Shown: positions 1 through 64,000 of the stretch, in pieces
Numbering within the stretch: the stretch's first letter is position 1
Layout: every line of letters starts with the position of its first letter
Origin: Synergistaceae bacterium
GTDB lineage: Bacteria > Synergistota > Synergistia > Synergistales > Aminobacteriaceae
Direction of reading: 5' to 3'
NCBI GenBank assembly: GCA_009783355.1
Contig: WRHH01000009.1
Coordinates: forward strand, 1 to 64,000
Length of the DNA: 64,000 nucleotides
Made by a program: the position numbers and the translations under genes
The notes under the pieces: generated by a model
The model's database searches: none
Seen by the model: only the letters and a program-made list of their open reading frames with translations
What the model was told of the DNA's origin: nothing

Positions 1-281
1 CATATCAGCGAGTCAAGAAAAATGGCGGAGCAGCGGGAGTAGACGGGATGACCGTCGATGAAATGTACCCTTATCTGAGAGAACACGGAAGAGAACTCGT
101 AACGTTAATGATAGCTGTCCTGTATAATAAAAACCCTGAAATTATTTCCATTTTGCTTAAAAATGGAGCGGACGTAAAAGCAAAAGACAAATACGGAAAA
201 AGAGCCATTGATTACGCGCGGGAATATGATAAGCATAAAAATACTGATGCTATCAGGGAACTGGAAGAGGCTGTAAAATAG
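1..281 (+). pseudogene. Group II intron RT fragment fused in frame to an ankyrin repeat (5' end outside window)
   Basis: Reading frame 3 is open from the window edge to the stop at 279-281. The first ~30 residues read like the N-terminus of a group II intron reverse transcriptase/maturase (Tyr-Gln-Arg-Val-Lys-Lys-Asn-Gly-Gly, then AAGVDGMTVDE, then YLREHGREL). The next ~45 residues are instead a canonical ankyrin repeat (TLMIAV, IISILLKNGADVKAKDKYGKRAIDYA). The RT catalytic core is missing, so this is not a working maturase. The switch lies near positions 92-108. An internal ATG at 48 could still start a 77-residue ankyrin protein, but it has no clear ribosome site. Most likely a recombination scar; an assembly chimera cannot be excluded. 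Confidence 0.6.
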
Positions 282-585
282 ACAATGCACAATGTTCAAT
301 GTTCAATGAAAGACAAAAGAATGGATGTTTGGGCAACGTAAAAGGTTTTACGGGTAGGGAACGCAGCCCTCGGCGTCCCATGTCGATTAACTTTGGTTTG
401 CCAAATAAGAAGGCGTGTATGGGACGCCCCCATGGGCGGGATCGCGCCGGTAACTTTGAATTGCATTATAGAAGGCCGTAGGGGCGGTTTGGTCTCGCTC
501 GGTTGCCGCGCTTCGCTCGCAATAACGCCTGACCTTCGGTCGCTCCCAGTCGTCCTGACCTTCGCGGATCAGAGCTTAACATTTT
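282..585. repeat. Intergenic block of dispersed repeats
   Basis: No convincing gene. It holds a TTCAATG-type heptamer array (284-310), a mosaic palindromic module (about 345-440, with AGCCCTCGGCGTCCC and GGGACGCCCCCATGGGCG cores) related to copies near 31.3 and 61.2 kb, and at 528-570 a reverse-oriented copy of the 51-bp unit that is tandemly repeated at 36890-37026. Confidence 0.6.
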
Positions 586-846
586 TCAATCGTCGTAATG
601 GCCTTTACACGCAATAATCCAAAGGCTTCCGCTATCATCAAAATTGTAAATCAATCTGTTTATCTGATCTATTCTCCTGCTCCATGCGTTTCGGTATTTC
701 AAACGCTCTGGTTTACCAATTCCATCAGATAAACCATTTCGTTCAACATCCTTTATGAGGTCATTAATGCGTTTAAGAGTTTTTTTGTCCTCTTTCTGCC
801 ATGACAAATAGTCGTCCCACGCCTTGTCTGACCAGAGTTTATTCAT
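586..846 (-). CDS. yoeB: YoeB-family mRNA interferase toxin
   Basis: Txe/YoeB toxin of 86 residues, a RelE-like ribosome-dependent mRNA endonuclease. The length matches the family (about 84-90). The residues that align with the catalytic set of E. coli YoeB are present: Glu47, Arg64, His83 and Tyr84, with the typical GHY near the C-terminus. The ATG at 844-846 overlaps the antitoxin stop by 8 nt, so the toxin is translationally coupled behind yefM. The frame is intact and all key residues are kept, so the module is probably active. It should be autorepressed by the YefM-YoeB complex at the upstream palindrome. Confidence 0.9.
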   Translation of the reverse strand: MNKLWSDKAWDDYLSWQKEDKKTLKRINDLIKDVERNGLSDGIGKPERLKYRNAWSRRIDQINRLIYNFDDSGSLWIIACKGHYDD

Positions 847-1093
847 CTTCTACCTCAATAAGCTCGTGGGCTTTCCCGTCGCCTCTGGCAAGTTGTTCCA
901 TTGATCTGTCAATCATATTCAGATAGGCGGCGTTCCTTGCAGCCTTCGTTAGCGAGTTATACTCATCAAGGCTTATAAGCACAACGTTTTTTTCGTCTTT
1001 ACGAGTGACAATAACCGTTTCGTAATCGTCAGTCACCTTATCACAATAATCCTTAAGCTTGCTACGAATTGTAGAATAATTCACAGCTAACAT
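839..1093 (-). CDS. yefM: YefM-family antitoxin (Phd/YefM)
   Basis: Antitoxin of 84 residues starting MLAVNYSTIRSKL. The Phd/YefM N-terminal DNA-binding fold is recognisable (strand, helix, then VIVTRKDEKNVVLISLDEYNSL). The acidic C-terminus should wrap the toxin. I chose the ATG at 1091-1093 because AAAGGA lies 9 nt upstream; the longer open frame to 1237 runs through the operator and is not used. It precedes yoeB with an 8-nt overlap. In this family the antitoxin binds the operator alone and represses more strongly in complex with the toxin. Confidence 0.9.
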   Translation of the reverse strand: MLAVNYSTIRSKLKDYCDKVTDDYETVIVTRKDEKNVVLISLDEYNSLTKAARNAAYLNMIDRSMEQLARGDGKAHELIEVEDE

Positions 1094-1115
1094 GAAATCA
1101 ATTCCTTTCATTTGT

Positions 1116-1147
1116 AAGTACATAGTATTGTACAATATTATGTACTT
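1116..1147. promoter_or_regulatory. YefM-YoeB operator palindrome
   Basis: A 32-bp palindrome centred at 1131.5, with outer arms AAGTACAT / ATGTACTT and central TGTACA, 23-55 bp upstream of the yefM start. The operator described for E. coli yefM-yoeB also has palindromes with a TGTACA core, so the match supports autoregulation. Confidence 0.75.
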
Positions 1148-1223
1148 ATATGTCAAACTGTTTATGTGCATATTTAAAAATGAAAAAATAGGATAAAATA
1201 AATGTAATGGCTTTTGTCTTTCA

Positions 1224-1251
1224 TTTTCCATTTTCAATTTTCCATTTTATT
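1224..1251. repeat. Heptamer array (TTTTCCA / TTTTCAA)
   Basis: Four successive 7-bp units of the TTTTCNA type upstream of the zinc-ribbon gene. One of the window's many 7-bp-period arrays. Confidence 0.6.
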
Positions 1252-1272
1252 TAACAGGAGGTACAGTGTGCA

Positions 1273-2283
1273 ATGACGCAAGATAATATCAGATCAGGTA
1301 AATATATATGCTCCTGGTGCAAGGATATTGTACCGGAAGGCGCAGAGATTTGCCCAAAGTGCGGCTTAGTCGATTTTATCAGGGTCACAGACGATCAAAC
1401 GATAGTCCCTAACGCAGAACTCGAGACGAGAGTGCGACTTGAACATAAACCGAAGGACAATATGACCACCTACAAAATTTGGGCGCCGGATACCGCCTTG
1501 TGGACGAAATGGGCGAAACCGGTATTGTTTGCAAGTCTAACATCATGGAAGGACGACTACGCGCTTGATATCCCGGAGATAGACTGGATAGCGTCAGCGC
1601 AGCGAGATACTATGGTTATTGTAGATTTACCGGGAAAAACGGGCGTCGAAGAGAGCCTTGCGCTGGCGCGGCTCGGTTTCCGGCCTGTCCCGCTCTATAA
1701 CGGGGTGAACGATGAAAAGCCCGTAGCGATTACTAACACAGCAAATGTCAGCACAATAAATGCCGACGGCGCATTGAATGCCGCCGACCTCGAAGCGAAA
1801 ACACCGAGGGCGACAGGAGAGACATCTGCTATGCTTGTCGATGCAAAAGAGGTCGCCGACGCGTTATATAAAGGCGCATACACGCTGGAAACACTGAGAA
1901 TTCCCGATAACGCGCCGCCTGTGTTCATGCTTGACTCGCGCCGGATGACGGGCTTGAGAGCGCCCGGCAAGTACGATAACCGTTGGTGTATTTTTCAGCA
2001 GGACATGCCTTCCGCTTCATTTTTGTCGGAGCAAAGGATAAATAAGATAATTGTGCGGACGGATAAGCTGCAGGACGATTTGCTCCATATTTTATGCAGG
2101 TATCAGGAGCAGAAAATAAAAATAATGCAGAGCGTCGGCGACAAAGTCATGGATATGGTCGCGGCGAAACCTTCGTGGGCGAAGAGCCTCTTTTTCCGTT
2201 TTAATGTAATTTTGGGACTTACCCGGAACTTCGCCGGCGGTTTCGGAGGGAAAATACCAGAACCTGGGAGCGGCGGAGGTTAA
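1273..2283 (+). CDS. Zinc-ribbon protein of unknown function (cluster with ATP-grasp gene)
   Basis: A 336-residue soluble protein with no signal peptide. An N-terminal zinc ribbon is clear: Cys13-x2-Cys16 and Cys27-x2-Cys30. The middle part (about 100-150: VIVDLPGKTGVEESLALARLGFRPVPLYNG) looks like a Rossmann-type strand-helix unit, but I do not recognise the family. The C-terminus ends in Gly-rich GGFGGK...GSGGG. AGGAGGT lies 10 nt before the ATG. It heads a same-strand cluster with the membrane protein (54 bp downstream) and the ATP-grasp gene at 3562, which suggests a shared process. No function is assigned. Confidence 0.7.
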   Translation: MTQDNIRSGKYICSWCKDIVPEGAEICPKCGLVDFIRVTDDQTIVPNAELETRVRLEHKPKDNMTTYKIWAPDTALWTKWAKPVLFASLTSWKDDYALDIPEIDWIASAQRDTMVIVDLPGKTGVEESLALARLGFRPVPLYNGVNDEKPVAITNTANVSTINADGALNAADLEAKTPRATGETSAMLVDAKEVADALYKGAYTLETLRIPDNAPPVFMLDSRRMTGLRAPGKYDNRWCIFQQDMPSASFLSEQRINKIIVRTDKLQDDLLHILCRYQEQKIKIMQSVGDKVMDMVAAKPSWAKSLFFRFNVILGLTRNFAGGFGGKIPEPGSGGG

Positions 2284-2337
2284 GGCTAAGGAAACCTCTA
2301 TGCAACTACTGGAAAAATCTAAAATGAGGAGGTTACG

Positions 2338-3417
2338 ATGACTATGGATCCTAATCTTTGGATATATATTGTTGGGGGAGTTTGGATATTGTTAGTATTT
2401 AATTCTAATCTCGGAAGGGACCCGCTTATCCTATCTTTTATATTTTTAGCGGTGTTTTTGTATTCTATTATGATAAGAGGAAGTGAAGGCGGAGAGTTTC
2501 TTTGCGAATTTTTAGCGTTAGTTGTTTCCGCTTCTCTTCTGATTAAATTCTTTATCTCATGGTATGCTTCTTTGTCCATAACCCGGCAGCCGCTGGATAA
2601 ATATGTGAATTACACGTTGAGATTACTGCCCGTAGTTTCATTTTTTATAATCATTGCCACTCTCAAGTCATGGGCTTCATTCGACGTTGTCGACAGTCCG
2701 TTTTATATTACTTTCTACATAGTTCTGGGGTACGCGTGGATCTATATCGGGTTAATGCTCTTGTTTATCTTTCTTGACATCTCCTGGCGCGAAGACGCTA
2801 TAGACAATAATAACCGCGCAGCTGCTATAGCAGTCTCGGGCGGATTCATCGCATTGACCGCGATATACGCCGGGGCGAACATCGGGGACGGGCCGGGCTG
2901 GTGGTGCGTCGTCTACGCAGGAGGGCTTGGAGTAGTGGCCCTTATTAGCTTCACTCAGCTTGTCGATTCATTTACGAACGTGCTTGAGCGTGTAACCGTC
3001 GAACGTAACGCCGCGTGCGGGATACGGCTCTGTTTTTACTGGCTCGCATGCGGACTGCTTTTGGCGAGGGCCTGCGGCGGCGACTGGACGTCTTTCAGCA
3101 TGACGGATATAGAGTTTGAGGACAAATGGCCGATAATTCCATTAACTTTGTTGATGATTATAATTGAACGCTATTATATCTTCAGGGAAAAATCGCAGAA
3201 TCGTAGCGGCAGGAATAATGTCTTAAGTTCAGTAATTTGCGGAGCTGTCTTTATTGTATTTGCTATAGTCAGCCTCATTTTGCTGCCGCCGCTTCCCGTA
3301 AACCCGGTTTATCGCAACGCAGAAATTAATAATGCGTTAATACAAGCTGCCAGATATAACGAAAACTCTGAAATTACGGGCGCGCTTATTAAAGCACAAT
3401 GTTCAATGGGGCTGTAA
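2338..3417 (+). CDS. Polytopic membrane protein, C-terminus rewritten by a MITE-like element
   Basis: A 359-residue integral membrane protein with about nine to ten hydrophobic helices spread over its whole length (first at 7-27, last near 295-320). No family recognised. AGGAGG stands 5 nt before the ATG. It is the middle gene of the zinc ribbon / membrane / ATP-grasp cluster. The last residues (about QCSMGL) and the stop codon are encoded by the left end of the inverted-repeat element at 3404-3530, so the original C-terminus was probably different. Confidence 0.7.
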   Translation: MTMDPNLWIYIVGGVWILLVFNSNLGRDPLILSFIFLAVFLYSIMIRGSEGGEFLCEFLALVVSASLLIKFFISWYASLSITRQPLDKYVNYTLRLLPVVSFFIIIATLKSWASFDVVDSPFYITFYIVLGYAWIYIGLMLLFIFLDISWREDAIDNNNRAAAIAVSGGFIALTAIYAGANIGDGPGWWCVVYAGGLGVVALISFTQLVDSFTNVLERVTVERNAACGIRLCFYWLACGLLLARACGGDWTSFSMTDIEFEDKWPIIPLTLLMIIIERYYIFREKSQNRSGRNNVLSSVICGAVFIVFAIVSLILLPPLPVNPVYRNAEINNALIQAARYNENSEITGALIKAQCSMGL

Positions 3418-3530
3418 CAAAAGCGGGCGGCTACAAGCCGCCCCTACAATATATTGTGTTCATGATACCGCTTGACCACTATATATTGTGGTTTGATTGA
3501 TCATTTATTACTTTTGTTACAGCCCCATTG
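3404..3530. mobile_element. MITE-like element with perfect 20-bp terminal inverted repeats
   Basis: The 20-bp sequence at 3404-3423 (core GGGGCTGTAACAAAAG) recurs in exact reverse complement at 3511-3530. The 127-bp element between has no coding capacity. Inside is a smaller hairpin, GGGCGGCT-ACA-AGCCGCCC (about 3424-3442), the same palindrome as near 61.25 kb. Its left end supplies the stop of the upstream gene. Termini beginning GGGGCTGT are common among DDE transposase insertion sequences, so it may be a non-autonomous derivative. No clear target duplication. A degenerate partial end occurs near 40650. Confidence 0.65.
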
Positions 3531-3561
3531 TATCCAATGATTAGGGAGGCGTTGCTCTGAT

Positions 3562-4785
3562 ATGGATGTCGATGTAACAAAAACTCTCCGGCTGGCGTCT
3601 ATTCCCGACGATAAATACTCGGATTACCGGTATGACGTCATTTTCAAGGCTTATAAATGGGATCCGCAAGTTGGCGATCACAATACCGTCGCTCGGCATG
3701 TCGTACTGATGCCGCGCGAAACTGCGGAGCAGCTGGGGACATGGGCTGAACAACTGTCGATGGAGACTATGTTGATGGAGGAGGCGCTTATTAATAAATT
3801 CTCCTTGCCTTTAGCCAAAGAGCTGCGGTTGCCAAAAGATATTTGTAAAGCGCTCTGCCGACTGACATATGACCGCAATCGAAACGTCAGGCTCCTGCGT
3901 TTTGACTTCCATCCCGCCGAGACCGGATGGGCAATTTCTGAGGTGAACAGCGATGTGCCTGGCGGACTGGCGGAAGCAGCCGTGCTGCCCGCAATAGCAT
4001 GCAAATATTTCGACCGCTACGTCCCTTACGAAAACGTCGGCGCCCGGCTTTACGAGGCTTTCAGGCCAAAAATTAAAGAAGGCGGCGCCATAGCGCTTGT
4101 CCACGCGACGTCGTATTCGGACGACCGCCAAGTCATGCAATTTCTAAGCGACTATTTCAACGCCCGCGGAATAAACACGCTCTTTGCCGCGCCCGACCAT
4201 ATCAGGTGGGCGGACAAAAAAGCGGTCAGCATTCTCGCGGGACGTGAAGGCGAAATTGACGGCATAATCAGGTTTTTCCCGCTGGAATGGCTCGGCAACC
4301 TGCCGAAACGCTCCGGCTGGCAAGGGTATTACGATTGCGAGACGGCGTCGTGCAATCACCCGATAGCGATATTTGCCCAATCGAAAAGGCTGCCGTTGAT
4401 ATGGGATAACTTGGGGCTCGATATCAGCGCGTGGAAACAGCTGCTGCCTGAAACAAAACATCCGAAATCAGTTTCGCCCAATGATGACGAATGGATATAC
4501 AAACCCGCTCTCGGGAGGGTCGGAGAAGGAATTTCAATTAAAGAGGCGATAAAAGAAAAGGAATTGAAGCAGATTCGCAGATCAGTCCGCTGGCATCCGG
4601 GGAGCTGGGTGGCGCAACGGAGGTTCAAGAGCCTGCCTTTGCGGGCGGAGGACAATGAGTCATATCACTTGTGCATAGGCGTATTCACGGTTGACGGAAA
4701 AATGGCCGGATTCTACGGAAGGATAAGCCCCTATCCGCGAATAGACGCGAACGCGAGGGACATCCCGATATTGGTTTCAAAATAA
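3562..4785 (+). CDS. Glutathionylspermidine synthase-like ATP-grasp ligase
   Basis: A 407-residue protein resembling the C-terminal synthetase part of glutathionylspermidine synthase (GSP_synth / YgiC-YjfC type). Visible signatures: the acidic motif ISEVNSDVPGGLAEA (about 130-145) and DEWIYKPALGRVGEGISI (about 308-325), the nucleotide-binding ATP-grasp region. There is no N-terminal amidase domain, so it is a stand-alone ligase. The real substrate is unknown: YgiC/YjfC relatives do not all make glutathionylspermidine. GGGAGG stands 12 nt before the ATG. Third gene of the cluster, separated from the membrane gene by the MITE-like element. Confidence 0.75.
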   Translation: MDVDVTKTLRLASIPDDKYSDYRYDVIFKAYKWDPQVGDHNTVARHVVLMPRETAEQLGTWAEQLSMETMLMEEALINKFSLPLAKELRLPKDICKALCRLTYDRNRNVRLLRFDFHPAETGWAISEVNSDVPGGLAEAAVLPAIACKYFDRYVPYENVGARLYEAFRPKIKEGGAIALVHATSYSDDRQVMQFLSDYFNARGINTLFAAPDHIRWADKKAVSILAGREGEIDGIIRFFPLEWLGNLPKRSGWQGYYDCETASCNHPIAIFAQSKRLPLIWDNLGLDISAWKQLLPETKHPKSVSPNDDEWIYKPALGRVGEGISIKEAIKEKELKQIRRSVRWHPGSWVAQRRFKSLPLRAEDNESYHLCIGVFTVDGKMAGFYGRISPYPRIDANARDIPILVSK

Positions 4786-5034
4786 AAACAAATTTTCATG
4801 CTGAACAATCCAGAAAACCAAAAAACGAAGAATAAGCAAAAGATGCTGGATTGCGCAGCTGAACCGCGAGCTGAAATAGAAGCAAAGGAAAAAGATTACT
4901 GGATTACTTCTCTCAAAAAGACGCTGGTATAAAGAGCGGCTTTACCGGGGCGCAAAGATAGACTCTTTTCATTTATCGTGGTGAACTCTGGTTCGCAATT
5001 TTTTTACTTTTAACTAACGTTCCCCAAACATAAC
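4786..5034. repeat. Intergenic region with a dispersed repeat module
   Basis: No gene seen. About 4912-4960 is a degenerate copy of a module also found near 20444-20490 (inverted) and 45225-45270, with core AAGAGCGGCTT(T/C)(A/G)CC. The rest is unremarkable. Confidence 0.5.
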
Positions 5035-5042
5035 GCCGATAC
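5015..5042 (+). promoter_or_regulatory. Candidate sigma-28 (FliA) promoter of the flg operon
   Basis: TAAC at 5015-5018, a 16-nt spacer, then GCCGATAC at 5035-5042. The FliA consensus is TAAA-N15-GCCGATAA, so the -10 element matches 7 of 8. It lies 36 nt before the flgF start codon. Confidence 0.55.
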
Positions 5043-5077
5043 AACCGGTAGAAGTCTAAAAAGGGGAGCGTTTTTTT

Positions 5078-5887
5078 ATGCAAAGAGGTCTTTATTCGGC
5101 TTGCTCAGCAATGCTTGTTCAAACAACTTATCTTGACGTGGCGTCGAATAATTTATCAAACGTCAACACGGTGGGTTTTCGGAAGAGAATCCCTGTATGT
5201 CAGTCATTTCCTGAACTGCTCATGGATAGAGTGGAAAAAGTATCTGAGGATGGAGAGACAAAAATAATGACTGTTCCGACATTTCAGATGAACTTTAAAG
5301 GAAAGGTTCAAATAGGCGACCTGAGCTTTGCTAGCATCATGATGAGTTCTTATTTACCCAACACCGTCGGCCCCTACGCCGTCACTGACGCCCCTTTAGA
5401 CGTGGCTTTGCGCGGGGATGGCTTATTTACCCTTCAAAATCAAAATGGCGATACTTATTATTCAAGGCAGGGAAGTTTCCAGATAAGCGGAGAAGGAAAT
5501 ATTGTAACATCAGACGGGATGATGCTTATTGCGGCAGGCGCCCCTGTAAACATTGGAGATAGCACAAAACTCTCGGTTAATGGCGACGGTTACATAATCG
5601 CGGATGGTGAAGCCGTCGCGCAGCTTGATATTGTTACTTTCGACTCTCCTTCTCTCTTGCGTCAAGTAGGACTTTCAGCTCTTTACGCTGAGACGCCTCT
5701 TTCCGGCCCTCCAACGCCTGTCAATGATCCGGTTGTCCTGCCGGGAACTCTTGAGAAATCAAATGTTAATGTTGTCGAGGAAATGACGCGTATAGTTGAA
5801 ATTCAAAGGGCGTATGAAGCTGCGTCCAAAGCTTTGATGACTCATGATGAAACAGCTGTTAAGCTTATATCAACATACAGCAAGTAG
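5078..5887 (+). CDS. flgF: Flagellar basal-body rod protein FlgF
   Basis: A 269-residue FlgF/FlgG-family proximal rod subunit. The conserved N-terminus (MQRGLYSACSAM, then LDVASNNLSNVNTVGF) and the C-terminal helix (NVVEEMTRIVEIQRAYEAASK) are both present. Its place before a second, more typical FlgG argues for FlgF. AAGGGGAG precedes the ATG by about 8 nt. First gene of the rod and ring operon flgF-G-A-H-I-J. The protein has no signal peptide and is exported by the flagellar type III apparatus. The FlgF/FlgG distinction is by context. Confidence 0.85.
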   Translation: MQRGLYSACSAMLVQTTYLDVASNNLSNVNTVGFRKRIPVCQSFPELLMDRVEKVSEDGETKIMTVPTFQMNFKGKVQIGDLSFASIMMSSYLPNTVGPYAVTDAPLDVALRGDGLFTLQNQNGDTYYSRQGSFQISGEGNIVTSDGMMLIAAGAPVNIGDSTKLSVNGDGYIIADGEAVAQLDIVTFDSPSLLRQVGLSALYAETPLSGPPTPVNDPVVLPGTLEKSNVNVVEEMTRIVEIQRAYEAASKALMTHDETAVKLISTYSK

Positions 5888-5936
5888 GTATGAAAATTAC
5901 AAACGGAATAAGTTTATTAAATAGGGGTGATTACTG

Positions 5937-6728
5937 ATGCTTCGCTCTCTTTGGTCAAGCGCTTCGGGCATGATAGCCCAGCAGACGCACCTTGACGTGG
6001 TTGCGCATAATTTGGCGAATGTTAATACAACAGGATATAAACGTCAGAGGGCAGATTTTCAAGATCTGCTGTATCAGATAAATCGTGAAGTGGGGACTCC
6101 CGTTGATCCCAATTCTCAAGTACCTACGGGCGTTCAGGTTGGCTTAGGCGTGCGCGTGGTTGGAACTTCACGCATGATGTCCATTGGTAACCTTCAGGTA
6201 ACTGATAATCCTCTTGATATTGCGATTGCCGGAGATCAGGGATATTTTCAGATTACAAGGCCGAATGGAGATATGGCATATACCCGTTCAGGCGCTTGGC
6301 AGGTAGATGCCGAGGGACAAGTTGTCAATCAGGACGGGCTTCTTTTGGAACCTGCGATAGTGGTTCCTGAAAATACTGTTGAGATAATCGTTCAACCTGA
6401 TGGAAGGTTTCTTGCCCGCTTGAGCGGCGAGACAGCCCCTCAGGAAATTGGTCAAATCGAACTCGCTCGCTTTGTTAATCCTGCAGGTCTCCGCGCGCTT
6501 GGAGGTTCTCTTTTTGAGGAGACCCCCGCAAGCGGCGCTCCCATTGTGGCAAATCCGGGAGAGGACGGGATGTCCGAAGTACGCCAGAAAATACTTGAAA
6601 TGTCAAACGTACAGATAGTTGAGGAGATGGTCGATATGATAATTGCTCAAAGAGCTTATGAAGCAAATTCAAAGACTTTGCAGACGGCGGATAACTTATT
6701 GCAGACTGCAGTAGGTCTAAAGAGGTAG
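5937..6728 (+). CDS. flgG: Flagellar distal rod protein FlgG
   Basis: A 263-residue distal rod protein. The N-terminus MLRSLWSSASGM with LDVVAHNLANVNTTGYKRQRADF, the long middle domain, and the C-terminal NVQIVEEMVDMIIAQRAYEANSKTL are all classic FlgG. AGGGGTG sits 7 nt before the ATG. It follows flgF by 49 bp. The rod passes through the P and L rings encoded further along the same operon. Confidence 0.92.
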   Translation: MLRSLWSSASGMIAQQTHLDVVAHNLANVNTTGYKRQRADFQDLLYQINREVGTPVDPNSQVPTGVQVGLGVRVVGTSRMMSIGNLQVTDNPLDIAIAGDQGYFQITRPNGDMAYTRSGAWQVDAEGQVVNQDGLLLEPAIVVPENTVEIIVQPDGRFLARLSGETAPQEIGQIELARFVNPAGLRALGGSLFEETPASGAPIVANPGEDGMSEVRQKILEMSNVQIVEEMVDMIIAQRAYEANSKTLQTADNLLQTAVGLKR

Positions 6729-6962
6729 ATTTTATGATTATCGATAAAAATGCTATGAATACCAAAGCGCATAAACGCATACGAAGCAGAAGCTTTTCTC
6801 TGTCACGCTTTGCGGACGCATGTTTTGTTGTTTTTGTCCCTGTCAATGTAGAGAGTCCGTTTCGCCGGCGGCATATCTACTCAGGGTGCAAAAGCCGCAT
6901 TGCGCGTGCTCGCAAAGCGCGGCTTCTGTTTCGTAAATTTGGTATTGCAAATAGAGGTTAAC

Positions 6963-7925
6963 ATGCGGTTCGGCTTGATGCTGTCCAAGGCGCGGAGAAT
7001 CATTCCGCTCTTTTTTTTTGTATCAGTTCTGCTATTGTCGGAGATTACGGCAGTCTCTGCTGATTCTCCGGTATTGAGCATAAAGATTTCGGATAGCATT
7101 CGCACGGCTTTTAGCTCGTTTACCTTGTCCGAAGTTGCCGATATTGAAGGCCCCAGGGAGCCCTCCCGCATTGCCGGAATGCTGCGCTTTTCGGTGCCTG
7201 CTTCAAAGATCCTGTTACGGGAAAATGTTGTTAATACAATTCAAAAAAGCAGTATTGCAGGAGTCAGGATAGAATTAAGAATGCCTTCCGAGGTTTCGAT
7301 TGAAGTTATTGGCAGCGTCGGGGAAACAGGCAAAAAAACCGAAGAAGAGAGGCGCGGCCTTTCCGATATTGTAAAAAAATTATCAAACTGGAAGTACGAC
7401 GTCGATGCCGTTCCACAAGGGCAAATACCACAAGGCGTGTTGTCAGCCCCCGTTTCAATAGTTCCAGGTTCAGCGTCCGCAATTCTTAAATTTCGAGATA
7501 ACAGAGGGCAAGAGCGTTCTCTTTCGGCGAGACTGACTTGGTATCAACCTGTCCAGATATTTAAACGTTCCATGAAAAGAGGGGAAATAGTCCGCGCTGA
7601 AGATATCGGAGAGCGCTCTGTAAAAATAGTGGCGCCGGGTGTTTATGCGTGTACGCCGGAGGAAGTGATTGGCAAGACTCTGCGTAAATCTCAGCAGCAG
7701 GGAGAAATGATTCTTCTAAGTTTAGTGGCGGATATGCCGATAATACAAAAAGGAAAGATTATTACTCTATTTATTGATACAGGCGGAATAATAATAGAGT
7801 CAAAGGGGGAAGCTCAACAAAGCGGATCTGAAGGAAATACTATAAACGTGAAAAATCTGTCAAGCAAAAAAATCGTTTCCGGCGTAATAAGAACTTCGGA
7901 TCGTGTGGAGGTGCTTAAAATATGA
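6963..7925 (+). CDS. flgA: Flagellar P-ring assembly chaperone FlgA
   Basis: About 320 residues. I chose the ATG at 6963 (MRFGLMLSKARRIIPLFFF) because AGAGG lies 5 nt upstream and the protein then starts with a Sec signal peptide ending near SADS; an upstream ATG at 6900 in frame would hide it. The C-terminal half (YQPVQIFKRSMKRGEIVRAEDIGE...GKTLRKSQQQGEMI) is the SAF-type FlgA domain. The stop overlaps the flgH start (ATGA). FlgA acts in the periplasm to help FlgI polymerise around the rod. Confidence 0.85.
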   Translation: MRFGLMLSKARRIIPLFFFVSVLLLSEITAVSADSPVLSIKISDSIRTAFSSFTLSEVADIEGPREPSRIAGMLRFSVPASKILLRENVVNTIQKSSIAGVRIELRMPSEVSIEVIGSVGETGKKTEEERRGLSDIVKKLSNWKYDVDAVPQGQIPQGVLSAPVSIVPGSASAILKFRDNRGQERSLSARLTWYQPVQIFKRSMKRGEIVRAEDIGERSVKIVAPGVYACTPEEVIGKTLRKSQQQGEMILLSLVADMPIIQKGKIITLFIDTGGIIIESKGEAQQSGSEGNTINVKNLSSKKIVSGVIRTSDRVEVLKI

Positions 7926-8497
7926 AAAAAGTCGTTTTATTTATAATTTGTTTTGTGTTCATTGCCGTTTGTTTCGAATATGCATTTGCATCATCCCTCT
8001 GGAACGATAAAGTCAATTGGGTCACTGACAAGCGCCCAAGCAGCATCGGGGATATCATAAATGTTAGAGTTGTTGAAAGCACTAAAACGAGTGATGCAGG
8101 AAAAACTGATCTCAAAAAGGATACTGCCTCTTCGGTCTCGAACGGGTTAGGGATCCTTAATTTTATACGCGCTTTTGGACTGACAACCGCCGCCTCCAAT
8201 AAAGGGGACGGTACAACCTCCCGCACTTATTCCGCCACGACCCTTATTTCGTGCATAGTCACAGACGTCCTTCCAAACGGCAATTTGGTTATAGAGGGGA
8301 CGCGTGACCTTAAAACGAACGACGAGACGTTACAGCTTCAGATTATTGGAGTTATCAGGCCGCAGGATGTGGATGCCCGGAATCAAATCAGGAGCGACCT
8401 GATAGCCAATGCAGATATTGGGATAAAGGGTAAAGGGTCATTGAGCCGCCTGCAGAAGCCGGGGATATTAACGCAGATTCTACAGGCCATATTCTAA
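7922..8497 (+). CDS. flgH: Flagellar L-ring protein FlgH, apparently without a lipobox
   Basis: 191 residues. FlgH signatures: SLWNDK near the mature N-terminus, SIGDIINVRVVESTKTSD, and the C-terminal IEGTRDLKTNDETLQLQIIGVIRPQDVD. The ATG overlaps the flgA stop by 4 bp. FlgH is normally a lipoprotein. Here the signal peptide ends AFA-SS, and the only Cys nearby (FIAVC, Cys17) has Val at -1, unlike the usual Gly/Ala/Ser, so it may be cleaved by signal peptidase I. Either way an outer membrane is implied. Confidence 0.88.
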   Translation: MKKVVLFIICFVFIAVCFEYAFASSLWNDKVNWVTDKRPSSIGDIINVRVVESTKTSDAGKTDLKKDTASSVSNGLGILNFIRAFGLTTAASNKGDGTTSRTYSATTLISCIVTDVLPNGNLVIEGTRDLKTNDETLQLQIIGVIRPQDVDARNQIRSDLIANADIGIKGKGSLSRLQKPGILTQILQAIF

Positions 8498-8580
8498 TTT
8501 CAATTCCAAAATGAAACAGCAGTTTCACTATTGTTACGTATGATTTTTCGCCTGCATGAACGTTGAAAGGTATGATTATT

Positions 8581-9717
8581 ATGAGAAATAGACTAATCCT
8601 GTTTCTGACTGTCTTTATAATATTATTTTCAAATAGCGCGTCATTTTCCGCCGTCAGAAACATAGCTTCTTCGCCGGTAAATCCCGAGGTGCGCATAAAA
8701 GATCTTGCGGATGTGGAGGGCGCGCGTTCAAATCAGCTTGTTGGAGTCGGAATTGTAGTTGGCCTTCAGGGAACCGGAGATAAAGCTCAAATGACCGCCC
8801 AGATGATGGGGAATATGATGCAGCAGTTTGGAGTAACTCTTGACCCTAAGATGCTTTCCACGAAAAATGCCGCTGCAGTCACCATAATGGCTGAATTACC
8901 GCCCTATATCAGAGAAGGGCAGCCGATAGACGTCATAGTAAACGCAATGGCTGACGCCAAGAGCCTTCAAGGAGGAACTTTACTTCAAGCCCCGCTTAAA
9001 GCGGCGGACGGAACGGTTTACGCGGTAGCTCAAGGACCTGTTCTGGTTGGAGGATATGCGGTGCAGGGCGCTGCGGCGAGCCTTGCAAAGAATATTGCCA
9101 CTGTGGGAAGGATCCCGGGCGGAGCAATAGTTGAGCGCGGAGTGCCGACAGGTTTTTCCACCGGAGGCAAAGTTGCTTTGCTTTTGCGAAATCCGGACTT
9201 TACTACTGCTCAACGTGTTGCGGACGTCATAAATTCCACATTTGGCCCTATAGCTGCTCCGTCTGACGCCGGCAGGATCATTATGAACCTTCCGGGGGAA
9301 TATACATCGGCGCCTTCCGCATTTATTGCAAAAATGGAAAAACTGTTAATCAGGCCTGATTCGGTTGCCAAGGTTGCAATAAATGAGCGTACAGGCACAG
9401 TCGTAATGGGCGGAGAAGTGCGAATCAGCGCCGTTGCGGTTGCGCATGGCGGATTAACGGTATCTATTAAGGAATCTCCTTCGGTTTCACAACCTGAATC
9501 ATTTAGCCAAGGCGTTACAACTATTTCAAGCAACACTGATATACACATTGATGAAAACAATTCTAACCGCCAGTTGGTTGCGCTGCCTGCGACCACAACT
9601 GTCGGTGAGCTTGTGAGCGCACTTAATACCATTGGGGCAAGTCCGCGGGATGTTATAGCAATCCTCCAGGCTATGAATTTGGCCGGAGCATTGCACGGCG
9701 AACTCGTTAATATGTAA
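8581..9717 (+). CDS. flgI: Flagellar P-ring protein FlgI
   Basis: 378 residues from the ATG at 8581, chosen because AAAGG lies 10 nt upstream; an ATG at 8572 is too close to it. A signal peptide (MRNRLILFLTVFIILFSNSA) leads into a textbook FlgI: VRIKDLADVEGARSNQLVGVGIVVGLQGTGDK, AAAVTIMAELPPYIREGQPIDV (split here only for description), and the C-terminal ASPRDVIAILQAMNLAGALHGEL. It assembles in the peptidoglycan layer with FlgA's help. Confidence 0.93.
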   Translation: MRNRLILFLTVFIILFSNSASFSAVRNIASSPVNPEVRIKDLADVEGARSNQLVGVGIVVGLQGTGDKAQMTAQMMGNMMQQFGVTLDPKMLSTKNAAAVTIMAELPPYIREGQPIDVIVNAMADAKSLQGGTLLQAPLKAADGTVYAVAQGPVLVGGYAVQGAAASLAKNIATVGRIPGGAIVERGVPTGFSTGGKVALLLRNPDFTTAQRVADVINSTFGPIAAPSDAGRIIMNLPGEYTSAPSAFIAKMEKLLIRPDSVAKVAINERTGTVVMGGEVRISAVAVAHGGLTVSIKESPSVSQPESFSQGVTTISSNTDIHIDENNSNRQLVALPATTTVGELVSALNTIGASPRDVIAILQAMNLAGALHGELVNM

Positions 9718-9732
9718 TTGAAGGTGAAAAAG

Positions 9733-10092
9733 ATGATGGCTATTGCAAATCATAATGTCAGGGCATTGAGAAGTTCAATTGATCCGGAGATGCACAAGAC
9801 AAAAGAAGCTAAGGCTCTGAAGGAATCATGCCAGCAGTTTGAATCAATATTTATTGCGGAAATTTGGAAGAAGATGGGATCTCTGTCCCGGAAAATAAGC
9901 GGTAAAGAGGATAAGGACCGTCCTTTTGCTCAGATGGAGGATTTGGCTCTTGAGATGTCCGCGGAGGAACTTTCAAAGAGCGGCGGGATTGGACTTTGGA
10001 AGGTGTTATATGAAGAGTTGCTTCCGCAGATGGAAACTGATATGAAAAAAGGCGGAACTGGCGGGTATATTCCGCCTTTTATTAAGTATTAA
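9733..10092 (+). CDS. flgJ: FlgJ N-terminal (rod-binding) protein without muramidase domain
   Basis: About 119 residues from the ATG at 9733 (or 9736); AAGGTG lies 6 nt before. ESCQQFESIFIAEIWKKM and the downstream FAQMEDLALEMSAEELSKSGGIGLWKVLYEEL form the rod-cap domain. The C-terminal glucosaminidase domain of enteric FlgJ is absent, so peptidoglycan cutting must come from another enzyme. Last gene of the operon; its 3' end contains the terminator. Confidence 0.82.
   Translation: MMAIANHNVRALRSSIDPEMHKTKEAKALKESCQQFESIFIAEIWKKMGSLSRKISGKEDKDRPFAQMEDLALEMSAEELSKSGGIGLWKVLYEELLPQMETDMKKGGTGGYIPPFIKY
10045..10084 (+). terminator. Intrinsic terminator of the flg operon, inside the flgJ 3' end
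   Basis: AAAGGCGGA at 10048-10056 pairs perfectly with TCCGCCTTT at 10071-10079 (9-bp stem, 14-nt loop), followed by TTTTATT. It lies in coding sequence, before the flgJ stop. Confidence 0.75.
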
Positions 10093-10112
10093 TTATAACA
10101 GGAGGTACAATT

Positions 10113-13100
10113 ATGAAAAAAATATTCTTAGCGGTTACGATAATTATGGCGTTGTGCTTTATCCCGTCAGGCGCGTTGGCGGCGCCGGACGGGACGCCAG
10201 GCGACCCGTTCGAAATTTATGATGAAGACGATCTTAACGCGATACGAGATGACTTGGATAAATACTACATATTGAGCAATAACATTGACCTGAGCGGCTA
10301 CCTCTCAAGCAGCGTGGAGGGCTGGCTGCCAATCGGAGATAATGACAATCCTTTTACGGGCGGTTTAGACGGGAACTCGTTTGATATAACGGGACTGTGG
10401 ATAAGTAGGGATATGTATTATGTGGGGCTATTTGGGTATACGCTCGAAGCGACAATTGAAAACCTCAGCGTGGATATTGCGCCTCAAGGCATCAAAGGAA
10501 AAGAGTATGTCGGAGGTCTCGTTGGAACTCAAATGTCCGAGGCGGGCGTCAACGTCATAAATAACTGTTACGTCAATGGCAGCGTCAGCGGAGATTCTTA
10601 CGTCGGCGGCTTAGTGGGAAGGCAGAGCTCTTTTAAAAGCGGTGACGCAAGCTGCAGTTCTGTCATAAGCAACAGCTACGCTTCAGGCGATGTCAAAGGA
10701 AATAACTTAGCCGGCGGTCTGGTCGGAGAACAGTCGGGAGCTTCAAGCGAAATCAAAAACAGTTACGCCAGAAACAGCGTAAGCGGAGAAAACAATACCG
10801 GCGGCCTGGTAGGCAGAGCTGAAGGCAGCATAACAGATTGCTATACTACCGGCAATGTTATCGGTGATATTAATGCCGGCGGCATGGTTGGAGAACTAAG
10901 TGACGGCAGCGTCAAAAACAGCTTTGCCACGGGCGATGTAGATGGTTCAGATAATATTGGAGGTATAACAGGAATTCTACGGAACAGCAGCAGCGTAACA
11001 AGCTGTTACGCTACAGGCAGTATCAGAGGGTTGAAAGAGATTGGAGTGTTGGCGGGTTCTAAAGGCAGCTACAGCAATATATCAAGCAGTTTCCGTTATA
11101 AGAATTCCACGCTAAACGGAGCGCCTGTCTCGATATATGACATGGATAGCGTGAATACCGGAAAAAATGGAGGCGTAGTGTCTGAGGATCAACTAAAGAC
11201 AAAGCAAACGTATGTGGATAACTTGTGGTTGTTTGACGATTCCGCTGGCCCGTGGGTGTGGGACAGTAATGACTTCCCAAAATTGGACAATGGAATTGAA
11301 GGCTTTCCTTTTAACTTTTTCTCCGTGCCGGAAATAACTATTAATATACAACCGCAGCCGAACACTACCGTCTATGAAGGCAGTATTACCGGCAGCCTGT
11401 CAGTTTCCGCAAGCGTGTCAAATGGCGGGACGCCCACTTATCAATGGTATTCCCAGATAATAAGTATTAATGTCGGAGGCACGAAGCTTGAGGGCGAAAC
11501 AAACGCCAGCTTGACGATCCCGATTGATTTAGAAGAAGGAACTCATTATTTTTACTGCGAGGTCGGTTCCACGGGTACGTCTCCTTTAGCCGCGCCCCTA
11601 CATTCTATAGCGGCGAGAGTGACGGTAGAGGTGATAGAAATAACAGGATTGACCATAACGCCGAAACCAGCCGCGATGTCATTGAACGGAACGCTGCAGC
11701 TAAGCGTGGATGTAACGCCGCCCAATGCGTCGCATAAGAGCGTGAGGTGGAGCAGCAGTAATACGGCAGTGGCGTCGGTGAACTCGTCGGGATTGGTTAG
11801 GGGGCTGTCAACAGGCCCGGTCGTGATAACAGCGACGTCAGTAAGAAGTACAGATGTGAAAGATTCATTCACAGTGACGGTAACGCCGGACAAAATAGAA
11901 GTGACAGGAATAACAATAACGACGCCGAAGCCCGTTTCGATACAAAAGAACGGGACGCTGCGATTAGAAGCGGAAGTAACGCCGCCCAACGCGACGAGCA
12001 AGGATGTTGCGTGGAGCAGCGACGATCCCTCAGTGGCGTCGGTTAACGCGTCGACGGGGTTGGTAACGGGGATGTCGGTTGGAACAGCCAGGATAACCGC
12101 AGCGTCAGTAAGCAATACAAATGTGAAAGACACGTGCGAAGTGTCGATAACGCCGGATAAAATTGAAGTGACAGGAATAACTATAAGCCCGAAACCCGTT
12201 TCGATACCGGTGGGCGGGACAAGGCAGTTAAGCGTGGAAGTAACGCCGCCGGACGCGACGAGTAAGGATGTAACGTGGAGCAGCAGCGCCCCCTCAGTGG
12301 CTACGGTTGGCGAGACGACGGGATTGGTAACGGGGGTATCGGTTGGCCCAGCTGTGATAACCGCGACGTCAGTAAGTAATACAAATGTGAAAGATACGTG
12401 CACAGTGGAGGTTGGACAGATAGAAGCGACTGGAGTGAAGATAATACAGGAATATGATCTTATCAGAGTTCTCGAACAGATGCGATTACGAGTGAACATA
12501 ACGCCGGATGACGCGTCGGATAAGAGAATAGAGTGGAGCAGCAGTAGGGAAGATGTGGCGACGATTAACGCATCGGGCATTGTGACGGGAGTTTGGGATG
12601 GCGAAACAACAATAACCGCTACGTTAATTAGTAATCCAAATGTGTTTGATACGAGCACATTGTCGGTAACGTCAGGAGAGATAGAAATAGAAGAAGTGAC
12701 GATAGTGCAGAGCGCGCAGGAAACAGTTGATGTACCAATTGGTTTTGATTATCGGTTAGATTTGAAATTGAAGCCGGGAAACGCTACTATCGCCGTGGTA
12801 TGGAGCAGCAGCAATGAAGATGTTGCGACTGTGAGCCAAACGGGAGTCGTGCATGGAGTGTCACCGGGACCGGTAATTATAACCGTGAGGTCTGAGAACG
12901 ATGAAACTATAGTTGCTACGTGCAATGTAACTATAGAATCTGATCCAACGCAGGTTACAGGAGTCACATTGACGCCCGATACGGTTATTATAGCGAAAGC
13001 TGGCGATGGAATCAGGCTAACTGCTGAAGTGATGCCCGAGAAAGTGTTGAACAAGAGCGTAACCTGGAGCAGCAGCAAAGAAGAAGTGGCTGTTGTAAAC

Positions 13101-13304
13101 CAAGGCGGATGGGTGACGGCAGTATCGAAAGGAAGCGCGAGGATTATAGCTACGTCGAACAGCGACGCCAGTGTTTCAGGCGTGTGCTCGGTGACCGTAT
13201 TATCTTCGGGCGGAGGGGATGACAGCGGCTGTAACGCAGCAGGGTGGAACATGGCGTTTGTGATATTTGGGGTAATGCTGTTCGCTCTCAGAAAGGTAGA
13301 ATAA
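10113..13304 (+). CDS. Secreted GLUG/Ig-like repeat protein with Synerg-CTERM tail
   Basis: 1063 residues. A signal peptide (MKKIFLAVTIIMALC...ALAA) is followed by GLUG-type repeats (about 95-350, recurring VGGLVG, AGGLVG and TGGLVG), an Ig-like segment (about 400-500), and six BIG2-type domains (about 505-1035, each with a WSSS-x-VA-x-V-x-x-x-G-x-V core). The tail has Gly-Gly-Gly-Asp-Asp-Ser-Gly-Cys-Asn-Ala, a hydrophobic helix and a basic end, the Synerg-CTERM pattern. It is likely a cell-surface or released adhesin-like protein, processed and anchored at the tail Cys. AGGAGGT precedes the ATG. The repeated BIG2 DNA is a recombination-prone region. Confidence 0.82.
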   Translation: MKKIFLAVTIIMALCFIPSGALAAPDGTPGDPFEIYDEDDLNAIRDDLDKYYILSNNIDLSGYLSSSVEGWLPIGDNDNPFTGGLDGNSFDITGLWISRDMYYVGLFGYTLEATIENLSVDIAPQGIKGKEYVGGLVGTQMSEAGVNVINNCYVNGSVSGDSYVGGLVGRQSSFKSGDASCSSVISNSYASGDVKGNNLAGGLVGEQSGASSEIKNSYARNSVSGENNTGGLVGRAEGSITDCYTTGNVIGDINAGGMVGELSDGSVKNSFATGDVDGSDNIGGITGILRNSSSVTSCYATGSIRGLKEIGVLAGSKGSYSNISSSFRYKNSTLNGAPVSIYDMDSVNTGKNGGVVSEDQLKTKQTYVDNLWLFDDSAGPWVWDSNDFPKLDNGIEGFPFNFFSVPEITINIQPQPNTTVYEGSITGSLSVSASVSNGGTPTYQWYSQIISINVGGTKLEGETNASLTIPIDLEEGTHYFYCEVGSTGTSPLAAPLHSIAARVTVEVIEITGLTITPKPAAMSLNGTLQLSVDVTPPNASHKSVRWSSSNTAVASVNSSGLVRGLSTGPVVITATSVRSTDVKDSFTVTVTPDKIEVTGITITTPKPVSIQKNGTLRLEAEVTPPNATSKDVAWSSDDPSVASVNASTGLVTGMSVGTARITAASVSNTNVKDTCEVSITPDKIEVTGITISPKPVSIPVGGTRQLSVEVTPPDATSKDVTWSSSAPSVATVGETTGLVTGVSVGPAVITATSVSNTNVKDTCTVEVGQIEATGVKIIQEYDLIRVLEQMRLRVNITPDDASDKRIEWSSSREDVATINASGIVTGVWDGETTITATLISNPNVFDTSTLSVTSGEIEIEEVTIVQSAQETVDVPIGFDYRLDLKLKPGNATIAVVWSSSNEDVATVSQTGVVHGVSPGPVIITVRSENDETIVATCNVTIESDPTQVTGVTLTPDTVIIAKAGDGIRLTAEVMPEKVLNKSVTWSSSKEEVAVVNQGGWVTAVSKGSARIIATSNSDASVSGVCSVTVLSSGGGDDSGCNAAGWNMAFVIFGVMLFALRKVE

Positions 13305-13341
13305 ATAAAGTATATGTAAGGAACTTAGTGTTTTGTGAAAC

Positions 13342-13387
13342 GGGCGGTTCAGTAACTCAAGGTTTTCATAGCCTTCTTGAGCCGCCC
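13342..13387. other. Long imperfect hairpin with GGGCGG / CCGCCC ends
   Basis: GGGCGG (13342-13347) and CCGCCC (13382-13387) enclose further complementary stretches (CTCAAGG with CCTTCTTGAG). It may end the exoprotein transcript, or be one of the window's dispersed palindromes. Confidence 0.45.
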
Positions 13388-13458
13388 ATACATTCCTGTA
13401 GACCGCATTGCTGAAGTTAAGCATTTTTCTCAACAAAAAGAATGAAAGGTGTAAAATC

Positions 13459-13839
13459 ATGGAAGAGAACCGTAAAGTCATTCTGGTAGTAGATGATTCG
13501 TCAGCTAATCTTCAATTGTGTAAAGGCCTGTTGAGTGGAGAATACGATGTTCGATTGGCGAAATCTGGGAAGATGGCTTTGGCGGCGCTTGCAAGGGTAC
13601 GTCCGGATGTCATTTTGTTAGATATTGAAATGCCTGATATGACAGGGTTTGAAGTCATGGGTGAAATTAAAGAAAACCTTGAACTGAAAAATATTCCTGT
13701 GATATTCGTGACATCTCACGCCTCTGAAAAACTTATCGATAAAGCTGTGGGAAATGGAGCGGCTGATTATCTGGTAAAGCCCTTTGTCTCTGACCTGTTG
13801 TTGTCAAAAATCAGTAACGTGCTGCAAACTGTGAGCTGA
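13459..13839 (+). CDS. Stand-alone response regulator (CheY-like receiver)
   Basis: 126 residues, receiver domain only. VILVVDDS gives the acidic pocket, Asp55 in ILLDIEMPDMTG is the phospho-acceptor, and Lys107 in VKPF is the conserved lysine. I chose the ATG at 13459 because GAAAGG stands 9-10 nt upstream. With no output domain it probably signals by protein contact, and the adjacent hybrid kinase (66 bp downstream, same strand) is the obvious partner. The receiver is intact. Confidence 0.85.
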   Translation: MEENRKVILVVDDSSANLQLCKGLLSGEYDVRLAKSGKMALAALARVRPDVILLDIEMPDMTGFEVMGEIKENLELKNIPVIFVTSHASEKLIDKAVGNGAADYLVKPFVSDLLLSKISNVLQTVS

Positions 13840-13905
13840 TGCTAACTTGCACATAATGAGAACGTATGCATTGGTAATAATAGAGCTCATAGTTGGTGAA
13901 TAATC

Positions 13906-16900
13906 GTGCCTGATATGAAAAATAGAATTGACTCTCAGCTTGATGAATTGTTGAAATTCAACAATTATATGAAGTTGTTGATGGATAATACAAGCGTAAT
14001 TTTCATGTTGCTTGACCGGAACGGGCATGTTCTATATTGCAGCGACAGTATTGCGGACATGCTGGAAATAAAGGGCGCCGACGAAATCATCGGCAAGCCG
14101 ATACAAGACGTATTAAGTATTTTTGATAATAAAGCTCTTCTAAAAAGCAGCCATGAACTGCATGAGCTATTCTTGTCAGGCGAGGACAATTTCACGGTTG
14201 ACTATACAATAAGCTTGCGAAAGAAGGGGAAACGTTACTTTCGGGCGTTTCAAAAGTTCGTGCAGAGCAGTGAAGATGGTTTTCGCGGAAGCATGCTCGT
14301 TTTGCGCGACCTCACCGACGAGCTTATTCAGGAAGAAAACCGGCAAATAGCGGAAAGACTGGAAGCTACTCAAATGCCATGCTTTGTGTGGGATGAGAGG
14401 GGCAACATGGTCAACTGCAATAAGAAAGCATTAGTTGTTTTCGGTTTGCCGGACACTCTAATACCCGGCGTCGATAAATTTTCATTCTCCGTCCCCAAAT
14501 ATCAGCCTGATGGAAGCAGAACAGAGACTCTCAGGCGGCAATTCATTATCGATACGATAAAAGAAGGCTATTCGCAAGTTGAAGTTGTGCTGAACAGAGC
14601 CGACGGCGCCCCTTTCCATGTAGATATAACAGGCGTCCGTATCTCTTGGCTGCATGGGCACAGATTGTTTGTTTATTTACGTGATTTGACCGAGATGAAA
14701 ATCAAGGAAGCCGCAGCAAGAGAAGCAGAGGAGCGCATTAGGATTATGTTGGACAGTAATCCGCTTATTTGTATTCTGCGGGATGATAATAACAATATAA
14801 TTGACTGTAATCTTGAAGCGTTAAAATTATTTGGCTTTACAAATAAAGAGGATTTAATTGCAAATTTTAGTAAGTTTTATCCGGAATATCAGCCTGATGG
14901 ACAAAGAACTACAGCGGTAGTGGATAGAGCGTTTAAGAAGGTCACTAAGAATAACCCTTTAGAATATGAATGGGTGTTTCAGATGGGTAACGGAGAGCCG
15001 CTCCCGGTTAAAAGCAAACTTGTACTGATTTCCTGGAAAGGCGTTGACTGCTTTCTCTCCTACTCCCGCGATTTGCGCCAGGAAAAGGCTAACGAACAAA
15101 TAATAAGGGAAAACGTTGAACAAAAACGTAAGCTGGAACTTCAAAAAGAGATGGCGCAGACCGCTTCCGAAGCAAAGAGCCAGTTTTTAGCCTCAATGAG
15201 CCATGAAATACGAACACCAATGAATACGATAATTGGCCTCTTGGATCTCATGCGCATAAATAATTTAGACGCAGAGCAACAGAACTACATAAAAGATGTA
15301 AAACGTATGTCTTCAGTCCTATTACAGATAATCAACGACATTCTTGACTTTCATAAAATAGAGTCAGGGAAGCTTGAGTTTTTACCCATACACTTTAACC
15401 TGTTCACGTTTTTCAACGACTTGGCCTCTCGTCACAAGTTTTTAGCCGAATCAAAACATCTTGCGTTCAAAAGCAACTTCGCTGCGGATTTACCGCGCGC
15501 GGTGCAAGGAGATGAGTTGCGAATAGGCCAGGTAATTACAAACCTGCTTTCAAACGCAATAAAGTATACCCGGAATGGTTATGTGGAGTTCAATGTGGAC
15601 AGCGTTATTGAGGATGAAAAAGAATATATAGTCTTTACCGTTGAGGATAGCGGTATAGGTATAAAAGAAGAAGACTCGGCCAGTATATTTTATGAGTTTG
15701 AACAATTCGATTTGCAAAAGAACCGCGGAATAACAGGTACCGGCCTGGGACTACCCATTGCGAAGCGCCTGGCTGAAATGATGGGAGGGCATATAAAATT
15801 TCAAAGCGAGTACAACAAAGGTTCGGTGTTTTCTTTCTCATTGCCTCTTATCAAAGGTAACCTTGATAAAATTGAGTCCCCGGGCGAAATAAAGCGCGTT
15901 ATGGCAGGACCGGATGCAAAGGTGCTGGTAGCGGATGATAATGCGGGGAATATCATAGTAGCCTTTGGCTTGCTTGCGCGGCACGGCATTGTACCTGATG
16001 AAGCAAGCAACGGGATACAAGCCGTTGAAATGGTCATGGCAAACAAGTATGATTTAGTGTTTATGGATCATATGATGCCCGATATGGACGGCGTTGAAGC
16101 CACGAAAATTATACGAAAGCTGGAAGGAGAGTATTACAGCAATCTGCCGATCATCGCATTGTCGGCTAACGCAATTGACAGCGCAAAAGAACTGTTTTAT
16201 GGTTGTGGAATGAATGATTTTGTCTCAAAGCCAATTAACGGCAACGAGCTTAACCAAGCGCTTCTGCGCTGGCTGCCAAACGAAAAAATCTTGGAACAGA
16301 AATCAGAAGAGGAAATTCCTGCGACGCCTGACGAGGAACCCGTGTCATACAAAATGCTGGAAGAATTGGTAAAAATCAAGGACTTGAACGTTGCGGACGG
16401 GCTCTCGCGGATAAAAGGCGATAAGAAACTATATAGAAGCATTCTGTGGCAGTTCTGCAACAGCGCCGGCATGGATGTAAGCGCATTAAAAAAATATGTT
16501 GGCAGCGGGCAATGGAGAGATTACACCATCAAAATACATGGACTCAAAACCGTATTCGCCAATATCGGCAATCAATTCATGTCTGACTGGGCTTTAAGTT
16601 TAGAACAGGCTGCCATACGAGGCGATATTGATAAATGCATCAACGATACGAATAACTTTTGCAGTGCTTTGATACAGCTGAACCTAAGACTTAAGAGTAC
16701 AGAACTGATGAAATCAATTTCATGCAAAACATATAAAAGGAAAATCTCTCCAAAAGAACTGAAACGTAATCTAAAACAACTGCTTTCCGCCTGCAGTGAT
16801 TTTCATGCCGAAACAGCCGAGCAAATAGTAAATGAGCTATCGGGCGTTACATATAATACTAAAGTCGACGCATTGTTGGCGGGCATTCGCGATGTAGTAC

Positions 16901-16974
16901 TCTCTTTTGATTATGACAAGGCCGCCGAGACTATCAATGAGCTTATGAAATCGCTGCAATCAACAAAATTATAA
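13906..16974 (+). CDS. Hybrid sensor histidine kinase: 3 PAS, HisKA, HATPase, receiver, HPt
   Basis: 1022 residues from a GTG at 13906 with GGTGA 6 nt before. No membrane segments, so a cytosolic sensor. Three PAS-like domains (about 20-140, 150-265, 280-400; each later one carries YQPDG). The dimerisation box FLASMSHEIRTPMN holds His433. The ATPase has NLLSNAIKY, EDSGIGI and GTGLGLPIAKRL. The receiver Asp721 is in VFMDHMMPDMDG. A C-terminal HPt has His878 in IHGLKTVFANIG. The full phosphorelay chain His-Asp-His is therefore present in one protein and could pass phosphate to the preceding receiver. The stimulus is unknown. Confidence 0.88.
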   Translation: MPDMKNRIDSQLDELLKFNNYMKLLMDNTSVIFMLLDRNGHVLYCSDSIADMLEIKGADEIIGKPIQDVLSIFDNKALLKSSHELHELFLSGEDNFTVDYTISLRKKGKRYFRAFQKFVQSSEDGFRGSMLVLRDLTDELIQEENRQIAERLEATQMPCFVWDERGNMVNCNKKALVVFGLPDTLIPGVDKFSFSVPKYQPDGSRTETLRRQFIIDTIKEGYSQVEVVLNRADGAPFHVDITGVRISWLHGHRLFVYLRDLTEMKIKEAAAREAEERIRIMLDSNPLICILRDDNNNIIDCNLEALKLFGFTNKEDLIANFSKFYPEYQPDGQRTTAVVDRAFKKVTKNNPLEYEWVFQMGNGEPLPVKSKLVLISWKGVDCFLSYSRDLRQEKANEQIIRENVEQKRKLELQKEMAQTASEAKSQFLASMSHEIRTPMNTIIGLLDLMRINNLDAEQQNYIKDVKRMSSVLLQIINDILDFHKIESGKLEFLPIHFNLFTFFNDLASRHKFLAESKHLAFKSNFAADLPRAVQGDELRIGQVITNLLSNAIKYTRNGYVEFNVDSVIEDEKEYIVFTVEDSGIGIKEEDSASIFYEFEQFDLQKNRGITGTGLGLPIAKRLAEMMGGHIKFQSEYNKGSVFSFSLPLIKGNLDKIESPGEIKRVMAGPDAKVLVADDNAGNIIVAFGLLARHGIVPDEASNGIQAVEMVMANKYDLVFMDHMMPDMDGVEATKIIRKLEGEYYSNLPIIALSANAIDSAKELFYGCGMNDFVSKPINGNELNQALLRWLPNEKILEQKSEEEIPATPDEEPVSYKMLEELVKIKDLNVADGLSRIKGDKKLYRSILWQFCNSAGMDVSALKKYVGSGQWRDYTIKIHGLKTVFANIGNQFMSDWALSLEQAAIRGDIDKCINDTNNFCSALIQLNLRLKSTELMKSISCKTYKRKISPKELKRNLKQLLSACSDFHAETAEQIVNELSGVTYNTKVDALLAGIRDVVLSFDYDKAAETINELMKSLQSTKL

Positions 16975-16981
16975 ATCAAAA

Positions 16982-18358
16982 TCAGGTAGCATAAAACAGC
17001 CGCCTTATTACATCGATATTACTCCATAGATCTATCCATACACCGGCAATAATTGTGTTAATTTCTTCATATCCTGTGCTTCCCAAGCTGTTTCCTGTTG
17101 CGGGCAGAGAGCAGCGTAAACTTTTTGATTGGGATTCCATACTTATTCTTGGCAGCATATACGCGTTTATTTTTTCGTCTCCTTCCAGCAATAATCCATG
17201 CGTTTTCAAGCTGCTGCAAGTTACAGGCGTGGGGTTGTCTACGGACGACAAAGAATTATAATTTCCAGTGAGCGGTAAAATCCCCAGACCTTGAGCTTCC
17301 GAACCGTCGGGATTGATGAATTTTTCTCCAAATACTAGCCCGGACGCTCCGTTTGCGAAGATAATCTTTTTATTTAAAACAACATTTTTCATTAATGCGG
17401 TAAAATTTTTCGCTGATCTAAATGAATCAATAGCAATGTATCCTAATCCGTCAGGGAAATAATACATATCGAAATTTTGCGACAATATATCTTCTGCCGT
17501 GATATAAAACACTTGGCAGCCCAAAGCATTGAAAAGCAGTTCAGCATTGTTTCCCTCTCCCGCCAGAGCGAGGCTGTCAATTATTGCAACTTTTGGCAAT
17601 ATGGCTTTCTGGAAACGCGATATGCTTCCTGCCGACGTCCAGTCCTGATTATATTTTCCTATTGCCTCGAGAGCTAAATAGTCTATCTGTCCCTGCAGTT
17701 GAGATATTCTGGATGCTGCGGCTTGTATTGAAAAAGTTCCTCTTGTATAAGAATCTGCGGATGATAAAGCTTCTAAAGTTGGGATGGGAGGTTCGAGTTC
17801 GCTTGGTATATAACCGAAAGTTGACCACCTGAAGTTTATCCCGACGTTATTCTCAAATAATTGAAATGAATGCTGGTCGAACGGATTGACGAATACTGCT
17901 CCGTCTATGCGTAAGTTATTCTTTTTTGATTCAAGAGCAGCGCAGATATCTCCAATTATTTTTATAGCGGGGCGCGGATTGTTTTCAGCGTAACAGCAAA
18001 TTACGATAGAACAATCCAACATGGAAGCCAATTCTGACGCGGTTGAATCCGTATAACAGTCTTTAGTCGTTTCTCCTCTTACACCCAAATCGCAAACAAT
18101 TACATTAAGGCAGTCTTGCCAGGCATTTGTCTCAAAGAGTGTTTTGACCATTTTGATGTTTGTGCAGGTCTTCAAATTTATTACAGTTATGAGATCTTCT
18201 TCAATGGATTGTAACAGGCATACATCAACAGGATTGTAGCCGCAATAAAAAATGTGCAGAGGAATTCCGCTGCGTTTCATTGCTGCTGTGAGAAGAATAC
18301 TTGGAGGAACGAATCCGGGCTTGTGTTCTCCGGCAATTATAACTCTCGGAAGTTTCAA
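16982..18358 (-). CDS. CobB/CobQ-like protein with degenerate ATP and amidotransferase sites
   Basis: 458 residues; TTG start with AAAGGGA 9 nt upstream. Architecture recalls cobyrinic acid a,c-diamide synthase (CbiA/CobB): an N-terminal ATPase-like half and a C-terminal class I amidotransferase-like half starting near LPKVAIIDSLA (about 260). Where CbiA proteins have the P-loop GxxSGxGKT, this reads IAGEHKPGFVPPSILL. Where the amidotransferase has A-E-C-G-G, it reads ANGASG, so the nucleophile Cys appears lost. Probably a non-catalytic relative (binding or regulatory). It is divergent from coaX. The family assignment is by fold pattern only. Confidence 0.5.
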   Translation of the reverse strand: MKLPRVIIAGEHKPGFVPPSILLTAAMKRSGIPLHIFYCGYNPVDVCLLQSIEEDLITVINLKTCTNIKMVKTLFETNAWQDCLNVIVCDLGVRGETTKDCYTDSTASELASMLDCSIVICCYAENNPRPAIKIIGDICAALESKKNNLRIDGAVFVNPFDQHSFQLFENNVGINFRWSTFGYIPSELEPPIPTLEALSSADSYTRGTFSIQAAASRISQLQGQIDYLALEAIGKYNQDWTSAGSISRFQKAILPKVAIIDSLALAGEGNNAELLFNALGCQVFYITAEDILSQNFDMYYFPDGLGYIAIDSFRSAKNFTALMKNVVLNKKIIFANGASGLVFGEKFINPDGSEAQGLGILPLTGNYNSLSSVDNPTPVTCSSLKTHGLLLEGDEKINAYMLPRISMESQSKSLRCSLPATGNSLGSTGYEEINTIIAGVWIDLWSNIDVIRRLFYAT

Positions 18359-18382
18359 CCTGCATCATCCCTTTGCATTATT

Positions 18383-18410
18383 TTGATTATTAACTTCTAT
18401 GTAGTATTAT
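18383..18410 (+). promoter_or_regulatory. Candidate sigma-70 promoter of coaX
   Basis: TTGATT (18383-18388), 16-nt spacer, TATTAT (18405-18410), 54 bp before the coaX start. Confidence 0.5.
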
Positions 18411-18463
18411 AACGCATTGGCGGAAATTATTTCATCAATAAAATAAATGGAGGGCGGTAAAAA

Positions 18464-19240
18464 ATGCTTATTGTTCTGGATGTGGGCAACAGCACAACGG
18501 TTATAGGGATTTACGATATGATTGAAACGAAGCTTTTGCACCACTGGAGAATAACTTCTCTTCGGCATACATCGGATGAAATAGGTCTGCTGTTGACTAG
18601 TTTAGTAAAATCGGCAGATATCTCCTCGCAGGATATTAACGCCGCCATCATGTCAAGCGTGGTTCCGGCCTTAGACAGCCCGATAATTGATGCGGTAAAA
18701 GACTATTTCAACGTTGACTGCATGAAAGTTTCAATTGAGCTTGATCTTGGAATTGAGGTGAAGTATTCGGCGCCTAAAGAAGTCGGAGCAGATCGCCTGG
18801 TGAATTCTGTCGCGGCGGTTTCAAAGTATGGAATCGGAAAACCTGTTATAGTTATAGATTACGGTACTGCCATAACTTTCGACGTCATATCGAAGGACGG
18901 GGCGTATATCGGCGGCGTGATATGCCCGGGGCTCATGACTTCAATTGAGGCGCTATTCGGAAAGACGGCAAAACTGCCGCAGGTCGCTCTCGAAGCACCT
19001 TCGTCAGTGATAGCCAAGAGCACTATCGAGGCAATTCAATCGGGAGTGTTGTATGGCAACGCAGGTATGACTGACAGGATAGTTTCAATGATAAAGGATG
19101 AGCTCGGAACGACGGATTGCCGCGTTATAGCGACCGGCGGACACTCAAGCCTTATGTCCCGTTACACGGAAACGATTCATGAAGTCTCCCCCTGGCTGAC
19201 ATTAGAGGGATTAAGGATAATTTACGAACGAAATGCCTGA
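18464..19240 (+). CDS. coaX: Type III pantothenate kinase
   Basis: 258 residues. CoaX phosphorylates pantothenate, the first step of coenzyme A synthesis. Signatures: N-terminal MLIVLDVGNSTTVIGIYD (phosphate-binding acid near residue 6), PKEVGADRLVNSVAA (about 105-120), and VIVIDYGTAITFDVI (about 127-141). GGAGGGCGG lies before the ATG. The stop overlaps the dus start by 8 bp, so the two are co-translated. Length is normal for the family. Confidence 0.93.
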   Translation: MLIVLDVGNSTTVIGIYDMIETKLLHHWRITSLRHTSDEIGLLLTSLVKSADISSQDINAAIMSSVVPALDSPIIDAVKDYFNVDCMKVSIELDLGIEVKYSAPKEVGADRLVNSVAAVSKYGIGKPVIVIDYGTAITFDVISKDGAYIGGVICPGLMTSIEALFGKTAKLPQVALEAPSSVIAKSTIEAIQSGVLYGNAGMTDRIVSMIKDELGTTDCRVIATGGHSSLMSRYTETIHEVSPWLTLEGLRIIYERNA

Positions 19241-20417
19241 AGAATACACGGAGAATTCATCTTACGAAACGGAAACATCAGGAGCGGCGAAGCTGCGGGA
19301 GCCGCGCGGGTCGCTCAGGGGCGCAACCCATACCGTTATTGAACGAGCTCGATATTCAGAAGACGGCGGGAAACTTGCTTTGTTGCACGGGTCGCCCAGG
19401 GGTGCGACCCCTACGGCTAATGAACGAGATCAATGTTCAGAAGACGGCGGGAAGCTTGCTTTATGGTTAGCTCCGCTGGCAGGCGTCACTATACCTCCTG
19501 TAAGGCTGTTCTTTTCGCGTCTTGGCGCTGAAATTACGCATACCGAGATGGTGAGCGCCTCGGGATTGCTGTACAAGAACAAGAAGACCAAGAGCATGTT
19601 GGAAATTTTGCCCGGCGAGTCGCCGGTCGTCCTTCAATTATTCGCAGGAGATGCGGATTCGCTTGTCCGAGCTGCTGATTTTGCCCTTGCCGTTTCTGAG
19701 ACAAATAAGCTGCAAAACGGCGCGGCTTCGTTCTACGCCCTCGGAATTAATATGGCGTGTCCTATGCCGAAAGTGCAAAAACGAGGAGCAGGAGCAAAGC
19801 TTCTTGAATACCCTGAAATTGCTTTCTCTATGGTTAAGGAGCTAAAGAAAATCGGGCTTCCTGTTTGGGTAAAGGTACGCAAAACTCCGCAAAAAAACTG
19901 TTTGACAACATATCAGTTCATAGAAGGGCTTATTGAAGCCGGGGCGGATAACGTTTGTCTGCATGGAAGAACTCCTGCGCAGCGTTATGACGGAATTGCC
20001 GACAAAGAGATTGTGTGCGGCATAGCCCGGGCGTTCCCCGGCAAAATATCGGGCAGCGGGGACGTGTACGCTCATGAGGACGCGCGAGTTTACCTTGACG
20101 CCGGTTGCGTAGGCGTAATGGCGGCAAGAGGCGCGCTTGCAAATCCGTTTATATTCCGCAGCGACCCGTCGTATCCCCCCGCGAAAGAACAACTGTCGTT
20201 ACTGGCGCAATTCGGGCGCGACGTGAGCGAGCTCGCTGGCCCAAGAGTAGCCGTAATTATGGTAAAACGCCTGCTTGCCGGATTGCTGAAGGGAATATGC
20301 GGCTCAGGCGTCTTCCGCCGGGAAGTGGCAAGGGAGCTTAACTATGAAAGGATAGCTTTTTTGATTGAGCAGGGAATTGCTAAAAACAGTGTGGAGTGTG
20401 GAGTGCAATGTCATTAA
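19233..20417 (+). CDS. dus: tRNA-dihydrouridine synthase with repeat-derived N- and C-termini
   Basis: 394 residues; the usual Dus core begins only at LWLAPLAGVT (about residue 76). FMN-dependent reduction of tRNA uridines is supported by NMACPMPKVQKRGAGAKLL (catalytic Cys in NMACP), WVKVRKT, VCLHGRT, and SGSGDVYAHEDA. The first ~75 residues are unusual: two 81-bp direct repeats (19308-19388 and 19389-19469) each encode 27 residues beginning GSLRGAT or GSPRGAT and contain the dispersed GGGTCGCCCAGGGG palindrome. The last residues (SVECGVQCH) are encoded by a GTGGAGT heptamer array. Both ends are thus captured repeat DNA. The subtype is probably DusB-like. Confidence 0.85.
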   Translation: MPEEYTENSSYETETSGAAKLREPRGSLRGATHTVIERARYSEDGGKLALLHGSPRGATPTANERDQCSEDGGKLALWLAPLAGVTIPPVRLFFSRLGAEITHTEMVSASGLLYKNKKTKSMLEILPGESPVVLQLFAGDADSLVRAADFALAVSETNKLQNGAASFYALGINMACPMPKVQKRGAGAKLLEYPEIAFSMVKELKKIGLPVWVKVRKTPQKNCLTTYQFIEGLIEAGADNVCLHGRTPAQRYDGIADKEIVCGIARAFPGKISGSGDVYAHEDARVYLDAGCVGVMAARGALANPFIFRSDPSYPPAKEQLSLLAQFGRDVSELAGPRVAVIMVKRLLAGLLKGICGSGVFRREVARELNYERIAFLIEQGIAKNSVECGVQCH

Positions 20418-20423
20418 GTTAAG
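20389..20423. repeat. GTGGAGT heptamer array plus GCAATGTCATTAAGTTAAG module
   Basis: Heptamers overlap the dus 3' end. The following 19-bp module also occurs at about 29881-29899 (after the hicB relic) and 44969-44987 (after tpiA). Confidence 0.7.
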
Positions 20424-20832
20424 AGCAACCAGTCAAAAAACCTCTCGTCTTTGCGCCTCGGCGAAGCCGCTCTTTACGCCCGCGTCTCAGGAGGAGCAAC
20501 GCGACGGAAGTGCCAGCGAAGCGATAGGTATTTTGCGGCGCGGCAATCCAGTGGTTTTTGGTATTTTGGTACTATCGTTTCATGGTAATCCAGCGTTTTA
20601 GTTTTTAAGTTTTTTTCTAATCCCTAATCCCTAATCCCTGTTGGTCGCACCCATGGACGACCCGTGCTAGTGATTTTGAATTGCTGATGTAAAGCGCTAA
20701 CGGCGTAAGAAGCAATCCAGCGTTTTAGTTTTTTAAGTTTTTTTCTAATCCCTAATCCCTAATCCCTAATCCCTGTTTTTTATGTTAAAATTTATATAAT
20801 CGCAATATATTTCGAGGGGAGCGTATGGGCAT
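20424..20832. repeat. Repeat-filled intergenic region before hndA
   Basis: About 20444-20600 is an inverted relative of 45085-45275. Two direct copies of a ~55-bp block (20585-20640 and 20711-20775) each end in CTAATCC heptamer arrays. TATAAT at 20795-20800 may be the hndA -10; no good -35 is seen. No gene. Confidence 0.6.
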
Positions 20833-20847
20833 ATGGAGGCAGAATTA

Positions 20848-21297
20848 ATGCGTCAGAAAACGCAAAGTGTTGTCGAGCCTTGGAAAGGTAAGAAGGGCGG
20901 ACTTATCCCGATTTTACAGAAAGTGCAGGAGGAACTTGGATATCTTCCGCTGGTAGCGATGGAGACAATTTCAGAGGAGCTGAAATTACCGCTTGCTGAG
21001 ATTTATGGGGTTGCTACATTCTATGCGCAATTCCATCTCAAACCGCGCGGAAAGAATATCGTTCGCGTTTGTCGCGGAACTGCATGTCACGTGCGCGGAA
21101 GCCTTAAGATAATGAATAAATTCAAAGAAGCGCTTGGAGTTGAAGACAACGGTACGACAAGCGACCTGCTGTTCACCCTTGAGCCGGTTGCGTGCCTTGG
21201 CGCCTGCGGCCTTGCGCCAGTGCTTATGGTAAACACAAACACCCATGGCAGGCTTGAAGTTGATTCGGTTATGAAGATACTCAATGAGTATAAGTAG
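20848..21297 (+). CDS. hndA: NuoE-like [2Fe-2S] subunit (HndA type)
   Basis: 149 residues, the thioredoxin-like [2Fe-2S] subunit found in NADH dehydrogenase (NuoE) and NAD(P)-linked, electron-bifurcating hydrogenases (HndA). Cluster ligands are visible in VCRGTACHV and CLGACGLAP. I favour the ATG at 20848: GGAGG is 8 nt upstream, and a 7-codon mini-frame (20825-20848) stops in TAATG at that codon, which suggests coupling. An ATG at 20833 is the alternative. The usual partners (NuoF/HndC flavoprotein and the HndD hydrogenase) are not downstream. Confidence 0.82.
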   Translation: MRQKTQSVVEPWKGKKGGLIPILQKVQEELGYLPLVAMETISEELKLPLAEIYGVATFYAQFHLKPRGKNIVRVCRGTACHVRGSLKIMNKFKEALGVEDNGTTSDLLFTLEPVACLGACGLAPVLMVNTNTHGRLEVDSVMKILNEYK

Positions 21298-21311
21298 AGG
21301 AGGAATTCTAC

Positions 21312-21683
21312 ATGGCAAAGATAACTAATCTGGCTGATCTGCGCAAAATAAAGGAGACTGCCAGCGACCAGACGTCAGCTCGTTCGGAAGGACGCACGCG
21401 TGTTATCGTAGGTCTTGGTACCTGCGGAATAGCTGCGGGAGCAAGGAATGTTATGCAAACAATAATGGAAGAGTTGCAAAAACGCGGAATAAAGGATGTC
21501 TCAATTGAGACCACAGGGTGCATAGGAATGTGCCAGAAGGAACCGCTTGTCGACATTATTCGCGAAGGGCAGCCCAGAATAACTTACGGCCCGGTCAAAG
21601 TCGAGGACGCCGCGCGCTTGGTTTCAAGCCATATAGTAAACGGAAATATTTTGGAGGATATATTGGTAGGAAGAGCGGATTAA
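21312..21683 (+). CDS. hndB: (2Fe-2S) ferredoxin-like subunit HndB
   Basis: 123 residues. A thioredoxin-fold ferredoxin with four Cys: GLGTCGIAAGA and ETTGCIGMCQKEP place three, typical of HndB/NuoF-N proteins. AGAGGAGG precedes the ATG, 14 bp after hndA. In hndABCD operons it is followed by hndC and hndD; here the operon stops and a repeat block and an opposing defence-type gene follow. Either the rest is encoded elsewhere or it was lost. Confidence 0.8.
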   Translation: MAKITNLADLRKIKETASDQTSARSEGRTRVIVGLGTCGIAAGARNVMQTIMEELQKRGIKDVSIETTGCIGMCQKEPLVDIIREGQPRITYGPVKVEDAARLVSSHIVNGNILEDILVGRAD

Positions 21684-21684
21684 A

Positions 21685-21780
21685 TTAGGAATTCGGAATT
21701 CCGAATTGAAAAGACAAAGACAAAGACAAAGACAAAGACAAAAGACAGACCGTAGGGGCGTTGCGTGCAACGCCCATGCG
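21685..21780. repeat. AATTCGG heptamers, GACAAA hexamers, and a palindrome
   Basis: AATTCNG heptamers (about 21689-21708), then (GACAAA)n (about 21711-21746), then GGGCGTTGC-GT-GCAACGCCC (about 21757-21775). Confidence 0.65.
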
Positions 21781-21802
21781 TAAAACCATGATAAACGCAA
21801 TA

Positions 21803-21834
21803 AATAAAAATATCCGGTGGGAAATCCCACCGGA
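21803..21834 (-). terminator. Intrinsic terminator of the TIR-STAND-TPR gene
   Basis: TCCGGTGGG (21813-21821) and CCCACCGGA (21826-21834) form a perfect 9-bp stem with a 4-nt loop. On the minus strand it is followed by ATATTTTTATTT. Confidence 0.8.
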
Positions 21835-21938
21835 CGTTATGTTATCATTCACAGGATACTCCTTTGGCTATCCAAAGGGAACGCCCGATCTTCCTGCATA
21901 AGTGAGTGTAACACAGTTATTTCTGGATTTCAATAACT

Positions 21939-24900
21939 CTACGGGTATTGTTCCAATACCGTCATCTTTAATGAATGCCCTTCATCCAGATTCTCATATG
22001 TTTTCATAGCATTCTTACGCCACTCCTGATCGTTGGCGTAATCCTTCAGATGTTTGCAGACCCCCGCAATATTATTGTAAATGGTCGCGGTATAGGGGTG
22101 TTCTTTGCCCAGTACCTTCTCGTATATATCTAAAGCCTTCTGATACCACTCATGAGCCTTGGCGTAATCGCCTTGGTTATCGTAGACCCCCGCAATATTA
22201 TTGTAAGTGGTTGCGGTTGAGGGGTGTTCTTTGCCCAGTACCTTCTCGCGGATATCTAAAGCCTTCTGATACCACTCAAGAGCCTTGGCGTAATCGCCTT
22301 GGGTTTTGTAGACCCCCGCAATATTATTGTAAGTGGTTGCGGTATCGGGGTGTTCTTTGCCCAGTACCTTCTCGCAGATATCTAAAGCCTTCTGATACCA
22401 CTCAAGAGCCTTGGCGTAATCGCCTTGGTTATCGTATACCCCCGCAATATTATTGTAAGTGGCCGCGGTATAGGGGTGTTCTTTGCCCAGTACCTTCTCG
22501 CGGATATCTAAAGCCTTCTGATACCACTCAAGAGCCTTGGTGTAATCGCCTTGGTTTGAGTATACAAACGCAATATTATTGTAAGTGGTCGCGGTTGAGG
22601 GGTGTTCTTTGCCCAGTACCTTCTCGCGGATATCTAAAGCCTTCTGATACCACTCAAGAGCCTTGGCGTAATCGCCTTGTTTTGAGTAGACCCCCGCAAT
22701 ATTATTGTAAGTGGTTGCGGTTAAGGGGTGTTCTTTGCCCAGTACCTTCTCACGGATATACAGAGCCTTCTGAAGCCACTCAAGGGCCTTGGCGTAATCG
22801 CCTTGTTTATTGTAAACAAACGCAATATTATAGTAAGTGACCGCGGTATCGGGGTGTTCTTTGCCCAGTACCTTCTCGCATATATCTAAAGCCTTCTGAT
22901 ACCACTCAAGAGCCTTGGCGTAATCGCCTTGGGTTTTGTAGACCACCGCAATATTATTGTAAGTGGCCGCGGTTAAGGGGTGTTCTTTGCCCAGTATCTT
23001 CTCGCATATATCTAAAGCCTTCTGATACCACTCAAGAGCCTTGGCGTAATCGCCTTGTTTTGAGTAGACCCCCGCAATATTATTGTAAGTGGTTGCGGTT
23101 GAGGGGTGTTCTTTGCCCAGTACCTTCTCGCGGATATCTAAAGCCTTCTGATACCACTCAAGAGCCTTGGCGTAATCGCCTTGTTTATTATAAACCGCCG
23201 CAATATTATTGTAAGTGGTCGCGGTTGAGGGGTGTTCTTTGCCCAGTACCTTCTCGCGGATATATAGAGCCTTCTGATACCACTCAAGAGCCTTGGCGTA
23301 ATCGCCTTGGGTTTTGTAGACCCCCGCAATATTATTGTAAGTGGTTGCGGTTGAGGGGTGTTCTTTGCCCAGTACCTTCTCGCTGATATATAAAGCCTTC
23401 TGATACCACTCAAGAGCCTTGGCGTAATCGCCTTGGGTTTTATAGACCCCCGCAATATTATTGTAAGTGGTTGCGGTTGAGGGGTGTTCTTTGCCCAGTA
23501 CCTTCTCGCTGATATATAAAGCCTTCTGATACCACTCAAGAGCCTTGGCGTAATCGCCTTGGTTATCGTAGACCACCGCAATATTATTGTAAGTGGTTGC
23601 GGTTGAGGGGTGTTCTTTGCCCAGTACCTTCTCGCTGATATCTAAATCCTTTTTGATATAGTGCAAAGCAGCAGGATAATTGCCAAGTGAATTATAAATG
23701 CCAGAAATTCTCAAAGTTAAAAGGGAATAGTCTAAACTTTTATCTTCTATATCGTAGAAATAATCAGCGACTGATTTTGCGTGTTGAAGTACAGGCAGTG
23801 CTTTTGTGAACACTTCTGTAACTTCATATATAAGAGCGCTCGCTAAAGATTTTATCAGGCAAGAACTGTTTTCGCATGTTGGTCCTAATTTATGCTTTAT
23901 AACGGAAGCTAATACGGGGTGCATCGAATAACCATTTCTGTCTTCAAAGTCCGTTGATTCTTGCAGCCATCCTTTTTCCTGTAGCTCATTTGTTTTATCG
24001 AGATTTTCAAGCTCGAACCACTTTTTTGTGTTTTCCCCGCTCACTGCAAGTTGAGGCAAAAGTGAGAATAAACGAAGTATCTTTAGTTGCTCTTCGTCCG
24101 TTATGCCAGCTATATCGAACACTTTCAACAGGTGCTCCATAAATGTCTTTTTATAACTGTTCACATCATCTGCTTCATTATGTCCACGATCATGCTTGTA
24201 ATTAATTTTTTCAGTGATTCCCGAAAGATCAAAGCCTTTATCATGCAACCTGATCAACAATTCCTCTTCGGATAACTTTGATGCATATTGCGTTTTACCA
24301 AGCAGCTCTATCGTCAGGGTGTGTCTGCCCGCCAGTTCTATTATTTTCAGTACTTTGTCGTCAGCTGCGCTGCCTTTGTTGCGGCTGTATATTTTGTATA
24401 GTTCGATACAATCATCCCTATAAAGAGGATCTATATCAATGGGCTTAATTCTATTGATCTCTTGAATGCGTGATGTAATCACTACCTTACAATCAAGTTC
24501 AAAAATCTGATCAATGTCCTTTTCAGAAAGTTCATCCGCATTATCGATAAACAATAAAAGTTTACTACCCTGTTCTCTTAAATATTTTTTCACGCGAAGA
24601 AAGTAATTATCGGGTTTCTCAGAATCGTCCAATTTTGGCAATTCTTCAATTTGATCATAAAATGTCATTGAAATGCTTTCATTGAAATTCAGCCACCCGA
24701 TGGCCTCAATCCCGGGCAAGCCTTCCTTTTCGGCGTCATGAAAAAGGCGCCTGCATATCTCAGATTTCCCCATGCCCCCCATTGCGCTCAAGTGAATGCG
24801 GGATTCCTTTTCAAGTTCGTTTATAATCTCAGCAATTTTCTCATCTCTTCCGCAAAAGAACTGCGACGCAGGGAGCGGTTTTGACCTCGTAACACATTTT

Positions 24901-25478
24901 GCGGGGGTTGTCGGAGCTTTCTTCTCGTTGTCAACGATTTTTACAGCATTCGTACAATTCTGATTGTTTTGGGGTATTTCACAAGAAGGAAATAGAGGTT
25001 TGGTTCTTGGTATTTCTTTTTGAACACCTTCAAGAACTGCTTTTTTAGCTTCTTCCTCATTTTTATTAAACAAATCAATATAAATAATGGACTTAAGTAA
25101 ACCTGTTAGTTTTACATCAGCAATTCTTATCGGAATCAATTTTCTTTCAGCTCCGGTAGGGTCAGAACAAAAGGCAGCTGTCCATTCTGGTTGACAGTAT
25201 TCAGATTCCAAATAATGAGTGGATAAAACAATTATCGTTTTCTCTGAGTATTCAGCTGCTTTATGCATCTCCAAAGTAAAGTTACATCCGGGGCGAAAAT
25301 CCCATGCTTGAATATAGGTTTCGTAACCATTTTCTTCTAAAATACCTGCAATCCATTTTGCATGTACTTCATCATTTTTGTTATAGCTTATAAAAAAGTC
25401 TTTTTTTACAACGGTAGGTTGCCTTATAGTTGCATCGTCGGCAACATAAACGTTTTTCTTTTCAAGAATTGTTTCCAT
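21939..25478 (-). CDS. TIR-STAND-TPR protein (candidate NLR-like antiphage sensor)
   Basis: 1179 residues. I chose the ATG at 25476-25478 because GGTGG lies 8-9 nt upstream; in-frame ATGs up to 25496 sit in that site. Order: TIR domain (about 25-150: DFFISYNKNDEVHAKW; SEYCQPEW holds Glu98, where catalytic TIR NADases have their glutamate); STAND NTPase (about 205-560: FCGRDEKIAEII, P-loop AMGGMGKSE near 232, Walker B LLLFIDNADE near 309); then kinesin-light-chain-type TPRs (about 590-1160), mostly 42 residues and near identical. It resembles TIR-effector, STAND-switch, repeat-sensor architectures of bacterial NLR-like defence. Antiphage activity is inferred, not shown. Confidence 0.85.
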   Translation of the reverse strand: METILEKKNVYVADDATIRQPTVVKKDFFISYNKNDEVHAKWIAGILEENGYETYIQAWDFRPGCNFTLEMHKAAEYSEKTIIVLSTHYLESEYCQPEWTAAFCSDPTGAERKLIPIRIADVKLTGLLKSIIYIDLFNKNEEEAKKAVLEGVQKEIPRTKPLFPSCEIPQNNQNCTNAVKIVDNEKKAPTTPAKCVTRSKPLPASQFFCGRDEKIAEIINELEKESRIHLSAMGGMGKSEICRRLFHDAEKEGLPGIEAIGWLNFNESISMTFYDQIEELPKLDDSEKPDNYFLRVKKYLREQGSKLLLFIDNADELSEKDIDQIFELDCKVVITSRIQEINRIKPIDIDPLYRDDCIELYKIYSRNKGSAADDKVLKIIELAGRHTLTIELLGKTQYASKLSEEELLIRLHDKGFDLSGITEKINYKHDRGHNEADDVNSYKKTFMEHLLKVFDIAGITDEEQLKILRLFSLLPQLAVSGENTKKWFELENLDKTNELQEKGWLQESTDFEDRNGYSMHPVLASVIKHKLGPTCENSSCLIKSLASALIYEVTEVFTKALPVLQHAKSVADYFYDIEDKSLDYSLLTLRISGIYNSLGNYPAALHYIKKDLDISEKVLGKEHPSTATTYNNIAVVYDNQGDYAKALEWYQKALYISEKVLGKEHPSTATTYNNIAGVYKTQGDYAKALEWYQKALYISEKVLGKEHPSTATTYNNIAGVYKTQGDYAKALEWYQKALYIREKVLGKEHPSTATTYNNIAAVYNKQGDYAKALEWYQKALDIREKVLGKEHPSTATTYNNIAGVYSKQGDYAKALEWYQKALDICEKILGKEHPLTAATYNNIAVVYKTQGDYAKALEWYQKALDICEKVLGKEHPDTAVTYYNIAFVYNKQGDYAKALEWLQKALYIREKVLGKEHPLTATTYNNIAGVYSKQGDYAKALEWYQKALDIREKVLGKEHPSTATTYNNIAFVYSNQGDYTKALEWYQKALDIREKVLGKEHPYTAATYNNIAGVYDNQGDYAKALEWYQKALDICEKVLGKEHPDTATTYNNIAGVYKTQGDYAKALEWYQKALDIREKVLGKEHPSTATTYNNIAGVYDNQGDYAKAHEWYQKALDIYEKVLGKEHPYTATIYNNIAGVCKHLKDYANDQEWRKNAMKTYENLDEGHSLKMTVLEQYP
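22067..23643 (-). repeat. 126-bp tandem repeats encoding TPRs, 13 units in exact phase
   Basis: The marker CAATATTATTGTAA (or close variant) recurs 13 times at exactly 126-bp spacing (22067, 22193 ... 23579), so no indel has broken the 42-codon phase. Units differ by few bases, mostly at the same positions. This DNA can expand or contract by recombination. Confidence 0.9.
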
Positions 25479-25629
25479 AATTATCATCCACCACATATAC
25501 TAAAATAACATCAGGAGAAAGCATTGTTGCTGCCAGTTTTGGATAGCTATGTTTCATCTTCGGTGTTTCTCAAATAATAGCATTAATTCGTTCAATTGAA
25601 AATATAATAACATCTCGCAACTCCATTTA

Positions 25630-25662
25630 AAATAATAAAAAGAGCGGGATAATCTCCCGCCC
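25630..25662 (-). terminator. Intrinsic terminator after the nuclease-like gene
   Basis: On the minus strand GCGGGA-GATTA-TCCCGC is followed by TCTTTTTATTATTTT. It ends the DUF4143/BECR transcript after the 79-nt structured element. Confidence 0.75.
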
Positions 25663-25680
25663 GATAACAATAATATTTTG

Positions 25681-25759
25681 GATCCAGGCGGGGTGGCCTT
25701 CCCGCATCTCCTACCCATAAATGGGGGCGACGGCTGCCCGTTCCGTCCTCTAGGATCCG
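25681..25759 (-). ncRNA. Cloverleaf-like 79-nt element after the BECR-fold gene
   Basis: Bounded by GGATCC at both ends (25681-25686, 25754-25759). On the minus strand the inside can form GGGC/GCCC, CCCAT/ATGGG and GCGGG/CCCGC stems, giving a four-way junction. It lies 4 bp after the nuclease-like stop codon and before the terminator. It lacks a T-loop and other tRNA hallmarks. Transcription is inferred from position. It could also be a mobile-element end. Confidence 0.4.
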
Positions 25760-25763
25760 TTAT

Positions 25764-26168
25764 TCATATTTTTACTTGTTTTACTTGTTTTGTCAATACA
25801 GACACTTTTTTAAGCGTGTTTTTTGATAGAAATCTGTCAAGTTCTTCCTGTTGAATCGGATACATAGTCCGAGCAAAATAAACGCCATTTTTGCTTGATC
25901 TGACTGCCACTTTAAGAATTTCTCCATCGGGCATAATTTTGACGTACTCAATTGCGCCATCGCGATTCCCTACGTAATCTGGATTTTTGAGTACGCTTGA
26001 AATAACCGAATCAAAGATTCGACTATATTTTGCAAATGTAGCCGGATGATTTTTTTCAATGTGCTCTCTGTTGCTTTGCCCAAATAAAATAGGTGCAGAT
26101 ATTATCCCTAGCCCCAAAATGTTGATAACATCAGAGCTGATATTAGCAACTGCAGTTGAATTCTTCAT
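25764..26168 (-). CDS. BECR-fold (phage Barnase-EndoU-ColicinE5/D-RelE-like) nuclease-like protein
   Basis: 134 residues from the ATG at 26166-26168 (a TTG at 26186 would add 6 residues and overlap the ATPase gene). HIEKNHPATFAKYSRIFDSV, then NPDYVG, EYVKIMPDGEILKVAVRS and YFARTMYPI match the PBECR pattern seen in phage head-morphogenesis proteins and toxins: a His-containing helix followed by strands with conserved Lys/Arg. An N-terminal hydrophobic stretch (about 8-28) is present. It follows the DUF4143 ATPase by about 10 bp. It could be a toxin domain or a prophage remnant; nuclease activity is not shown. Confidence 0.55.
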   Translation of the reverse strand: MKNSTAVANISSDVINILGLGIISAPILFGQSNREHIEKNHPATFAKYSRIFDSVISSVLKNPDYVGNRDGAIEYVKIMPDGEILKVAVRSSKNGVYFARTMYPIQQEELDRFLSKNTLKKVSVLTKQVKQVKI

Positions 26169-26178
26169 GATAGCAGAG

Positions 26179-27369
26179 TTATCCAAGCAGCCAGTCTAAG
26201 GCGTTAATTTGCTTTATTCCGTTGTGCGTGGCAACGGGGTCTTCGTCTAAAGTCAGTAAAAATTTGGGGTTGTGGTCTCTTATGCTGTCAAGTGGTTTAA
26301 GTTCACGGAAGAGCGTGTTTTCATCGCGGACAGTCAGAGCTGCTTGATAATATTCGACGCCCCACTCGTTTGCGGCGATGAAGTCCACTTCCGAGCTTCC
26401 GACTTTTCCTATCCTCACGTCGTACCCGCGCCGCAGCAGTTCAAGATAAACTACATTTTCAAGCGCGCGCCCCATATCCGCTTTCTGCGGCCCCAGCAAA
26501 TAATGACGGAGCCCCATATCCGCAATGTAGTATTTCTCTCCGGTCTTCAAATATTGCTTTCCTCTCACGTCATAGCGCCCGGATTTATATAGGATGAAAC
26601 TGTCGCACAACGCGGCCAGATATGCTTCCACCGTGTGAACCGAAATCTTTCGTCCGCCGGAAGTCAGGGTATCCGCAATTTTCTTGGCGTTGCACAAATT
26701 TCCTATGTTGTCGAACATGAACCGTATCACGCTTTCCAGTACGGAAACGTCGGCTATTTTCTTCCGCTTGACCACGTCTTTCAACAAAACGGAAGAATAT
26801 ATGCCGTCCAGATACGCGCGAATATCCTTTGTGTTGCTTAGAGCAAGCGTATACGGAAAGGAACTGTTGGTCAGATATGAGTTGTATTTTCTCGATAAAT
26901 CCGAGCGTTCGGGAAAGGTTGATACATATTCCGAAAAGGACAGAGGCAGCATTTTTACTTCCACATAGCGCCCTGAAAGTAATGTCGCGAGCTCGCCTGA
27001 AAGCAGGCAGGCGTTTGAGCCGGTTATGTAGACGTCGCAATTCTTTTTTATGAACAAACTGTCAACCGTTCGCTGCCATTCTTGGACGTGTTGTATCTCA
27101 TCCAAAAAGATATAGTTCACCTTGTCCGGAATCAATCGTTCCTTGATGTAGCCATATAATGCTTTGCGCTCAGTCAGGCGTTCAAATTCGGCGTCCTCGA
27201 AATTAATTGCGGTTATTTGCCGCTCGGTCACGCCGCTTTTCAGCAATTCGTCGCGGAATAATTCAAGCAGCGTGGATTTTCCGCATCGCCGGATACCCGT
27301 GATTACCTTAATAAGCTGTTTATCGCGAAAACTGATAAGCTGTTTTAAGTATTCGCCGCGCAATATCAT
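26179..27369 (-). CDS. AAA-family ATPase with C-terminal DUF4143 domain
   Basis: 396 residues. The AAA_14 ATPase has P-loop ITGIRRCGKSTLLE (about 25-37), Walker B NYIFLDEIQHVQEW (about 86-99) and YITGSNACLLSGELATLLSGR (sensor region). The DUF4143 half contains KYYIADMGLRHYLLG, ENVVYLELLRRGYDV and SEVDFIA, a PD-(D/E)xK-like pattern. Such proteins are numerous in anaerobe genomes and move horizontally; their function is unclear. A relic of a second copy's 3' end lies at 27966-28048. Upstream is AT-rich. Confidence 0.85.
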   Translation of the reverse strand: MILRGEYLKQLISFRDKQLIKVITGIRRCGKSTLLELFRDELLKSGVTERQITAINFEDAEFERLTERKALYGYIKERLIPDKVNYIFLDEIQHVQEWQRTVDSLFIKKNCDVYITGSNACLLSGELATLLSGRYVEVKMLPLSFSEYVSTFPERSDLSRKYNSYLTNSSFPYTLALSNTKDIRAYLDGIYSSVLLKDVVKRKKIADVSVLESVIRFMFDNIGNLCNAKKIADTLTSGGRKISVHTVEAYLAALCDSFILYKSGRYDVRGKQYLKTGEKYYIADMGLRHYLLGPQKADMGRALENVVYLELLRRGYDVRIGKVGSSEVDFIAANEWGVEYYQAALTVRDENTLFRELKPLDSIRDHNPKFLLTLDEDPVATHNGIKQINALDWLLG

Positions 27370-27568
27370 TTGTCATCCCTCCAACACAACTATATTGCCA
27401 AAATAAGGTAATGTCAATAGTATATTGCAACATAAATCAAATATTAAACAGAATATGAATTATATTGATTTATAATGCAAATATACATTGGACTGATAAT
27501 TCCATTGGTTGTTTTTATATTAAAATGAGTTGTGCTCTTTGTGAAATAGATTTAAAAGAGGCGTCAAA
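27370..27568. other. AT-rich spacer upstream of the DUF4143 gene and hicB relic
   Basis: No gene or hicA toxin seen. It should hold the divergent promoters; I cannot assign them with confidence. Confidence 0.4.
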
Positions 27569-27970
27569 ATGAAATACGTTTATCCGGCTATTCTATATCC
27601 AGACGACGGCAAAATCGGCGTTACTGTTCCCGATTTACCCGGGCGCCACACATATGGCGAAGATATGGCCGACGCGCTGTTTATGGCAAAAGACGCGATA
27701 GAAATGTAGTTTTGGAACGCAGAGAATAATTCCTGTCCGATACCGCCCGAGTCTGAGTCGTTGCCGCTTGAGCCCGGCGAAATCCTCACGCTGGTTGCCG
27801 CCGATACGGACGAATACCGACAGGCGAACGAGAAAAAGTCAGTCAAGAAAACGCTGTCAATTCCACCATGGCTTAATTATCGGGCCGAGAAGGCAAACGC
27901 GCCGTTTTCACAAATTCTTCAACAGGGACTGAAAGAATTTTTGCATATTTTTCGATTAACCCGTATATAG
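27569..27970 (+). pseudogene. hicB: hicB antitoxin inactivated by an in-frame amber codon
   Basis: The frame reads as a full HicB: MKYVYPAILYPDDGKIGV, PDLPGRHTYGEDMADALFMAKDAIEM, TAG at 27707-27709, then FWNAENNSCPIPP, and the ribbon-helix-helix part KKTLSIPPWLNYRAEKANAPFSQ. No frameshift occurs before the stop at 27968-27970, so a single base change (e.g. TGG to TAG) broke it. No hicA is adjacent. The downstream part (from about 27761) could be translated alone, but a functional role is unlikely. Confidence 0.8.
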
Positions 27971-28048
27971 CAGCCAGTCCAAAGCGTTTATTTGCCTTAT
28001 CCCGTTGTGTGCGGCAACGGGGTCTTCGTCTAAAGTCAGTAATATTAA
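27966..28048 (-). pseudogene. Relic of a second DUF4143 ATPase gene (3' end)
   Basis: About 80 bp align with only a few mismatches to 26185-26265, the 3' end of the intact DUF4143 gene (shared GGCAACGGGGTCTTCGTC and TAAAGTCAGTAA). It encodes roughly the last 26 codons on the minus strand. The rest of that copy is gone, replaced by the 562-codon gene. Confidence 0.75.
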
Positions 28049-29733
28049 GGAGCGTTTTCCATCCCTGACTTAATCGAAGTCCAACCTTGTCCGGTATTTA
28101 CCTGAACAACTGTATCAGAACCGAGAGCGTTCTGCAATTCCAAAGCAATTTCGTGTTTTTCGAGCTCACGCCTCTCTTTCCGCTCGTCGCCGTGAACTGC
28201 TTCCGAAGTAGCCTCGCCCGCTATCTTGTCGAATTCTTCATGCCAGTCGATTATGCGGCGAATAAGCGACAAGGGAATGTCTATGTTATCGTATGAAATC
28301 ATTCGTCCCTGTTCGTCCAAAAGTCCGCTGCTGCTCAATTCGAAATCAAGTCGCACCACGGTCAGTCTGGACGTGTGCTCTTTTCTTGCTTCATCCTTGT
28401 CGGCAACGCGCTTGGGGGCGCCGCGATTTTCCAAATATGTTTCCGGGTTATCCCAAGAGTAACCGTCTACACCATAATATTTTGTCGGTATTTCTAATTC
28501 CAGGGCTTTCCAAAGCAATTCTTCAATGGAGTAGGAAAGTTTAAGATCGAATCCGGGATTTGGCAATTGCGATTTTCCTTCGGCGACAACGTATAATTCG
28601 TCTATTTGCCCCAAAAAAGTTATGGGATGCTCTATTGCCCTGTTATGCAAAAATACATCGCCTAAATGATGGCAAAAGCGCATAAATGGCTTTAAAGAAC
28701 TGTCTTCATTTGAGCTTCCTGGAATACCGGCGTCATATAACAACTCGTTAGGCGCCGCTATAATCACATCCGCTCCGATTAGCTGTAAAATAATCTGTTC
28801 TGCTACTGACCGCGCGGCCTTTGTGGTGAAAACGACGCCAACTTTTTTACGTTTCCCCGGCGGTAAATACGTCATCAAATCGCACGCGCTGGCTTCAATG
28901 TAACAAATCGGAAAGTACATCATAAACGGATGCGCATAATTAGCAGGGGAAATCAGCGCTGCTTTCAATTCGTCAACATTCTCAGCGCCGCTCACTTCCA
29001 TCAGGTAGCGAACGTATGAGGAATCTGGCGCGTATGAACAGATCCAGTGTAATTTCAAAAATCTGTGAACGCTATCGTGAAGCTCATGCTCCATATCAGC
29101 AAATTCGTAAACGGATTCTCCCAGTTCTTCTTCTAAAGATTCCGCTATGGGTTTAATTGCTTCCCTCCATGCCCAAAATATCTGTTCGTCATTTTTATCG
29201 TATACCCAGGGAACCGGATCGAACTCAATCATTACTCTTGGGAATGGAGCGTCAGGCAGGTCAATAAGCCTATGACAAAAATGGCGCCCTTCTGAATCAT
29301 CGAACAACGGCAGCAATTGCGTGACCTCGGAAGCTTTTCTGAAAAAATCTATAAGGTGATCGGACGCCAATTTATTTTCATTCATGTGCTTCAGCAACAC
29401 CGCGACAGGGACGTGCTCAGTTGCGCCAGATTCAAAACCAAGCTTGTAAAGAACAGGTCTTTCAAATATGCTCAAGCTCTCGCGGAGTTTGCTATATTGG
29501 TCTGTCGCCAAATTTAAGGCTTCGTCAGCATTCGTTCCTTCATGGATGAAGATGCGCTGCATAAAATCGACGGGTTCGACATATGGTTCATGTCGGCCTG
29601 CGGGCGGTTCCAGAAAACAAATAACGCTAACCCACGTCTTCCCGGGTCTCGGAAATCCTGATATGTACGCCAATATTTGTGATTTAAGTCCATAAACCGG
29701 CAATGCCCTCATCAATGAATTGATATCTATCAT
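28045..29733 (-). CDS. Unknown 562-residue protein inserted between TA/ATPase relics
   Basis: No family recognised and no signal peptide or membrane helix. The N-terminus (INSLMRALPVYGLKSQ, then VSVICFLEPPAGRHEPYVEP) and middle (KKVGVVFTTKAARSVAEQIILQLIGADVIIAAPNELLYD, about 310-350) look like a soluble alpha/beta protein. The C-terminal ~80 residues are charged (DERKERRELEKHEIALELQNAL). Its codons use the same range as its neighbours. It is flanked by a DUF4143 relic on one side and a hicB relic on the other, so it likely arrived by recombination. A defence role is conceivable only from context. Confidence 0.65.
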   Translation of the reverse strand: MIDINSLMRALPVYGLKSQILAYISGFPRPGKTWVSVICFLEPPAGRHEPYVEPVDFMQRIFIHEGTNADEALNLATDQYSKLRESLSIFERPVLYKLGFESGATEHVPVAVLLKHMNENKLASDHLIDFFRKASEVTQLLPLFDDSEGRHFCHRLIDLPDAPFPRVMIEFDPVPWVYDKNDEQIFWAWREAIKPIAESLEEELGESVYEFADMEHELHDSVHRFLKLHWICSYAPDSSYVRYLMEVSGAENVDELKAALISPANYAHPFMMYFPICYIEASACDLMTYLPPGKRKKVGVVFTTKAARSVAEQIILQLIGADVIIAAPNELLYDAGIPGSSNEDSSLKPFMRFCHHLGDVFLHNRAIEHPITFLGQIDELYVVAEGKSQLPNPGFDLKLSYSIEELLWKALELEIPTKYYGVDGYSWDNPETYLENRGAPKRVADKDEARKEHTSRLTVVRLDFELSSSGLLDEQGRMISYDNIDIPLSLIRRIIDWHEEFDKIAGEATSEAVHGDERKERRELEKHEIALELQNALGSDTVVQVNTGQGWTSIKSGMENAP

Positions 29734-29837
29734 CGCAGTTCCCTCCCAACGTCAAAAAAGGACGATTTTTCGAAGTCCAATTATTATAACTCAACTTTCG
29801 CGAGAGTGAAAATATTGGGGAAAGCAAATAAACGTTG

Positions 29838-29882
29838 TCCATTCCTTCATGGATTTATTATCGGGCTGAGAAGGCAAATGCG
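29838..29882 (+). pseudogene. Second hicB relic (about 15 codons)
   Basis: Reads SIP-SWIYYRAEKANA, matching SIPPWLNYRAEKANA of the hicB pseudogene at 27569, with similar codons. Flanks are not HicB. It shows that part of hicB was duplicated or split around the 562-codon gene. Confidence 0.65.
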
Positions 29883-29895
29883 CAATGTCATTAAG

Positions 29896-30858
29896 TTAAG
29901 AATAACATAAGAACAAGCACAAAGCTGTTTCGAATCCAACCCAGCCTTCTGCGTAATTTGTTTTCTCCATATACGATAGGCGCGTTAGTTCCAACATGAA
30001 TTTTTGAATGGCTGGCTTTCCATAAATTTTTAACGCCTGTTTGGCCATGCGCGCGGCGTAATCGCGGACGCCGAGCGCTGCAAGGGCTGCTTGTTCATCT
30101 TTGTAAAGCGTGATGTATAGAGCAGGGCGCAGCCTGTTCGAAAGCGCAGTTATCATTGGCAATGGCGAGGCGTCTTGTTTCAGGTATTTGAGGCTTGAAA
30201 TCACGTCTTCGGCTTTTCCTTGTGAGAAACCGTCCAGGAACTTCAGCATCGAGCTTCCTCCTTCGTCAAAGGAAAGCTGCCTCACCAACTCCAAAGATAT
30301 CTGGCGCGGTCTTGAATAGTCCGCAAGTTTCACCAGTTCTCCCCGAAGCTCTTCCTGTTCGTCTATTGATTCCGCTAAAAGGGCGGCTGCTTCATAGGAT
30401 ATTGATACGCCCAATTCCTTAGATAAGCGAATAACCCAGTCCTTTCGCTTCCAAGGAGGAACTGCCTCCTCCTTTGCGGCAAATTCAATTTTACTAAGCG
30501 CAGATTGGGGGAAGACTTTTGCAGCGCCGCCGCCTTTGCCTTCAGCGGCGTAAACGCACACAACAACGCTATCTGCTTTGGCAGCGGAGTCCAAATACTG
30601 TTCCAGTTCCTCTGGAAACTCTCCTAAACTTTCAGCAGATTCAATTACAAAAAGTTGTTTTTCAGCAAACAGTCCTCCGCTGCGGGAAGCGGCCAAAACG
30701 GAACTCCACGAGACTTCCCGGACGTCAGAAGAGCTCGCTCCCGCCTTGGCGTCAACGCGGGAAGCATAAGAGTATCCGCGTTGACTGTAGGACGAAATAT
30801 ATTCAGCCAGCTGCCTCCTTTGAGCAATTCCCGCAGGTATAACGCACAAGTGCGGCAT
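29896..30858 (-). CDS. holA: DNA polymerase III delta subunit
   Basis: About 320 residues from the ATG at 30856-30858 (MPHLCVIPAGIAQRR). It is the clamp-loader delta subunit that opens the sliding clamp. Family pattern: N-terminal VIPAG..., EKQLFVIESAESLGEF, then the C-terminal collar part (SYMEKTNYAEGW near the end). The frame stays open to 30945, but that extension is GAGTGGC and GACAAA repeat DNA and is not part of the family. No good ribosome site is visible before the ATG, probably displaced by the repeats. The sequence is diverged, as usual for HolA. Confidence 0.7.
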   Translation of the reverse strand: MPHLCVIPAGIAQRRQLAEYISSYSQRGYSYASRVDAKAGASSSDVREVSWSSVLAASRSGGLFAEKQLFVIESAESLGEFPEELEQYLDSAAKADSVVVCVYAAEGKGGGAAKVFPQSALSKIEFAAKEEAVPPWKRKDWVIRLSKELGVSISYEAAALLAESIDEQEELRGELVKLADYSRPRQISLELVRQLSFDEGGSSMLKFLDGFSQGKAEDVISSLKYLKQDASPLPMITALSNRLRPALYITLYKDEQAALAALGVRDYAARMAKQALKIYGKPAIQKFMLELTRLSYMEKTNYAEGWVGFETALCLFLCYS

Positions 30859-30868
30859 GTCTAAATAC

Positions 30869-30928
30869 AGTGGCGAGTGGCGAGTGGCGAGTGGCGAGAC
30901 AAAGGCAAAGACAAAGACAAAGGCAAAG
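30869..30928. repeat. GAGTGGC heptamers followed by GACAAA/GGCAAA hexamers
   Basis: Four to five 7-bp units (30869-30900), then 6-bp units (30897-30928), directly upstream of holA. Confidence 0.75.
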
Positions 30929-31154
30929 TATTCATTACTACCCACTTGCCAAATTGAAAGTGATGAGTTCTTTGTTTTAAATCTTTCATTTTTTTAATTT
31001 GACTGCTATTACCCAAATTTGGGCCAGACTTTATCGCAATTATGTATCTTGTATTATCTTTATTTATTTCTAACAATGAATTTATTCTATTTACATGAAA
31101 TTCATTGTTATTGTTATTGTTATTTATAAAGTCAGTCAGCTTCTCTCGCTCCAC
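30929..31154 (-). pseudogene. Remnant of a restriction endonuclease-like gene
   Basis: An AT-rich minus-strand frame starting at 31154 contains HVNRINSLLEI, DNTRYIIAIKSGPNLGNSSQ and KKMKDLKQ. The KSGPN-x-GNSSQ stretch resembles PmeII-type restriction endonucleases (PD-(D/E)xK fold). Only ~70 residues remain. Near its start an AATAAC hexamer array encodes poly-Asn. The low GC against neighbours suggests transfer. The frame runs on into the heptamer array, so its end is arbitrary. Confidence 0.45.
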
Positions 31155-31563
31155 TTTGTTACCCCATTTCTAATTAATATGTTATGACAACAGTATTGGC
31201 TTTGTAGGTTTAATTTATTATTGTTATTAAATATTTCTGTTTAAATATATTAATTTAGTGCTATCAAGCTTTTATATGTCATGACGTTGTTCTGTCCATA
31301 CGGTCTCCGTTATCAAGGTTGACCGTGTTGTTTCAGTAAGGGTGGCGCCCACGTTCGACCCACGTAATAGACATTGATTTGCCGGTCGTCAGGGAACCAA
31401 TTAGCGATATCATCGTTATCGGCACGGTCCCGCTCACAGGTGCATCCCTATACGGTCTGATCTTTGGCAGTTCATAGTTTCTGGCACTGGGGCACAAGCC
31501 GCCCTACAAAACTACCTTTGGCAACTTGAAGTCTTTTGCCTTTCTCTCGCCACTCGTCACTCG
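31155..31563. repeat. Intergenic region with mosaic dispersed repeats
   Basis: AT-rich to about 31270. About 31325-31432 is, on the minus strand, a ~100-bp repeat shared with 61117-61211 (common cores GTGCCGAT, ATGATATCG, GACGACCGGCAAATCA, GGGCGCCACCC). A CACTCGT heptamer array lies at 31551-31574 abutting the leuS stop. No gene. Confidence 0.6.
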
Positions 31564-34053
31564 TCACTCGTCACTAATTACAATATTCACGAGTTTATTC
31601 GGAACGCTGATTATCTTTGCTATTTCCTTGCCTTCAATTCGCGAGGCAACGTCCGGATGTTCCGTGACTCTCTTTTCCAGTTCGCGTTTTTCAAGCCCTG
31701 CCGGTAAAGTCAGCTTTTCCCTTACTTTGCCGTTTATTTGCACCACAATCGTAACTTCGTCAACTACAAGAGCGGCGCCGTCGCATTCCGGTATTAGTTC
31801 AGAATCAAGCTGGCTTGCATTCCCAAGCATCTGCCAGAGTTCGGATGTAATATGAGGGCAGAACGGGAAAAGGCAATTGAGAAGAACGCAAACAGCTTCC
31901 CTCATCAGTTTCCAATCGTTTGAATCGGAGGGCTTAAACGCATATATTGCGTTGACAAGCTCCATCATGCGGGCGACTGCGGTATTGAACTGTTTCTCTT
32001 CCACGATGTCCCTTGTCACGTCGAGTATGGTAGTATGTATTTTACGCTTAAAGTCTTTCTGAGCACTGCTCGCAAGCGAAGACACAGGAACTGTATCAGA
32101 ATAGCCGGTAAGCCCGTCAAGGTTCTCTTCAACCGCCCGCCACACGCGATTGAGAAATCTATGCGCTCCTTCAACTCCCTGTTCCGACCAGTCAAGATCG
32201 TTCTGCGGCGGCGCTGCGAAAAGAATAAAGAGCCTTACGGTATCAGCTCCGTAACGATTAACTATTTCCGTCGGGTCGACGACGTTCCCCAGCGACTTGG
32301 ACATTTTTGCGCCGTCCTTAATGACCATTCCCTGAGTCAGCAAGTTTTCGAACGGCTCGTCTACGCGCAGCATCCCGATGTTCCTCAGGAATTTTGTAAA
32401 GTATCTGGCATATATGAGGTGCATACATGCGTGCTCAATTCCTCCAATATATTGATCTACAGCCATCCAGTAGTCCGTGTCCAGCGCGTCGAAAACGACG
32501 TCCCGGCGTCCGGGGGAACAATATCTCAGGAAATACCACGATGAACAGAAGAACGTATCAAGAGTGTCCGTCTCGCGCCTTGCATGGGCGCCGCAGACAG
32601 GGCACGCGGTATTTACCCAGTCCGAAGCGGAGGGTAAAGGTGTTCCGCCGCCTGCAAGAAGTTGAATATCAAGCGGAAGTTCAACGGGGAGCATATCCTC
32701 TGGAATAGGAACTATTCCGCATTTATCGCAATAAACTATGGGGATTGGGGTGCCCCAGTAACGCTGGCGGGAGACGAGCCAGTCGCGAAGGCGGAAATTC
32801 ACTTCGGCCGCGCACACTCCGGTTTCCTCACCCCATTTGATCATGGCGGGTATAGCGTCGCCCGTCCTCATGCCGTTAAATTTTCCTGAGTTGCAAACTA
32901 TGCCGTCATCCACGAAGGATTCTTTCATAGTTTCCCCGTCGAGAACTTCCCCTTCAGGATTTATCACGGGGACTACCGGTATATTGAATTTTCGGCAGAA
33001 CTCAAAGTCGCGCTGGTCATGCGCGGGAACTCCCATTATCGCGCCCGTCCCATAATCCATAAGTATGTAATTCGCAAGCCATATGGGGATAAGTTCTCCA
33101 GTAACAGGGTTTACACCGGAAATCCCCGTATCGAACCCAAGTTTTTCTCCTCCCGCTGCGGAACGTTCTATTGAGCTCTGGGCGGAACATTTTTCAACAA
33201 ATTGAGTCAACTCGCAACATTTTTCAGGAGACGTTTTTTTCATGATTTCCTGAACGAGGTCGTGCTCCGGCGCAAGCGCTATGTAAGTCACCCCGAATAT
33301 GGTGTCAAAACGCGTCGTGTAAGTCTCTATCTTCGCGTCAAGTTCGGGGACGTTGAAGCTGAGGCGGGCGCCAGTTGAACGCCCTATCCAGTTGCGCTGC
33401 ATTGTCCGTACTCTATCAGGCCAGCCGTTAAGCTTGTCGTCTATATCGCTGTACAATTCCGGAGCGTAATCAGTTATGCGCAGGAACCATTGTTCGAGTT
33501 TTTTCTTTGTCGCCTGATTGTCGCAGCGCCAGCAGCGCCCGTCCTGTACCTGTTCATTTGCGAGGACCGTGGAACATTTTTCGCACCAGTTGACTGGCGC
33601 CATCTTGCGGTACGCAAGCCCTTTCTTATACATCTGAAGGAATATCCACTGGTTCCACTTGTAATAATCCGGCTGGCAGGTAGCTACGCGGCGATTCCAG
33701 TCATAGCTGTACCCCATGCGTTTGAGCTGTAGAGTCATGTGTTCGATATTATTCAGCGTCCATTTATTTGGATGAGTATTGGACTTTATCGCGGCGTTCT
33801 CCGCCGGAAGCCCAAAGGCGTCAAAACCCATCGGGTAAAGTACATTGAATCCTTTCTTACGCATAAAGCGCGCGAGCATGTCCCCCATCGAATAATTGCG
33901 CACATGTCCCATGTGAAGTGCGCCGCTTGGATACGGGAACATTTCGAGACAATAAAACTTAGGTTTGCCTATGCGCGTTTCGACGTAAAAAGTCCTTTCT
34001 TTCTCCCATTTTAACTGCCATTTATTTTCAATCGCCCCAAAATCATAAGCCAT
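31564..34053 (-). CDS. leuS: Leucyl-tRNA synthetase
   Basis: 829 residues, near the usual 800-870. Class I synthetase: HIGH-type signature GALHMGHVRN (about 41-50), a CP1 editing domain with TTRFDTIFGVTYIAL, a zinc-type Cys pair region (CDKCGIVPIPE; CPVCGAHAR), KMSKS as DGAKMSKSLGN (about 580), and the C-terminal INGKVREKLTLPAG domain. AGGAGGAAGG precedes the ATG. It charges tRNA-Leu and proofreads. An imperfect palindrome around ATACATGTAT (34082-34098) lies in the leader. Confidence 0.96.
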   Translation of the reverse strand: MAYDFGAIENKWQLKWEKERTFYVETRIGKPKFYCLEMFPYPSGALHMGHVRNYSMGDMLARFMRKKGFNVLYPMGFDAFGLPAENAAIKSNTHPNKWTLNNIEHMTLQLKRMGYSYDWNRRVATCQPDYYKWNQWIFLQMYKKGLAYRKMAPVNWCEKCSTVLANEQVQDGRCWRCDNQATKKKLEQWFLRITDYAPELYSDIDDKLNGWPDRVRTMQRNWIGRSTGARLSFNVPELDAKIETYTTRFDTIFGVTYIALAPEHDLVQEIMKKTSPEKCCELTQFVEKCSAQSSIERSAAGGEKLGFDTGISGVNPVTGELIPIWLANYILMDYGTGAIMGVPAHDQRDFEFCRKFNIPVVPVINPEGEVLDGETMKESFVDDGIVCNSGKFNGMRTGDAIPAMIKWGEETGVCAAEVNFRLRDWLVSRQRYWGTPIPIVYCDKCGIVPIPEDMLPVELPLDIQLLAGGGTPLPSASDWVNTACPVCGAHARRETDTLDTFFCSSWYFLRYCSPGRRDVVFDALDTDYWMAVDQYIGGIEHACMHLIYARYFTKFLRNIGMLRVDEPFENLLTQGMVIKDGAKMSKSLGNVVDPTEIVNRYGADTVRLFILFAAPPQNDLDWSEQGVEGAHRFLNRVWRAVEENLDGLTGYSDTVPVSSLASSAQKDFKRKIHTTILDVTRDIVEEKQFNTAVARMMELVNAIYAFKPSDSNDWKLMREAVCVLLNCLFPFCPHITSELWQMLGNASQLDSELIPECDGAALVVDEVTIVVQINGKVREKLTLPAGLEKRELEKRVTEHPDVASRIEGKEIAKIISVPNKLVNIVISDE

Positions 34054-34460
34054 AAAAGCCTTCCTCCTTTATTGAACTTCAAAATACATGTATTTGAAAA
34101 GTCGGCGAGCAACTTTCACACAATTTCAAAAATAAGTAGTGATAATTCTCTGTTTAACTTTATAAATTTCATCGTTAAATCGCGGGACTCGCTCGCTATG
34201 TCGCATAACAGCGGTTATTATATACCAAAAATATGAATAAACAGGGCTCTGTTTCGTCTATAAATAATAAAACGCTGCACCTTCCTCTTAATAAAAAACA
34301 CTAAAATTAAAAATTGATATATGGAGAGATTTATAAAACTATCCGAAAATAATGAGGAAAATAGTATTACCGACGGGGCATGAATCGCGGGTTGACTATG
34401 TAGATATTTACACAAACGGAATAAGACAATGCTTTCATTTTATAGCACACAATTGAAGGG
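34054..34460. other. Divergent intergenic region between leuS and the chemoreceptor
   Basis: Holds an ATACATGTAT-centred imperfect palindrome (34077-34100) just before leuS. The rest is AT-rich with no recognisable gene. I could not pick a convincing promoter; no T-box leader elements were recognised. Confidence 0.35.
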
Positions 34461-34469
34461 ATGGTTAAG

Positions 34470-36629
34470 ATGTGGAGAAATCTAAAAATCAGTAAAAAGT
34501 TATTCTTGGGTTTTTCTTTGATTTTATTTGTGTTTTTGGTATCTACTTTTATGACATGGTATTACATCAAAATTGTGGAGGACGGAAGCATTTTGCTGAG
34601 CGACAAGATTGCGCCGGTGATGTATCAGGTTACTGAACTAAACAAAGATGCTTATGATGTTTTCTTAGCGATGCGTACCGCACAATACACGGAAAACCAA
34701 AATGATATAGCGAATTACAAGGCTTCATTAGCGAAAACATTAAAAGAGCAAGACGAAATGATCGCAATGAATAAAAAGGACCCGGAACTGCGCTCGCCGG
34801 CTCACATAAATAATGTTGTGGCGCCTTTATCGGTGAAGTATGTTGATCATGTGAACAAAATAATTGCCCAAATTGATAAAAAACAGGCATTGCTGAATGT
34901 GTTCTCTAAAACGGGTTTTGATACATCCACCGCCATGGATAATGTAATGATTAAAATCCATGATAACCTGAGAAAAAGCGTCTTAAAATTGAGCGACGGC
35001 GCCGACACAAACGGCGTACTTTCCTTGGTGGACGCGTTTGATCATGGCGCAAGGCTACTCGAAAAAGTCATGATAGTTCGCAGAGACGTCTGGTATTCAA
35101 TTGCCATCGCACAAGCCGGCGGAGGTGTTGAGAGCATGCAAGAGATAGTAGTTAAAGTGAAAGAATTGCAGAGTGGGGTAGAAGAACTGAAACCATTTTT
35201 CGTCAATTCTAAGGAAGATGAAAAAATACTGGAGGACCTGATATCGGATTTCAAGGTATACGAGAACAATCTAATAGATTTCATGAATACATTTAAAGAA
35301 CTTACTCAACTTCACAAGGATAGAGCGCCCATAATGAATTCTCTCAGTACCGAAATAAACGCCGCCACCAGCATGGCGGTCGACCGTATGGATAAAGTTT
35401 CCGATGATAACGTTGAATATCTTAATCAGGTTTTAATTATAATGGCAATATCGACGGCCATTGCCGTCTTACTTGCAATAGTTATTGTGCTCTTCATTGC
35501 GCGTAGCATCTCCAGACCGCTCAACAATATCGTCAATCTGGCAAGAAATGCGGGGGACGGCGACCTGACCATCAAAAAGGCGGATTTCAGGTACGATGGC
35601 AGGGACGAAATGGGCAGCATGGTAACGGCCCTGGCCGACATGATAGGGTCACAAAACACGACAATGACACGTGTCGTGGAGATTGCTAAAGAACTCTCGA
35701 ACGGCGCAGGAGATCTTTCCGCTATTTCCGAGGAAACGAACGCGTCAATGGAAGAAATCAAGGCATCCGTCTCTCAAGTTAAGGTGCTGACTGAATCCAA
35801 CGGTTCAGCTCTGGAGGAGAGCAACGCCGGAGTTGAGGAAATGAACGCCGGAGCGGACACCGTTGCACAATCGGCGACGGACAGCGCCGCATTTATCTCC
35901 CAGACGACGGAAGCATCCAACAAGGCCATTCAGACAGTACGCAACGTCATAGAGGGAATGCACAACGTGGACAAAAACGCCAAGGAAAGCGAAGGGAAAA
36001 CACGGCAGCTGGTTTCGTCGGTTGAAAACGTCAGCAGCTTCGTTTCTGTAATCACAGGGATTGCGGATCAGACGAACCTTCTTGCGCTCAACGCGGCCAT
36101 CGAGGCCGCCCGCGCCGGCGAGGTCGGGCGCGGATTTGCCGTCGTCGCAGAAGAGGTGCGCAAGCTTGCGGAAGAATCCGCGCAAGCGGCCAAGAACGTC
36201 AATGAGATAATTCAGGAGCTTCAGAACGGCGCGCAGGAAAGCATTAAGGCCACGACCGAAGCCGGTCGTCTCCTAGTATCTACGCTCGATCACGCGGAGC
36301 TTGCGCTGGACGAACTTAACAGTGCGCTGAATCAGATGAACAAAGCCAACGACTCCATCCAGAATATAGCCGCCGTAGCGCAAGAGCAAGCGGCATCCAG
36401 CAAGGAAGTGGCGACCGCTATCGACAATATAACAAAGTCATCGGTCAATATGGTCGGAACCGTTGAAAATATCTCGCGCGCGACCGACGAGACCGCTCAA
36501 GCCACGGAGGGAGTAGCAAAACAAGCGGAAGCCATGACTCAGTTTGCCAAAACTTTAACTGATATGCTCTCAATGTTCAAGCTGGAGGCGGCGCAAACCG
36601 GTAATACCAGGATGATTGCAGGAAGGTAA
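34470..36629 (+). CDS. Methyl-accepting chemotaxis protein
   Basis: 719 residues from the ATG at 34470 (GAAGGG 9 nt upstream; an ATG at 34461 abuts it). Order: TM1 (about 10-30), a ~270-residue all-helical periplasmic sensor (4HB/HBM-like), TM2 (about 325-348, [24 protein letters not shown]), HAMP ([20 protein letters not shown]), and a signalling domain whose tip is [20 protein letters not shown]. It senses an unknown small ligand and feeds CheA. It is one of few motility genes outside the flg operon here. Confidence 0.92.
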
Positions 36630-36637
36630 AGATAGTT

Positions 36638-36675
36638 ATTAGTTAGGAGTTAGGAGTTAAAAGACAAAGACACAA
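36638..36675. repeat. AGTTAGG heptamers plus GACAAA hexamers
   Basis: AGTTAGG units (about 36641-36660) followed by AAGACAAAGACA, just after the chemoreceptor stop. Confidence 0.65.
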
Positions 36676-36889
36676 AACGCTTCGGTTGCCTATAATTAGA
36701 CGCGTAGGGGTCGCAGCCCTCGGCGACCCGTGCTAAAAACAATGAATTGCCAAAGACGAAAGAAATAATTCGACAATATTGGGGTTAAATCATATTTTGT
36801 ATTTCAGGCAGCCTGACTGTTACAGAAAGGCTGCCTGTTTTTACGAATTCATCGACGTTCAACCCGGCATCGTTCGAAAATTTAGTGTA
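36676..36889. repeat. Intergenic modules between chemoreceptor and 51-bp repeats
   Basis: About 36700-36735 is a GTAGGGGTCGCAGCCCTCGG module related to 345-400. AGGCAGCCTG and CAGGCTGCCT (about 36807-36835) form a hairpin that may end the chemoreceptor transcript. No gene. Confidence 0.5.
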
Positions 36890-37026
36890 GTGTCGCGAAG
36901 GTCAGGACGACCGGGAGCGACCGACGGTCAGGACGACCTAGTGTCGCGAAGGTCAGGACGACCGGGAGCGACCGACGGTCAGGACGACCTAGTGTCGCGA
37001 AGGTCAGGACGACCGGGAGCGACCGA
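36890..37026. repeat. 51-bp tandem repeat, about 2.7 copies
   Basis: GTGTCGCGAAGGTCAGGACG starts copies at 36890, 36941 and 36992 (period exactly 51 bp). Within each unit GGTCAGGACGACC occurs twice around GGGAGCGACCGAC. An inverted copy is at 528-570 and a partial one near 61090-61115. The period is a multiple of three so a frame stays open, but nothing supports it as a gene. Confidence 0.8.
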
Positions 37027-37206
37027 ACCGCCCATAAACGAAAAACCTTTTGCATTATCTACATACATGTCTTTTTTCGCGTATTTCGTGTGGTTCGTGG
37101 TTAATGTCTTTTATCTTTTTCTTTTCAAAAAAATAAAATATATATTCCAAAAACAATAAAATGATGTATATTATAGAATTACATTAATTCTTGCGAAAGA
37201 GGTAAA
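37027..37206. other. Spacer upstream of the first SLH porin
   Basis: About 37080-37110 is an inverted relative of 60625-60655 (TTCGTGTGGTTCGTGGTTAA type). TATATT near 37167 with TTCCAA at 37145-37150 is a weak promoter candidate. Confidence 0.4.
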
Positions 37207-38814
37207 ATGTTCGTGCGTTCAAAAATAATTACAATAATTATTTCATTATTAATGGCAGCATGCGCTGTTTCCCCCGTCTTTGCGGCGAGTGAAAAGAACC
37301 CTTTTATGGACGTGCCGGAGGGCAGCTGGGTATATGACGCGATATCAAGGCTGGCTTCAGCAGGCATAATTTCCGGATATCCTGACGGGTTATACAAAGG
37401 AAAACAATCAATGACAAGATATGAAGCCGCCTCTGTAATCGCGAGGGCAATGACATATTTTGACAGCAGAAAAGCCGGCGCTCAGGATGCAGAGACATTG
37501 AAGAAGCTTACGGCTGAATTCAAAGATGAGCTTGACGCATTAGGAGTAAAGTTTGACAGTGTTGAAGGGGACGCGTCATTATTCACAGAACGGCTTGGAG
37601 GATGGAGATTTAGCGGCAGCATTCGCATGGATGCCGAACTTAGAGATACCGAAAACATAGGCGTCACGGGCAGCGGGAATATGGGATATACCGGTATTGG
37701 AGAGGGCATATTCAATGTAGAGCGGTGGTACGGGAATAAAAACGAATCTTATTTTTTATCGCAGCATCGCGTGTCTTACAGCAGCAAAGAGGACGCGCAA
37801 GTTCCTTCTCTTGACGAAATGTATTATTTCTATACGAGAATACCCATATATTTCGGAGCATTTTTAACTGTGGGAAAAGCAGGAGCGGAAGACCTTGACG
37901 CGCGTTTTGCCTATATAACCCCGGGCATGGGAAGATATTCCACATGGGGATGGTTTGACGGCGCCCCGCAACCAATGATAAAAATTGACGTGAACTTCGT
38001 TATTTTAAACTTTACAACATATATTGCTCATGGAAATGTTGACGGCGCAGGAGGAACGAAATACGACAGCGGAATATGGAAACCGTATTCTCCGGAAGCG
38101 TGGAATATTTTCGCAAATCTTGATGTAAAGCTCAATCAGGATTTTGGTTTCGGACTAGGCGCCCAGTATCTTATTCATGACGACTGGAATGTCGCGGACT
38201 CGACGATGACGGGTCAGGGCAAAGCTTGGGACAATATTTTCACTTCTTGGTTCGGGCTTGACTACAATTTATCCGATGGCGCGGTACTCCATGGAATTGT
38301 ATATTACCAGAGGGCAGTGACCGACGATAATTTCTGGGGCAGCGGCAGCGTCGCGGATCGCCCCGACGGCGGGATAGCGTGGAGGGCGGCGCTGGATATC
38401 AATCAAAGCGTGCTGAAATTTACAAGCTTTTATGCGGAATATATGAGGGCGCCCGGCGGATTTTTCGCGCTGGATGGAATAGATAGCAATATATTATTAG
38501 GCGATGCGGAATACGAACCCGTTTCGTTTTTTGGCAACGTGACCAATCATGACATATCTATGTGGAAAGTGGGCGCTAATCAGAAATGGAACGATAAGTT
38601 CAGCTCATGGCTGTATTACGCCGACATAACCGGAAGCGCAGCCGACGGATATTCGCTCCTTGACGCGGGACTCCGTCAATATGGCGGCGGCTTTGAGTAC
38701 GCGTACAGAAGCGACGTGATATTTGGATTGAACTATTTAAAATGGGAAGGAAAGGACGCCTGGAGCGACAGAAGCTATTCTCGGGTGAGATTTACAACTC
38801 ATGTGTCGTTTTAG
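37207..38814 (+). CDS. SLH-domain outer-membrane porin-like protein
   Basis: 535 residues. A signal peptide (to about 28, VFAASEK) is followed by one SLH domain (FMDVPEGSWVYDAISRLASAG, then SGYPDGLYKG and MTRYEAASVIARAM), a short coiled-coil linker, and a ~400-residue beta-barrel rich in aromatic-ended strands, ending SYSRVRFTTHVSF with the C-terminal Phe typical of outer-membrane barrels. In such OmpM-type proteins the SLH domain grips the cell wall and the barrel sits in the outer membrane. Paralogue at 41206 with nearly the same ends. AAAGAGGT precedes the ATG. Confidence 0.85.
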   Translation: MFVRSKIITIIISLLMAACAVSPVFAASEKNPFMDVPEGSWVYDAISRLASAGIISGYPDGLYKGKQSMTRYEAASVIARAMTYFDSRKAGAQDAETLKKLTAEFKDELDALGVKFDSVEGDASLFTERLGGWRFSGSIRMDAELRDTENIGVTGSGNMGYTGIGEGIFNVERWYGNKNESYFLSQHRVSYSSKEDAQVPSLDEMYYFYTRIPIYFGAFLTVGKAGAEDLDARFAYITPGMGRYSTWGWFDGAPQPMIKIDVNFVILNFTTYIAHGNVDGAGGTKYDSGIWKPYSPEAWNIFANLDVKLNQDFGFGLGAQYLIHDDWNVADSTMTGQGKAWDNIFTSWFGLDYNLSDGAVLHGIVYYQRAVTDDNFWGSGSVADRPDGGIAWRAALDINQSVLKFTSFYAEYMRAPGGFFALDGIDSNILLGDAEYEPVSFFGNVTNHDISMWKVGANQKWNDKFSSWLYYADITGSAADGYSLLDAGLRQYGGGFEYAYRSDVIFGLNYLKWEGKDAWSDRSYSRVRFTTHVSF

Positions 38815-38830
38815 GCTTTTTTTGCATGAA

Positions 38831-38859
38831 GGCTGTTAACGCTCCTGCCGTTAACAGCC
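38831..38859. terminator. Perfect 11-bp inverted repeat between convergent genes
   Basis: GGCTGTTAACG (38831-38841) and CGTTAACAGCC (38849-38859), 7-nt loop. It contains the stop codon of the ATPase gene on the minus strand. No T-run follows on either strand, so it may be a weak or factor-aided terminator. Confidence 0.5.
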
Positions 38860-40506
38860 CCAAACTCTTAATTCAAAGTTCCCGATGCGCTCCGTACGCT
38901 CGTATATTTTATTGTCCCAGCTTTGCCCCATACGCTCGTCACATATTATAAGGTGGGCTTCCATTGCGTTGCTCCGTTCCGCGTAGCGCGCCGTCTGATC
39001 TATCCCCATTGATAAAGTACGGGCGGTATTGAGCGTTCTATCCCTTATCGTCTTCAGTTCAAGCACTATGCGCTGTTCTTTTTGCTCTCCACTTGCGGCA
39101 TTCCCGGGGTAACGCCAGCGGACAAGAAGATCAACACGTCCGCGCCCAAGAGCGTATTCCCTGTCGATATATCCTCCTCCGTTCACTATTCGTTGTAAAA
39201 ATGCCTGCAACAACAGTTGAAATCCAGCTTCTTTATAATCAAACCGTTCCAGCCAGCTTTCAGAGTTTTCACGGAAAAACTGTTGAAATTCGCGGAGCAG
39301 CTTGCTCATGTCCATTGTCCCGTCCCCGTTCACGTACCAGAGTTGCGCCGGCTCCGCGGACATATTATCCTGCATAACGGAGGTAAGTTCGCGGGGGATT
39401 ATCTCTTTGTATATCTCATTTGAAATGACGAGCGCTCTGCCCAGTTCCGCTCCTTCCCTGCGAAGCAGGCCGAGATCAATAACGTATTCTATGTCATCAG
39501 CATGAGGAGCATTTTCAGAAGTGTCCTGCCAATTTTCTCCCGCTGCAATAGGCGCTATAACACGCCTTACTCTGGGTTCCCGCAGTTTATCCGTTAGTTG
39601 GTCCAGATGAGTTGCCCGGGAGATGATAATCTGGTTTGCGGCTTCCTCAATCATGTCAAGGGTTATGGGATTGCTGCGATCACGCCCTTCCGGCATTTCC
39701 GATGTAACCTGATTGGCCAGGGCGTTAACTAACCACGGTTGTCCGCGCGTCAGTTCCCAGACTTTTGTGTAGGCGTTTTCTTCAAATATCTGACCGGTTG
39801 CCTCGGTATGCTGGTGATATAGTTCGAGGATATCGCTCTCTGAAAAATTCCCCAAGCGTAGAGATTTTGTTTTGATGTTGAAACAACTTCCTCCTGTAAT
39901 TATTTCCCCGTCCGATCGATGAATGCGATAGTCGCGGATATCTCGAACACCGCAAAGGATAACGGAAATGGGGGCGAATTTGGGGCGGGTCGCATAGGCG
40001 TCGCGCAGTTGGCGTAAAATTGAGACCAAGGTGTCTCCAACAAGCGCGTCTATCTCGTCTATGAAAAGCACAAGAGGTTTTTCGAGTTTTTCGCAAACGC
40101 GCGTTAGCATTGTAGAAAGCGCTTTAAGCTCCCCATCGACTTCGAGAATGGACGACACCCATTCGTATGGTTCGGGTTCGTCCAGAAAAAGTTTTAGTTT
40201 CTGTCCCAACTCGGATAGGACGGCCCGCATTCCTTTTTCAACATCGTTACGCGCCACTTGCGCGGATTCCACATTGATGTAGACGCAGCGATACACGCCT
40301 TCAGCGTTTATTCTCCGTACCATCGCCAGCAAGGATGTCGTTTTCCCCGTCTGCCTCGGAGCGTGCAAGACAAAATAACTGCGTTTAACTATCAGTCGTG
40401 AAATTTCCTCATAATTTATTCGGCGTAAAGGGTCGAGCGTATAGTGTATATCGATCTGAGCCGGCCCCGCCGTATTAAAAAATTTGTCTATCTTCGGTAT
40501 GTACAT
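38851..40506 (-). CDS. AAA ATPase with C-terminal PD-(D/E)xK nuclease-like domain
   Basis: About 551 residues from the ATG at 40504-40506 (AGGGAG 8 nt upstream). P-loop HAPRQTGKTTSLL (about 48-60), Walker B PLVLFIDEIDALVGD (about 145-159), sensor-like ISVILCGVRD. The C-terminal ~140 residues carry GRGRVDLLVRW and RIVLELKTIRD, i.e. an acid followed by E-x-K, the PD-(D/E)xK pattern. Such AAA-nuclease proteins are frequent, mobile and functionally unclear. It lies between two paralogous SLH porins in the opposite direction, suggesting insertion. Confidence 0.82.
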   Translation of the reverse strand: MYIPKIDKFFNTAGPAQIDIHYTLDPLRRINYEEISRLIVKRSYFVLHAPRQTGKTTSLLAMVRRINAEGVYRCVYINVESAQVARNDVEKGMRAVLSELGQKLKLFLDEPEPYEWVSSILEVDGELKALSTMLTRVCEKLEKPLVLFIDEIDALVGDTLVSILRQLRDAYATRPKFAPISVILCGVRDIRDYRIHRSDGEIITGGSCFNIKTKSLRLGNFSESDILELYHQHTEATGQIFEENAYTKVWELTRGQPWLVNALANQVTSEMPEGRDRSNPITLDMIEEAANQIIISRATHLDQLTDKLREPRVRRVIAPIAAGENWQDTSENAPHADDIEYVIDLGLLRREGAELGRALVISNEIYKEIIPRELTSVMQDNMSAEPAQLWYVNGDGTMDMSKLLREFQQFFRENSESWLERFDYKEAGFQLLLQAFLQRIVNGGGYIDREYALGRGRVDLLVRWRYPGNAASGEQKEQRIVLELKTIRDRTLNTARTLSMGIDQTARYAERSNAMEAHLIICDERMGQSWDNKIYERTERIGNFELRVWGC

Positions 40507-40779
40507 AATAAGATCTCCCTCAGCGTTAAATGTAATCTTTAATTTGCATTTTGAAATTTTCAATTTGTAATTTTTTAATTTGTAATTTGCGCCGCCTTAT
40601 TCATTTTACGACAAAGCGACGAGAAAGCCAACTGCTTAAGCTGTTGGATGGGATGGCTGTAACAAAAGCTGGCGACAGATAAGCAGGGAGTCGGCGAGCT
40701 TGCGAGTTGCATTGTTACTTCATCAATGTTACGAAGGGGCCTTATTTCATTGACAATAGAATAATCTTTAAAAAAACGC
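40507..40779. repeat. Intergenic repeats upstream of the second porin
   Basis: AT-rich 7-bp-like units (40543-40590), then a degenerate copy of the MITE end (GGCTGTAACAAAAGC, about 40652-40666) followed by GACAGATAAGCAG, also near 61082. No gene. Confidence 0.5.
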
Positions 40780-40808
40780 TTGACAAATCTTCACATTTTC
40801 TTCATAAT
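40780..40808 (+). promoter_or_regulatory. Strong sigma-70 promoter of the second SLH porin
   Basis: TTGACA (40780-40785), 17-nt spacer, CATAAT (40803-40808). It implies a leader of roughly 390 nt before the porin start at 41206. Confidence 0.7.
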
Positions 40809-40814
40809 ATTCAT

Positions 40815-41205
40815 CGTGCGTTGGAGTGTCGATGTATTGCGCATGAATTTGGATAAGACAGTGAATTATGTTTTGTACATTGACAATTTGACCTTGGCGG
40901 CAAATAATAAACAATGCTTTGATACGCTCGCGGTAATTCCAGATGGCAGGAAAGGCAGGTGCAACCCCCGGTAGCCAAAACGGACGGTTGAGCGTTGATA
41001 GGGCGGGAGATGTAAAAATGATTCAGATATGCGAAAGTTTAATGTAGCGCCATTATTTTGAAATGTAAGGAAACGAGGCAACTTCACTTTCAAAAATGGT
41101 GAGATATTTAGCCTTTGCCTGTCTTGGAAGCATTTTTGCAACAAACCCGCGTAATAGATGCAGCAAAAATGCAAGAAAAATACTAATCCAAGGGGGAAAA
41201 TAACT
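40815..41205 (+). other. Long 5' leader of the second SLH porin
   Basis: About 390 nt of transcribed leader if the 40780 promoter is used. It contains GGAAAGGCAGGTGCAACCCC and other GC-rich segments but no riboswitch I can name. The ribosome site AGGGGG is at 41191-41196. Confidence 0.4.
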
Positions 41206-42747
41206 ATGAAAAAATTTGCAGCAATTTTAGCAGTAGCAGTTCTTATCGCATTTGCGGCGCCGGTACTTGCCGCGACCAATCCGTTCATGGACGTTCCCAT
41301 GAACAGCTGGGCTTATGACGCAGTCGCGCAGCTTGCCTCCAAAGGCATTCTTTCCGGATATCCGGATGGCCTTTACAAGGGCAGACAGCCGATGACCCGT
41401 TACGAAGCCGCTTCCGTTATCGCCCGCGCCCTTGCTTATGTCGACATGACAAAGGCAAGCAAGCAGGATGTCGATATGCTGAAGAGACTCATAATTGAGT
41501 TCAAAGACGAGCTTGACGCGCTTGGCGTGCGTGTAGACGCGCTTGAGAAGGACATGAATCTGTTCAAGAGACGCCTTGGCGGCTGGAGAATAAGCGGACG
41601 CCTGCGTATGGACGTTGATTTCCGCGCGCGTGACGACTCCATGACCGGCCCGACTGAAGGAACTTCCATGGGCAACCTGGGACTTGGCGACGCCCGCGTG
41701 AATGTCGACCGTTTCTTCGGCGAGGATGAGAAGGCGTTCTTCCGTCTTCAGATGCGCGGCCGCAACGCTACCAGCCACAATGGGGACAGAGAGTGGATGT
41801 ACCATTACTTCTACGCGAAGATCCCGTTCGCGTTCGACAGCTTCCTGTCGGTGGGCTGGACGGGAGACGAGCTCATTGATATGCGCTTCGGATTTGTGCC
41901 TGACATGAACGGACGTTACTATACCGGCGGCTGGTTCAACGATACCCGTAAGCCGATGATTATGCTTGACAAGAGCTTTGAGCTCGGCAGCTTCAAGGGC
42001 TGGATTTCACACCCGGATGTTTCTTACGACGGAGTTGGCAATGTTGGAAACGCGTGGGAAATTGTGGCTAACTTTAATTTTAGATGGAACGAGCAGTTCG
42101 GCTTCGGCATCGGCGGACAGTACCTTATTCAGGACGACTGGCGCGACAGCACCACCCGCGGAGATTTGTGGGACAATGCGTTCACCGGCTGGTTGGGCGT
42201 TGACTTCAACTTCACGGACAGCGTAGCGCTTCATGGAATTATTTACTTCCAGAGCAAGAGCGGCGCCGATCCTGATTGGGACGACAGCGGGAACGCATGG
42301 CGTTTAGCCCTTGACATTAACCAGGACCTTCTTGGCTTCACCAGCTTCTACGCTGAGTACGGCAGAGTTGGCGAGAGCTTCTGGGCTATGGAGGGCGTTG
42401 CCCATAACATGTTCGTATTGGGCGATCGCGATCCTTATGGAGAAACTTTTGGCGTGTTCGGCAGAAGAATAGCGTATGACGATATTTCCTTCTGGAAAGT
42501 CGGCGCTGCTCAGAAGTGGAACGACAAAGTGCGTACATGGCTGTACTACATCAGCGCAAGCACAACTGCTCCTGGTGGAGGAGGACTAAATGTAGACGCG
42601 GGCATGAGACAGTACGGCGTTGGCATAGACTATGCTTATAATCCTTATACCGTCTTCAGCTTTAACTACATGAGATGGGACGGCGTAGATGAATACGAGG
42701 ATTACAGCTACAGCCGCGTCCGTTTCACCACTCAGATCAGCTTCTAA
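41206..42747 (+). CDS. SLH-domain outer-membrane porin-like protein (major paralogue)
   Basis: 513 residues from the ATG at 41206 (AGGGGG upstream). Signal peptide MKKFAAILAVAVLIAFAAPVLAA, SLH domain FMDVPMNSWAYDAVAQLASKG with SGYPDGLYKGRQPMTRYEAASVIARAL, a coiled linker ending near KDMNLFKRRLGGWR, and a beta-barrel ending YSRVRFTTQISF. It is closely related to the 37207 protein throughout. Biased codons, a near-consensus promoter and a strong terminator suggest that it is an abundant envelope protein. Confidence 0.88.
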   Translation: MKKFAAILAVAVLIAFAAPVLAATNPFMDVPMNSWAYDAVAQLASKGILSGYPDGLYKGRQPMTRYEAASVIARALAYVDMTKASKQDVDMLKRLIIEFKDELDALGVRVDALEKDMNLFKRRLGGWRISGRLRMDVDFRARDDSMTGPTEGTSMGNLGLGDARVNVDRFFGEDEKAFFRLQMRGRNATSHNGDREWMYHYFYAKIPFAFDSFLSVGWTGDELIDMRFGFVPDMNGRYYTGGWFNDTRKPMIMLDKSFELGSFKGWISHPDVSYDGVGNVGNAWEIVANFNFRWNEQFGFGIGGQYLIQDDWRDSTTRGDLWDNAFTGWLGVDFNFTDSVALHGIIYFQSKSGADPDWDDSGNAWRLALDINQDLLGFTSFYAEYGRVGESFWAMEGVAHNMFVLGDRDPYGETFGVFGRRIAYDDISFWKVGAAQKWNDKVRTWLYYISASTTAPGGGGLNVDAGMRQYGVGIDYAYNPYTVFSFNYMRWDGVDEYEDYSYSRVRFTTQISF

Positions 42748-42772
42748 TTTGAGCGCAACTTAATTAACAAAC

Positions 42773-42801
42773 AAAGGCTCCCGCAAGGGAGTCTTTTTTT
42801 G
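42773..42801 (+). terminator. Intrinsic terminator of the SLH porin
   Basis: GGCTCCC-GCAA-GGGAGTC followed by TTTTTTT, 26 bp after the stop. Confidence 0.85.
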
Positions 42802-42843
42802 TGAAATAGATTTTTGAGACATTGACCGATAATAAATACAATG

Positions 42844-42893
42844 CACAATGTTCAATGAAAGACAAAAGCAAAGACATTGAACATTGAACATTG
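42844..42893. repeat. TTCAATG / CATTGAA heptamer array
   Basis: ACAATGTTCAATGAAAGACAAAAG then CATTGAA units in the opposite sense, the two halves forming an inverted pair. Related arrays: 284-310 and 49955-49985. Confidence 0.7.
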
Positions 42894-42911
42894 CTTTTAT
42901 GGCGATATAAT
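42884..42911 (+). promoter_or_regulatory. pgk promoter with -35 inside the heptamer array
   Basis: TATAAT at 42906-42911; TTGAAC at 42884-42889 with a 16-nt spacer. The -35 is part of the repeated CATTGAA units. Confidence 0.6.
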
Positions 42912-42966
42912 ATATTCGAAACATTATAAATTAGCGCAATATAATTCAAGGAGAGGGGCTTCGAAA

Positions 42967-44160
42967 ATGAAACTCAGGACGTTTGTACCAGAGGATGTCA
43001 GCGGTAAGCGCGTGCTAGTGCGCGTTGATTTTAACGTTCCGGTAAAGAATGGCAAAGTAACTGATGATAACAGGATACGCGCTCATGCTTCAACAATATC
43101 GAAACTGCTTTCGGCCGGAGCTAAAGTTGCTCTTGTATCTCATTTCGGGCGGCCTAAAGGTAAGCCGGTTCCGGAAATGTCTTTAGCGCACATAGCGCCC
43201 GACGTAGAAAAAGTCTATGGCGTAAAAGCAAAGTTTGTGGACGACTGCATATCGCCGCTGATTCGCGCGGAACTTGATTCTGTGTGTAGCAATGAAATTG
43301 TGCTGCTTGAGAATGTCCGATTTTACGATGAGGAGCAAAAAAATGACCTTGAGTTTGCAAAGAAGCTTGCAACGCCCTTTGAAGTATTTGTAATGGACGC
43401 TTTCAGCGCGTCGCATCGAGCTGACTCTTCCACCAGCGCTATAATGACCATTCTGCCTTCTTACGCCGGAGACGTCCTTGCCCGTGAAGCCGAGATGCTG
43501 GGCGCGGTGAGCTCGCAAGACGCAAAAAAGCCTTATGTGCTTATTCTCGGCGGCGCGAAAGTAAGCGATAAGATAGGCGTAATAGAGAACCTTATGAAGA
43601 AAGTTTCCAAAATATTGATAGGCGGAGGTATGGCATATACTTTCCTTAAGGCTAAGGGTTTCAAGATAGGCGCCTCCCTTTGCGACACGGAGAAATTCGG
43701 TTTTGCGTGCGACATGCTCGAGAGCGCTGAAAAATTGGGAGTGAAGATAATTCTTCCCGTTGATAGTATAGTTGCGCCTGCCTTCGATACGAAAAAAGAG
43801 GATGAGACCAACATTATTGAGGGCAATATCCCCGACGGGTTGATGGGGCTTGATATCGGCCCGCAAACTCGCAATTTATTCCGCAAAGCTGTCAGTGAAG
43901 CAAAAACTGTGCTTTGGAACGGCCCCATGGGAGTTTTCGAGAATCCTATATTTGCGGACGGAACAATGGCGGTTGGAGAAGCAGTGGCTGAATGTACGGC
44001 AGGCGGCGGGACGACCGTTGTCGGTGGAGGAGATACTGCAGCTGCCGTAATTCAATTTGGGTTGGCGGACAAAATGTCTCATGTTTCAACCGGCGGAGGG
44101 GCAAGCCTGGAATTCTGCGAAGGAAAAGAACTTCCGGGGATAAAACCACTTATAATATAA
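42967..44160 (+). CDS. pgk: Phosphoglycerate kinase
   Basis: 397 residues from the ATG at 42967 (AGGAGAGGGG upstream). Glycolytic transfer of phosphate from 1,3-bisphosphoglycerate to ADP. Signatures: RVLVRVDFNVP (about 14-24), SHFGRPKG, LLENVRF, FVMDAFSASHR, LILGGAKVSDKI, WNGPMGVFE, and the nucleotide-binding GGGDTAAAV with STGGGASLEF at the end. Full length. It is followed 15 bp later by tpiA, a common glycolytic pairing; gapdh is not adjacent. Confidence 0.96.
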   Translation: MKLRTFVPEDVSGKRVLVRVDFNVPVKNGKVTDDNRIRAHASTISKLLSAGAKVALVSHFGRPKGKPVPEMSLAHIAPDVEKVYGVKAKFVDDCISPLIRAELDSVCSNEIVLLENVRFYDEEQKNDLEFAKKLATPFEVFVMDAFSASHRADSSTSAIMTILPSYAGDVLAREAEMLGAVSSQDAKKPYVLILGGAKVSDKIGVIENLMKKVSKILIGGGMAYTFLKAKGFKIGASLCDTEKFGFACDMLESAEKLGVKIILPVDSIVAPAFDTKKEDETNIIEGNIPDGLMGLDIGPQTRNLFRKAVSEAKTVLWNGPMGVFENPIFADGTMAVGEAVAECTAGGGTTVVGGGDTAAAVIQFGLADKMSHVSTGGGASLEFCEGKELPGIKPLII

Positions 44161-44175
44161 TAGGGGCGAACGAAC

Positions 44176-44940
44176 ATGAAAAAGATATATCTTTATGGCA
44201 ATTGGAAGATGAACATGACATGCGGGGAGACAAAGGATTTCTTCGCGAAAATGTCCCGGGCGCTAGAAGACGAGTCAATTTCCGGGCATTTGGGAACAGA
44301 ACTTGAGATAGCGGTCTTCCCCGCCTATACTTCCATTGCGTCGGCGATGGCGGGTAAGGGGCGCGTTATTGTCGGCGCCCAGAACGTTTATTTCGAACAT
44401 AAAGGAGCTTTCACCGGTGAAGTTTCAATACCGATGCTTTCGGAGCTTGGCTGCACGCATGTGATAATAGGACACAGCGAGCGGCGCCAGATTTTCAAGG
44501 AAAGCAATGAGTTGCTCGCGAGCAAACTAAAAGCCGTTCTTGACGCCGGGCTCACTCCTGTTTTCTGTTATGGCGAAACGCTCGAAGAGCGGGAGTCCGG
44601 CGAGACGTTCAACGTATTCAGGGAGCAATTGACTCAAGGGTTAAGCAAGTTGTCAAAAGATGAGATAGAGAGGATAATATTTGCATACGAGCCGGTATGG
44701 GCAATAGGAACGGGGAAATCCGCCACGTCAGAGGAAGCTGAAGATGCATGTAAATATAGCAGAGAACTCATTTCCAAGCTTTCAAACGGCGCCGAACGTA
44801 TTGTTATTCTTTACGGAGGCAGTGTAAAACCTGACAATGCAAAAGAATTACTTTCAATGCCGGACATCAACGGAGCGCTAGTAGGCGGCGCCTCATTAAA
44901 AGCCGAGTCATTTCTGGATATTTACAAGGCGTATGTATAG
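44176..44940 (+). CDS. tpiA: Triosephosphate isomerase
   Basis: 254 residues. Catalytic residues are visible: Asn and Lys in YGNWKMN (residues 8-14), His in VIIGHSERR (about 95-103), Glu in AYEPVWAIGTGKSA (about 168-181), and the phosphate loop YGGSVKPDN. AGGGGCG stands before the ATG. It interconverts dihydroxyacetone phosphate and glyceraldehyde 3-phosphate. It shares the pgk transcript. The stop runs directly into a GTGGAGT heptamer array. Confidence 0.96.
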   Translation: MKKIYLYGNWKMNMTCGETKDFFAKMSRALEDESISGHLGTELEIAVFPAYTSIASAMAGKGRVIVGAQNVYFEHKGAFTGEVSIPMLSELGCTHVIIGHSERRQIFKESNELLASKLKAVLDAGLTPVFCYGETLEERESGETFNVFREQLTQGLSKLSKDEIERIIFAYEPVWAIGTGKSATSEEAEDACKYSRELISKLSNGAERIVILYGGSVKPDNAKELLSMPDINGALVGGASLKAESFLDIYKAYV

Positions 44941-45328
44941 TGTGGAGTGTGGAGTGTGAAGTGTGGAGCGCAATGTCATTAAGTTAAGCAAAAAATACAT
45001 AAGCGGCTTAATTCACACGTCTTTGCGAGCGGTTTCATCGCGAAGCAATCCAGAGTCTTTGTATTTAGTTTTTAAAGTTTCTACTGGATTACCATGAAAC
45101 TATAGTACCAAAGTACCAAAAACCACTGGATTGCCGCGCTGCAAAAAGACGCGGCTCGCAAAGACGTTAATTAGGCAAGTTTCGTTCACTGTGGCGAGTT
45201 TAACTCGTGACCATTGCTTCGTTGCAAAAAGACGCTGGCGTAAAGAGCGGCTTCGCCGAGGCGCAAAGACGTATGGACGCGCTATCAAATTTTATTGGAG
45301 ATGAATATTTATTAGTTTCTTTTCACTG
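44939..45328. repeat. Intergenic region: heptamers plus mosaic repeats shared with 20.4 kb
   Basis: TGTGGAG/TGTGAAG heptamers (44939-44970), the GCAATGTCATTAAGTTAAG module, then about 45085-45275, which in reverse complement matches 20444-20600 (ACCATGAAAC, TACCAAAAACCACTGGATTG, AAGAGCGGCTTCGCCGAGGCG). GCGAGC/GCGAAGCAATCC segments resemble an intergenic repeat seen in many bacteria (from memory). No gene. Confidence 0.65.
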
Positions 45329-46405
45329 ATGCCGTTTGGCGTCATCGGGATTGCTTTATATATATGTTATAAAGTATGGAAAACGTTCGGCGTAAAACCG
45401 GGAATTATATGGGCGTTGCTTTCCGGCCTAATTATTTTTTGGTGGGTAGCCGTTCCGAGGATATTTGAAATAAATACTCCCCGCGCGTTTTCTATTATTG
45501 GATATCTATTTTTGCCGTTCACTGTTTTTCTTTTCGTGCTCATAATAATTGCGTCATTGGTTAGTTTCACTCTTTGGTGTTTTTTGAGGGTGAAATTTGA
45601 CGAAAAAAACAAATTCCTATTCATGATCATAGTTGCTGCCGCGATGGTCTGTTACGGATATTACGAAGCGAAAGACGTCAGGACGCGGGAAATTTCCGTA
45701 CCCGCGGATAAACTGCCGGAGAACGTTCAGGCAATAAGGATAGTGCAAATATCAGACCTGCATATTGGGAGAGATTTTGACCCGGACAGATTGGTCAAGG
45801 TTATAAAGATAGTTGACGCGGCGGCGCCTGATTTGATTGTTCTAACGGGAGATATTGTCGATAGGGGAATGATGAGCGAAGATTACTATATAGAGAAGCT
45901 CTCTTCCATGAAAGCGCGCCTTGGCAGATTTGCTGTAACCGGTAACCATGAACTTTATTCGGGCGTAGACAGGGCAGTCGGGTTCATGCGAAGGGCGGGT
46001 TATATTGTATTGCGTTCGGAGTGGCGCGATATTGGGCCGTTAGTTATAGCGGGCGTTGATGATAAAGGAGGTTGGGTATTCAGTGAGCAATATGATGGCT
46101 ACGATCTTCTTTCGACTCTGCCGGAGGACGCGCGCCGAAAATTTGTCCTGTTTTTAAAGCACCGGCCTCAAGTTCACCCCGGTTCCATAGGTTTATTTGA
46201 CCTTCAGCTTTCGGGGCATACGCACGGCGGTCAGATTTGGCCATTGGTATATTTAACTAACCATTTGCATGGAATTAAGCAGGGGCTTTCGGTTTTTGAG
46301 GGCGGCGCATTATACGTGAGCAACGGAACCGGACATTGGGGACCTCCTATACGTTTTTTTACCCCTCCTGAGGTGACAATAATAAATGTCGTCAGAGCAC
46401 AATAG
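45329..46405 (+). CDS. Membrane-anchored calcineurin-type metallophosphoesterase
   Basis: 358 residues. Four hydrophobic helices in the first ~120 residues, then a YkuE-like phosphoesterase domain with the full metal set: QISDLHIGRDFD (about 147-158), LTGDIVDRG, VTGNHELYSG, LFLKHRP, and LSGHTHGGQIWPL. Probably acts on a lipid or cell-wall phosphate; substrate unknown. The ATG lacks a good ribosome site. GGAG followed by an out-of-frame ATG at 45301 leads only to a 4-codon frame, so translation may start elsewhere. The 3' end overlaps tilS by 20 bp. Confidence 0.85.
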   Translation: MPFGVIGIALYICYKVWKTFGVKPGIIWALLSGLIIFWWVAVPRIFEINTPRAFSIIGYLFLPFTVFLFVLIIIASLVSFTLWCFLRVKFDEKNKFLFMIIVAAAMVCYGYYEAKDVRTREISVPADKLPENVQAIRIVQISDLHIGRDFDPDRLVKVIKIVDAAAPDLIVLTGDIVDRGMMSEDYYIEKLSSMKARLGRFAVTGNHELYSGVDRAVGFMRRAGYIVLRSEWRDIGPLVIAGVDDKGGWVFSEQYDGYDLLSTLPEDARRKFVLFLKHRPQVHPGSIGLFDLQLSGHTHGGQIWPLVYLTNHLHGIKQGLSVFEGGALYVSNGTGHWGPPIRFFTPPEVTIINVVRAQ

Positions 46406-47369
46406 ACTTGACGGAATTAAATTTATAAAGGCTTTAGAGAGCTTTCAACTCCCGGACGACGGACGGGTCGTAGTTGCGGTGTCCGGCGGGGCTGACTCTG
46501 TAGCGTTGCTGTGGTTTTTCAAGTCTTTCTGGAGCGGAGAGATTATAGTTGCGCATGTCGAGCATGGGATACGCGGCTCTGATTCGCGCGAAGATGCTGA
46601 ATTCGTGGCTAAATTGGCTAGAGATTGGGGCGTTGAGTGCGTCATCGGACATTTCGACGTCCCCGCGCAAGCCGAAAAAGGAGAATCAATAGAGATGGCG
46701 GCGCGCCGCGTCAGGTATCGCTTTCTGGAGGATATGCATGTGAAGTATTCCGCATGTGGAGTGGCTTTAGGGCATAACCGCAACGATACGGCGGAGACGC
46801 TGCTTTTGAACATTTTTCGCGGTACGGGTTTGCGCGGGATGGCTGGAATACCAAGACAGAGGGGAGCGTTTTTTCGCCCGTTGCTTGGGTTTACAAGGGA
46901 CTCACTGCGTTCTGTACTTGCGAGAAATGGAATAGCGTGGCGCGAGGACGCTACTAACGATGAAAACTACTACCTGCGTAACAAGCTCCGAAACATCATC
47001 ATTCCACAAATTGAAGAGGCTGTGAATTCTCAGGTTGTGGAACACCTTGCGTCTTTATCGGAGGAGATGAGCTTCTGGAGAGAGAAAGAGGAACAAATTG
47101 GAAAGGATTTATTCAGTTCGCTTTGCCATGAAACACCAACTGGCGAAAAAACTTTCAGTATAAAAGAAATTCGTCGGCAGAGCGCGTCGGATATCGGGAT
47201 CCTGATGCGTGAAGCCGGTAGAATGTTAAATCTTAGAGCCCTAAGCAGACATAGGATTGAGGTTTTATCCGATCTTATCAGGCGTTCGGGGAAGTTCGCT
47301 TTCCAATGGGAAAAAAACGCGACAATTTACGCGGAAGATGGAGAGCTTGTGTTTGTAATAGAAAAATAG
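46386..47369 (+). CDS. tilS: tRNA(Ile)-lysidine synthetase
   Basis: 327 residues. TilS changes C34 of the CAU tRNA-Ile to lysidine. PP-loop VVAVSGGADSVALLWF (about 23-38), HVEHGIRGSDSREDAEFV, GHNRNDTAETLLLNIFRGTG, and FRPLLGF...AWREDATNDENYYLRNKLR match the core. The C-terminal domain is short, as in many minimal TilS. The ATG lies inside the phosphoesterase gene. The tilS-hpt-ftsH order is common in bacteria and supports the call. Confidence 0.9.
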   Translation: MSSEHNRLDGIKFIKALESFQLPDDGRVVVAVSGGADSVALLWFFKSFWSGEIIVAHVEHGIRGSDSREDAEFVAKLARDWGVECVIGHFDVPAQAEKGESIEMAARRVRYRFLEDMHVKYSACGVALGHNRNDTAETLLLNIFRGTGLRGMAGIPRQRGAFFRPLLGFTRDSLRSVLARNGIAWREDATNDENYYLRNKLRNIIIPQIEEAVNSQVVEHLASLSEEMSFWREKEEQIGKDLFSSLCHETPTGEKTFSIKEIRRQSASDIGILMREAGRMLNLRALSRHRIEVLSDLIRRSGKFAFQWEKNATIYAEDGELVFVIEK

Positions 47370-47439
47370 TGTAGAATATATGTCCTGTGGGCAAATATAT
47401 ATTTGATTTTTTTGACTGCTGAGCAGGAGTGAATAATGG

Positions 47440-47985
47440 ATGAACTACAAGATAGGAGACATCCTTTTTACGAGAGAACAAATATCGACTCGCGTCATTG
47501 AGCTATCTCAAGAGATCAGAAAAGATTTTATAGAATTTCATACGGGACAAGAACTTCTTATGGTGGGTATATTGAAAGGGTCTGCGATTTTTATTGCTGA
47601 CCTTGTTCGCGCACTTGGTCAAGACATTGACGTACGTTTAGATTTTATGGTTATTTCGTCTTACGGAAGCGATACAAAGTCAAGCGGCGTCGTTCGCATA
47701 ATAAAGGATTTGGACGCATATATAGAAAATAAGAATGTGATAATAGTTGAGGATATAATTGACACGGGATTAACTATGTCTTACCTGCTGAGCATTCTTC
47801 AAAGACGCGCTCCGTCAAGCCTTAAGGTTTGTTCATTGCTAAACAAGGAAGAACGGCGCAAAGTTCCGGTATTTGTTGATTATTGCGGTTTTGAAATTCC
47901 GGATAAGTTTGTTGTTGGATATGGGCTAGACTATTCAGGGAAGTGGAGGCATCTTCCTGATATATGTGTAGCTGAACCAGTCTAG
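47440..47985 (+). CDS. hpt: Hypoxanthine phosphoribosyltransferase
   Basis: 181 residues. Purine salvage: hypoxanthine or guanine plus PRPP. The PRPP-binding loop is NVIIVEDIIDTGLTMSYL (about 99-116); VGILKGSAIFIADL and DFMVISSYGS give the pyrophosphate and active-site loops. GAGCAGGAG lies upstream. It sits between tilS and ftsH. Confidence 0.93.
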   Translation: MNYKIGDILFTREQISTRVIELSQEIRKDFIEFHTGQELLMVGILKGSAIFIADLVRALGQDIDVRLDFMVISSYGSDTKSSGVVRIIKDLDAYIENKNVIIVEDIIDTGLTMSYLLSILQRRAPSSLKVCSLLNKEERRKVPVFVDYCGFEIPDKFVVGYGLDYSGKWRHLPDICVAEPV

Positions 47986-48009
47986 AATAGAAAAGGCGGT
48001 GTTTTATTT

Positions 48010-49953
48010 TTGGGACGCATGGTTAAGAATTTAGGTTTGTATCTGATAGTGATTATTATAATGGTTCACGTTATTAATAATCTCATGAATCCAACGACTT
48101 TACAGCAAGAATCTCAGAAGTTGTCATACAGTGATTTTATTGGCTCGCTTGAGGCTGGCAGAGTTGAAACTGCAATGATTCAAGAGGATGTCGTCAAAGG
48201 TAAACTGGTAGGCGGGAAGCAATATTCTGTATACGTAGTGGATCCGGGCAATATAGCCGAGCTCGCTGCGAAAAAGGGTGTTGTTGTGGAAATTGAACCG
48301 CCTGAAAAGACTTCATGGTGGGTATCCGTTCTTTCATCATTGTTCCCTACTCTTTTAATAATAGGTATTTGGTTATTTTTTATTTACAACATGCAGGGAG
48401 GCGGAGGACGCGTGATGTCCTTCGGGAAGAGTAAGGCGAAATTATTTCTTGATAATCGCCCAAAAGTTACGTTTAAAGACGTGGCAGGTTGCGACGAAGC
48501 CAAAGAAGAATTACAGGAGGTAATTCTATTTCTTAGAGATCCGACCAAATTCCAATCGCTCGGGGCAAAAGTTCCAAGAGGCGTGTTAATGCTCGGCCCG
48601 CCCGGCACCGGAAAAACCCTTCTTGCACGCGCGGCGGCGGGAGAAGCCGATGTCCCGTTTTTCAGCGTGAGCGGCTCCGACTTCGTTGAAATGTTTGTGG
48701 GAGTAGGCGCCTCTAGAGTAAGGGACCTTTTTGAACAGGCAAGAAAGTATCAATCCTGTTTAATATTTATTGATGAAATGGATGCTGTCGGACGTCAGCG
48801 AGGCGCCGGGCTTGGCGGAGGCCATGACGAGCGCGAGCAGACATTGAATCAGCTGCTTGTCGAGCTTGATGGTTTTGATGATACGACGGGAATAATATTA
48901 ATAGCGGCGACGAACAGGCCGGATATTCTTGACCCCGCACTGTTGCGTCCCGGGCGTTTTGACAGACAGATAGTGGTTGACAGACCTGATGTAAAGGGGC
49001 GTGAGGAGATACTCAAAGTTCATGCCCAAGGTAAAAAAATCTGTACTGACGTTGACCTTGATGTAATAGCGCGCAGGACTCCCGGGTTGGTTGGAGCTGA
49101 TCTTGCGAACCTTATAAACGAGGCGGCGCTTTTAGCCACAAGGCGCGGATGTCCGTGTATCGCGATGGAGGATTTTGAAGAGGGTATTGACCGGGTTATT
49201 GCGGGGCCTGAGAGAAAAAGCAGGCTCATAAGCGATAAGGAAAAAAGAATCATAGCGTTTCACGAAGTTGGGCATTCCCTCGTGGCAAAACACCTCCCGG
49301 ATAGCGATCCCGTGCATAAGATTTCGATAATACCGAGAGGACATGCTGCGCTTGGATACACTTTGCAATTGCCTGAGGAAGATAGATTCTTGATGTCAAA
49401 AAAAGATATGCTTGGAAGAATCAGTATACTTCTTGCAGGACGGGCGGCTGAGGAGATAATCTTCGGAGATGTGACGAGCGGCGCCGCAAATGACCTTGAC
49501 CGGGCTTCCCGGACGGCGCGTCAAATGGTAATGGAGCTTGGAATGAGCGAACGTCTTGGATTGGTGAAACATGGGCGCAAGCATGAAGAAGTATTCTTAG
49601 GCAGGGACATAGCGGCTGAGGACAGAAATTACAGCGATGAAGTGGCGCGCGCCATAGATCAGGAAGTAAAGGAAATAATTGACGGCTGCCACGAAAAAGC
49701 GCTTGAAATATTGAGGAATAATGAAGAAATGCTTCGCCGCATAGCTGATGTTTTACTTCTGCGCGAAGTGCTTGATGGAACGGAATTTCAAAAACTTGTC
49801 GACGGAGAAGAACTTCCGCCGAAAGAAGAAAAAGTAACCGAACCGGTAATTGAAGCAGAGCCTGAAGCAGTACCTGAAGCAGTACCTGAAGCAGTACCTG
49901 AAGCAGTAATTGAAGCAGAACCTGTAACTGAGCCTGTAGCTGAAGAACAATGA
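48010..49953 (+). CDS. ftsH: ATP-dependent zinc metalloprotease FtsH
   Basis: 647 residues from a TTG at 48010 (GGCGGTG 8 nt upstream; the ATG at 48019 is 17 nt away). Two membrane helices (about 6-23 and 101-123) flank a periplasmic loop. AAA domain: [47 protein letters not shown]. The zinc site is HEVGH (consensus HEAGH). It degrades membrane and regulatory proteins as a hexamer. The C-terminal tail is a low-complexity Glu/Val/Pro/Ala run from 12-bp repeats (49861-49905). Confidence 0.96.
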
Positions 49954-49954
49954 T

Positions 49955-50080
49955 CAATGCATAATGCACAATGTTCAATGAAAAGACTTAGACTAAGACT
50001 AAACAAAACAGAAGACTCTGGATTGCTTCGTCGCTACGCTCCTCGCAAAGACAATCTTTTATTTTTCATTGAACATTGAT
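49955..50080. repeat. TTCAATG-type heptamers and a CTGGATTGCTTCG module
   Basis: ACAATGTTCAATGAAAAG (about 49967-49984), then a GCAATCC/CTCGCAAAGAC module (about 50010-50053), then TTTCATTGAACATTG (50065-50079). Confidence 0.55.
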
Positions 50081-50095
50081 TAAGGAGTGTTATTT

Positions 50096-51853
50096 GTGAC
50101 AAAAAAACTATTTATATCTATATTGTTGTTATTATTATGCGCATTCTCCGCATTTGCGCATAACAACGAATATGTCGAAGGAGAAGTAATTGTAGTAATA
50201 GATGATTCGTACAGTTCCGCCAAAAGCGCTTTGGCTTTTAGCGCTTATTCTGAAGAGTTGAATTCTATGGCTCTATCTTTTGCGGAATCAGTTGGCCTTG
50301 TCTCATTGGGGACTTTTCCCGAAATATCAAGGGTATCCGGCGGCAACATGGTTCATCTAAAATCAGAGACTAAAAGTACTGAGGAATTATTGCAGGAACT
50401 TATTGATAATCCAAATGTGAAAAGCATCCAGCCCAATTATATAAGACGTCCGTTTATCGCTTCAAAAGCTATGGTTGGAGACCGCGAGTTTTCTGATAGC
50501 TCGGAGAATGCTATATACCCTAATGATCCCTTATTTGAAGAGCTCTGGGGAATGATGAATATTGGAATGCCGCAAGTTTGGGAATACAATACAGGCAGCG
50601 ACAATGTATGCGTTGCAGTGATAGACACTGGAATAGATTACAACCATGAGGATTTAAGGGACAATATGGCAAGGGATTCTCTCGGGAATTACGGAAGGCG
50701 GTTTACACTTGGAACTCAAAGCGATAACCCAATGGATACTTTTTGGCATGGAACCCATGTGGCGGGAATAATAGGGGCAGTCGGAAACAACGGCGTGGGC
50801 GTTGCAGGCGTTAACTGGAGAGTAAAACTGCTTGCAGTGAACGTTATGCCGAGGGGAGACGCTATAGATACGGACATTATTGCGGGCATAAGTTACGTTC
50901 TTGCAGAAAAAAAGGCGGGACTAAATATCCGGGTTGCAAACATGTCTTTTGGAGGCTGGTCCATTCCAGGGCAGCATCCAGAATATTTACCACTCGGAAG
51001 GGCGATAAAATCGTTGAGCGATGCCGGTATATTATGCGTTATGGCTGTCAGCAACGAGGGGCAGAATATAAGTAATCCAGTCGGAATTTTCGCTGGGAAA
51101 TTAGTATATCCAGCGTGTTTCAAGTTCGCAAATACCATTTCAGTAGGTTCAATAAACTCTCTCGACGGTAGAACCTCAAATTCAGATTACAGCAGCGCAT
51201 GGGTTAATATAGCGGCGCCCGGCGAGAAGATCTACAGTACGATATTAAATAACAGGTATGGAACAAGCGCGGGCACTTCGATGTCTGCGCCGCATGTGGC
51301 AGGCGCAGCCGCGATTCTATGCGCGGCCTATCCAAATGAAACAGCTGGTGAAATAAAAGAACGTCTACTAAGGGGCGCCAGAAGCGTAGAGAGCAATCAA
51401 TCTTTTTGGGAAAGCGGACTTCTTGATGTTGCAAGAGCTTACGGAGTTGAATCGGAGTCTGAACAGGATGCGCTCCTGGAATCCGTGAGTATAACAGGAG
51501 AAAATAGTGTTTTTGTCGGCGACATTTCCGGCTTAAGCCATACAAAATTCCCTTTAAATACAAACGGGTATTTCGAGTATTTGTGGGAATCCAGCGATGA
51601 ATCAATTGCTCTGATAGAAGGAGCAAATAACCCGTCGGCAGAGATAAAAGGAATTTCAAACGGTTCTGTTACAATAACTCTTTCGGTGACACAAACTCTG
51701 CAGAATGGAACAAAAACAACGAAAAGCGATTCGGTCGATATTTCAGTGAATAAAAGATCCTCCTCAGGCTCGTCGTGGGGATGTAATTCAGGATTATTTA
51801 CAATAGCTTTATTGCTTGTGTTGTCTTTTTTAAAACGCGTAACCGGGAATTAA
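50096..51853 (+). CDS. Secreted subtilisin-like serine protease with Synerg-CTERM tail
   Basis: 585 residues from a GTG at 50096 (AAGGAG 8 nt before; the GTG at 50087 overlaps that site). Signal peptide to about 20, an I9-like propeptide (EYVEGEVIVVIDD...NPNVKSIQPNY), then an S8 domain with catalytic Asp in VAVIDTGIDYNHED, His in WHGTHVAGIIGAVG and Ser in GTSMSAPHVAGAAA. After it a ~100-residue BIG2-like domain (WESSDESIALIEG), then SSGSSWGCNSG, a hydrophobic helix and a basic end. Triad intact, so likely an active surface protease that could feed peptides to an amino-acid fermenter. Confidence 0.88.
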   Translation: MTKKLFISILLLLLCAFSAFAHNNEYVEGEVIVVIDDSYSSAKSALAFSAYSEELNSMALSFAESVGLVSLGTFPEISRVSGGNMVHLKSETKSTEELLQELIDNPNVKSIQPNYIRRPFIASKAMVGDREFSDSSENAIYPNDPLFEELWGMMNIGMPQVWEYNTGSDNVCVAVIDTGIDYNHEDLRDNMARDSLGNYGRRFTLGTQSDNPMDTFWHGTHVAGIIGAVGNNGVGVAGVNWRVKLLAVNVMPRGDAIDTDIIAGISYVLAEKKAGLNIRVANMSFGGWSIPGQHPEYLPLGRAIKSLSDAGILCVMAVSNEGQNISNPVGIFAGKLVYPACFKFANTISVGSINSLDGRTSNSDYSSAWVNIAAPGEKIYSTILNNRYGTSAGTSMSAPHVAGAAAILCAAYPNETAGEIKERLLRGARSVESNQSFWESGLLDVARAYGVESESEQDALLESVSITGENSVFVGDISGLSHTKFPLNTNGYFEYLWESSDESIALIEGANNPSAEIKGISNGSVTITLSVTQTLQNGTKTTKSDSVDISVNKRSSSGSSWGCNSGLFTIALLLVLSFLKRVTGN

Positions 51854-52207
51854 TGCTTGTATTTCGCGATACGGAGTTTGTAGAGCAGATAGGATCGGGA
51901 ATGAGCCGTATTATAAAAGTATATGACAGTTGTAGTGCTCCCTTTTGAAGAAGCGTTATCTTGCCAAATGACGTAATAAATGGCAAGTTAATTGGCAAGA
52001 TAACAGACCAGTCAAGAACAACCCAAACAGGACGCCCAAGCCTCGCAAAGCGCAGGCAACGGGCGTCTCCAAATATTTTAACCGAAGTTTGAATTCTTTA
52101 ATATATTAACAATTAACATTGTAGCTATTATAATAATAGTATTTTGTCATGCGTACAACAACATGTTATTCAGCTAATTTAGACTAATTTCAGGAGGCTT
52201 TGTATTA
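51854..52207. other. Intergenic region with a large hairpin and a GGACGCCC module
   Basis: A perfect 13-bp inverted repeat GTTATCTTGCCAA / TTGGCAAGATAAC (51955-51967, 51992-52004) with an extra TGGCAAG in the loop. At about 52022-52080 is a nested hairpin (GGACGCCC ... CCTCG ... GCGCAGG ... GGGCGTC) repeated at 54559-54617. No gene. Confidence 0.6.
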
Positions 52208-54538
52208 ATGAAAAGTAATGGAAGAAAAATGGCGGTCACTACGACACTGACACTGATAATTGGTTTTTTCCTTGTTTTCAGTGTTGATGCGGCTGTTGTC
52301 ACAGCTACAATTGTAAACGATCTGGAGGGCGAGGAGATAACAGCTATTGCGGCTGGCGGCGCTCACACATTGGCGCTGAAAAGCGACGGCAGCCTGTGGG
52401 CATGGGGAGAAAATAGTCATGGGCAGCTAGGTGACAGCACGAACGAAAACCGCAACGCGCCTGTCCGCGTTGGAAAAGCGAATGACTGGGCTTCGGTTAC
52501 GGCTGGCGGCGCTCACACAACAGCGCTAAAAAACGACGGCAGCCTGTGGGCGTGGGGAAATAATAGTTGTGGGCAGCTTGGCGAAGGCATGAACACAGGC
52601 CGCAACACGCCTGTCCGTGTGGGGACAGCGAATGACTGGGCGGTGGTTACAGCTGGAGGCATTCACACATTGGCGCTAAAAAGCGACGGTAGCCTTTGGG
52701 CGTGGGGAGAAAATATTTACGGACAACTGGGCGACGGCTCGAACACGGAACGCAACGCGCCTGTCCGTGTAGGGACAGCGAATGACTGGGCGGCGGTTAC
52801 GGCTGGAGGCGTTCATACATTGGCGCTAAAAAGCGACGGCAGCCTCTGGGCATGGGGCAACAATTATTCCGGGCAACTGGGCGACGGTACAAACACTGTC
52901 CGCAATGCGCCTGCTCGTGTAGGAACAGCGAACGACTGGGCGGCAGTTGCGGCGGGAGGCGATCACACATTAGCGCTGAAAAGTGATGGCAGCCTCTGGA
53001 CGTGGGGTTTCAATTATTCCGGGCAACTGGGCGACGGTACGAACACGGAACGCAATGCGCCTGTCCGTGTGGGGACAGAAAACGACTGGGCGGCAGTTGC
53101 GGCGGGAGGTTACCACACATTGGCGCTGAAAAGCGACGGCAGCCTTTGGGCTTGGGGTTTCAATTATTACGAGCTGGGCGACGGTAAAAGCACGAAATGC
53201 AATGCGCCTGTCCGTGTGGGGACAGCGAATGACTGGGCATCAATCGGGGCGGGTTATGAGCACACAGTGGCAATGAAAACTGACGGCAGTCTCTGGGCGT
53301 GGGGAGCGAATTTTTATGGACAGGTTGGTGACGGGAATACTTCCCGCAACATTCCGCTATGTGTAGGGACAGCGAATGACTGGGTGTCAATCGGGGCGGG
53401 TTTAGAGCACACAGTGGCAATGAAAACTGACGGCAGTCTGTGGGCGTGGGGAAGTAATTCATATGGTCAGTTTGGCGACGGATCGTACACAACTCGTAAC
53501 ATACCTGTTTATATAGGGACAGCGAATGAGTGGGCAGCGGTCACGGCGGGCGATTATCATAACCTAGCCATAAAAACGGACGGCAGCCTATGGGCATGGG
53601 GAGTTAACTGGTCTGGGCAGCTGGGCGATGGCACGAACACAAACCGCGACGCGCCTATCCGTGTGGGGACAGCAAACGACTGGGCATTGATTGTGGCGAG
53701 TCATTCTAATACTGTTGCCCTAAAAACTGACGGCAGCCTCTGGGCGTGGGGAGATAATGATTTCGGGCAGCTGGGCGATGGCTCGAACACGGAACGCAAT
53801 GCGCCTGTTCGTATAGGGACATCAAATGACTGGGAAGCAGTTGCAACGGGCGGCCCTCGCACAATAGCTTTAAAAACGGATGGCAGCTTATGGGCATGGG
53901 GATATAATAATGACGGGCAGCTGGGTGACGGCACGAGCACGGACCGCAACGCGCCCGTCCGGGTAGGGACAGCGAATGACTGGGCGGCGGTTGCTACGGG
54001 TGTACATCATAACATAGCCATAAAAACGGACGGTAGCCTGTGGGCGTGGGGATCGAATAATCACGGGCAGCTTGGTGATGGCACGAACATGGATCGTAAA
54101 GCGCCTGTCCGGGTAGGGACAGCGAATGACTGGGCAGCGGTCACGGCAGGCGATATTCATACCATAGCCCTAAAAACGGACGGAAGCCTGTGGGCGTGGG
54201 GAAATAATATCGACAGTCAGCTGGGCGACGGCACGAACATGGAGCGCAACGCGCCTGTCCGGGTAGGGACAGCGAATGACTGGGTGAAAGCAGCGGCAGG
54301 CGGTTATCATAACGTAGCCTTAAAAACGGACGGCAGCCTGTGGGCTTGGGGAATTAATAACAGCGGGCAGCTTGGTGACGGCACAGGTCCGTTGCATGTT
54401 TCACCTTTTAGAATTACACTTCCGAAGAGCAGCGTGGACGCCGCTAAATCATCAAGCGGCGGAGGGTGCAACGCGGGCTATGTATTTACAGCATTCATGC
54501 TTTCTCTGCTTCCGTTATTACTCAAAAACAGGAAGTAA
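52208..54538 (+). CDS. Secreted RCC1-repeat (beta-propeller-like) protein with Synerg-CTERM tail
   Basis: 776 residues. A signal peptide (to about 30) is followed by 14 RCC1-like units of about 47 residues, each with GSLWAWG-x-N-x-x-GQLGDG, [14 protein letters not shown] and AGG-x-HT-x-ALK. They would fold as two seven-bladed propellers. The tail SSGGGCNAG, hydrophobic helix and KNRK are a clear Synerg-CTERM. The DNA repeats are near identical and could recombine. Probably a surface-exposed binding protein; the ligand is unknown. GGAGG lies before the ATG. Confidence 0.86.
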
Positions 54539-54558
54539 CGCGACGGCGTCACAATACA

Positions 54559-54617
54559 CAAACCTAAACGGGACGCCCAAACCTGCCAAGCGCAGGCAAC
54601 GGGCGTCCCCATATATT
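54559..54617. terminator. Nested hairpin, second copy of the GGGACGCCC module
   Basis: GGGACGCCC (54570-54578) pairs with GGGCGTCCC (54601-54609); inside, CCTGC pairs with GCAGG. It lies between the convergent RCC1 and hutI genes and may serve as a two-way terminator. The first copy is at 52022-52080. Confidence 0.5.
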
Positions 54618-54628
54618 TGCAATTATCT

Positions 54629-55840
54629 TCACGCCACTGCTTCCCCCATCTTATAAACACTTGATATCACGGGCGAACCTAAACGATATGCCAAGCCCGC
54701 CGGGGAATCGCAGTCCAAAACTACAAAATCCGCTTTTTTGCCCGCTTCGAGGCTTCCGACGTCCCGTTCTTTGCCTATCGCGCGCGCGGCGTTCAGAGTA
54801 CATGCCGTGAGAGCTTCGTCGCCCGACATATTCATTCCTAATACTCCCAGCATGAAAACAAACGGCATGGATTGACAGTAACATGAACCCGGGTTGCAGT
54901 CCGTAGCAAGGGCTACCTTTACGCCCGCATCTATCATTTTTCGGGCTCTTGCGAAAGGTTTGCGAAGGCTCAGCGCGGTTGCCGGAAGAAGTACAGCAAT
55001 AGTTCCGGCTCTTGCCATAGCTGATATCCCTTCGTCCGACGCCGCAAGAAGGTGTTCTGCGGAATGCGCCCCGACTTCAGCGGCGAGCGACGCGCCGCCC
55101 ATAGAATGCACTTCATCGGCGTGAATTTTAAGTTTAAATCCTGAAGCCGCAGCCGCATTGAGCATTCTGCGGCTTTGTTCAATTGAAAAAACGCCTTCTT
55201 CACAGAAGACATCGAAGAATTTGGCAATTCTCTGATGTTTAACGGCTTTTAGCATGTCGTTGATTACAATATTTACATATTCGTCAGGGTTGCCCTTAAA
55301 TTGGGGCGGGACGGCATGGGCGCCCATGAAAGTCGGGACTATGTCGAGCGGCATTTCACGCCCTATCCTGTCTATTACGCGCAGCATTTTAAGCTCAAGC
55401 TCTGTGCTGAGCCCGTATCCGCTCTTTATCTCAAGCGTAGTAGTCCCGTTTACGAGCATTTGATTTACTCGAATTGAGGATATTGTGAAGAGCTCTTGTT
55501 CCGATAGGGATTCCACGCTGCGTACGGACGAGAGAATTCCTCCTCCCGCCTTGAGGATGTCAAGATATTCTTTTCCTCCGAGGCGCATATTGAACTCGGA
55601 CTCTCTCGTGGCGCCAAAACATGAGTGCGTATGCGAGTCAACAAATCCCGGTATAACTGTGGCGCCACAGAGATCTATTTCATGAAGCCCGTCCAGCAAC
55701 AAACGCTGCCTGTTATCCATCTCTCCGACTGAAACTATCCTTCCGTTTTCCACTAAAATATAGCCTTTCGGATACAATTCAACATTGCCCTGCGATGTCG
55801 GAGTGAAAATACGAGCGTTAAAAAAAAGTTTTCTGATCAT
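54629..55840 (-). CDS. hutI: Imidazolonepropionase
   Basis: 403 residues from the ATG at 55838-55840 (a TTG at 55846 is the alternative). The third step of histidine degradation, opening imidazolone propionate to N-formimino-glutamate. Amidohydrolase motifs: GFVDSHTHSCFG (metal His-x-His), LKIHADEVHSMGGASLAAEVGAHSAEH, LATDCNPGSCY. The start lies 3 nt before the hutH stop, so the two are coupled. hutU (urocanase) and the formiminoglutamate step are not in this window. Confidence 0.94.
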   Translation of the reverse strand: MIRKLFFNARIFTPTSQGNVELYPKGYILVENGRIVSVGEMDNRQRLLLDGLHEIDLCGATVIPGFVDSHTHSCFGATRESEFNMRLGGKEYLDILKAGGGILSSVRSVESLSEQELFTISSIRVNQMLVNGTTTLEIKSGYGLSTELELKMLRVIDRIGREMPLDIVPTFMGAHAVPPQFKGNPDEYVNIVINDMLKAVKHQRIAKFFDVFCEEGVFSIEQSRRMLNAAAASGFKLKIHADEVHSMGGASLAAEVGAHSAEHLLAASDEGISAMARAGTIAVLLPATALSLRKPFARARKMIDAGVKVALATDCNPGSCYCQSMPFVFMLGVLGMNMSGDEALTACTLNAARAIGKERDVGSLEAGKKADFVVLDCDSPAGLAYRLGSPVISSVYKMGEAVA

Positions 55841-55842
55841 CG

Positions 55843-57387
55843 TCAATCCAACCTTCCTATAACTGATTCAACGGCGTTTAAAAGTCCTTCTCCATACATT
55901 AGCGAATGCATTTTCATGATAAGCGGGTGCAAATACTCATCTTTTTCCAGGAAATGTATATGTTTGCGTATAAACTGATGCGCGGCGAGAGTCCCGTCTC
56001 CCGGTTTATATTGGGGCGTGAAGTCAAGCGCCTGCGCTCCCATCAGGAATTCTATTGCCAGAACTTTACGGGTATTGTCAAGTATTACAGAAGCTTTCCT
56101 TGCGGAAAACCCTCCCATGGAGACATGATCCTCCTGGTTTGCCGAAGTCGGGATTGAATCGACGCAGGACGGATGGGCAAGCACCTTGTTTTCAGAGACT
56201 ATAGCTGCGGAAGTGTATTGAGGGATCATATACCCGCTGTTGAGCCCGCTGTCGGAGACGAGAAAAGGCGGCAAATCAGAAAGGGAACTGTCAACAAGCC
56301 TTGCTTGGCGACGCTCTGAAATGCTCGCAATTTCAGCCATGGCTATGCCAAAAAAGTCCATGCAGAGTGCAATTGGCTGACCGTGAAAATTACCTCCGCT
56401 CAACGCTTCCCTATCATCGGGGAAAATAAGAGGATTATCCGTCACGGCGTTAATTTCTATCTCGATATTTGAACGAATGAAATCTATAGCGTCGCGGCTT
56501 GCCCCGTGAACCTGCGGAGCGCAACGCATTGAATAAGCGTCCTGAACGCGGTTATGTTTGTAGTTTTCAATTATTTGGCTGTTGCTCATTATCCGTCTCA
56601 TATTTGAAGCGACGTCTCCCTGCCCTTTATATGGGCGAAGCGCGTGAGTGCGCGGGTCAAACGCATATGGAACGCCATGCAGCGCCTCAATTGAGATTGA
56701 GGCCGCAATATCTGCGAGTTTTGCAAGCTTAATCCCGTCGATGACGCAAAGAGCGGCTATCGCCGCCATCACCGCCGTTCCATTATTGAGCGCTATTCCT
56801 TCTTTTGCGCCAAGCTTCAACGGCTTGAGTCCGGCGGCGTGAAGAGCCTCGCCGGCATTCACTTCGCGTCCTTTGTAACGGACATTTCCAATTCCAAGAA
56901 GCGCCACGCCAAGATGAGAGAGCGGGCAAAGGTCTCCGCTCGCGCCGACTGAACCCTGACAAGGTATCAAAGGATGTATTTCCGCATTTAGAAGGTCTAT
57001 GAGTCCTTGCAGAGTATTCAAACTTATGCCTGAAAATCCGCGCGAAAGAGTATTGATACGCAAAAGCATTATTGCCCGCGTTATCTCCTCCGAATAAGCC
57101 TCTCCTATACCGCAGGAATGGCTTAACAAAAGATTTTCCTGAAGCTTACTCCTGTCCTGCTGAGAGATTTTAACCGAGGCGAGCTTTCCGAATCCCGTAG
57201 TTACTCCGTAAACAATCTCGTCCGATTTACTCCACTCGTCCACAATAGCGGCGGCCTTTTCGACCGCTGCAACCGCGCTTTCGCTTAGCTTAACCTTGGC
57301 GCCTCCTCGAACAACTTTTACTATGTCGTCAAGGGTCAATGACATTCCTTCAAGGATTATTTCTTTTTCAGCCGTCAATTGGATCAC
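55843..57387 (-). CDS. hutH: Histidine ammonia-lyase
   Basis: 514 residues. It deaminates histidine to urocanate. The MIO cofactor triad Ala-Ser-Gly is in GSVGASGDLCPLSHL (about 140-155); YGVTTGFGKL near the N-terminus and SANQEDHVSMG near 400 are also standard. The frame starts at a GTG (57385-57387) with AAAGG very close; a TTG at 57378 would be better spaced. First gene of hutH-hutI, divergent from lysZ by 175 bp. Confidence 0.95.
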   Translation of the reverse strand: MIQLTAEKEIILEGMSLTLDDIVKVVRGGAKVKLSESAVAAVEKAAAIVDEWSKSDEIVYGVTTGFGKLASVKISQQDRSKLQENLLLSHSCGIGEAYSEEITRAIMLLRINTLSRGFSGISLNTLQGLIDLLNAEIHPLIPCQGSVGASGDLCPLSHLGVALLGIGNVRYKGREVNAGEALHAAGLKPLKLGAKEGIALNNGTAVMAAIAALCVIDGIKLAKLADIAASISIEALHGVPYAFDPRTHALRPYKGQGDVASNMRRIMSNSQIIENYKHNRVQDAYSMRCAPQVHGASRDAIDFIRSNIEIEINAVTDNPLIFPDDREALSGGNFHGQPIALCMDFFGIAMAEIASISERRQARLVDSSLSDLPPFLVSDSGLNSGYMIPQYTSAAIVSENKVLAHPSCVDSIPTSANQEDHVSMGGFSARKASVILDNTRKVLAIEFLMGAQALDFTPQYKPGDGTLAAHQFIRKHIHFLEKDEYLHPLIMKMHSLMYGEGLLNAVESVIGRLD

Positions 57388-57505
57388 TGCCTTTATTAAT
57401 TTATGTTTATGGTCTCTCTATTATACTACCAATATAGACGTTAATTCTCCTATTTGAAATGTTTATACTTTAAAGCGATAAAATTATAAACTATTTTTCA
57501 TTTTA

Positions 57506-57545
57506 TTGACATATATGGTAATATAGTTTATTATTGTGCGACAAT
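57506..57545 (+). promoter_or_regulatory. lysZJK promoter with overlapping palindrome
   Basis: TTGACA (57506-57511), 17-nt spacer, TATTAT (57529-57534). ATTGT-GCG-ACAAT (57533-57545) is a 13-bp palindrome covering the end of the -10 and the start site, a likely operator. It lies in the region shared with the divergent hut genes. Confidence 0.65.
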
Positions 57546-57562
57546 GAAAACAAGGTGATGAA

Positions 57563-58411
57563 ATGAAAGAAATTCTTAAGGTAAACAGAGGCGTGGTGAA
57601 AATAGGGGGAGCGATTGGGAACGACCCGTCAAATCTCTTAGAGGAACTTGCCATACGGGTAAGAAACGGCGAAAAATGGATATTGGTTCATGGGGCGTCG
57701 GGTCACATGGAGATTATTTGTAAATCATGCGGGATAGAGCCTGTTTATGTTATGAGCCCAAGCGGATACAGAAGCCGGTTTGTGGGAGAAAGAGAACTCG
57801 TTCTTTTTGAGGCGGCGTGCAGCAGTTATTCCGTCGAGCTCGCGTGGAAGCTCGGAAAGCTCGGAGTTGGGGCGATACCTCTATATCCGAAATTGGATGT
57901 AACGGCAAAAGCAGTGCGCAAGGACAACCTGCGTTCCGTGGAAAATGGAAAAGTGCGTATTCTACGCGGGAATTACAGCGGTTCAGTATGCGGGTTTGAA
58001 CCATTGCCAGTAATCGAGGCATGGGATAATGACCTTCTTCCGATGCTTCCTCCATTGGCCTCGGATTCTTCCGGCAACAGCCTCAATGTTGACGGAGATC
58101 GCATGGCGGCTGCCGCAGCATCGGCTGTGAACGCCGATGTATTGATAATATTAAGCAATGTTCCGGGTATGCTGCGCGATATAAGTGACCCGAAAAGCCG
58201 CGTGGAAAGAGGGAGCCTGGACATGTGGAGCGAACTTGAAAATCTTGCTGCGGGAAATATGAAGAGAAAGCTTCTCGCTGCGAAAGAAGCTCTTGAGGGA
58301 AATGTTGAAAAAGTTATATTAGCGGACAGCCGCATTGATAAACCAATATACAACGCGCTTACGGGAGGAGGAACAACATTATGTCGAACATCTATGGCGG
58401 ACGGGGGCTAG
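57563..58411 (+). CDS. lysZ: [LysW]-aminoadipate/glutamate kinase
   Basis: 282 residues, amino-acid kinase family, LysZ type rather than ArgB: VVKIGGAIGN, LVHGASGHMEIICKSCGI, SPSGYRSRFVGERE, then SLNVDGDRMAAAAASAVNADVLIILSNVPGMLRD. It phosphorylates the side chain of aminoadipate (lysine) or glutamate (ornithine/arginine) while the amino group is held by LysW. The C-terminus overlaps lysJ by 31 bp. GGTGATG lies upstream. LysW, LysX and LysY are not present here, so the cluster is partial. Confidence 0.85.
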   Translation: MKEILKVNRGVVKIGGAIGNDPSNLLEELAIRVRNGEKWILVHGASGHMEIICKSCGIEPVYVMSPSGYRSRFVGERELVLFEAACSSYSVELAWKLGKLGVGAIPLYPKLDVTAKAVRKDNLRSVENGKVRILRGNYSGSVCGFEPLPVIEAWDNDLLPMLPPLASDSSGNSLNVDGDRMAAAAASAVNADVLIILSNVPGMLRDISDPKSRVERGSLDMWSELENLAAGNMKRKLLAAKEALEGNVEKVILADSRIDKPIYNALTGGGTTLCRTSMADGG

Positions 58412-59514
58412 AAATATCGAGCGGCATAGGAGCGGAAGTAAAGGACAGCTCGGGGAAATATTATATAGATTTTTTATGCGGAAACGGTTCAGAGTTATTT
58501 GGGCATTGTCATCCGGCGCTTATGAAAGCGGCGCATGAAGCGCTGAACTACCCGTGGACATGTTCTCCGGGTTTGCAGAATACAGCAAGGGATGGTTTCC
58601 GTAAAATCCTATCAGGGTTAATGCAAAACGGAAAGGTTTTCTTGTGCAACAGCGGAACCGAGGCAATTGAAGCATCCATAAAGCTTGCCATAAGCATAAG
58701 CGCTGAAAGAGGCAAGCGTAAAAAAATAATAGCGCTGAGAAGAGCTTTTCATGGAAGAACAATGGGCGCCCTCGCGATGACGTTCAATCCTGTCTATAAA
58801 AAATCGTGGTCAGAATTCTTAATTCCGGTGCAGCATGTAAAAATGGAAGAAGCCGCCGACGCAATTGATAATGATACCGCTTTCGTTATAGCGGAGCCGA
58901 TGCAGGGGGAAGGCGGAGTGTTTCCGATGAGCGAGGTTATTGCCCGCAATATCACAGAAAAATGCAAACGTACCGGAACTTTAATCATAGCGGACGAGAT
59001 CCAGTCGGGCTGGGGACGTTGCGGCGCTATATTGGCAAGTCATGACATAGGGCTTGAACCGGATATCGTGGCATTGGCAAAAGGAATCGCGGGCGGTCTT
59101 CCTATTGGGGTAGTCGTTTGGAAAGGAGAAATAGGCGATTTCCCCGCGCGCGGACATGGTAGCACATACGGAGGAAACCCTGTTTGCGCCTCGGTGGGAA
59201 TTGCCTCCTGGCAGCTTCTCCTACAGGAAAAACTACCTGATAGGGCTGTGACGAACGGAAATACGTTTGTATCTATGCTGAGAGAGATAAATTCTCCGTT
59301 CATAACTGAAATAAGGCATAAAGGGCTGCTTATAGGGGTAGAGCTTACGCTTAAGTCGGAGCCGGTAGTAAAAGCATTACAGGATAAAGGAGTACTTGCT
59401 CTTCCCGCAGGGCCGCAAGTGCTACGTTTCCTTCCCCCGTTTGTGGCGGAAGAAAGACATTTTAGAGAAGTCACGCAAATACTTAAGAATACCTTAGAGG
59501 AAATAGAGCCATAA
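58381..59514 (+). CDS. lysJ: [LysW]-aminoadipate/glutamate semialdehyde aminotransferase
   Basis: 377 residues, class III PLP aminotransferase. NSGTEAIEASIKLA (phosphate pocket), RRAFHGRTMGALAMT, IADEIQSGWGRCG, and ALAKGIAGGLPIGVV, whose Lys binds PLP. The substrate is LysW-bound semialdehyde, giving LysW-lysine or LysW-ornithine. ArgD-type enzymes are similar; the call as LysJ rests on its neighbours. GGAGGAGGAAC precedes the ATG inside lysZ. Confidence 0.83.
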   Translation: MSNIYGGRGLEISSGIGAEVKDSSGKYYIDFLCGNGSELFGHCHPALMKAAHEALNYPWTCSPGLQNTARDGFRKILSGLMQNGKVFLCNSGTEAIEASIKLAISISAERGKRKKIIALRRAFHGRTMGALAMTFNPVYKKSWSEFLIPVQHVKMEEAADAIDNDTAFVIAEPMQGEGGVFPMSEVIARNITEKCKRTGTLIIADEIQSGWGRCGAILASHDIGLEPDIVALAKGIAGGLPIGVVVWKGEIGDFPARGHGSTYGGNPVCASVGIASWQLLLQEKLPDRAVTNGNTFVSMLREINSPFITEIRHKGLLIGVELTLKSEPVVKALQDKGVLALPAGPQVLRFLPPFVAEERHFREVTQILKNTLEEIEP

Positions 59515-59515
59515 T

Positions 59516-60592
59516 ATGGAAAAGAACAAAGAGATAGAATTACTGACGCGGTTAGTCAATATAAAAAGCGAAACATATAACGAAACTGAAGCATGCGAAC
59601 ACTTTGCGCGCGTTTTACCTTCGTTCGGGTGGGGTTCTATTAAAATTGATGAAGTTGGAAATGTAATAGCTCAAAGAGGCAACGGTTCAAAAGAGATTAT
59701 GCTTCTCGGGCATATAGATACCGTTCCAGGAGGCCCTCTAGCGCGAATTGACGGAAACGTGCTGTGGGGAAGGGGCAGCGTGGACGCAAAAGGGCCACTA
59801 TGTGCGCTTACCGTTGCAGGAGGCATTGCCGACATTCCGCCGGACTGGAGAATTACGTTGATAGCAGCTGTGGGTGAAGAAGGAGATTACCCCGGAGCGG
59901 TTCACATAATCCCAAAATACTCGCCCGCAGGCTGCATAATAGGAGAACCTTCCGGCACTAGTGGAATTACTATCGGATACAGAGGATTTCTCCGCGCTAA
60001 GCTACATGCGCGGGATGAAGGAGTGCACCGTAGCAGGAGCGCGGGGCCGATAACGGCAACGCTTCATGCCGCATCTGACATAATGCGTATGGTTGAGGCT
60101 AAGGATAAGCCGGACAGGCCGGTTATTGAACGCCCATCGGGCGCTATCATGTCGATGCTCGGGAAAGAAGAGGGCGCGCGCTCAGCATTGATAGATTTAG
60201 ATATCAGGCTGCCCATAGGAGCTGATATCGAAGGATATATAAGCGCTTTAAAGGAGATATCAAATAGCAACAATGTCCAGATTGATATCTTATCTGCGAT
60301 GCCGGCGTACTTAGTCGATAAGAACAACCCCATGGCAAGAGCGCTGCGCATAGCAGTCCGCAATGAAGGGTTATCGCCGCGCATTTACGCAAAAGGCGGA
60401 AGCGCGGATTTCAATCTGGCAGCCGACTGGCATTGCCCTATAGCCGCATACGGGCCGGGAGACTCAAAACTTGACCATACGAATGAAGAACACCTTGATC
60501 TTGAGTCATATATGACCTCAATATCAATACTGAAGAACGGAATTGAAAGATTTGTAAAGAGTTGCGAGTGGCAAGTTGCGAGTTGCGAGTAA
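59516..60592 (+). CDS. lysK: [LysW]-lysine/ornithine hydrolase
   Basis: 358 residues, M20-type metallopeptidase that frees lysine or ornithine from LysW. Metal motifs: LLGHIDTVPG (about 63-72), GRGSVDAKGPL (about 83-93), VGEEGDYPGAVH (about 120-131), GEPSGTSGITIGYRG, and KGGSADFN. The start is 1 nt after the lysJ stop. The last residues (SCEWQVASCE) are encoded by a GCGAGTT heptamer array, so the native end has been extended by repeat DNA. Confidence 0.85.
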   Translation: MEKNKEIELLTRLVNIKSETYNETEACEHFARVLPSFGWGSIKIDEVGNVIAQRGNGSKEIMLLGHIDTVPGGPLARIDGNVLWGRGSVDAKGPLCALTVAGGIADIPPDWRITLIAAVGEEGDYPGAVHIIPKYSPAGCIIGEPSGTSGITIGYRGFLRAKLHARDEGVHRSRSAGPITATLHAASDIMRMVEAKDKPDRPVIERPSGAIMSMLGKEEGARSALIDLDIRLPIGADIEGYISALKEISNSNNVQIDILSAMPAYLVDKNNPMARALRIAVRNEGLSPRIYAKGGSADFNLAADWHCPIAAYGPGDSKLDHTNEEHLDLESYMTSISILKNGIERFVKSCEWQVASCE

Positions 60593-60619
60593 AGCAAAGA
60601 CAAAAGGCAAAGGCAAAAG
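60559..60619. repeat. GCGAGTT heptamers plus GCAAAG/GACAAA hexamers
   Basis: Four 7-bp units (60559-60590) reading into the lysK stop, followed by 6-bp units to about 60619. Confidence 0.75.
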
Positions 60620-61318
60620 ATTATAACCGCGAACCACGCTAAACACGCGAAATAATACCAAAAATTGCGAGCACAATAACCTTGTAGCGGCGGATCTCGG
60701 CGATGGCAAACTTGCAAAGGCGACAGATAGACCTTGCCCTCTTCGCTCGCGTGCTTAGTATTGAATACTGGAAAACTATGTTCCTCGCTATGTTTTCGGC
60801 TCGACCCTTGCCTACTTGCCAGGCGCGCTGCGGCAATAACTGTAAGATGCATCCCTACGGGATGCAAAAAATTAATGACAACGCTTTCTACCAAAAGATG
60901 CATCCCTACGGGATGCTGATTTGACTAACGAGTAGGCGCTGTAACTTGCAATAATGGCTACAGGTTTTAAAAAGTGACTTCGCATCAAATTCACCTGAGA
61001 TGCGAAGCCGCTTTTATTCTGTTGATCCCGCTAATATAGCCATTTGTTGTGCCTCTAAACAGCCAAAGTTAAGAGGCGGCAGATAAGCAGCGAGCGACAC
61101 TAGGTCTTCCTGACCGTCGGCGTCCCGTGCCGATTGCTATGATATCGTCAATAAACCAGACGACCGGCAAATCATGGTTTCAAACACGGGTCGCCCATGG
61201 GCGCCACCCCTACGCGTATAAAACCGGCAACACAAAGCATTTGGCGCGGGCGGCTACAAGCCGCCCCTACAAAGCTAAATTTGACAACCCAAAGTTTTTA
61301 CTTTTGTCTTTGTCTTTC
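60620..61318. repeat. Long repeat-filled intergenic region
   Basis: No gene. Contents: a CGCGAACCACGCTAAACACG module (60628-60655); two GCATCCC-TAC-GGGATGC hairpins (60849-60865, 60900-60916); the lysK-side terminator (60979-61018); a partial 51-bp-unit copy (about 61090-61115); a ~100-bp module shared with 31325-31432 (61117-61211); a GGGCGGCT/AGCCGCCC palindrome (about 61250-61268) shared with the MITE; and CTAATCC/GTCTTT arrays from 61301 to 61350, running into the permease 3' end. Confidence 0.65.
60972..61018 (+). terminator. Hairpin terminator after lysZJK
   Basis: TTCGCATC (60979-60986) pairs with GATGCGAA (60999-61006), extended by flanking bases, then GCCGCTTTTATT. It is far (about 390 bp) from the lysK stop. 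Confidence 0.5.
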
Positions 61319-62728
61319 CTAATCCCTGTCTTTTCTAATCCCTGTCTTTATCCCTCTCTCCTCCGGCGTCCCCGGAATGAGGTTGTCGCAAATTGCGGCG
61401 CAGAGCCCTGCCACTGCCATCTGAGTTTTCAAGAGAGCCCATATCATCCCGCCTAAAGTTGTCACAAGTTCGTTTGCTCCCTCCGGCATAAATACGGCTT
61501 TGTTCGCGTCGACCCATCCCGGAAGTCCCTGAGACATAAGGAACGCAAAGCCTACTATCAGGATATTTCTCTGGCTGCTCATATCCGCCCTCATAAGCAC
61601 TTGAACGCCAAGGGCGCCTATCGTTCCAAAGAGAGCAATATAAGCGCCGCCAATTATGGCGCTCGGCATTGTGGCAATGAGAGCTCCAAGTTTCCCGACG
61701 AAACTCATTAAGATGAGTATGACGGCGCCGGTTCGGACGACGTTTCTTGAAGCAACGCCGGTCAGGTTTATGAGCCCGATATTTTCAGTATACGACGTGG
61801 TGCCGACGGCGCCGAAAATACCGCCTGAAAGCGCGCAGCAAAGCCCTTCCGCTCCTATTCCGCGCGCTATCGTTTTTTCGTCTGGGTCATCCACTCCGCA
61901 GGAATAAGAACACGAGTGATAGTCTCCTATAGTTTCAATCATAACGGCAAAGAATCCGGCAAGTATTGCGCCTATTGCAAGAGCGCTGAATTTTGGAATG
62001 CCCCATGCCCACACCGATGTCTTGAAATCCCGGAGCCATGCTGCCTCATTTACAACATCAAGGTTAATATAAGCGGGGTGCTCTGCAACAAAAATACCGG
62101 CTTTTGAAAGTCCGAAGCAAACAAGATAAGTCATTACTATTGCGGACAATATAGCAAAAATATTGGCAAACTTATTTTTGCTTACAAGGCTGAAAAGCAT
62201 TATCAACACAACTACTGAGAGCGACGCCGGCCAATATTCGGATGCCGAACCAATGGCGACGGGAGCGAGTGAAAAGCCTATCGCCATTATCGTTGGGCCA
62301 ATAACTACCGGAGTTATTAATTTGCGGATATGTCCGATAATCCCGGAATAGCCCAAGAGCGCGAGGACAATTCCCCCCACAATAAGAGCTCCTCCGAGAT
62401 ACTGCATGGTGACATCCGGCCCCTGCGCCCCATACACTCCTATTATAGTCATGACGGGCGGGATAAAACTGAAGCTTGACCCCTGAACTATTGGCAGCCC
62501 TGTGCCAAGCTTCGGATGAGTCTGGATAAGGGTGCTTATCCCCATCGCCAGATAAACGCAAGATATAAGCAATCCTGTTTCGAGCTTATCCATACCCATA
62601 GCAGGGCCAAAAATCAAAGGGACAAGAGTAGTTGCGCCGAACAGAGTGAGAACATGCTGGGCGCCAGCCAATATCATTATTGGAAATGACGGCGTATCTT
62701 CAATTTTGTAAATAACTTTTTTTGCCAT
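61319..62728 (-). CDS. Uracil/xanthine permease (NCS2 family)
   Basis: 469 residues from the ATG at 62726-62728 (AGGAGG 10-11 nt upstream). About 12-14 membrane helices. NCS2 marks: GLPIVQGSSFSFIPP (about 77-91), AVMIETIGDYHS with the key Glu, and GAVGTTSYTENIGLINLTGVASRNVV. It imports uracil or a related base with protons (UraA-like); xanthine is less likely given the leader. The last residues (about RKDRD) come from CTAATCC/GTCTTT repeat DNA. Expression is probably set by the attenuator upstream. Confidence 0.88.
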   Translation of the reverse strand: MAKKVIYKIEDTPSFPIMILAGAQHVLTLFGATTLVPLIFGPAMGMDKLETGLLISCVYLAMGISTLIQTHPKLGTGLPIVQGSSFSFIPPVMTIIGVYGAQGPDVTMQYLGGALIVGGIVLALLGYSGIIGHIRKLITPVVIGPTIMAIGFSLAPVAIGSASEYWPASLSVVVLIMLFSLVSKNKFANIFAILSAIVMTYLVCFGLSKAGIFVAEHPAYINLDVVNEAAWLRDFKTSVWAWGIPKFSALAIGAILAGFFAVMIETIGDYHSCSYSCGVDDPDEKTIARGIGAEGLCCALSGGIFGAVGTTSYTENIGLINLTGVASRNVVRTGAVILILMSFVGKLGALIATMPSAIIGGAYIALFGTIGALGVQVLMRADMSSQRNILIVGFAFLMSQGLPGWVDANKAVFMPEGANELVTTLGGMIWALLKTQMAVAGLCAAICDNLIPGTPEERGIKTGIRKDRD

Positions 62729-62758
62729 TAACAACGACCTCCTAACAATTTTCTATAT

Positions 62759-62784
62759 AAAAAAAGCCGCCTTAAAAAGGCGAC
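62759..62784 (-). terminator. Attenuator hairpin before the uracil permease
   Basis: On the minus strand GTCGCCTT-TTT-AAGGCGGC (62784-62766) then TTTTTTT. It begins 3 nt after the leader-peptide stop and ends about 30 nt before the permease start. Positioned as a conditional terminator. Confidence 0.8.
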
Positions 62785-62787
62785 GTT

Positions 62788-62889
62788 TTAAACAAATAAT
62801 CTCCATATTTCTTGTATAAAATAAGGAAAAAATAAGAAGGGCGATTTGTAAATCGCAACGCTGAAAGTTGTACGCTCCTTAAATCTCAT
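62788..62889 (-). CDS. 33-residue leader peptide of the uracil permease attenuator
   Basis: ATG at 62887-62889 with a near-ideal TTGGAGG 7 nt before; stop TAA at 62788-62790. Residues start MRFKERTTFSVAIYK and continue with the Phe/Pro/Tyr-rich SPFLFFPYFIQ, encoded by a U-rich stretch (62840-62813). Within it, GCGATTT/AAATCGC (62841-62856) can form a pause-type hairpin just before the U-rich run. A ribosome at the stop would cover the 5' arm of the terminator. This parallels the pyrBI leader of E. coli, in which UTP level controls RNA polymerase pausing. Confidence 0.65.
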   Translation of the reverse strand: MRFKERTTFSVAIYKSPFLFFPYFIQEIWRLFV

Positions 62890-62924
62890 CTTTTCCTCCA
62901 AGATTTTACTGAATTATGTATAGG

Positions 62925-62953
62925 AGCATATCACATAAGTCGATATTTAACAA
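62925..62953 (-). promoter_or_regulatory. Candidate promoter of the permease leader
   Basis: On the minus strand TTGTTA (62953-62948), 17-nt spacer, TATGCT (62930-62925). The start would be some 30 nt before the leader ATG. Confidence 0.5.
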
Positions 62954-63091
62954 TTATAAAAACAATTATGAAATACCGATAACCAAAAAAGCGTTTTGTG
63001 TTGAATAATTCAGCTTAATAATGTAAATTATTATAGATATGAGATATAGAATTAAAGAATATATTTGAAAATAGAAGAGGAGAGTTGTTTG

Positions 63092-63910
63092 ATGAAAATT
63101 AGCAGAATTATTGTTTTAGCGGCTGTGTTTTTGATTTGCAGTTTAGGCGTGGCGTTTGCGTCGGACCCGGACTCGGTAGTAGTGGAAAAGGAAAGAGGGC
63201 TCATTGATTGGTCGGAGAATTATATCGAAGCAACGGGCATGGCGGTTGCTCCAAAAAACACGCAGGGAGCTCAGGCAAGAGCATTAGCGAGGAGAGGCGC
63301 CATAGTTGACTTGCAAAGGAATCTTCTTGAGTTTACGAACGGAGTACAAATTGACGCAAGGACAGTTATGGATGACTTCATGGCTGAGGACAGGGTGCGT
63401 TCCGAAGTGCACGGCTTAATTAAGGGCGTCGAGCTTCTTAAGGGCGAGTGGGACGGAGAAGCTTATACCGTAACGGGCAGAATAAAGCTTGCTCAGCTGC
63501 GCGTAATAGTAGCTCCGAGCATCCCTCGGGATAAAACTATTATTGAGATTGAAAAGAAAGAGCCTGCCCCTAAAAAATCGAAGCATACGGGGTTGATAAT
63601 AGACGTGAGGCATCTGCCCCTTGTCCCCGCGATGACGTTCAGGGTGTTCGATGAAGGCGGAAGGGCGGTTTACGGAATGGAGTTCGTCGATGAGGACGCA
63701 TTCTTACAGTCCGGCATATGCTCATACTATAACAACATTAATTATGCCAAGGGAGAGATACACGTTGCTCCGAGCCCGATTTCCACGAAGGCAATAAGGC
63801 TCTCGACCGGTAATGTCGATATAGTTATTCCGAATTCTGCAGCTTCGCAGGTTCGCGGGAGCTCTTACGATTTCCGTAGAGATTGCAAAGTAATAATAAT
63901 AGTTAAGTAG
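63092..63910 (+). CDS. Secreted LPP20/FlgT-like protein
   Basis: 272 residues from the ATG at 63092 (AGAGGAGAG upstream; an ATG 27 nt earlier in frame overlaps that site). Signal peptide MKISRIIVLAAVFLICSLGVAFAS. ENYIEATGMAVAPKNTQGAQARALARRGAIVDLQRNLLE is the core of LPP20-type domains, also found in the flagellar protein FlgT. VHGLIKGVELLKGEWDGEAYTVTGRI follows. The C-terminal ~90 residues form a second unit (GLIIDVRHLPLVPAMTFRVFDEGGRAVYG). Role unknown; a flagellar or envelope lipoprotein-like function is possible. No lipobox is evident. Confidence 0.65.
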   Translation: MKISRIIVLAAVFLICSLGVAFASDPDSVVVEKERGLIDWSENYIEATGMAVAPKNTQGAQARALARRGAIVDLQRNLLEFTNGVQIDARTVMDDFMAEDRVRSEVHGLIKGVELLKGEWDGEAYTVTGRIKLAQLRVIVAPSIPRDKTIIEIEKKEPAPKKSKHTGLIIDVRHLPLVPAMTFRVFDEGGRAVYGMEFVDEDAFLQSGICSYYNNINYAKGEIHVAPSPISTKAIRLSTGNVDIVIPNSAASQVRGSSYDFRRDCKVIIIVK

Positions 63911-63931
63911 CGGAAACGGCAGGCTATATTC

Positions 63932-64000
63932 ATGAAAAAGGCTAAAAGACATATCCTGTCGTTTATAGTCCTGCTTTTAATTATAAGCCTCCCGGGAGTC
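63932..64000 (+). CDS. Start of an exported protein (truncated by window end)
   Basis: MKKAKRHILSFIVLLLIISLPGV is a typical signal peptide beginning 21 bp after the preceding stop on the same strand. Only 23 codons are visible, so the product cannot be named. Likely same operon as the LPP20-like gene. Confidence 0.55.
   Translation, partial: MKKAKRHILSFIVLLLIISLPGV

Follow-up and report, generated by a model that had tools for sequence, protein, structure and literature searches.

The gene for a probable uracil permease near the end of the window (the whole 64,000-nucleotide stretch of Synergistaceae DNA analyzed here) is preceded by a leader that is very likely a real attenuator and that, judged by analogy, probably works like the attenuator of E. 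coli pyrBI. Most likely, a lineage-specific and probably convergent pyrBI-type attenuator has replaced control by the regulatory protein PyrR. The kind of control is known and its setting is new; no report of pyrBI-type control in Synergistota was found among the papers searched. A sequence-only reading of this DNA had proposed coupled, UTP-responsive attenuation of the permease, and this proposal is still the best supported one, given a second leader in the same genome and the apparent absence of PyrR, although conservation fails at the family level.

Anatomy of the two leaders

The elements of the permease leader are the following.

62925..62953, minus strand: probable promoter, read from the sequence, with a -35 TTGTTA (62953-62948), a 17-nt spacer and an extended -10 TGA-TATGCT (62930-62925)
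62895..62899, minus strand: Shine-Dalgarno sequence GGAGG of the leader ORF, read from the sequence
62788..62889, minus strand: leader ORF of 33 codons, a reading frame with the translation MRFKERTTFSVAIYKSPFLFFPYFIQEIWRLFV and the stop codon TAA at 62790-62788
62841..62856, minus strand: candidate pause hairpin of 6 bp from the fold, GCGAUU-UACA-AAUCGC, -4.8 kcal/mol
62817..62840, minus strand: pyrimidine/U-rich tract CCCTTCTTATTTTTTCCTTATTTT, by composition a candidate UTP-sensitive pausing region
62759..62784, minus strand: intrinsic terminator with an 8-bp stem and a 3-nt loop (62784-62766) followed by 7 T (62765-62759), -10.2 kcal/mol
62738..62743, minus strand: permease Shine-Dalgarno sequence AGGAGG, read from the sequence
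61319..62728, minus strand: NCS2 permease of 469 aa, probably for uracil (profile match to PF00860, 252.6 bits; orthologues in pyrR-led operons)

The ribosome site, the 33-codon ORF, the hairpin, the U-rich run, the stop codon 3 nt short of the stem of the terminator and the permease were thus all found as first described. The promoter hexamers that had also been named are present (TTGTTA-17-TATGCT) but weak, with 8 of 12 consensus matches, and the promoter is the least certain element of the leader; a consensus scan with a threshold of 9/12 listed none on the minus strand. The leader ORF and its ribosome site, which would permit translation, are placed between this weak promoter and the terminator. 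The candidate pause hairpin (62856-62841) sits inside the ORF and CCCUUCUUAUUUUUUCCUUAUUUU comes next, and the U content reaches 0.47 in the 60 nt preceding the terminator stem, a level of at least 0.45 being found in 2% of the 60-mers of the window. The terminator hairpin has the sequence GUCGCCUU-UUU-AAGGCGGC (62784-62766, minus strand). Only 30 nt separate its T-run from the permease ATG at 62728 on the minus strand, and the consensus scan showed no promoter-like site on that strand within this interval. The leader peptide had no match in Pfam, and no Rfam family reached threshold over the permease leader, all matches being far below it. In the fold, the Shine-Dalgarno sequence of the leader ORF can base-pair with the U-rich tract, at a level not above that of shuffled sequences.

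When the permease leader was shuffled with its dinucleotides preserved, 0.26% of the shuffles had an ATG-initiated ORF with a strong Shine-Dalgarno sequence that ends between -12 and +15 nt of the stem, and 4.3% had such an ORF under looser criteria (any start, loose Shine-Dalgarno sequence). The folding z-score against shuffles was -4.3, and -3.5 without the terminator. Strict terminators are few: five were found in 86 kb of the window genome (G000) holding 62 ORFs of at least 100 aa, and only two of the five, those preceding the permease and pyrF, are leader terminators that do not directly follow another gene on the same strand, in a sample that is biased by having been picked partly for pyr genes. 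When all 2.1 Mb of genome sequence were searched for a T-run combined with a Shine-Dalgarno sequence, 23 places were found and a strong hairpin preceded the T-run only at the permease, the 48-nt spacing of the pyrF leader being just outside the search pattern. Elsewhere in the window, a skipping-rope RNA (RF02924, 63.9 bits) was identified at 25681-25757 on the minus strand, with a strict terminator (25662-25642) just downstream.

The pyrF leader lies in locus L145 (G000:C10:33500-49500).

L145:11874-11960: U-rich ORF MNLLELFIIYFRKKLFSSISLVHSILRI, with a TTG start and its own stop codon
L145:11967-11992: terminator of 10 bp; the stop codon of the ORF ends 6 nt before it
L145:12057: ATG of pyrF, 64 nt after the leader terminator

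Together, this leader and its terminator (L145:11874-11992, equal to G000:C10:45373-45491) head the operon pyrF-pyrE-x-pyrC-pyrB-pyrI, which is without pyrR. The permease and pyrF leaders are alike in layout, base composition and pathway, U making up 0.47 of the 60 nt that precede the stem in each of them (background mean 0.27); they have no obvious common sequence, and their peptides differ. The pyrF leader has a weak TTG start, a weaker Shine-Dalgarno sequence and no clear promoter; its shuffles yielded such an ORF in 1.8% of cases under the loose criteria, and its fold shows no excess (z = -0.24). Since the same design is found on the pyr operon, the lineage probably uses coupled attenuation in place of PyrR. 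Just upstream of the pyrF leader, an 11-bp inverted repeat, CAGAGGCAAGA/TCTTGCCTCTG (L145:11793-11803 and 11826-11836), encloses TTGACA and could be an operator.

The permease, PyrR and distribution of the leader among relatives

The gene had been called a uracil permease from its sequence. Membership in the NCS2 family is confirmed by PF00860, and uracil as the substrate is supported by operon context, but among the family models the xanthine model scores higher (pbuX, 238 bits; uraA, for uracil, 129 bits), both scores being below cut-off. As the family models leave the substrate unsettled, the permease is called a uracil transporter because the gene neighborhoods of its relatives are pyrR-led. 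In the protein tree, the permeases nearest to that of the window are those of G021 and G069 (support 0.92). The G021 orthologue closes the operon pyrR-pyrB-pyrC-pyrF-pyrK-pyrD-uraA, whose leader is a PyrR-binding RNA (RF00515, 65.2 bits), and the G069 orthologue forms a pyrR-uraA pair with a PyrR site upstream. This context suggests, with fair confidence, that the window permease transports uracil. A gene for uracil phosphoribosyltransferase, upp, is present in the window genome. It appears to be fused as RpiB-Upp (L146:1550-2644, minus strand), the UPRTase match falling in an open frame of about 360-400 aa as in most relatives; no leader was seen before rpiB-upp in the window genome.

PyrR or riboswitch control had been named as what might be assumed in Synergistota, and PyrR was found in 62 of the 84 Synergistales relatives. 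PyrR is therefore the norm in the order, and the window attenuator is to be read as a lineage-specific replacement and not as a trait of Synergistota. Neither the PyrR protein nor PyrR sites (RF00515) were found in G000 or in its genus mate G082, whose assemblies are 80% and 77% complete, and the window genus, which belongs to the gut-type Synergistaceae, appears to have lost PyrR. The protein was also not found in any genome of genus g11 included in the PyrR search. Within the family, PyrI is confined to six genomes (G000, G082 and four of g11), in which PyrR was either not found or not sought, G053 being the only one of these four g11 genomes in the PyrR search. In the window genus the PyrI regulatory chain adjoins pyrB (L171:1512-1937 and L176:1706-2131). 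No match to carA (PF00988) was found in the incomplete assemblies of G000 or G082, though pyrB, pyrC and others are present.

Conservation of the leader frame, proposed earlier as a check, was not observed. The leader is absent in all family relatives outside the genus that have the permease and usable upstream sequence, and in G082, the only genus mate, the permease was not detected. A DNA search with the permease leader within the genus matched only the leader itself, and no leader lies upstream of pyrC in G082. In most family relatives a promoter is found close to the permease gene. Terminators near the permease genes of a few relatives were considered as leaders and rejected; on reading the sequences, they precede the promoter and are part of the upstream genes. 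With PyrR in use in the nearest relatives, this distribution is most naturally read as a recent replacement specific to the lineage. The permease leader could also be a recently arisen chance arrangement.

A different arrangement was observed in genus g11: the 5' UTR of uraA is short there, and its opening bases, which lie 7-8 nt downstream of the -10, could base-pair with the ribosome site. The resulting hairpin, CCUGRAAA/UUUUCAGG, covers the Shine-Dalgarno sequence from the probable transcription start (e.g., L012, L015, L023 and L027; alignment A1), and has in its sequence the same anatomy as the E. coli pyrC leader hairpin, which controls pyrC. Covariation is weak, with 88% of cells paired, little above column shuffles; because there is little true covariation, the g11 hairpin is a lead only. 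No leaders were seen before the g11 pyr operons. Genus g11 falls together with Fretibacterium (g12) in the permease tree, and PyrR is present in the g12 genomes that were sampled; the two losses of PyrR therefore look separate. A broader scenario, in which PyrR disappeared from gut Synergistaceae on two or more occasions and two different controls of the enteric kind that dispense with a repressor, a pyrBI-type coupled attenuator (in the window genus, where it also serves the pyr operon) and a pyrC-type start-site/Shine-Dalgarno hairpin (in g11), evolved independently on the uracil permease, is tentative and, on balance, rather doubtful.

Ribosome position and alternative explanations

Transcription would start about 30 nt before the leader start codon. 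When UTP is scarce, RNA polymerase is expected to be slowed in the U-rich stretch of the leader, and the leading ribosome could catch up and get as far as the stop codon, which ends 3 nt short of the stem. There the ribosome's footprint would keep the 5' arm of the terminator unpaired, as the folding model predicts, allowing readthrough into the uracil permease gene. With plentiful UTP, polymerase would outrun the ribosome, the terminator hairpin could form and transcription would stop. By analogy with pyrBI, the U-rich tract and the nature of the target genes suggest that UTP supply sets how close the ribosome comes, and we infer that the leader ORF is translated, that pausing depends on UTP and that the permease gene responds to uracil.

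The ribosome step was modeled by setting a footprint at each codon and folding the remaining RNA at equilibrium, with E. coli pyrL, trpL and thrL as controls. In this model, the value for the permease terminator was 0.92 or higher for every ribosome position on codons 1-31 and 0.00 at the last codon and at the stop; blocking is thus predicted solely for a ribosome that has reached the last codons. The pyrF leader behaved likewise, and E. coli pyrL gave the same kind of profile. The best pairing competing for the 5' arm of the terminator, computed on transcripts cut before the 3' arm, was -3.2 kcal/mol for the permease, -5.9 for pyrF, -3.1 for pyrL, -12.1 for thrL and -2.6 for trpL. This comparison separates the classes poorly, because trpL reaches only -2.6 kcal/mol. 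Regulation of trpL and thrL was not reproduced by equilibrium folding, which by itself therefore cannot exclude amino acid attenuation. Experiments in E. coli have shown that termination falls from about 90% to less than 10% when the distance of a stop codon from a downstream terminator is shortened from 28 to 5 bp, and amino acid attenuators keep more than 20 bp between stop codon and terminator (PMC4824070); tight coupling over pyrL is required to block its terminator (PMC5021804). Taken together, the folding and these two studies favor a ribosome-proximity device over an amino acid attenuator.

Amino acid attenuation of the trp or phe type, in which a shortage at Phe or other codons would stall the ribosome in the leader and favor an antiterminator, is in fact the least likely of the three alternatives weighed here. 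Phe accounts for 7 of the 33 leader codons, and the terminator 5' arm has a weak alternative pairing (up to -3.2 kcal/mol). Against this, the leader has no control codon run that its U-richness alone would not produce, the antiterminator is far weaker than that of thrL (-12.1 kcal/mol), the stop codon lies 3 nt from the stem and not at the usual distance of more than 20 bp (PMC4824070), the target is a uracil transporter, and the pyrF leader has the same layout with another peptide. Another alternative is an RNA switch, in which a ligand or an unknown protein would be sensed by the long hairpin over the ribosome site of the ORF and the ORF would be incidental. The permease leader does fold beyond chance (z = -3.5 without the terminator), as a switch would; however, no Rfam family at threshold, no PyrR site and no strong antiterminator pairing were found, and the pyrF leader, though of the same layout, has neither a fold excess (z = -0.24) nor an obvious common sequence, making a switch improbable.

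That the ORF is just an ordinary small gene, ending in a terminator of its own and lying by chance before a separately promoted permease, is also unlikely, though a little less so than the switch. Genes usually have their stop codon shortly before the terminator, the leader is not conserved and its upstream promoter is weak. Nevertheless, the 30 nt from the T-run to the permease hold no promoter-like site on the minus strand, the peptide has no Pfam match, and the 86 kb show no other leader terminators, yet the pyr operon has one. Coupled attenuation of the pyrBI type is thus the reading that we prefer.

Comparison with known systems

To our knowledge, UTP-sensitive coupled attenuation has been established mainly in enteric bacteria, and we know of no test of ribosome-polymerase coupling in Synergistota. 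If the proposed mechanism is true, coupled attenuation acts on two units of a genome without detectable PyrR, which means that this kind of control can re-arise and replace a protein regulator; it also implies that ribosome and polymerase are tightly coupled in Synergistota.

In G021 and G069, the nearest relatives, pyr genes and the orthologous permease are under the PyrR-binding attenuator (RF00515). It is a protein-sensed RNA, and neither PyrR nor its site was found in the window genus. The E. coli thrL and trpL leaders resemble the window leader in combining a short leader ORF with a terminator; they differ in needing control codons and an antiterminator and in keeping over 20 bp between stop codon and terminator. 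The start-site switch of the E. coli pyrC type is likewise a PyrR-independent control of pyrimidine genes, but it acts on translation through the 5' end of the mRNA, unlike the layout in the window.

Compared with E. coli pyrBI, the window system has a permease as its target and belongs to another phylum, and the sequences showed no similarity. Moreover, the pyrL ORF runs through the stem, whereas the uraA leader ORF described here stops 3 nt before it and that of pyrF 6 nt before it. The likenesses are in the order and working of the parts: a leader that is presumably translated here as it is in E. coli, then a U-rich tract, then an intrinsic terminator that, according to the folding model, only a nearby ribosome would block. 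In both systems the Shine-Dalgarno sequence can pair with the U-rich tract and pyrimidine genes lie downstream, and the window genome, like E. coli, also has pyrB-pyrI.
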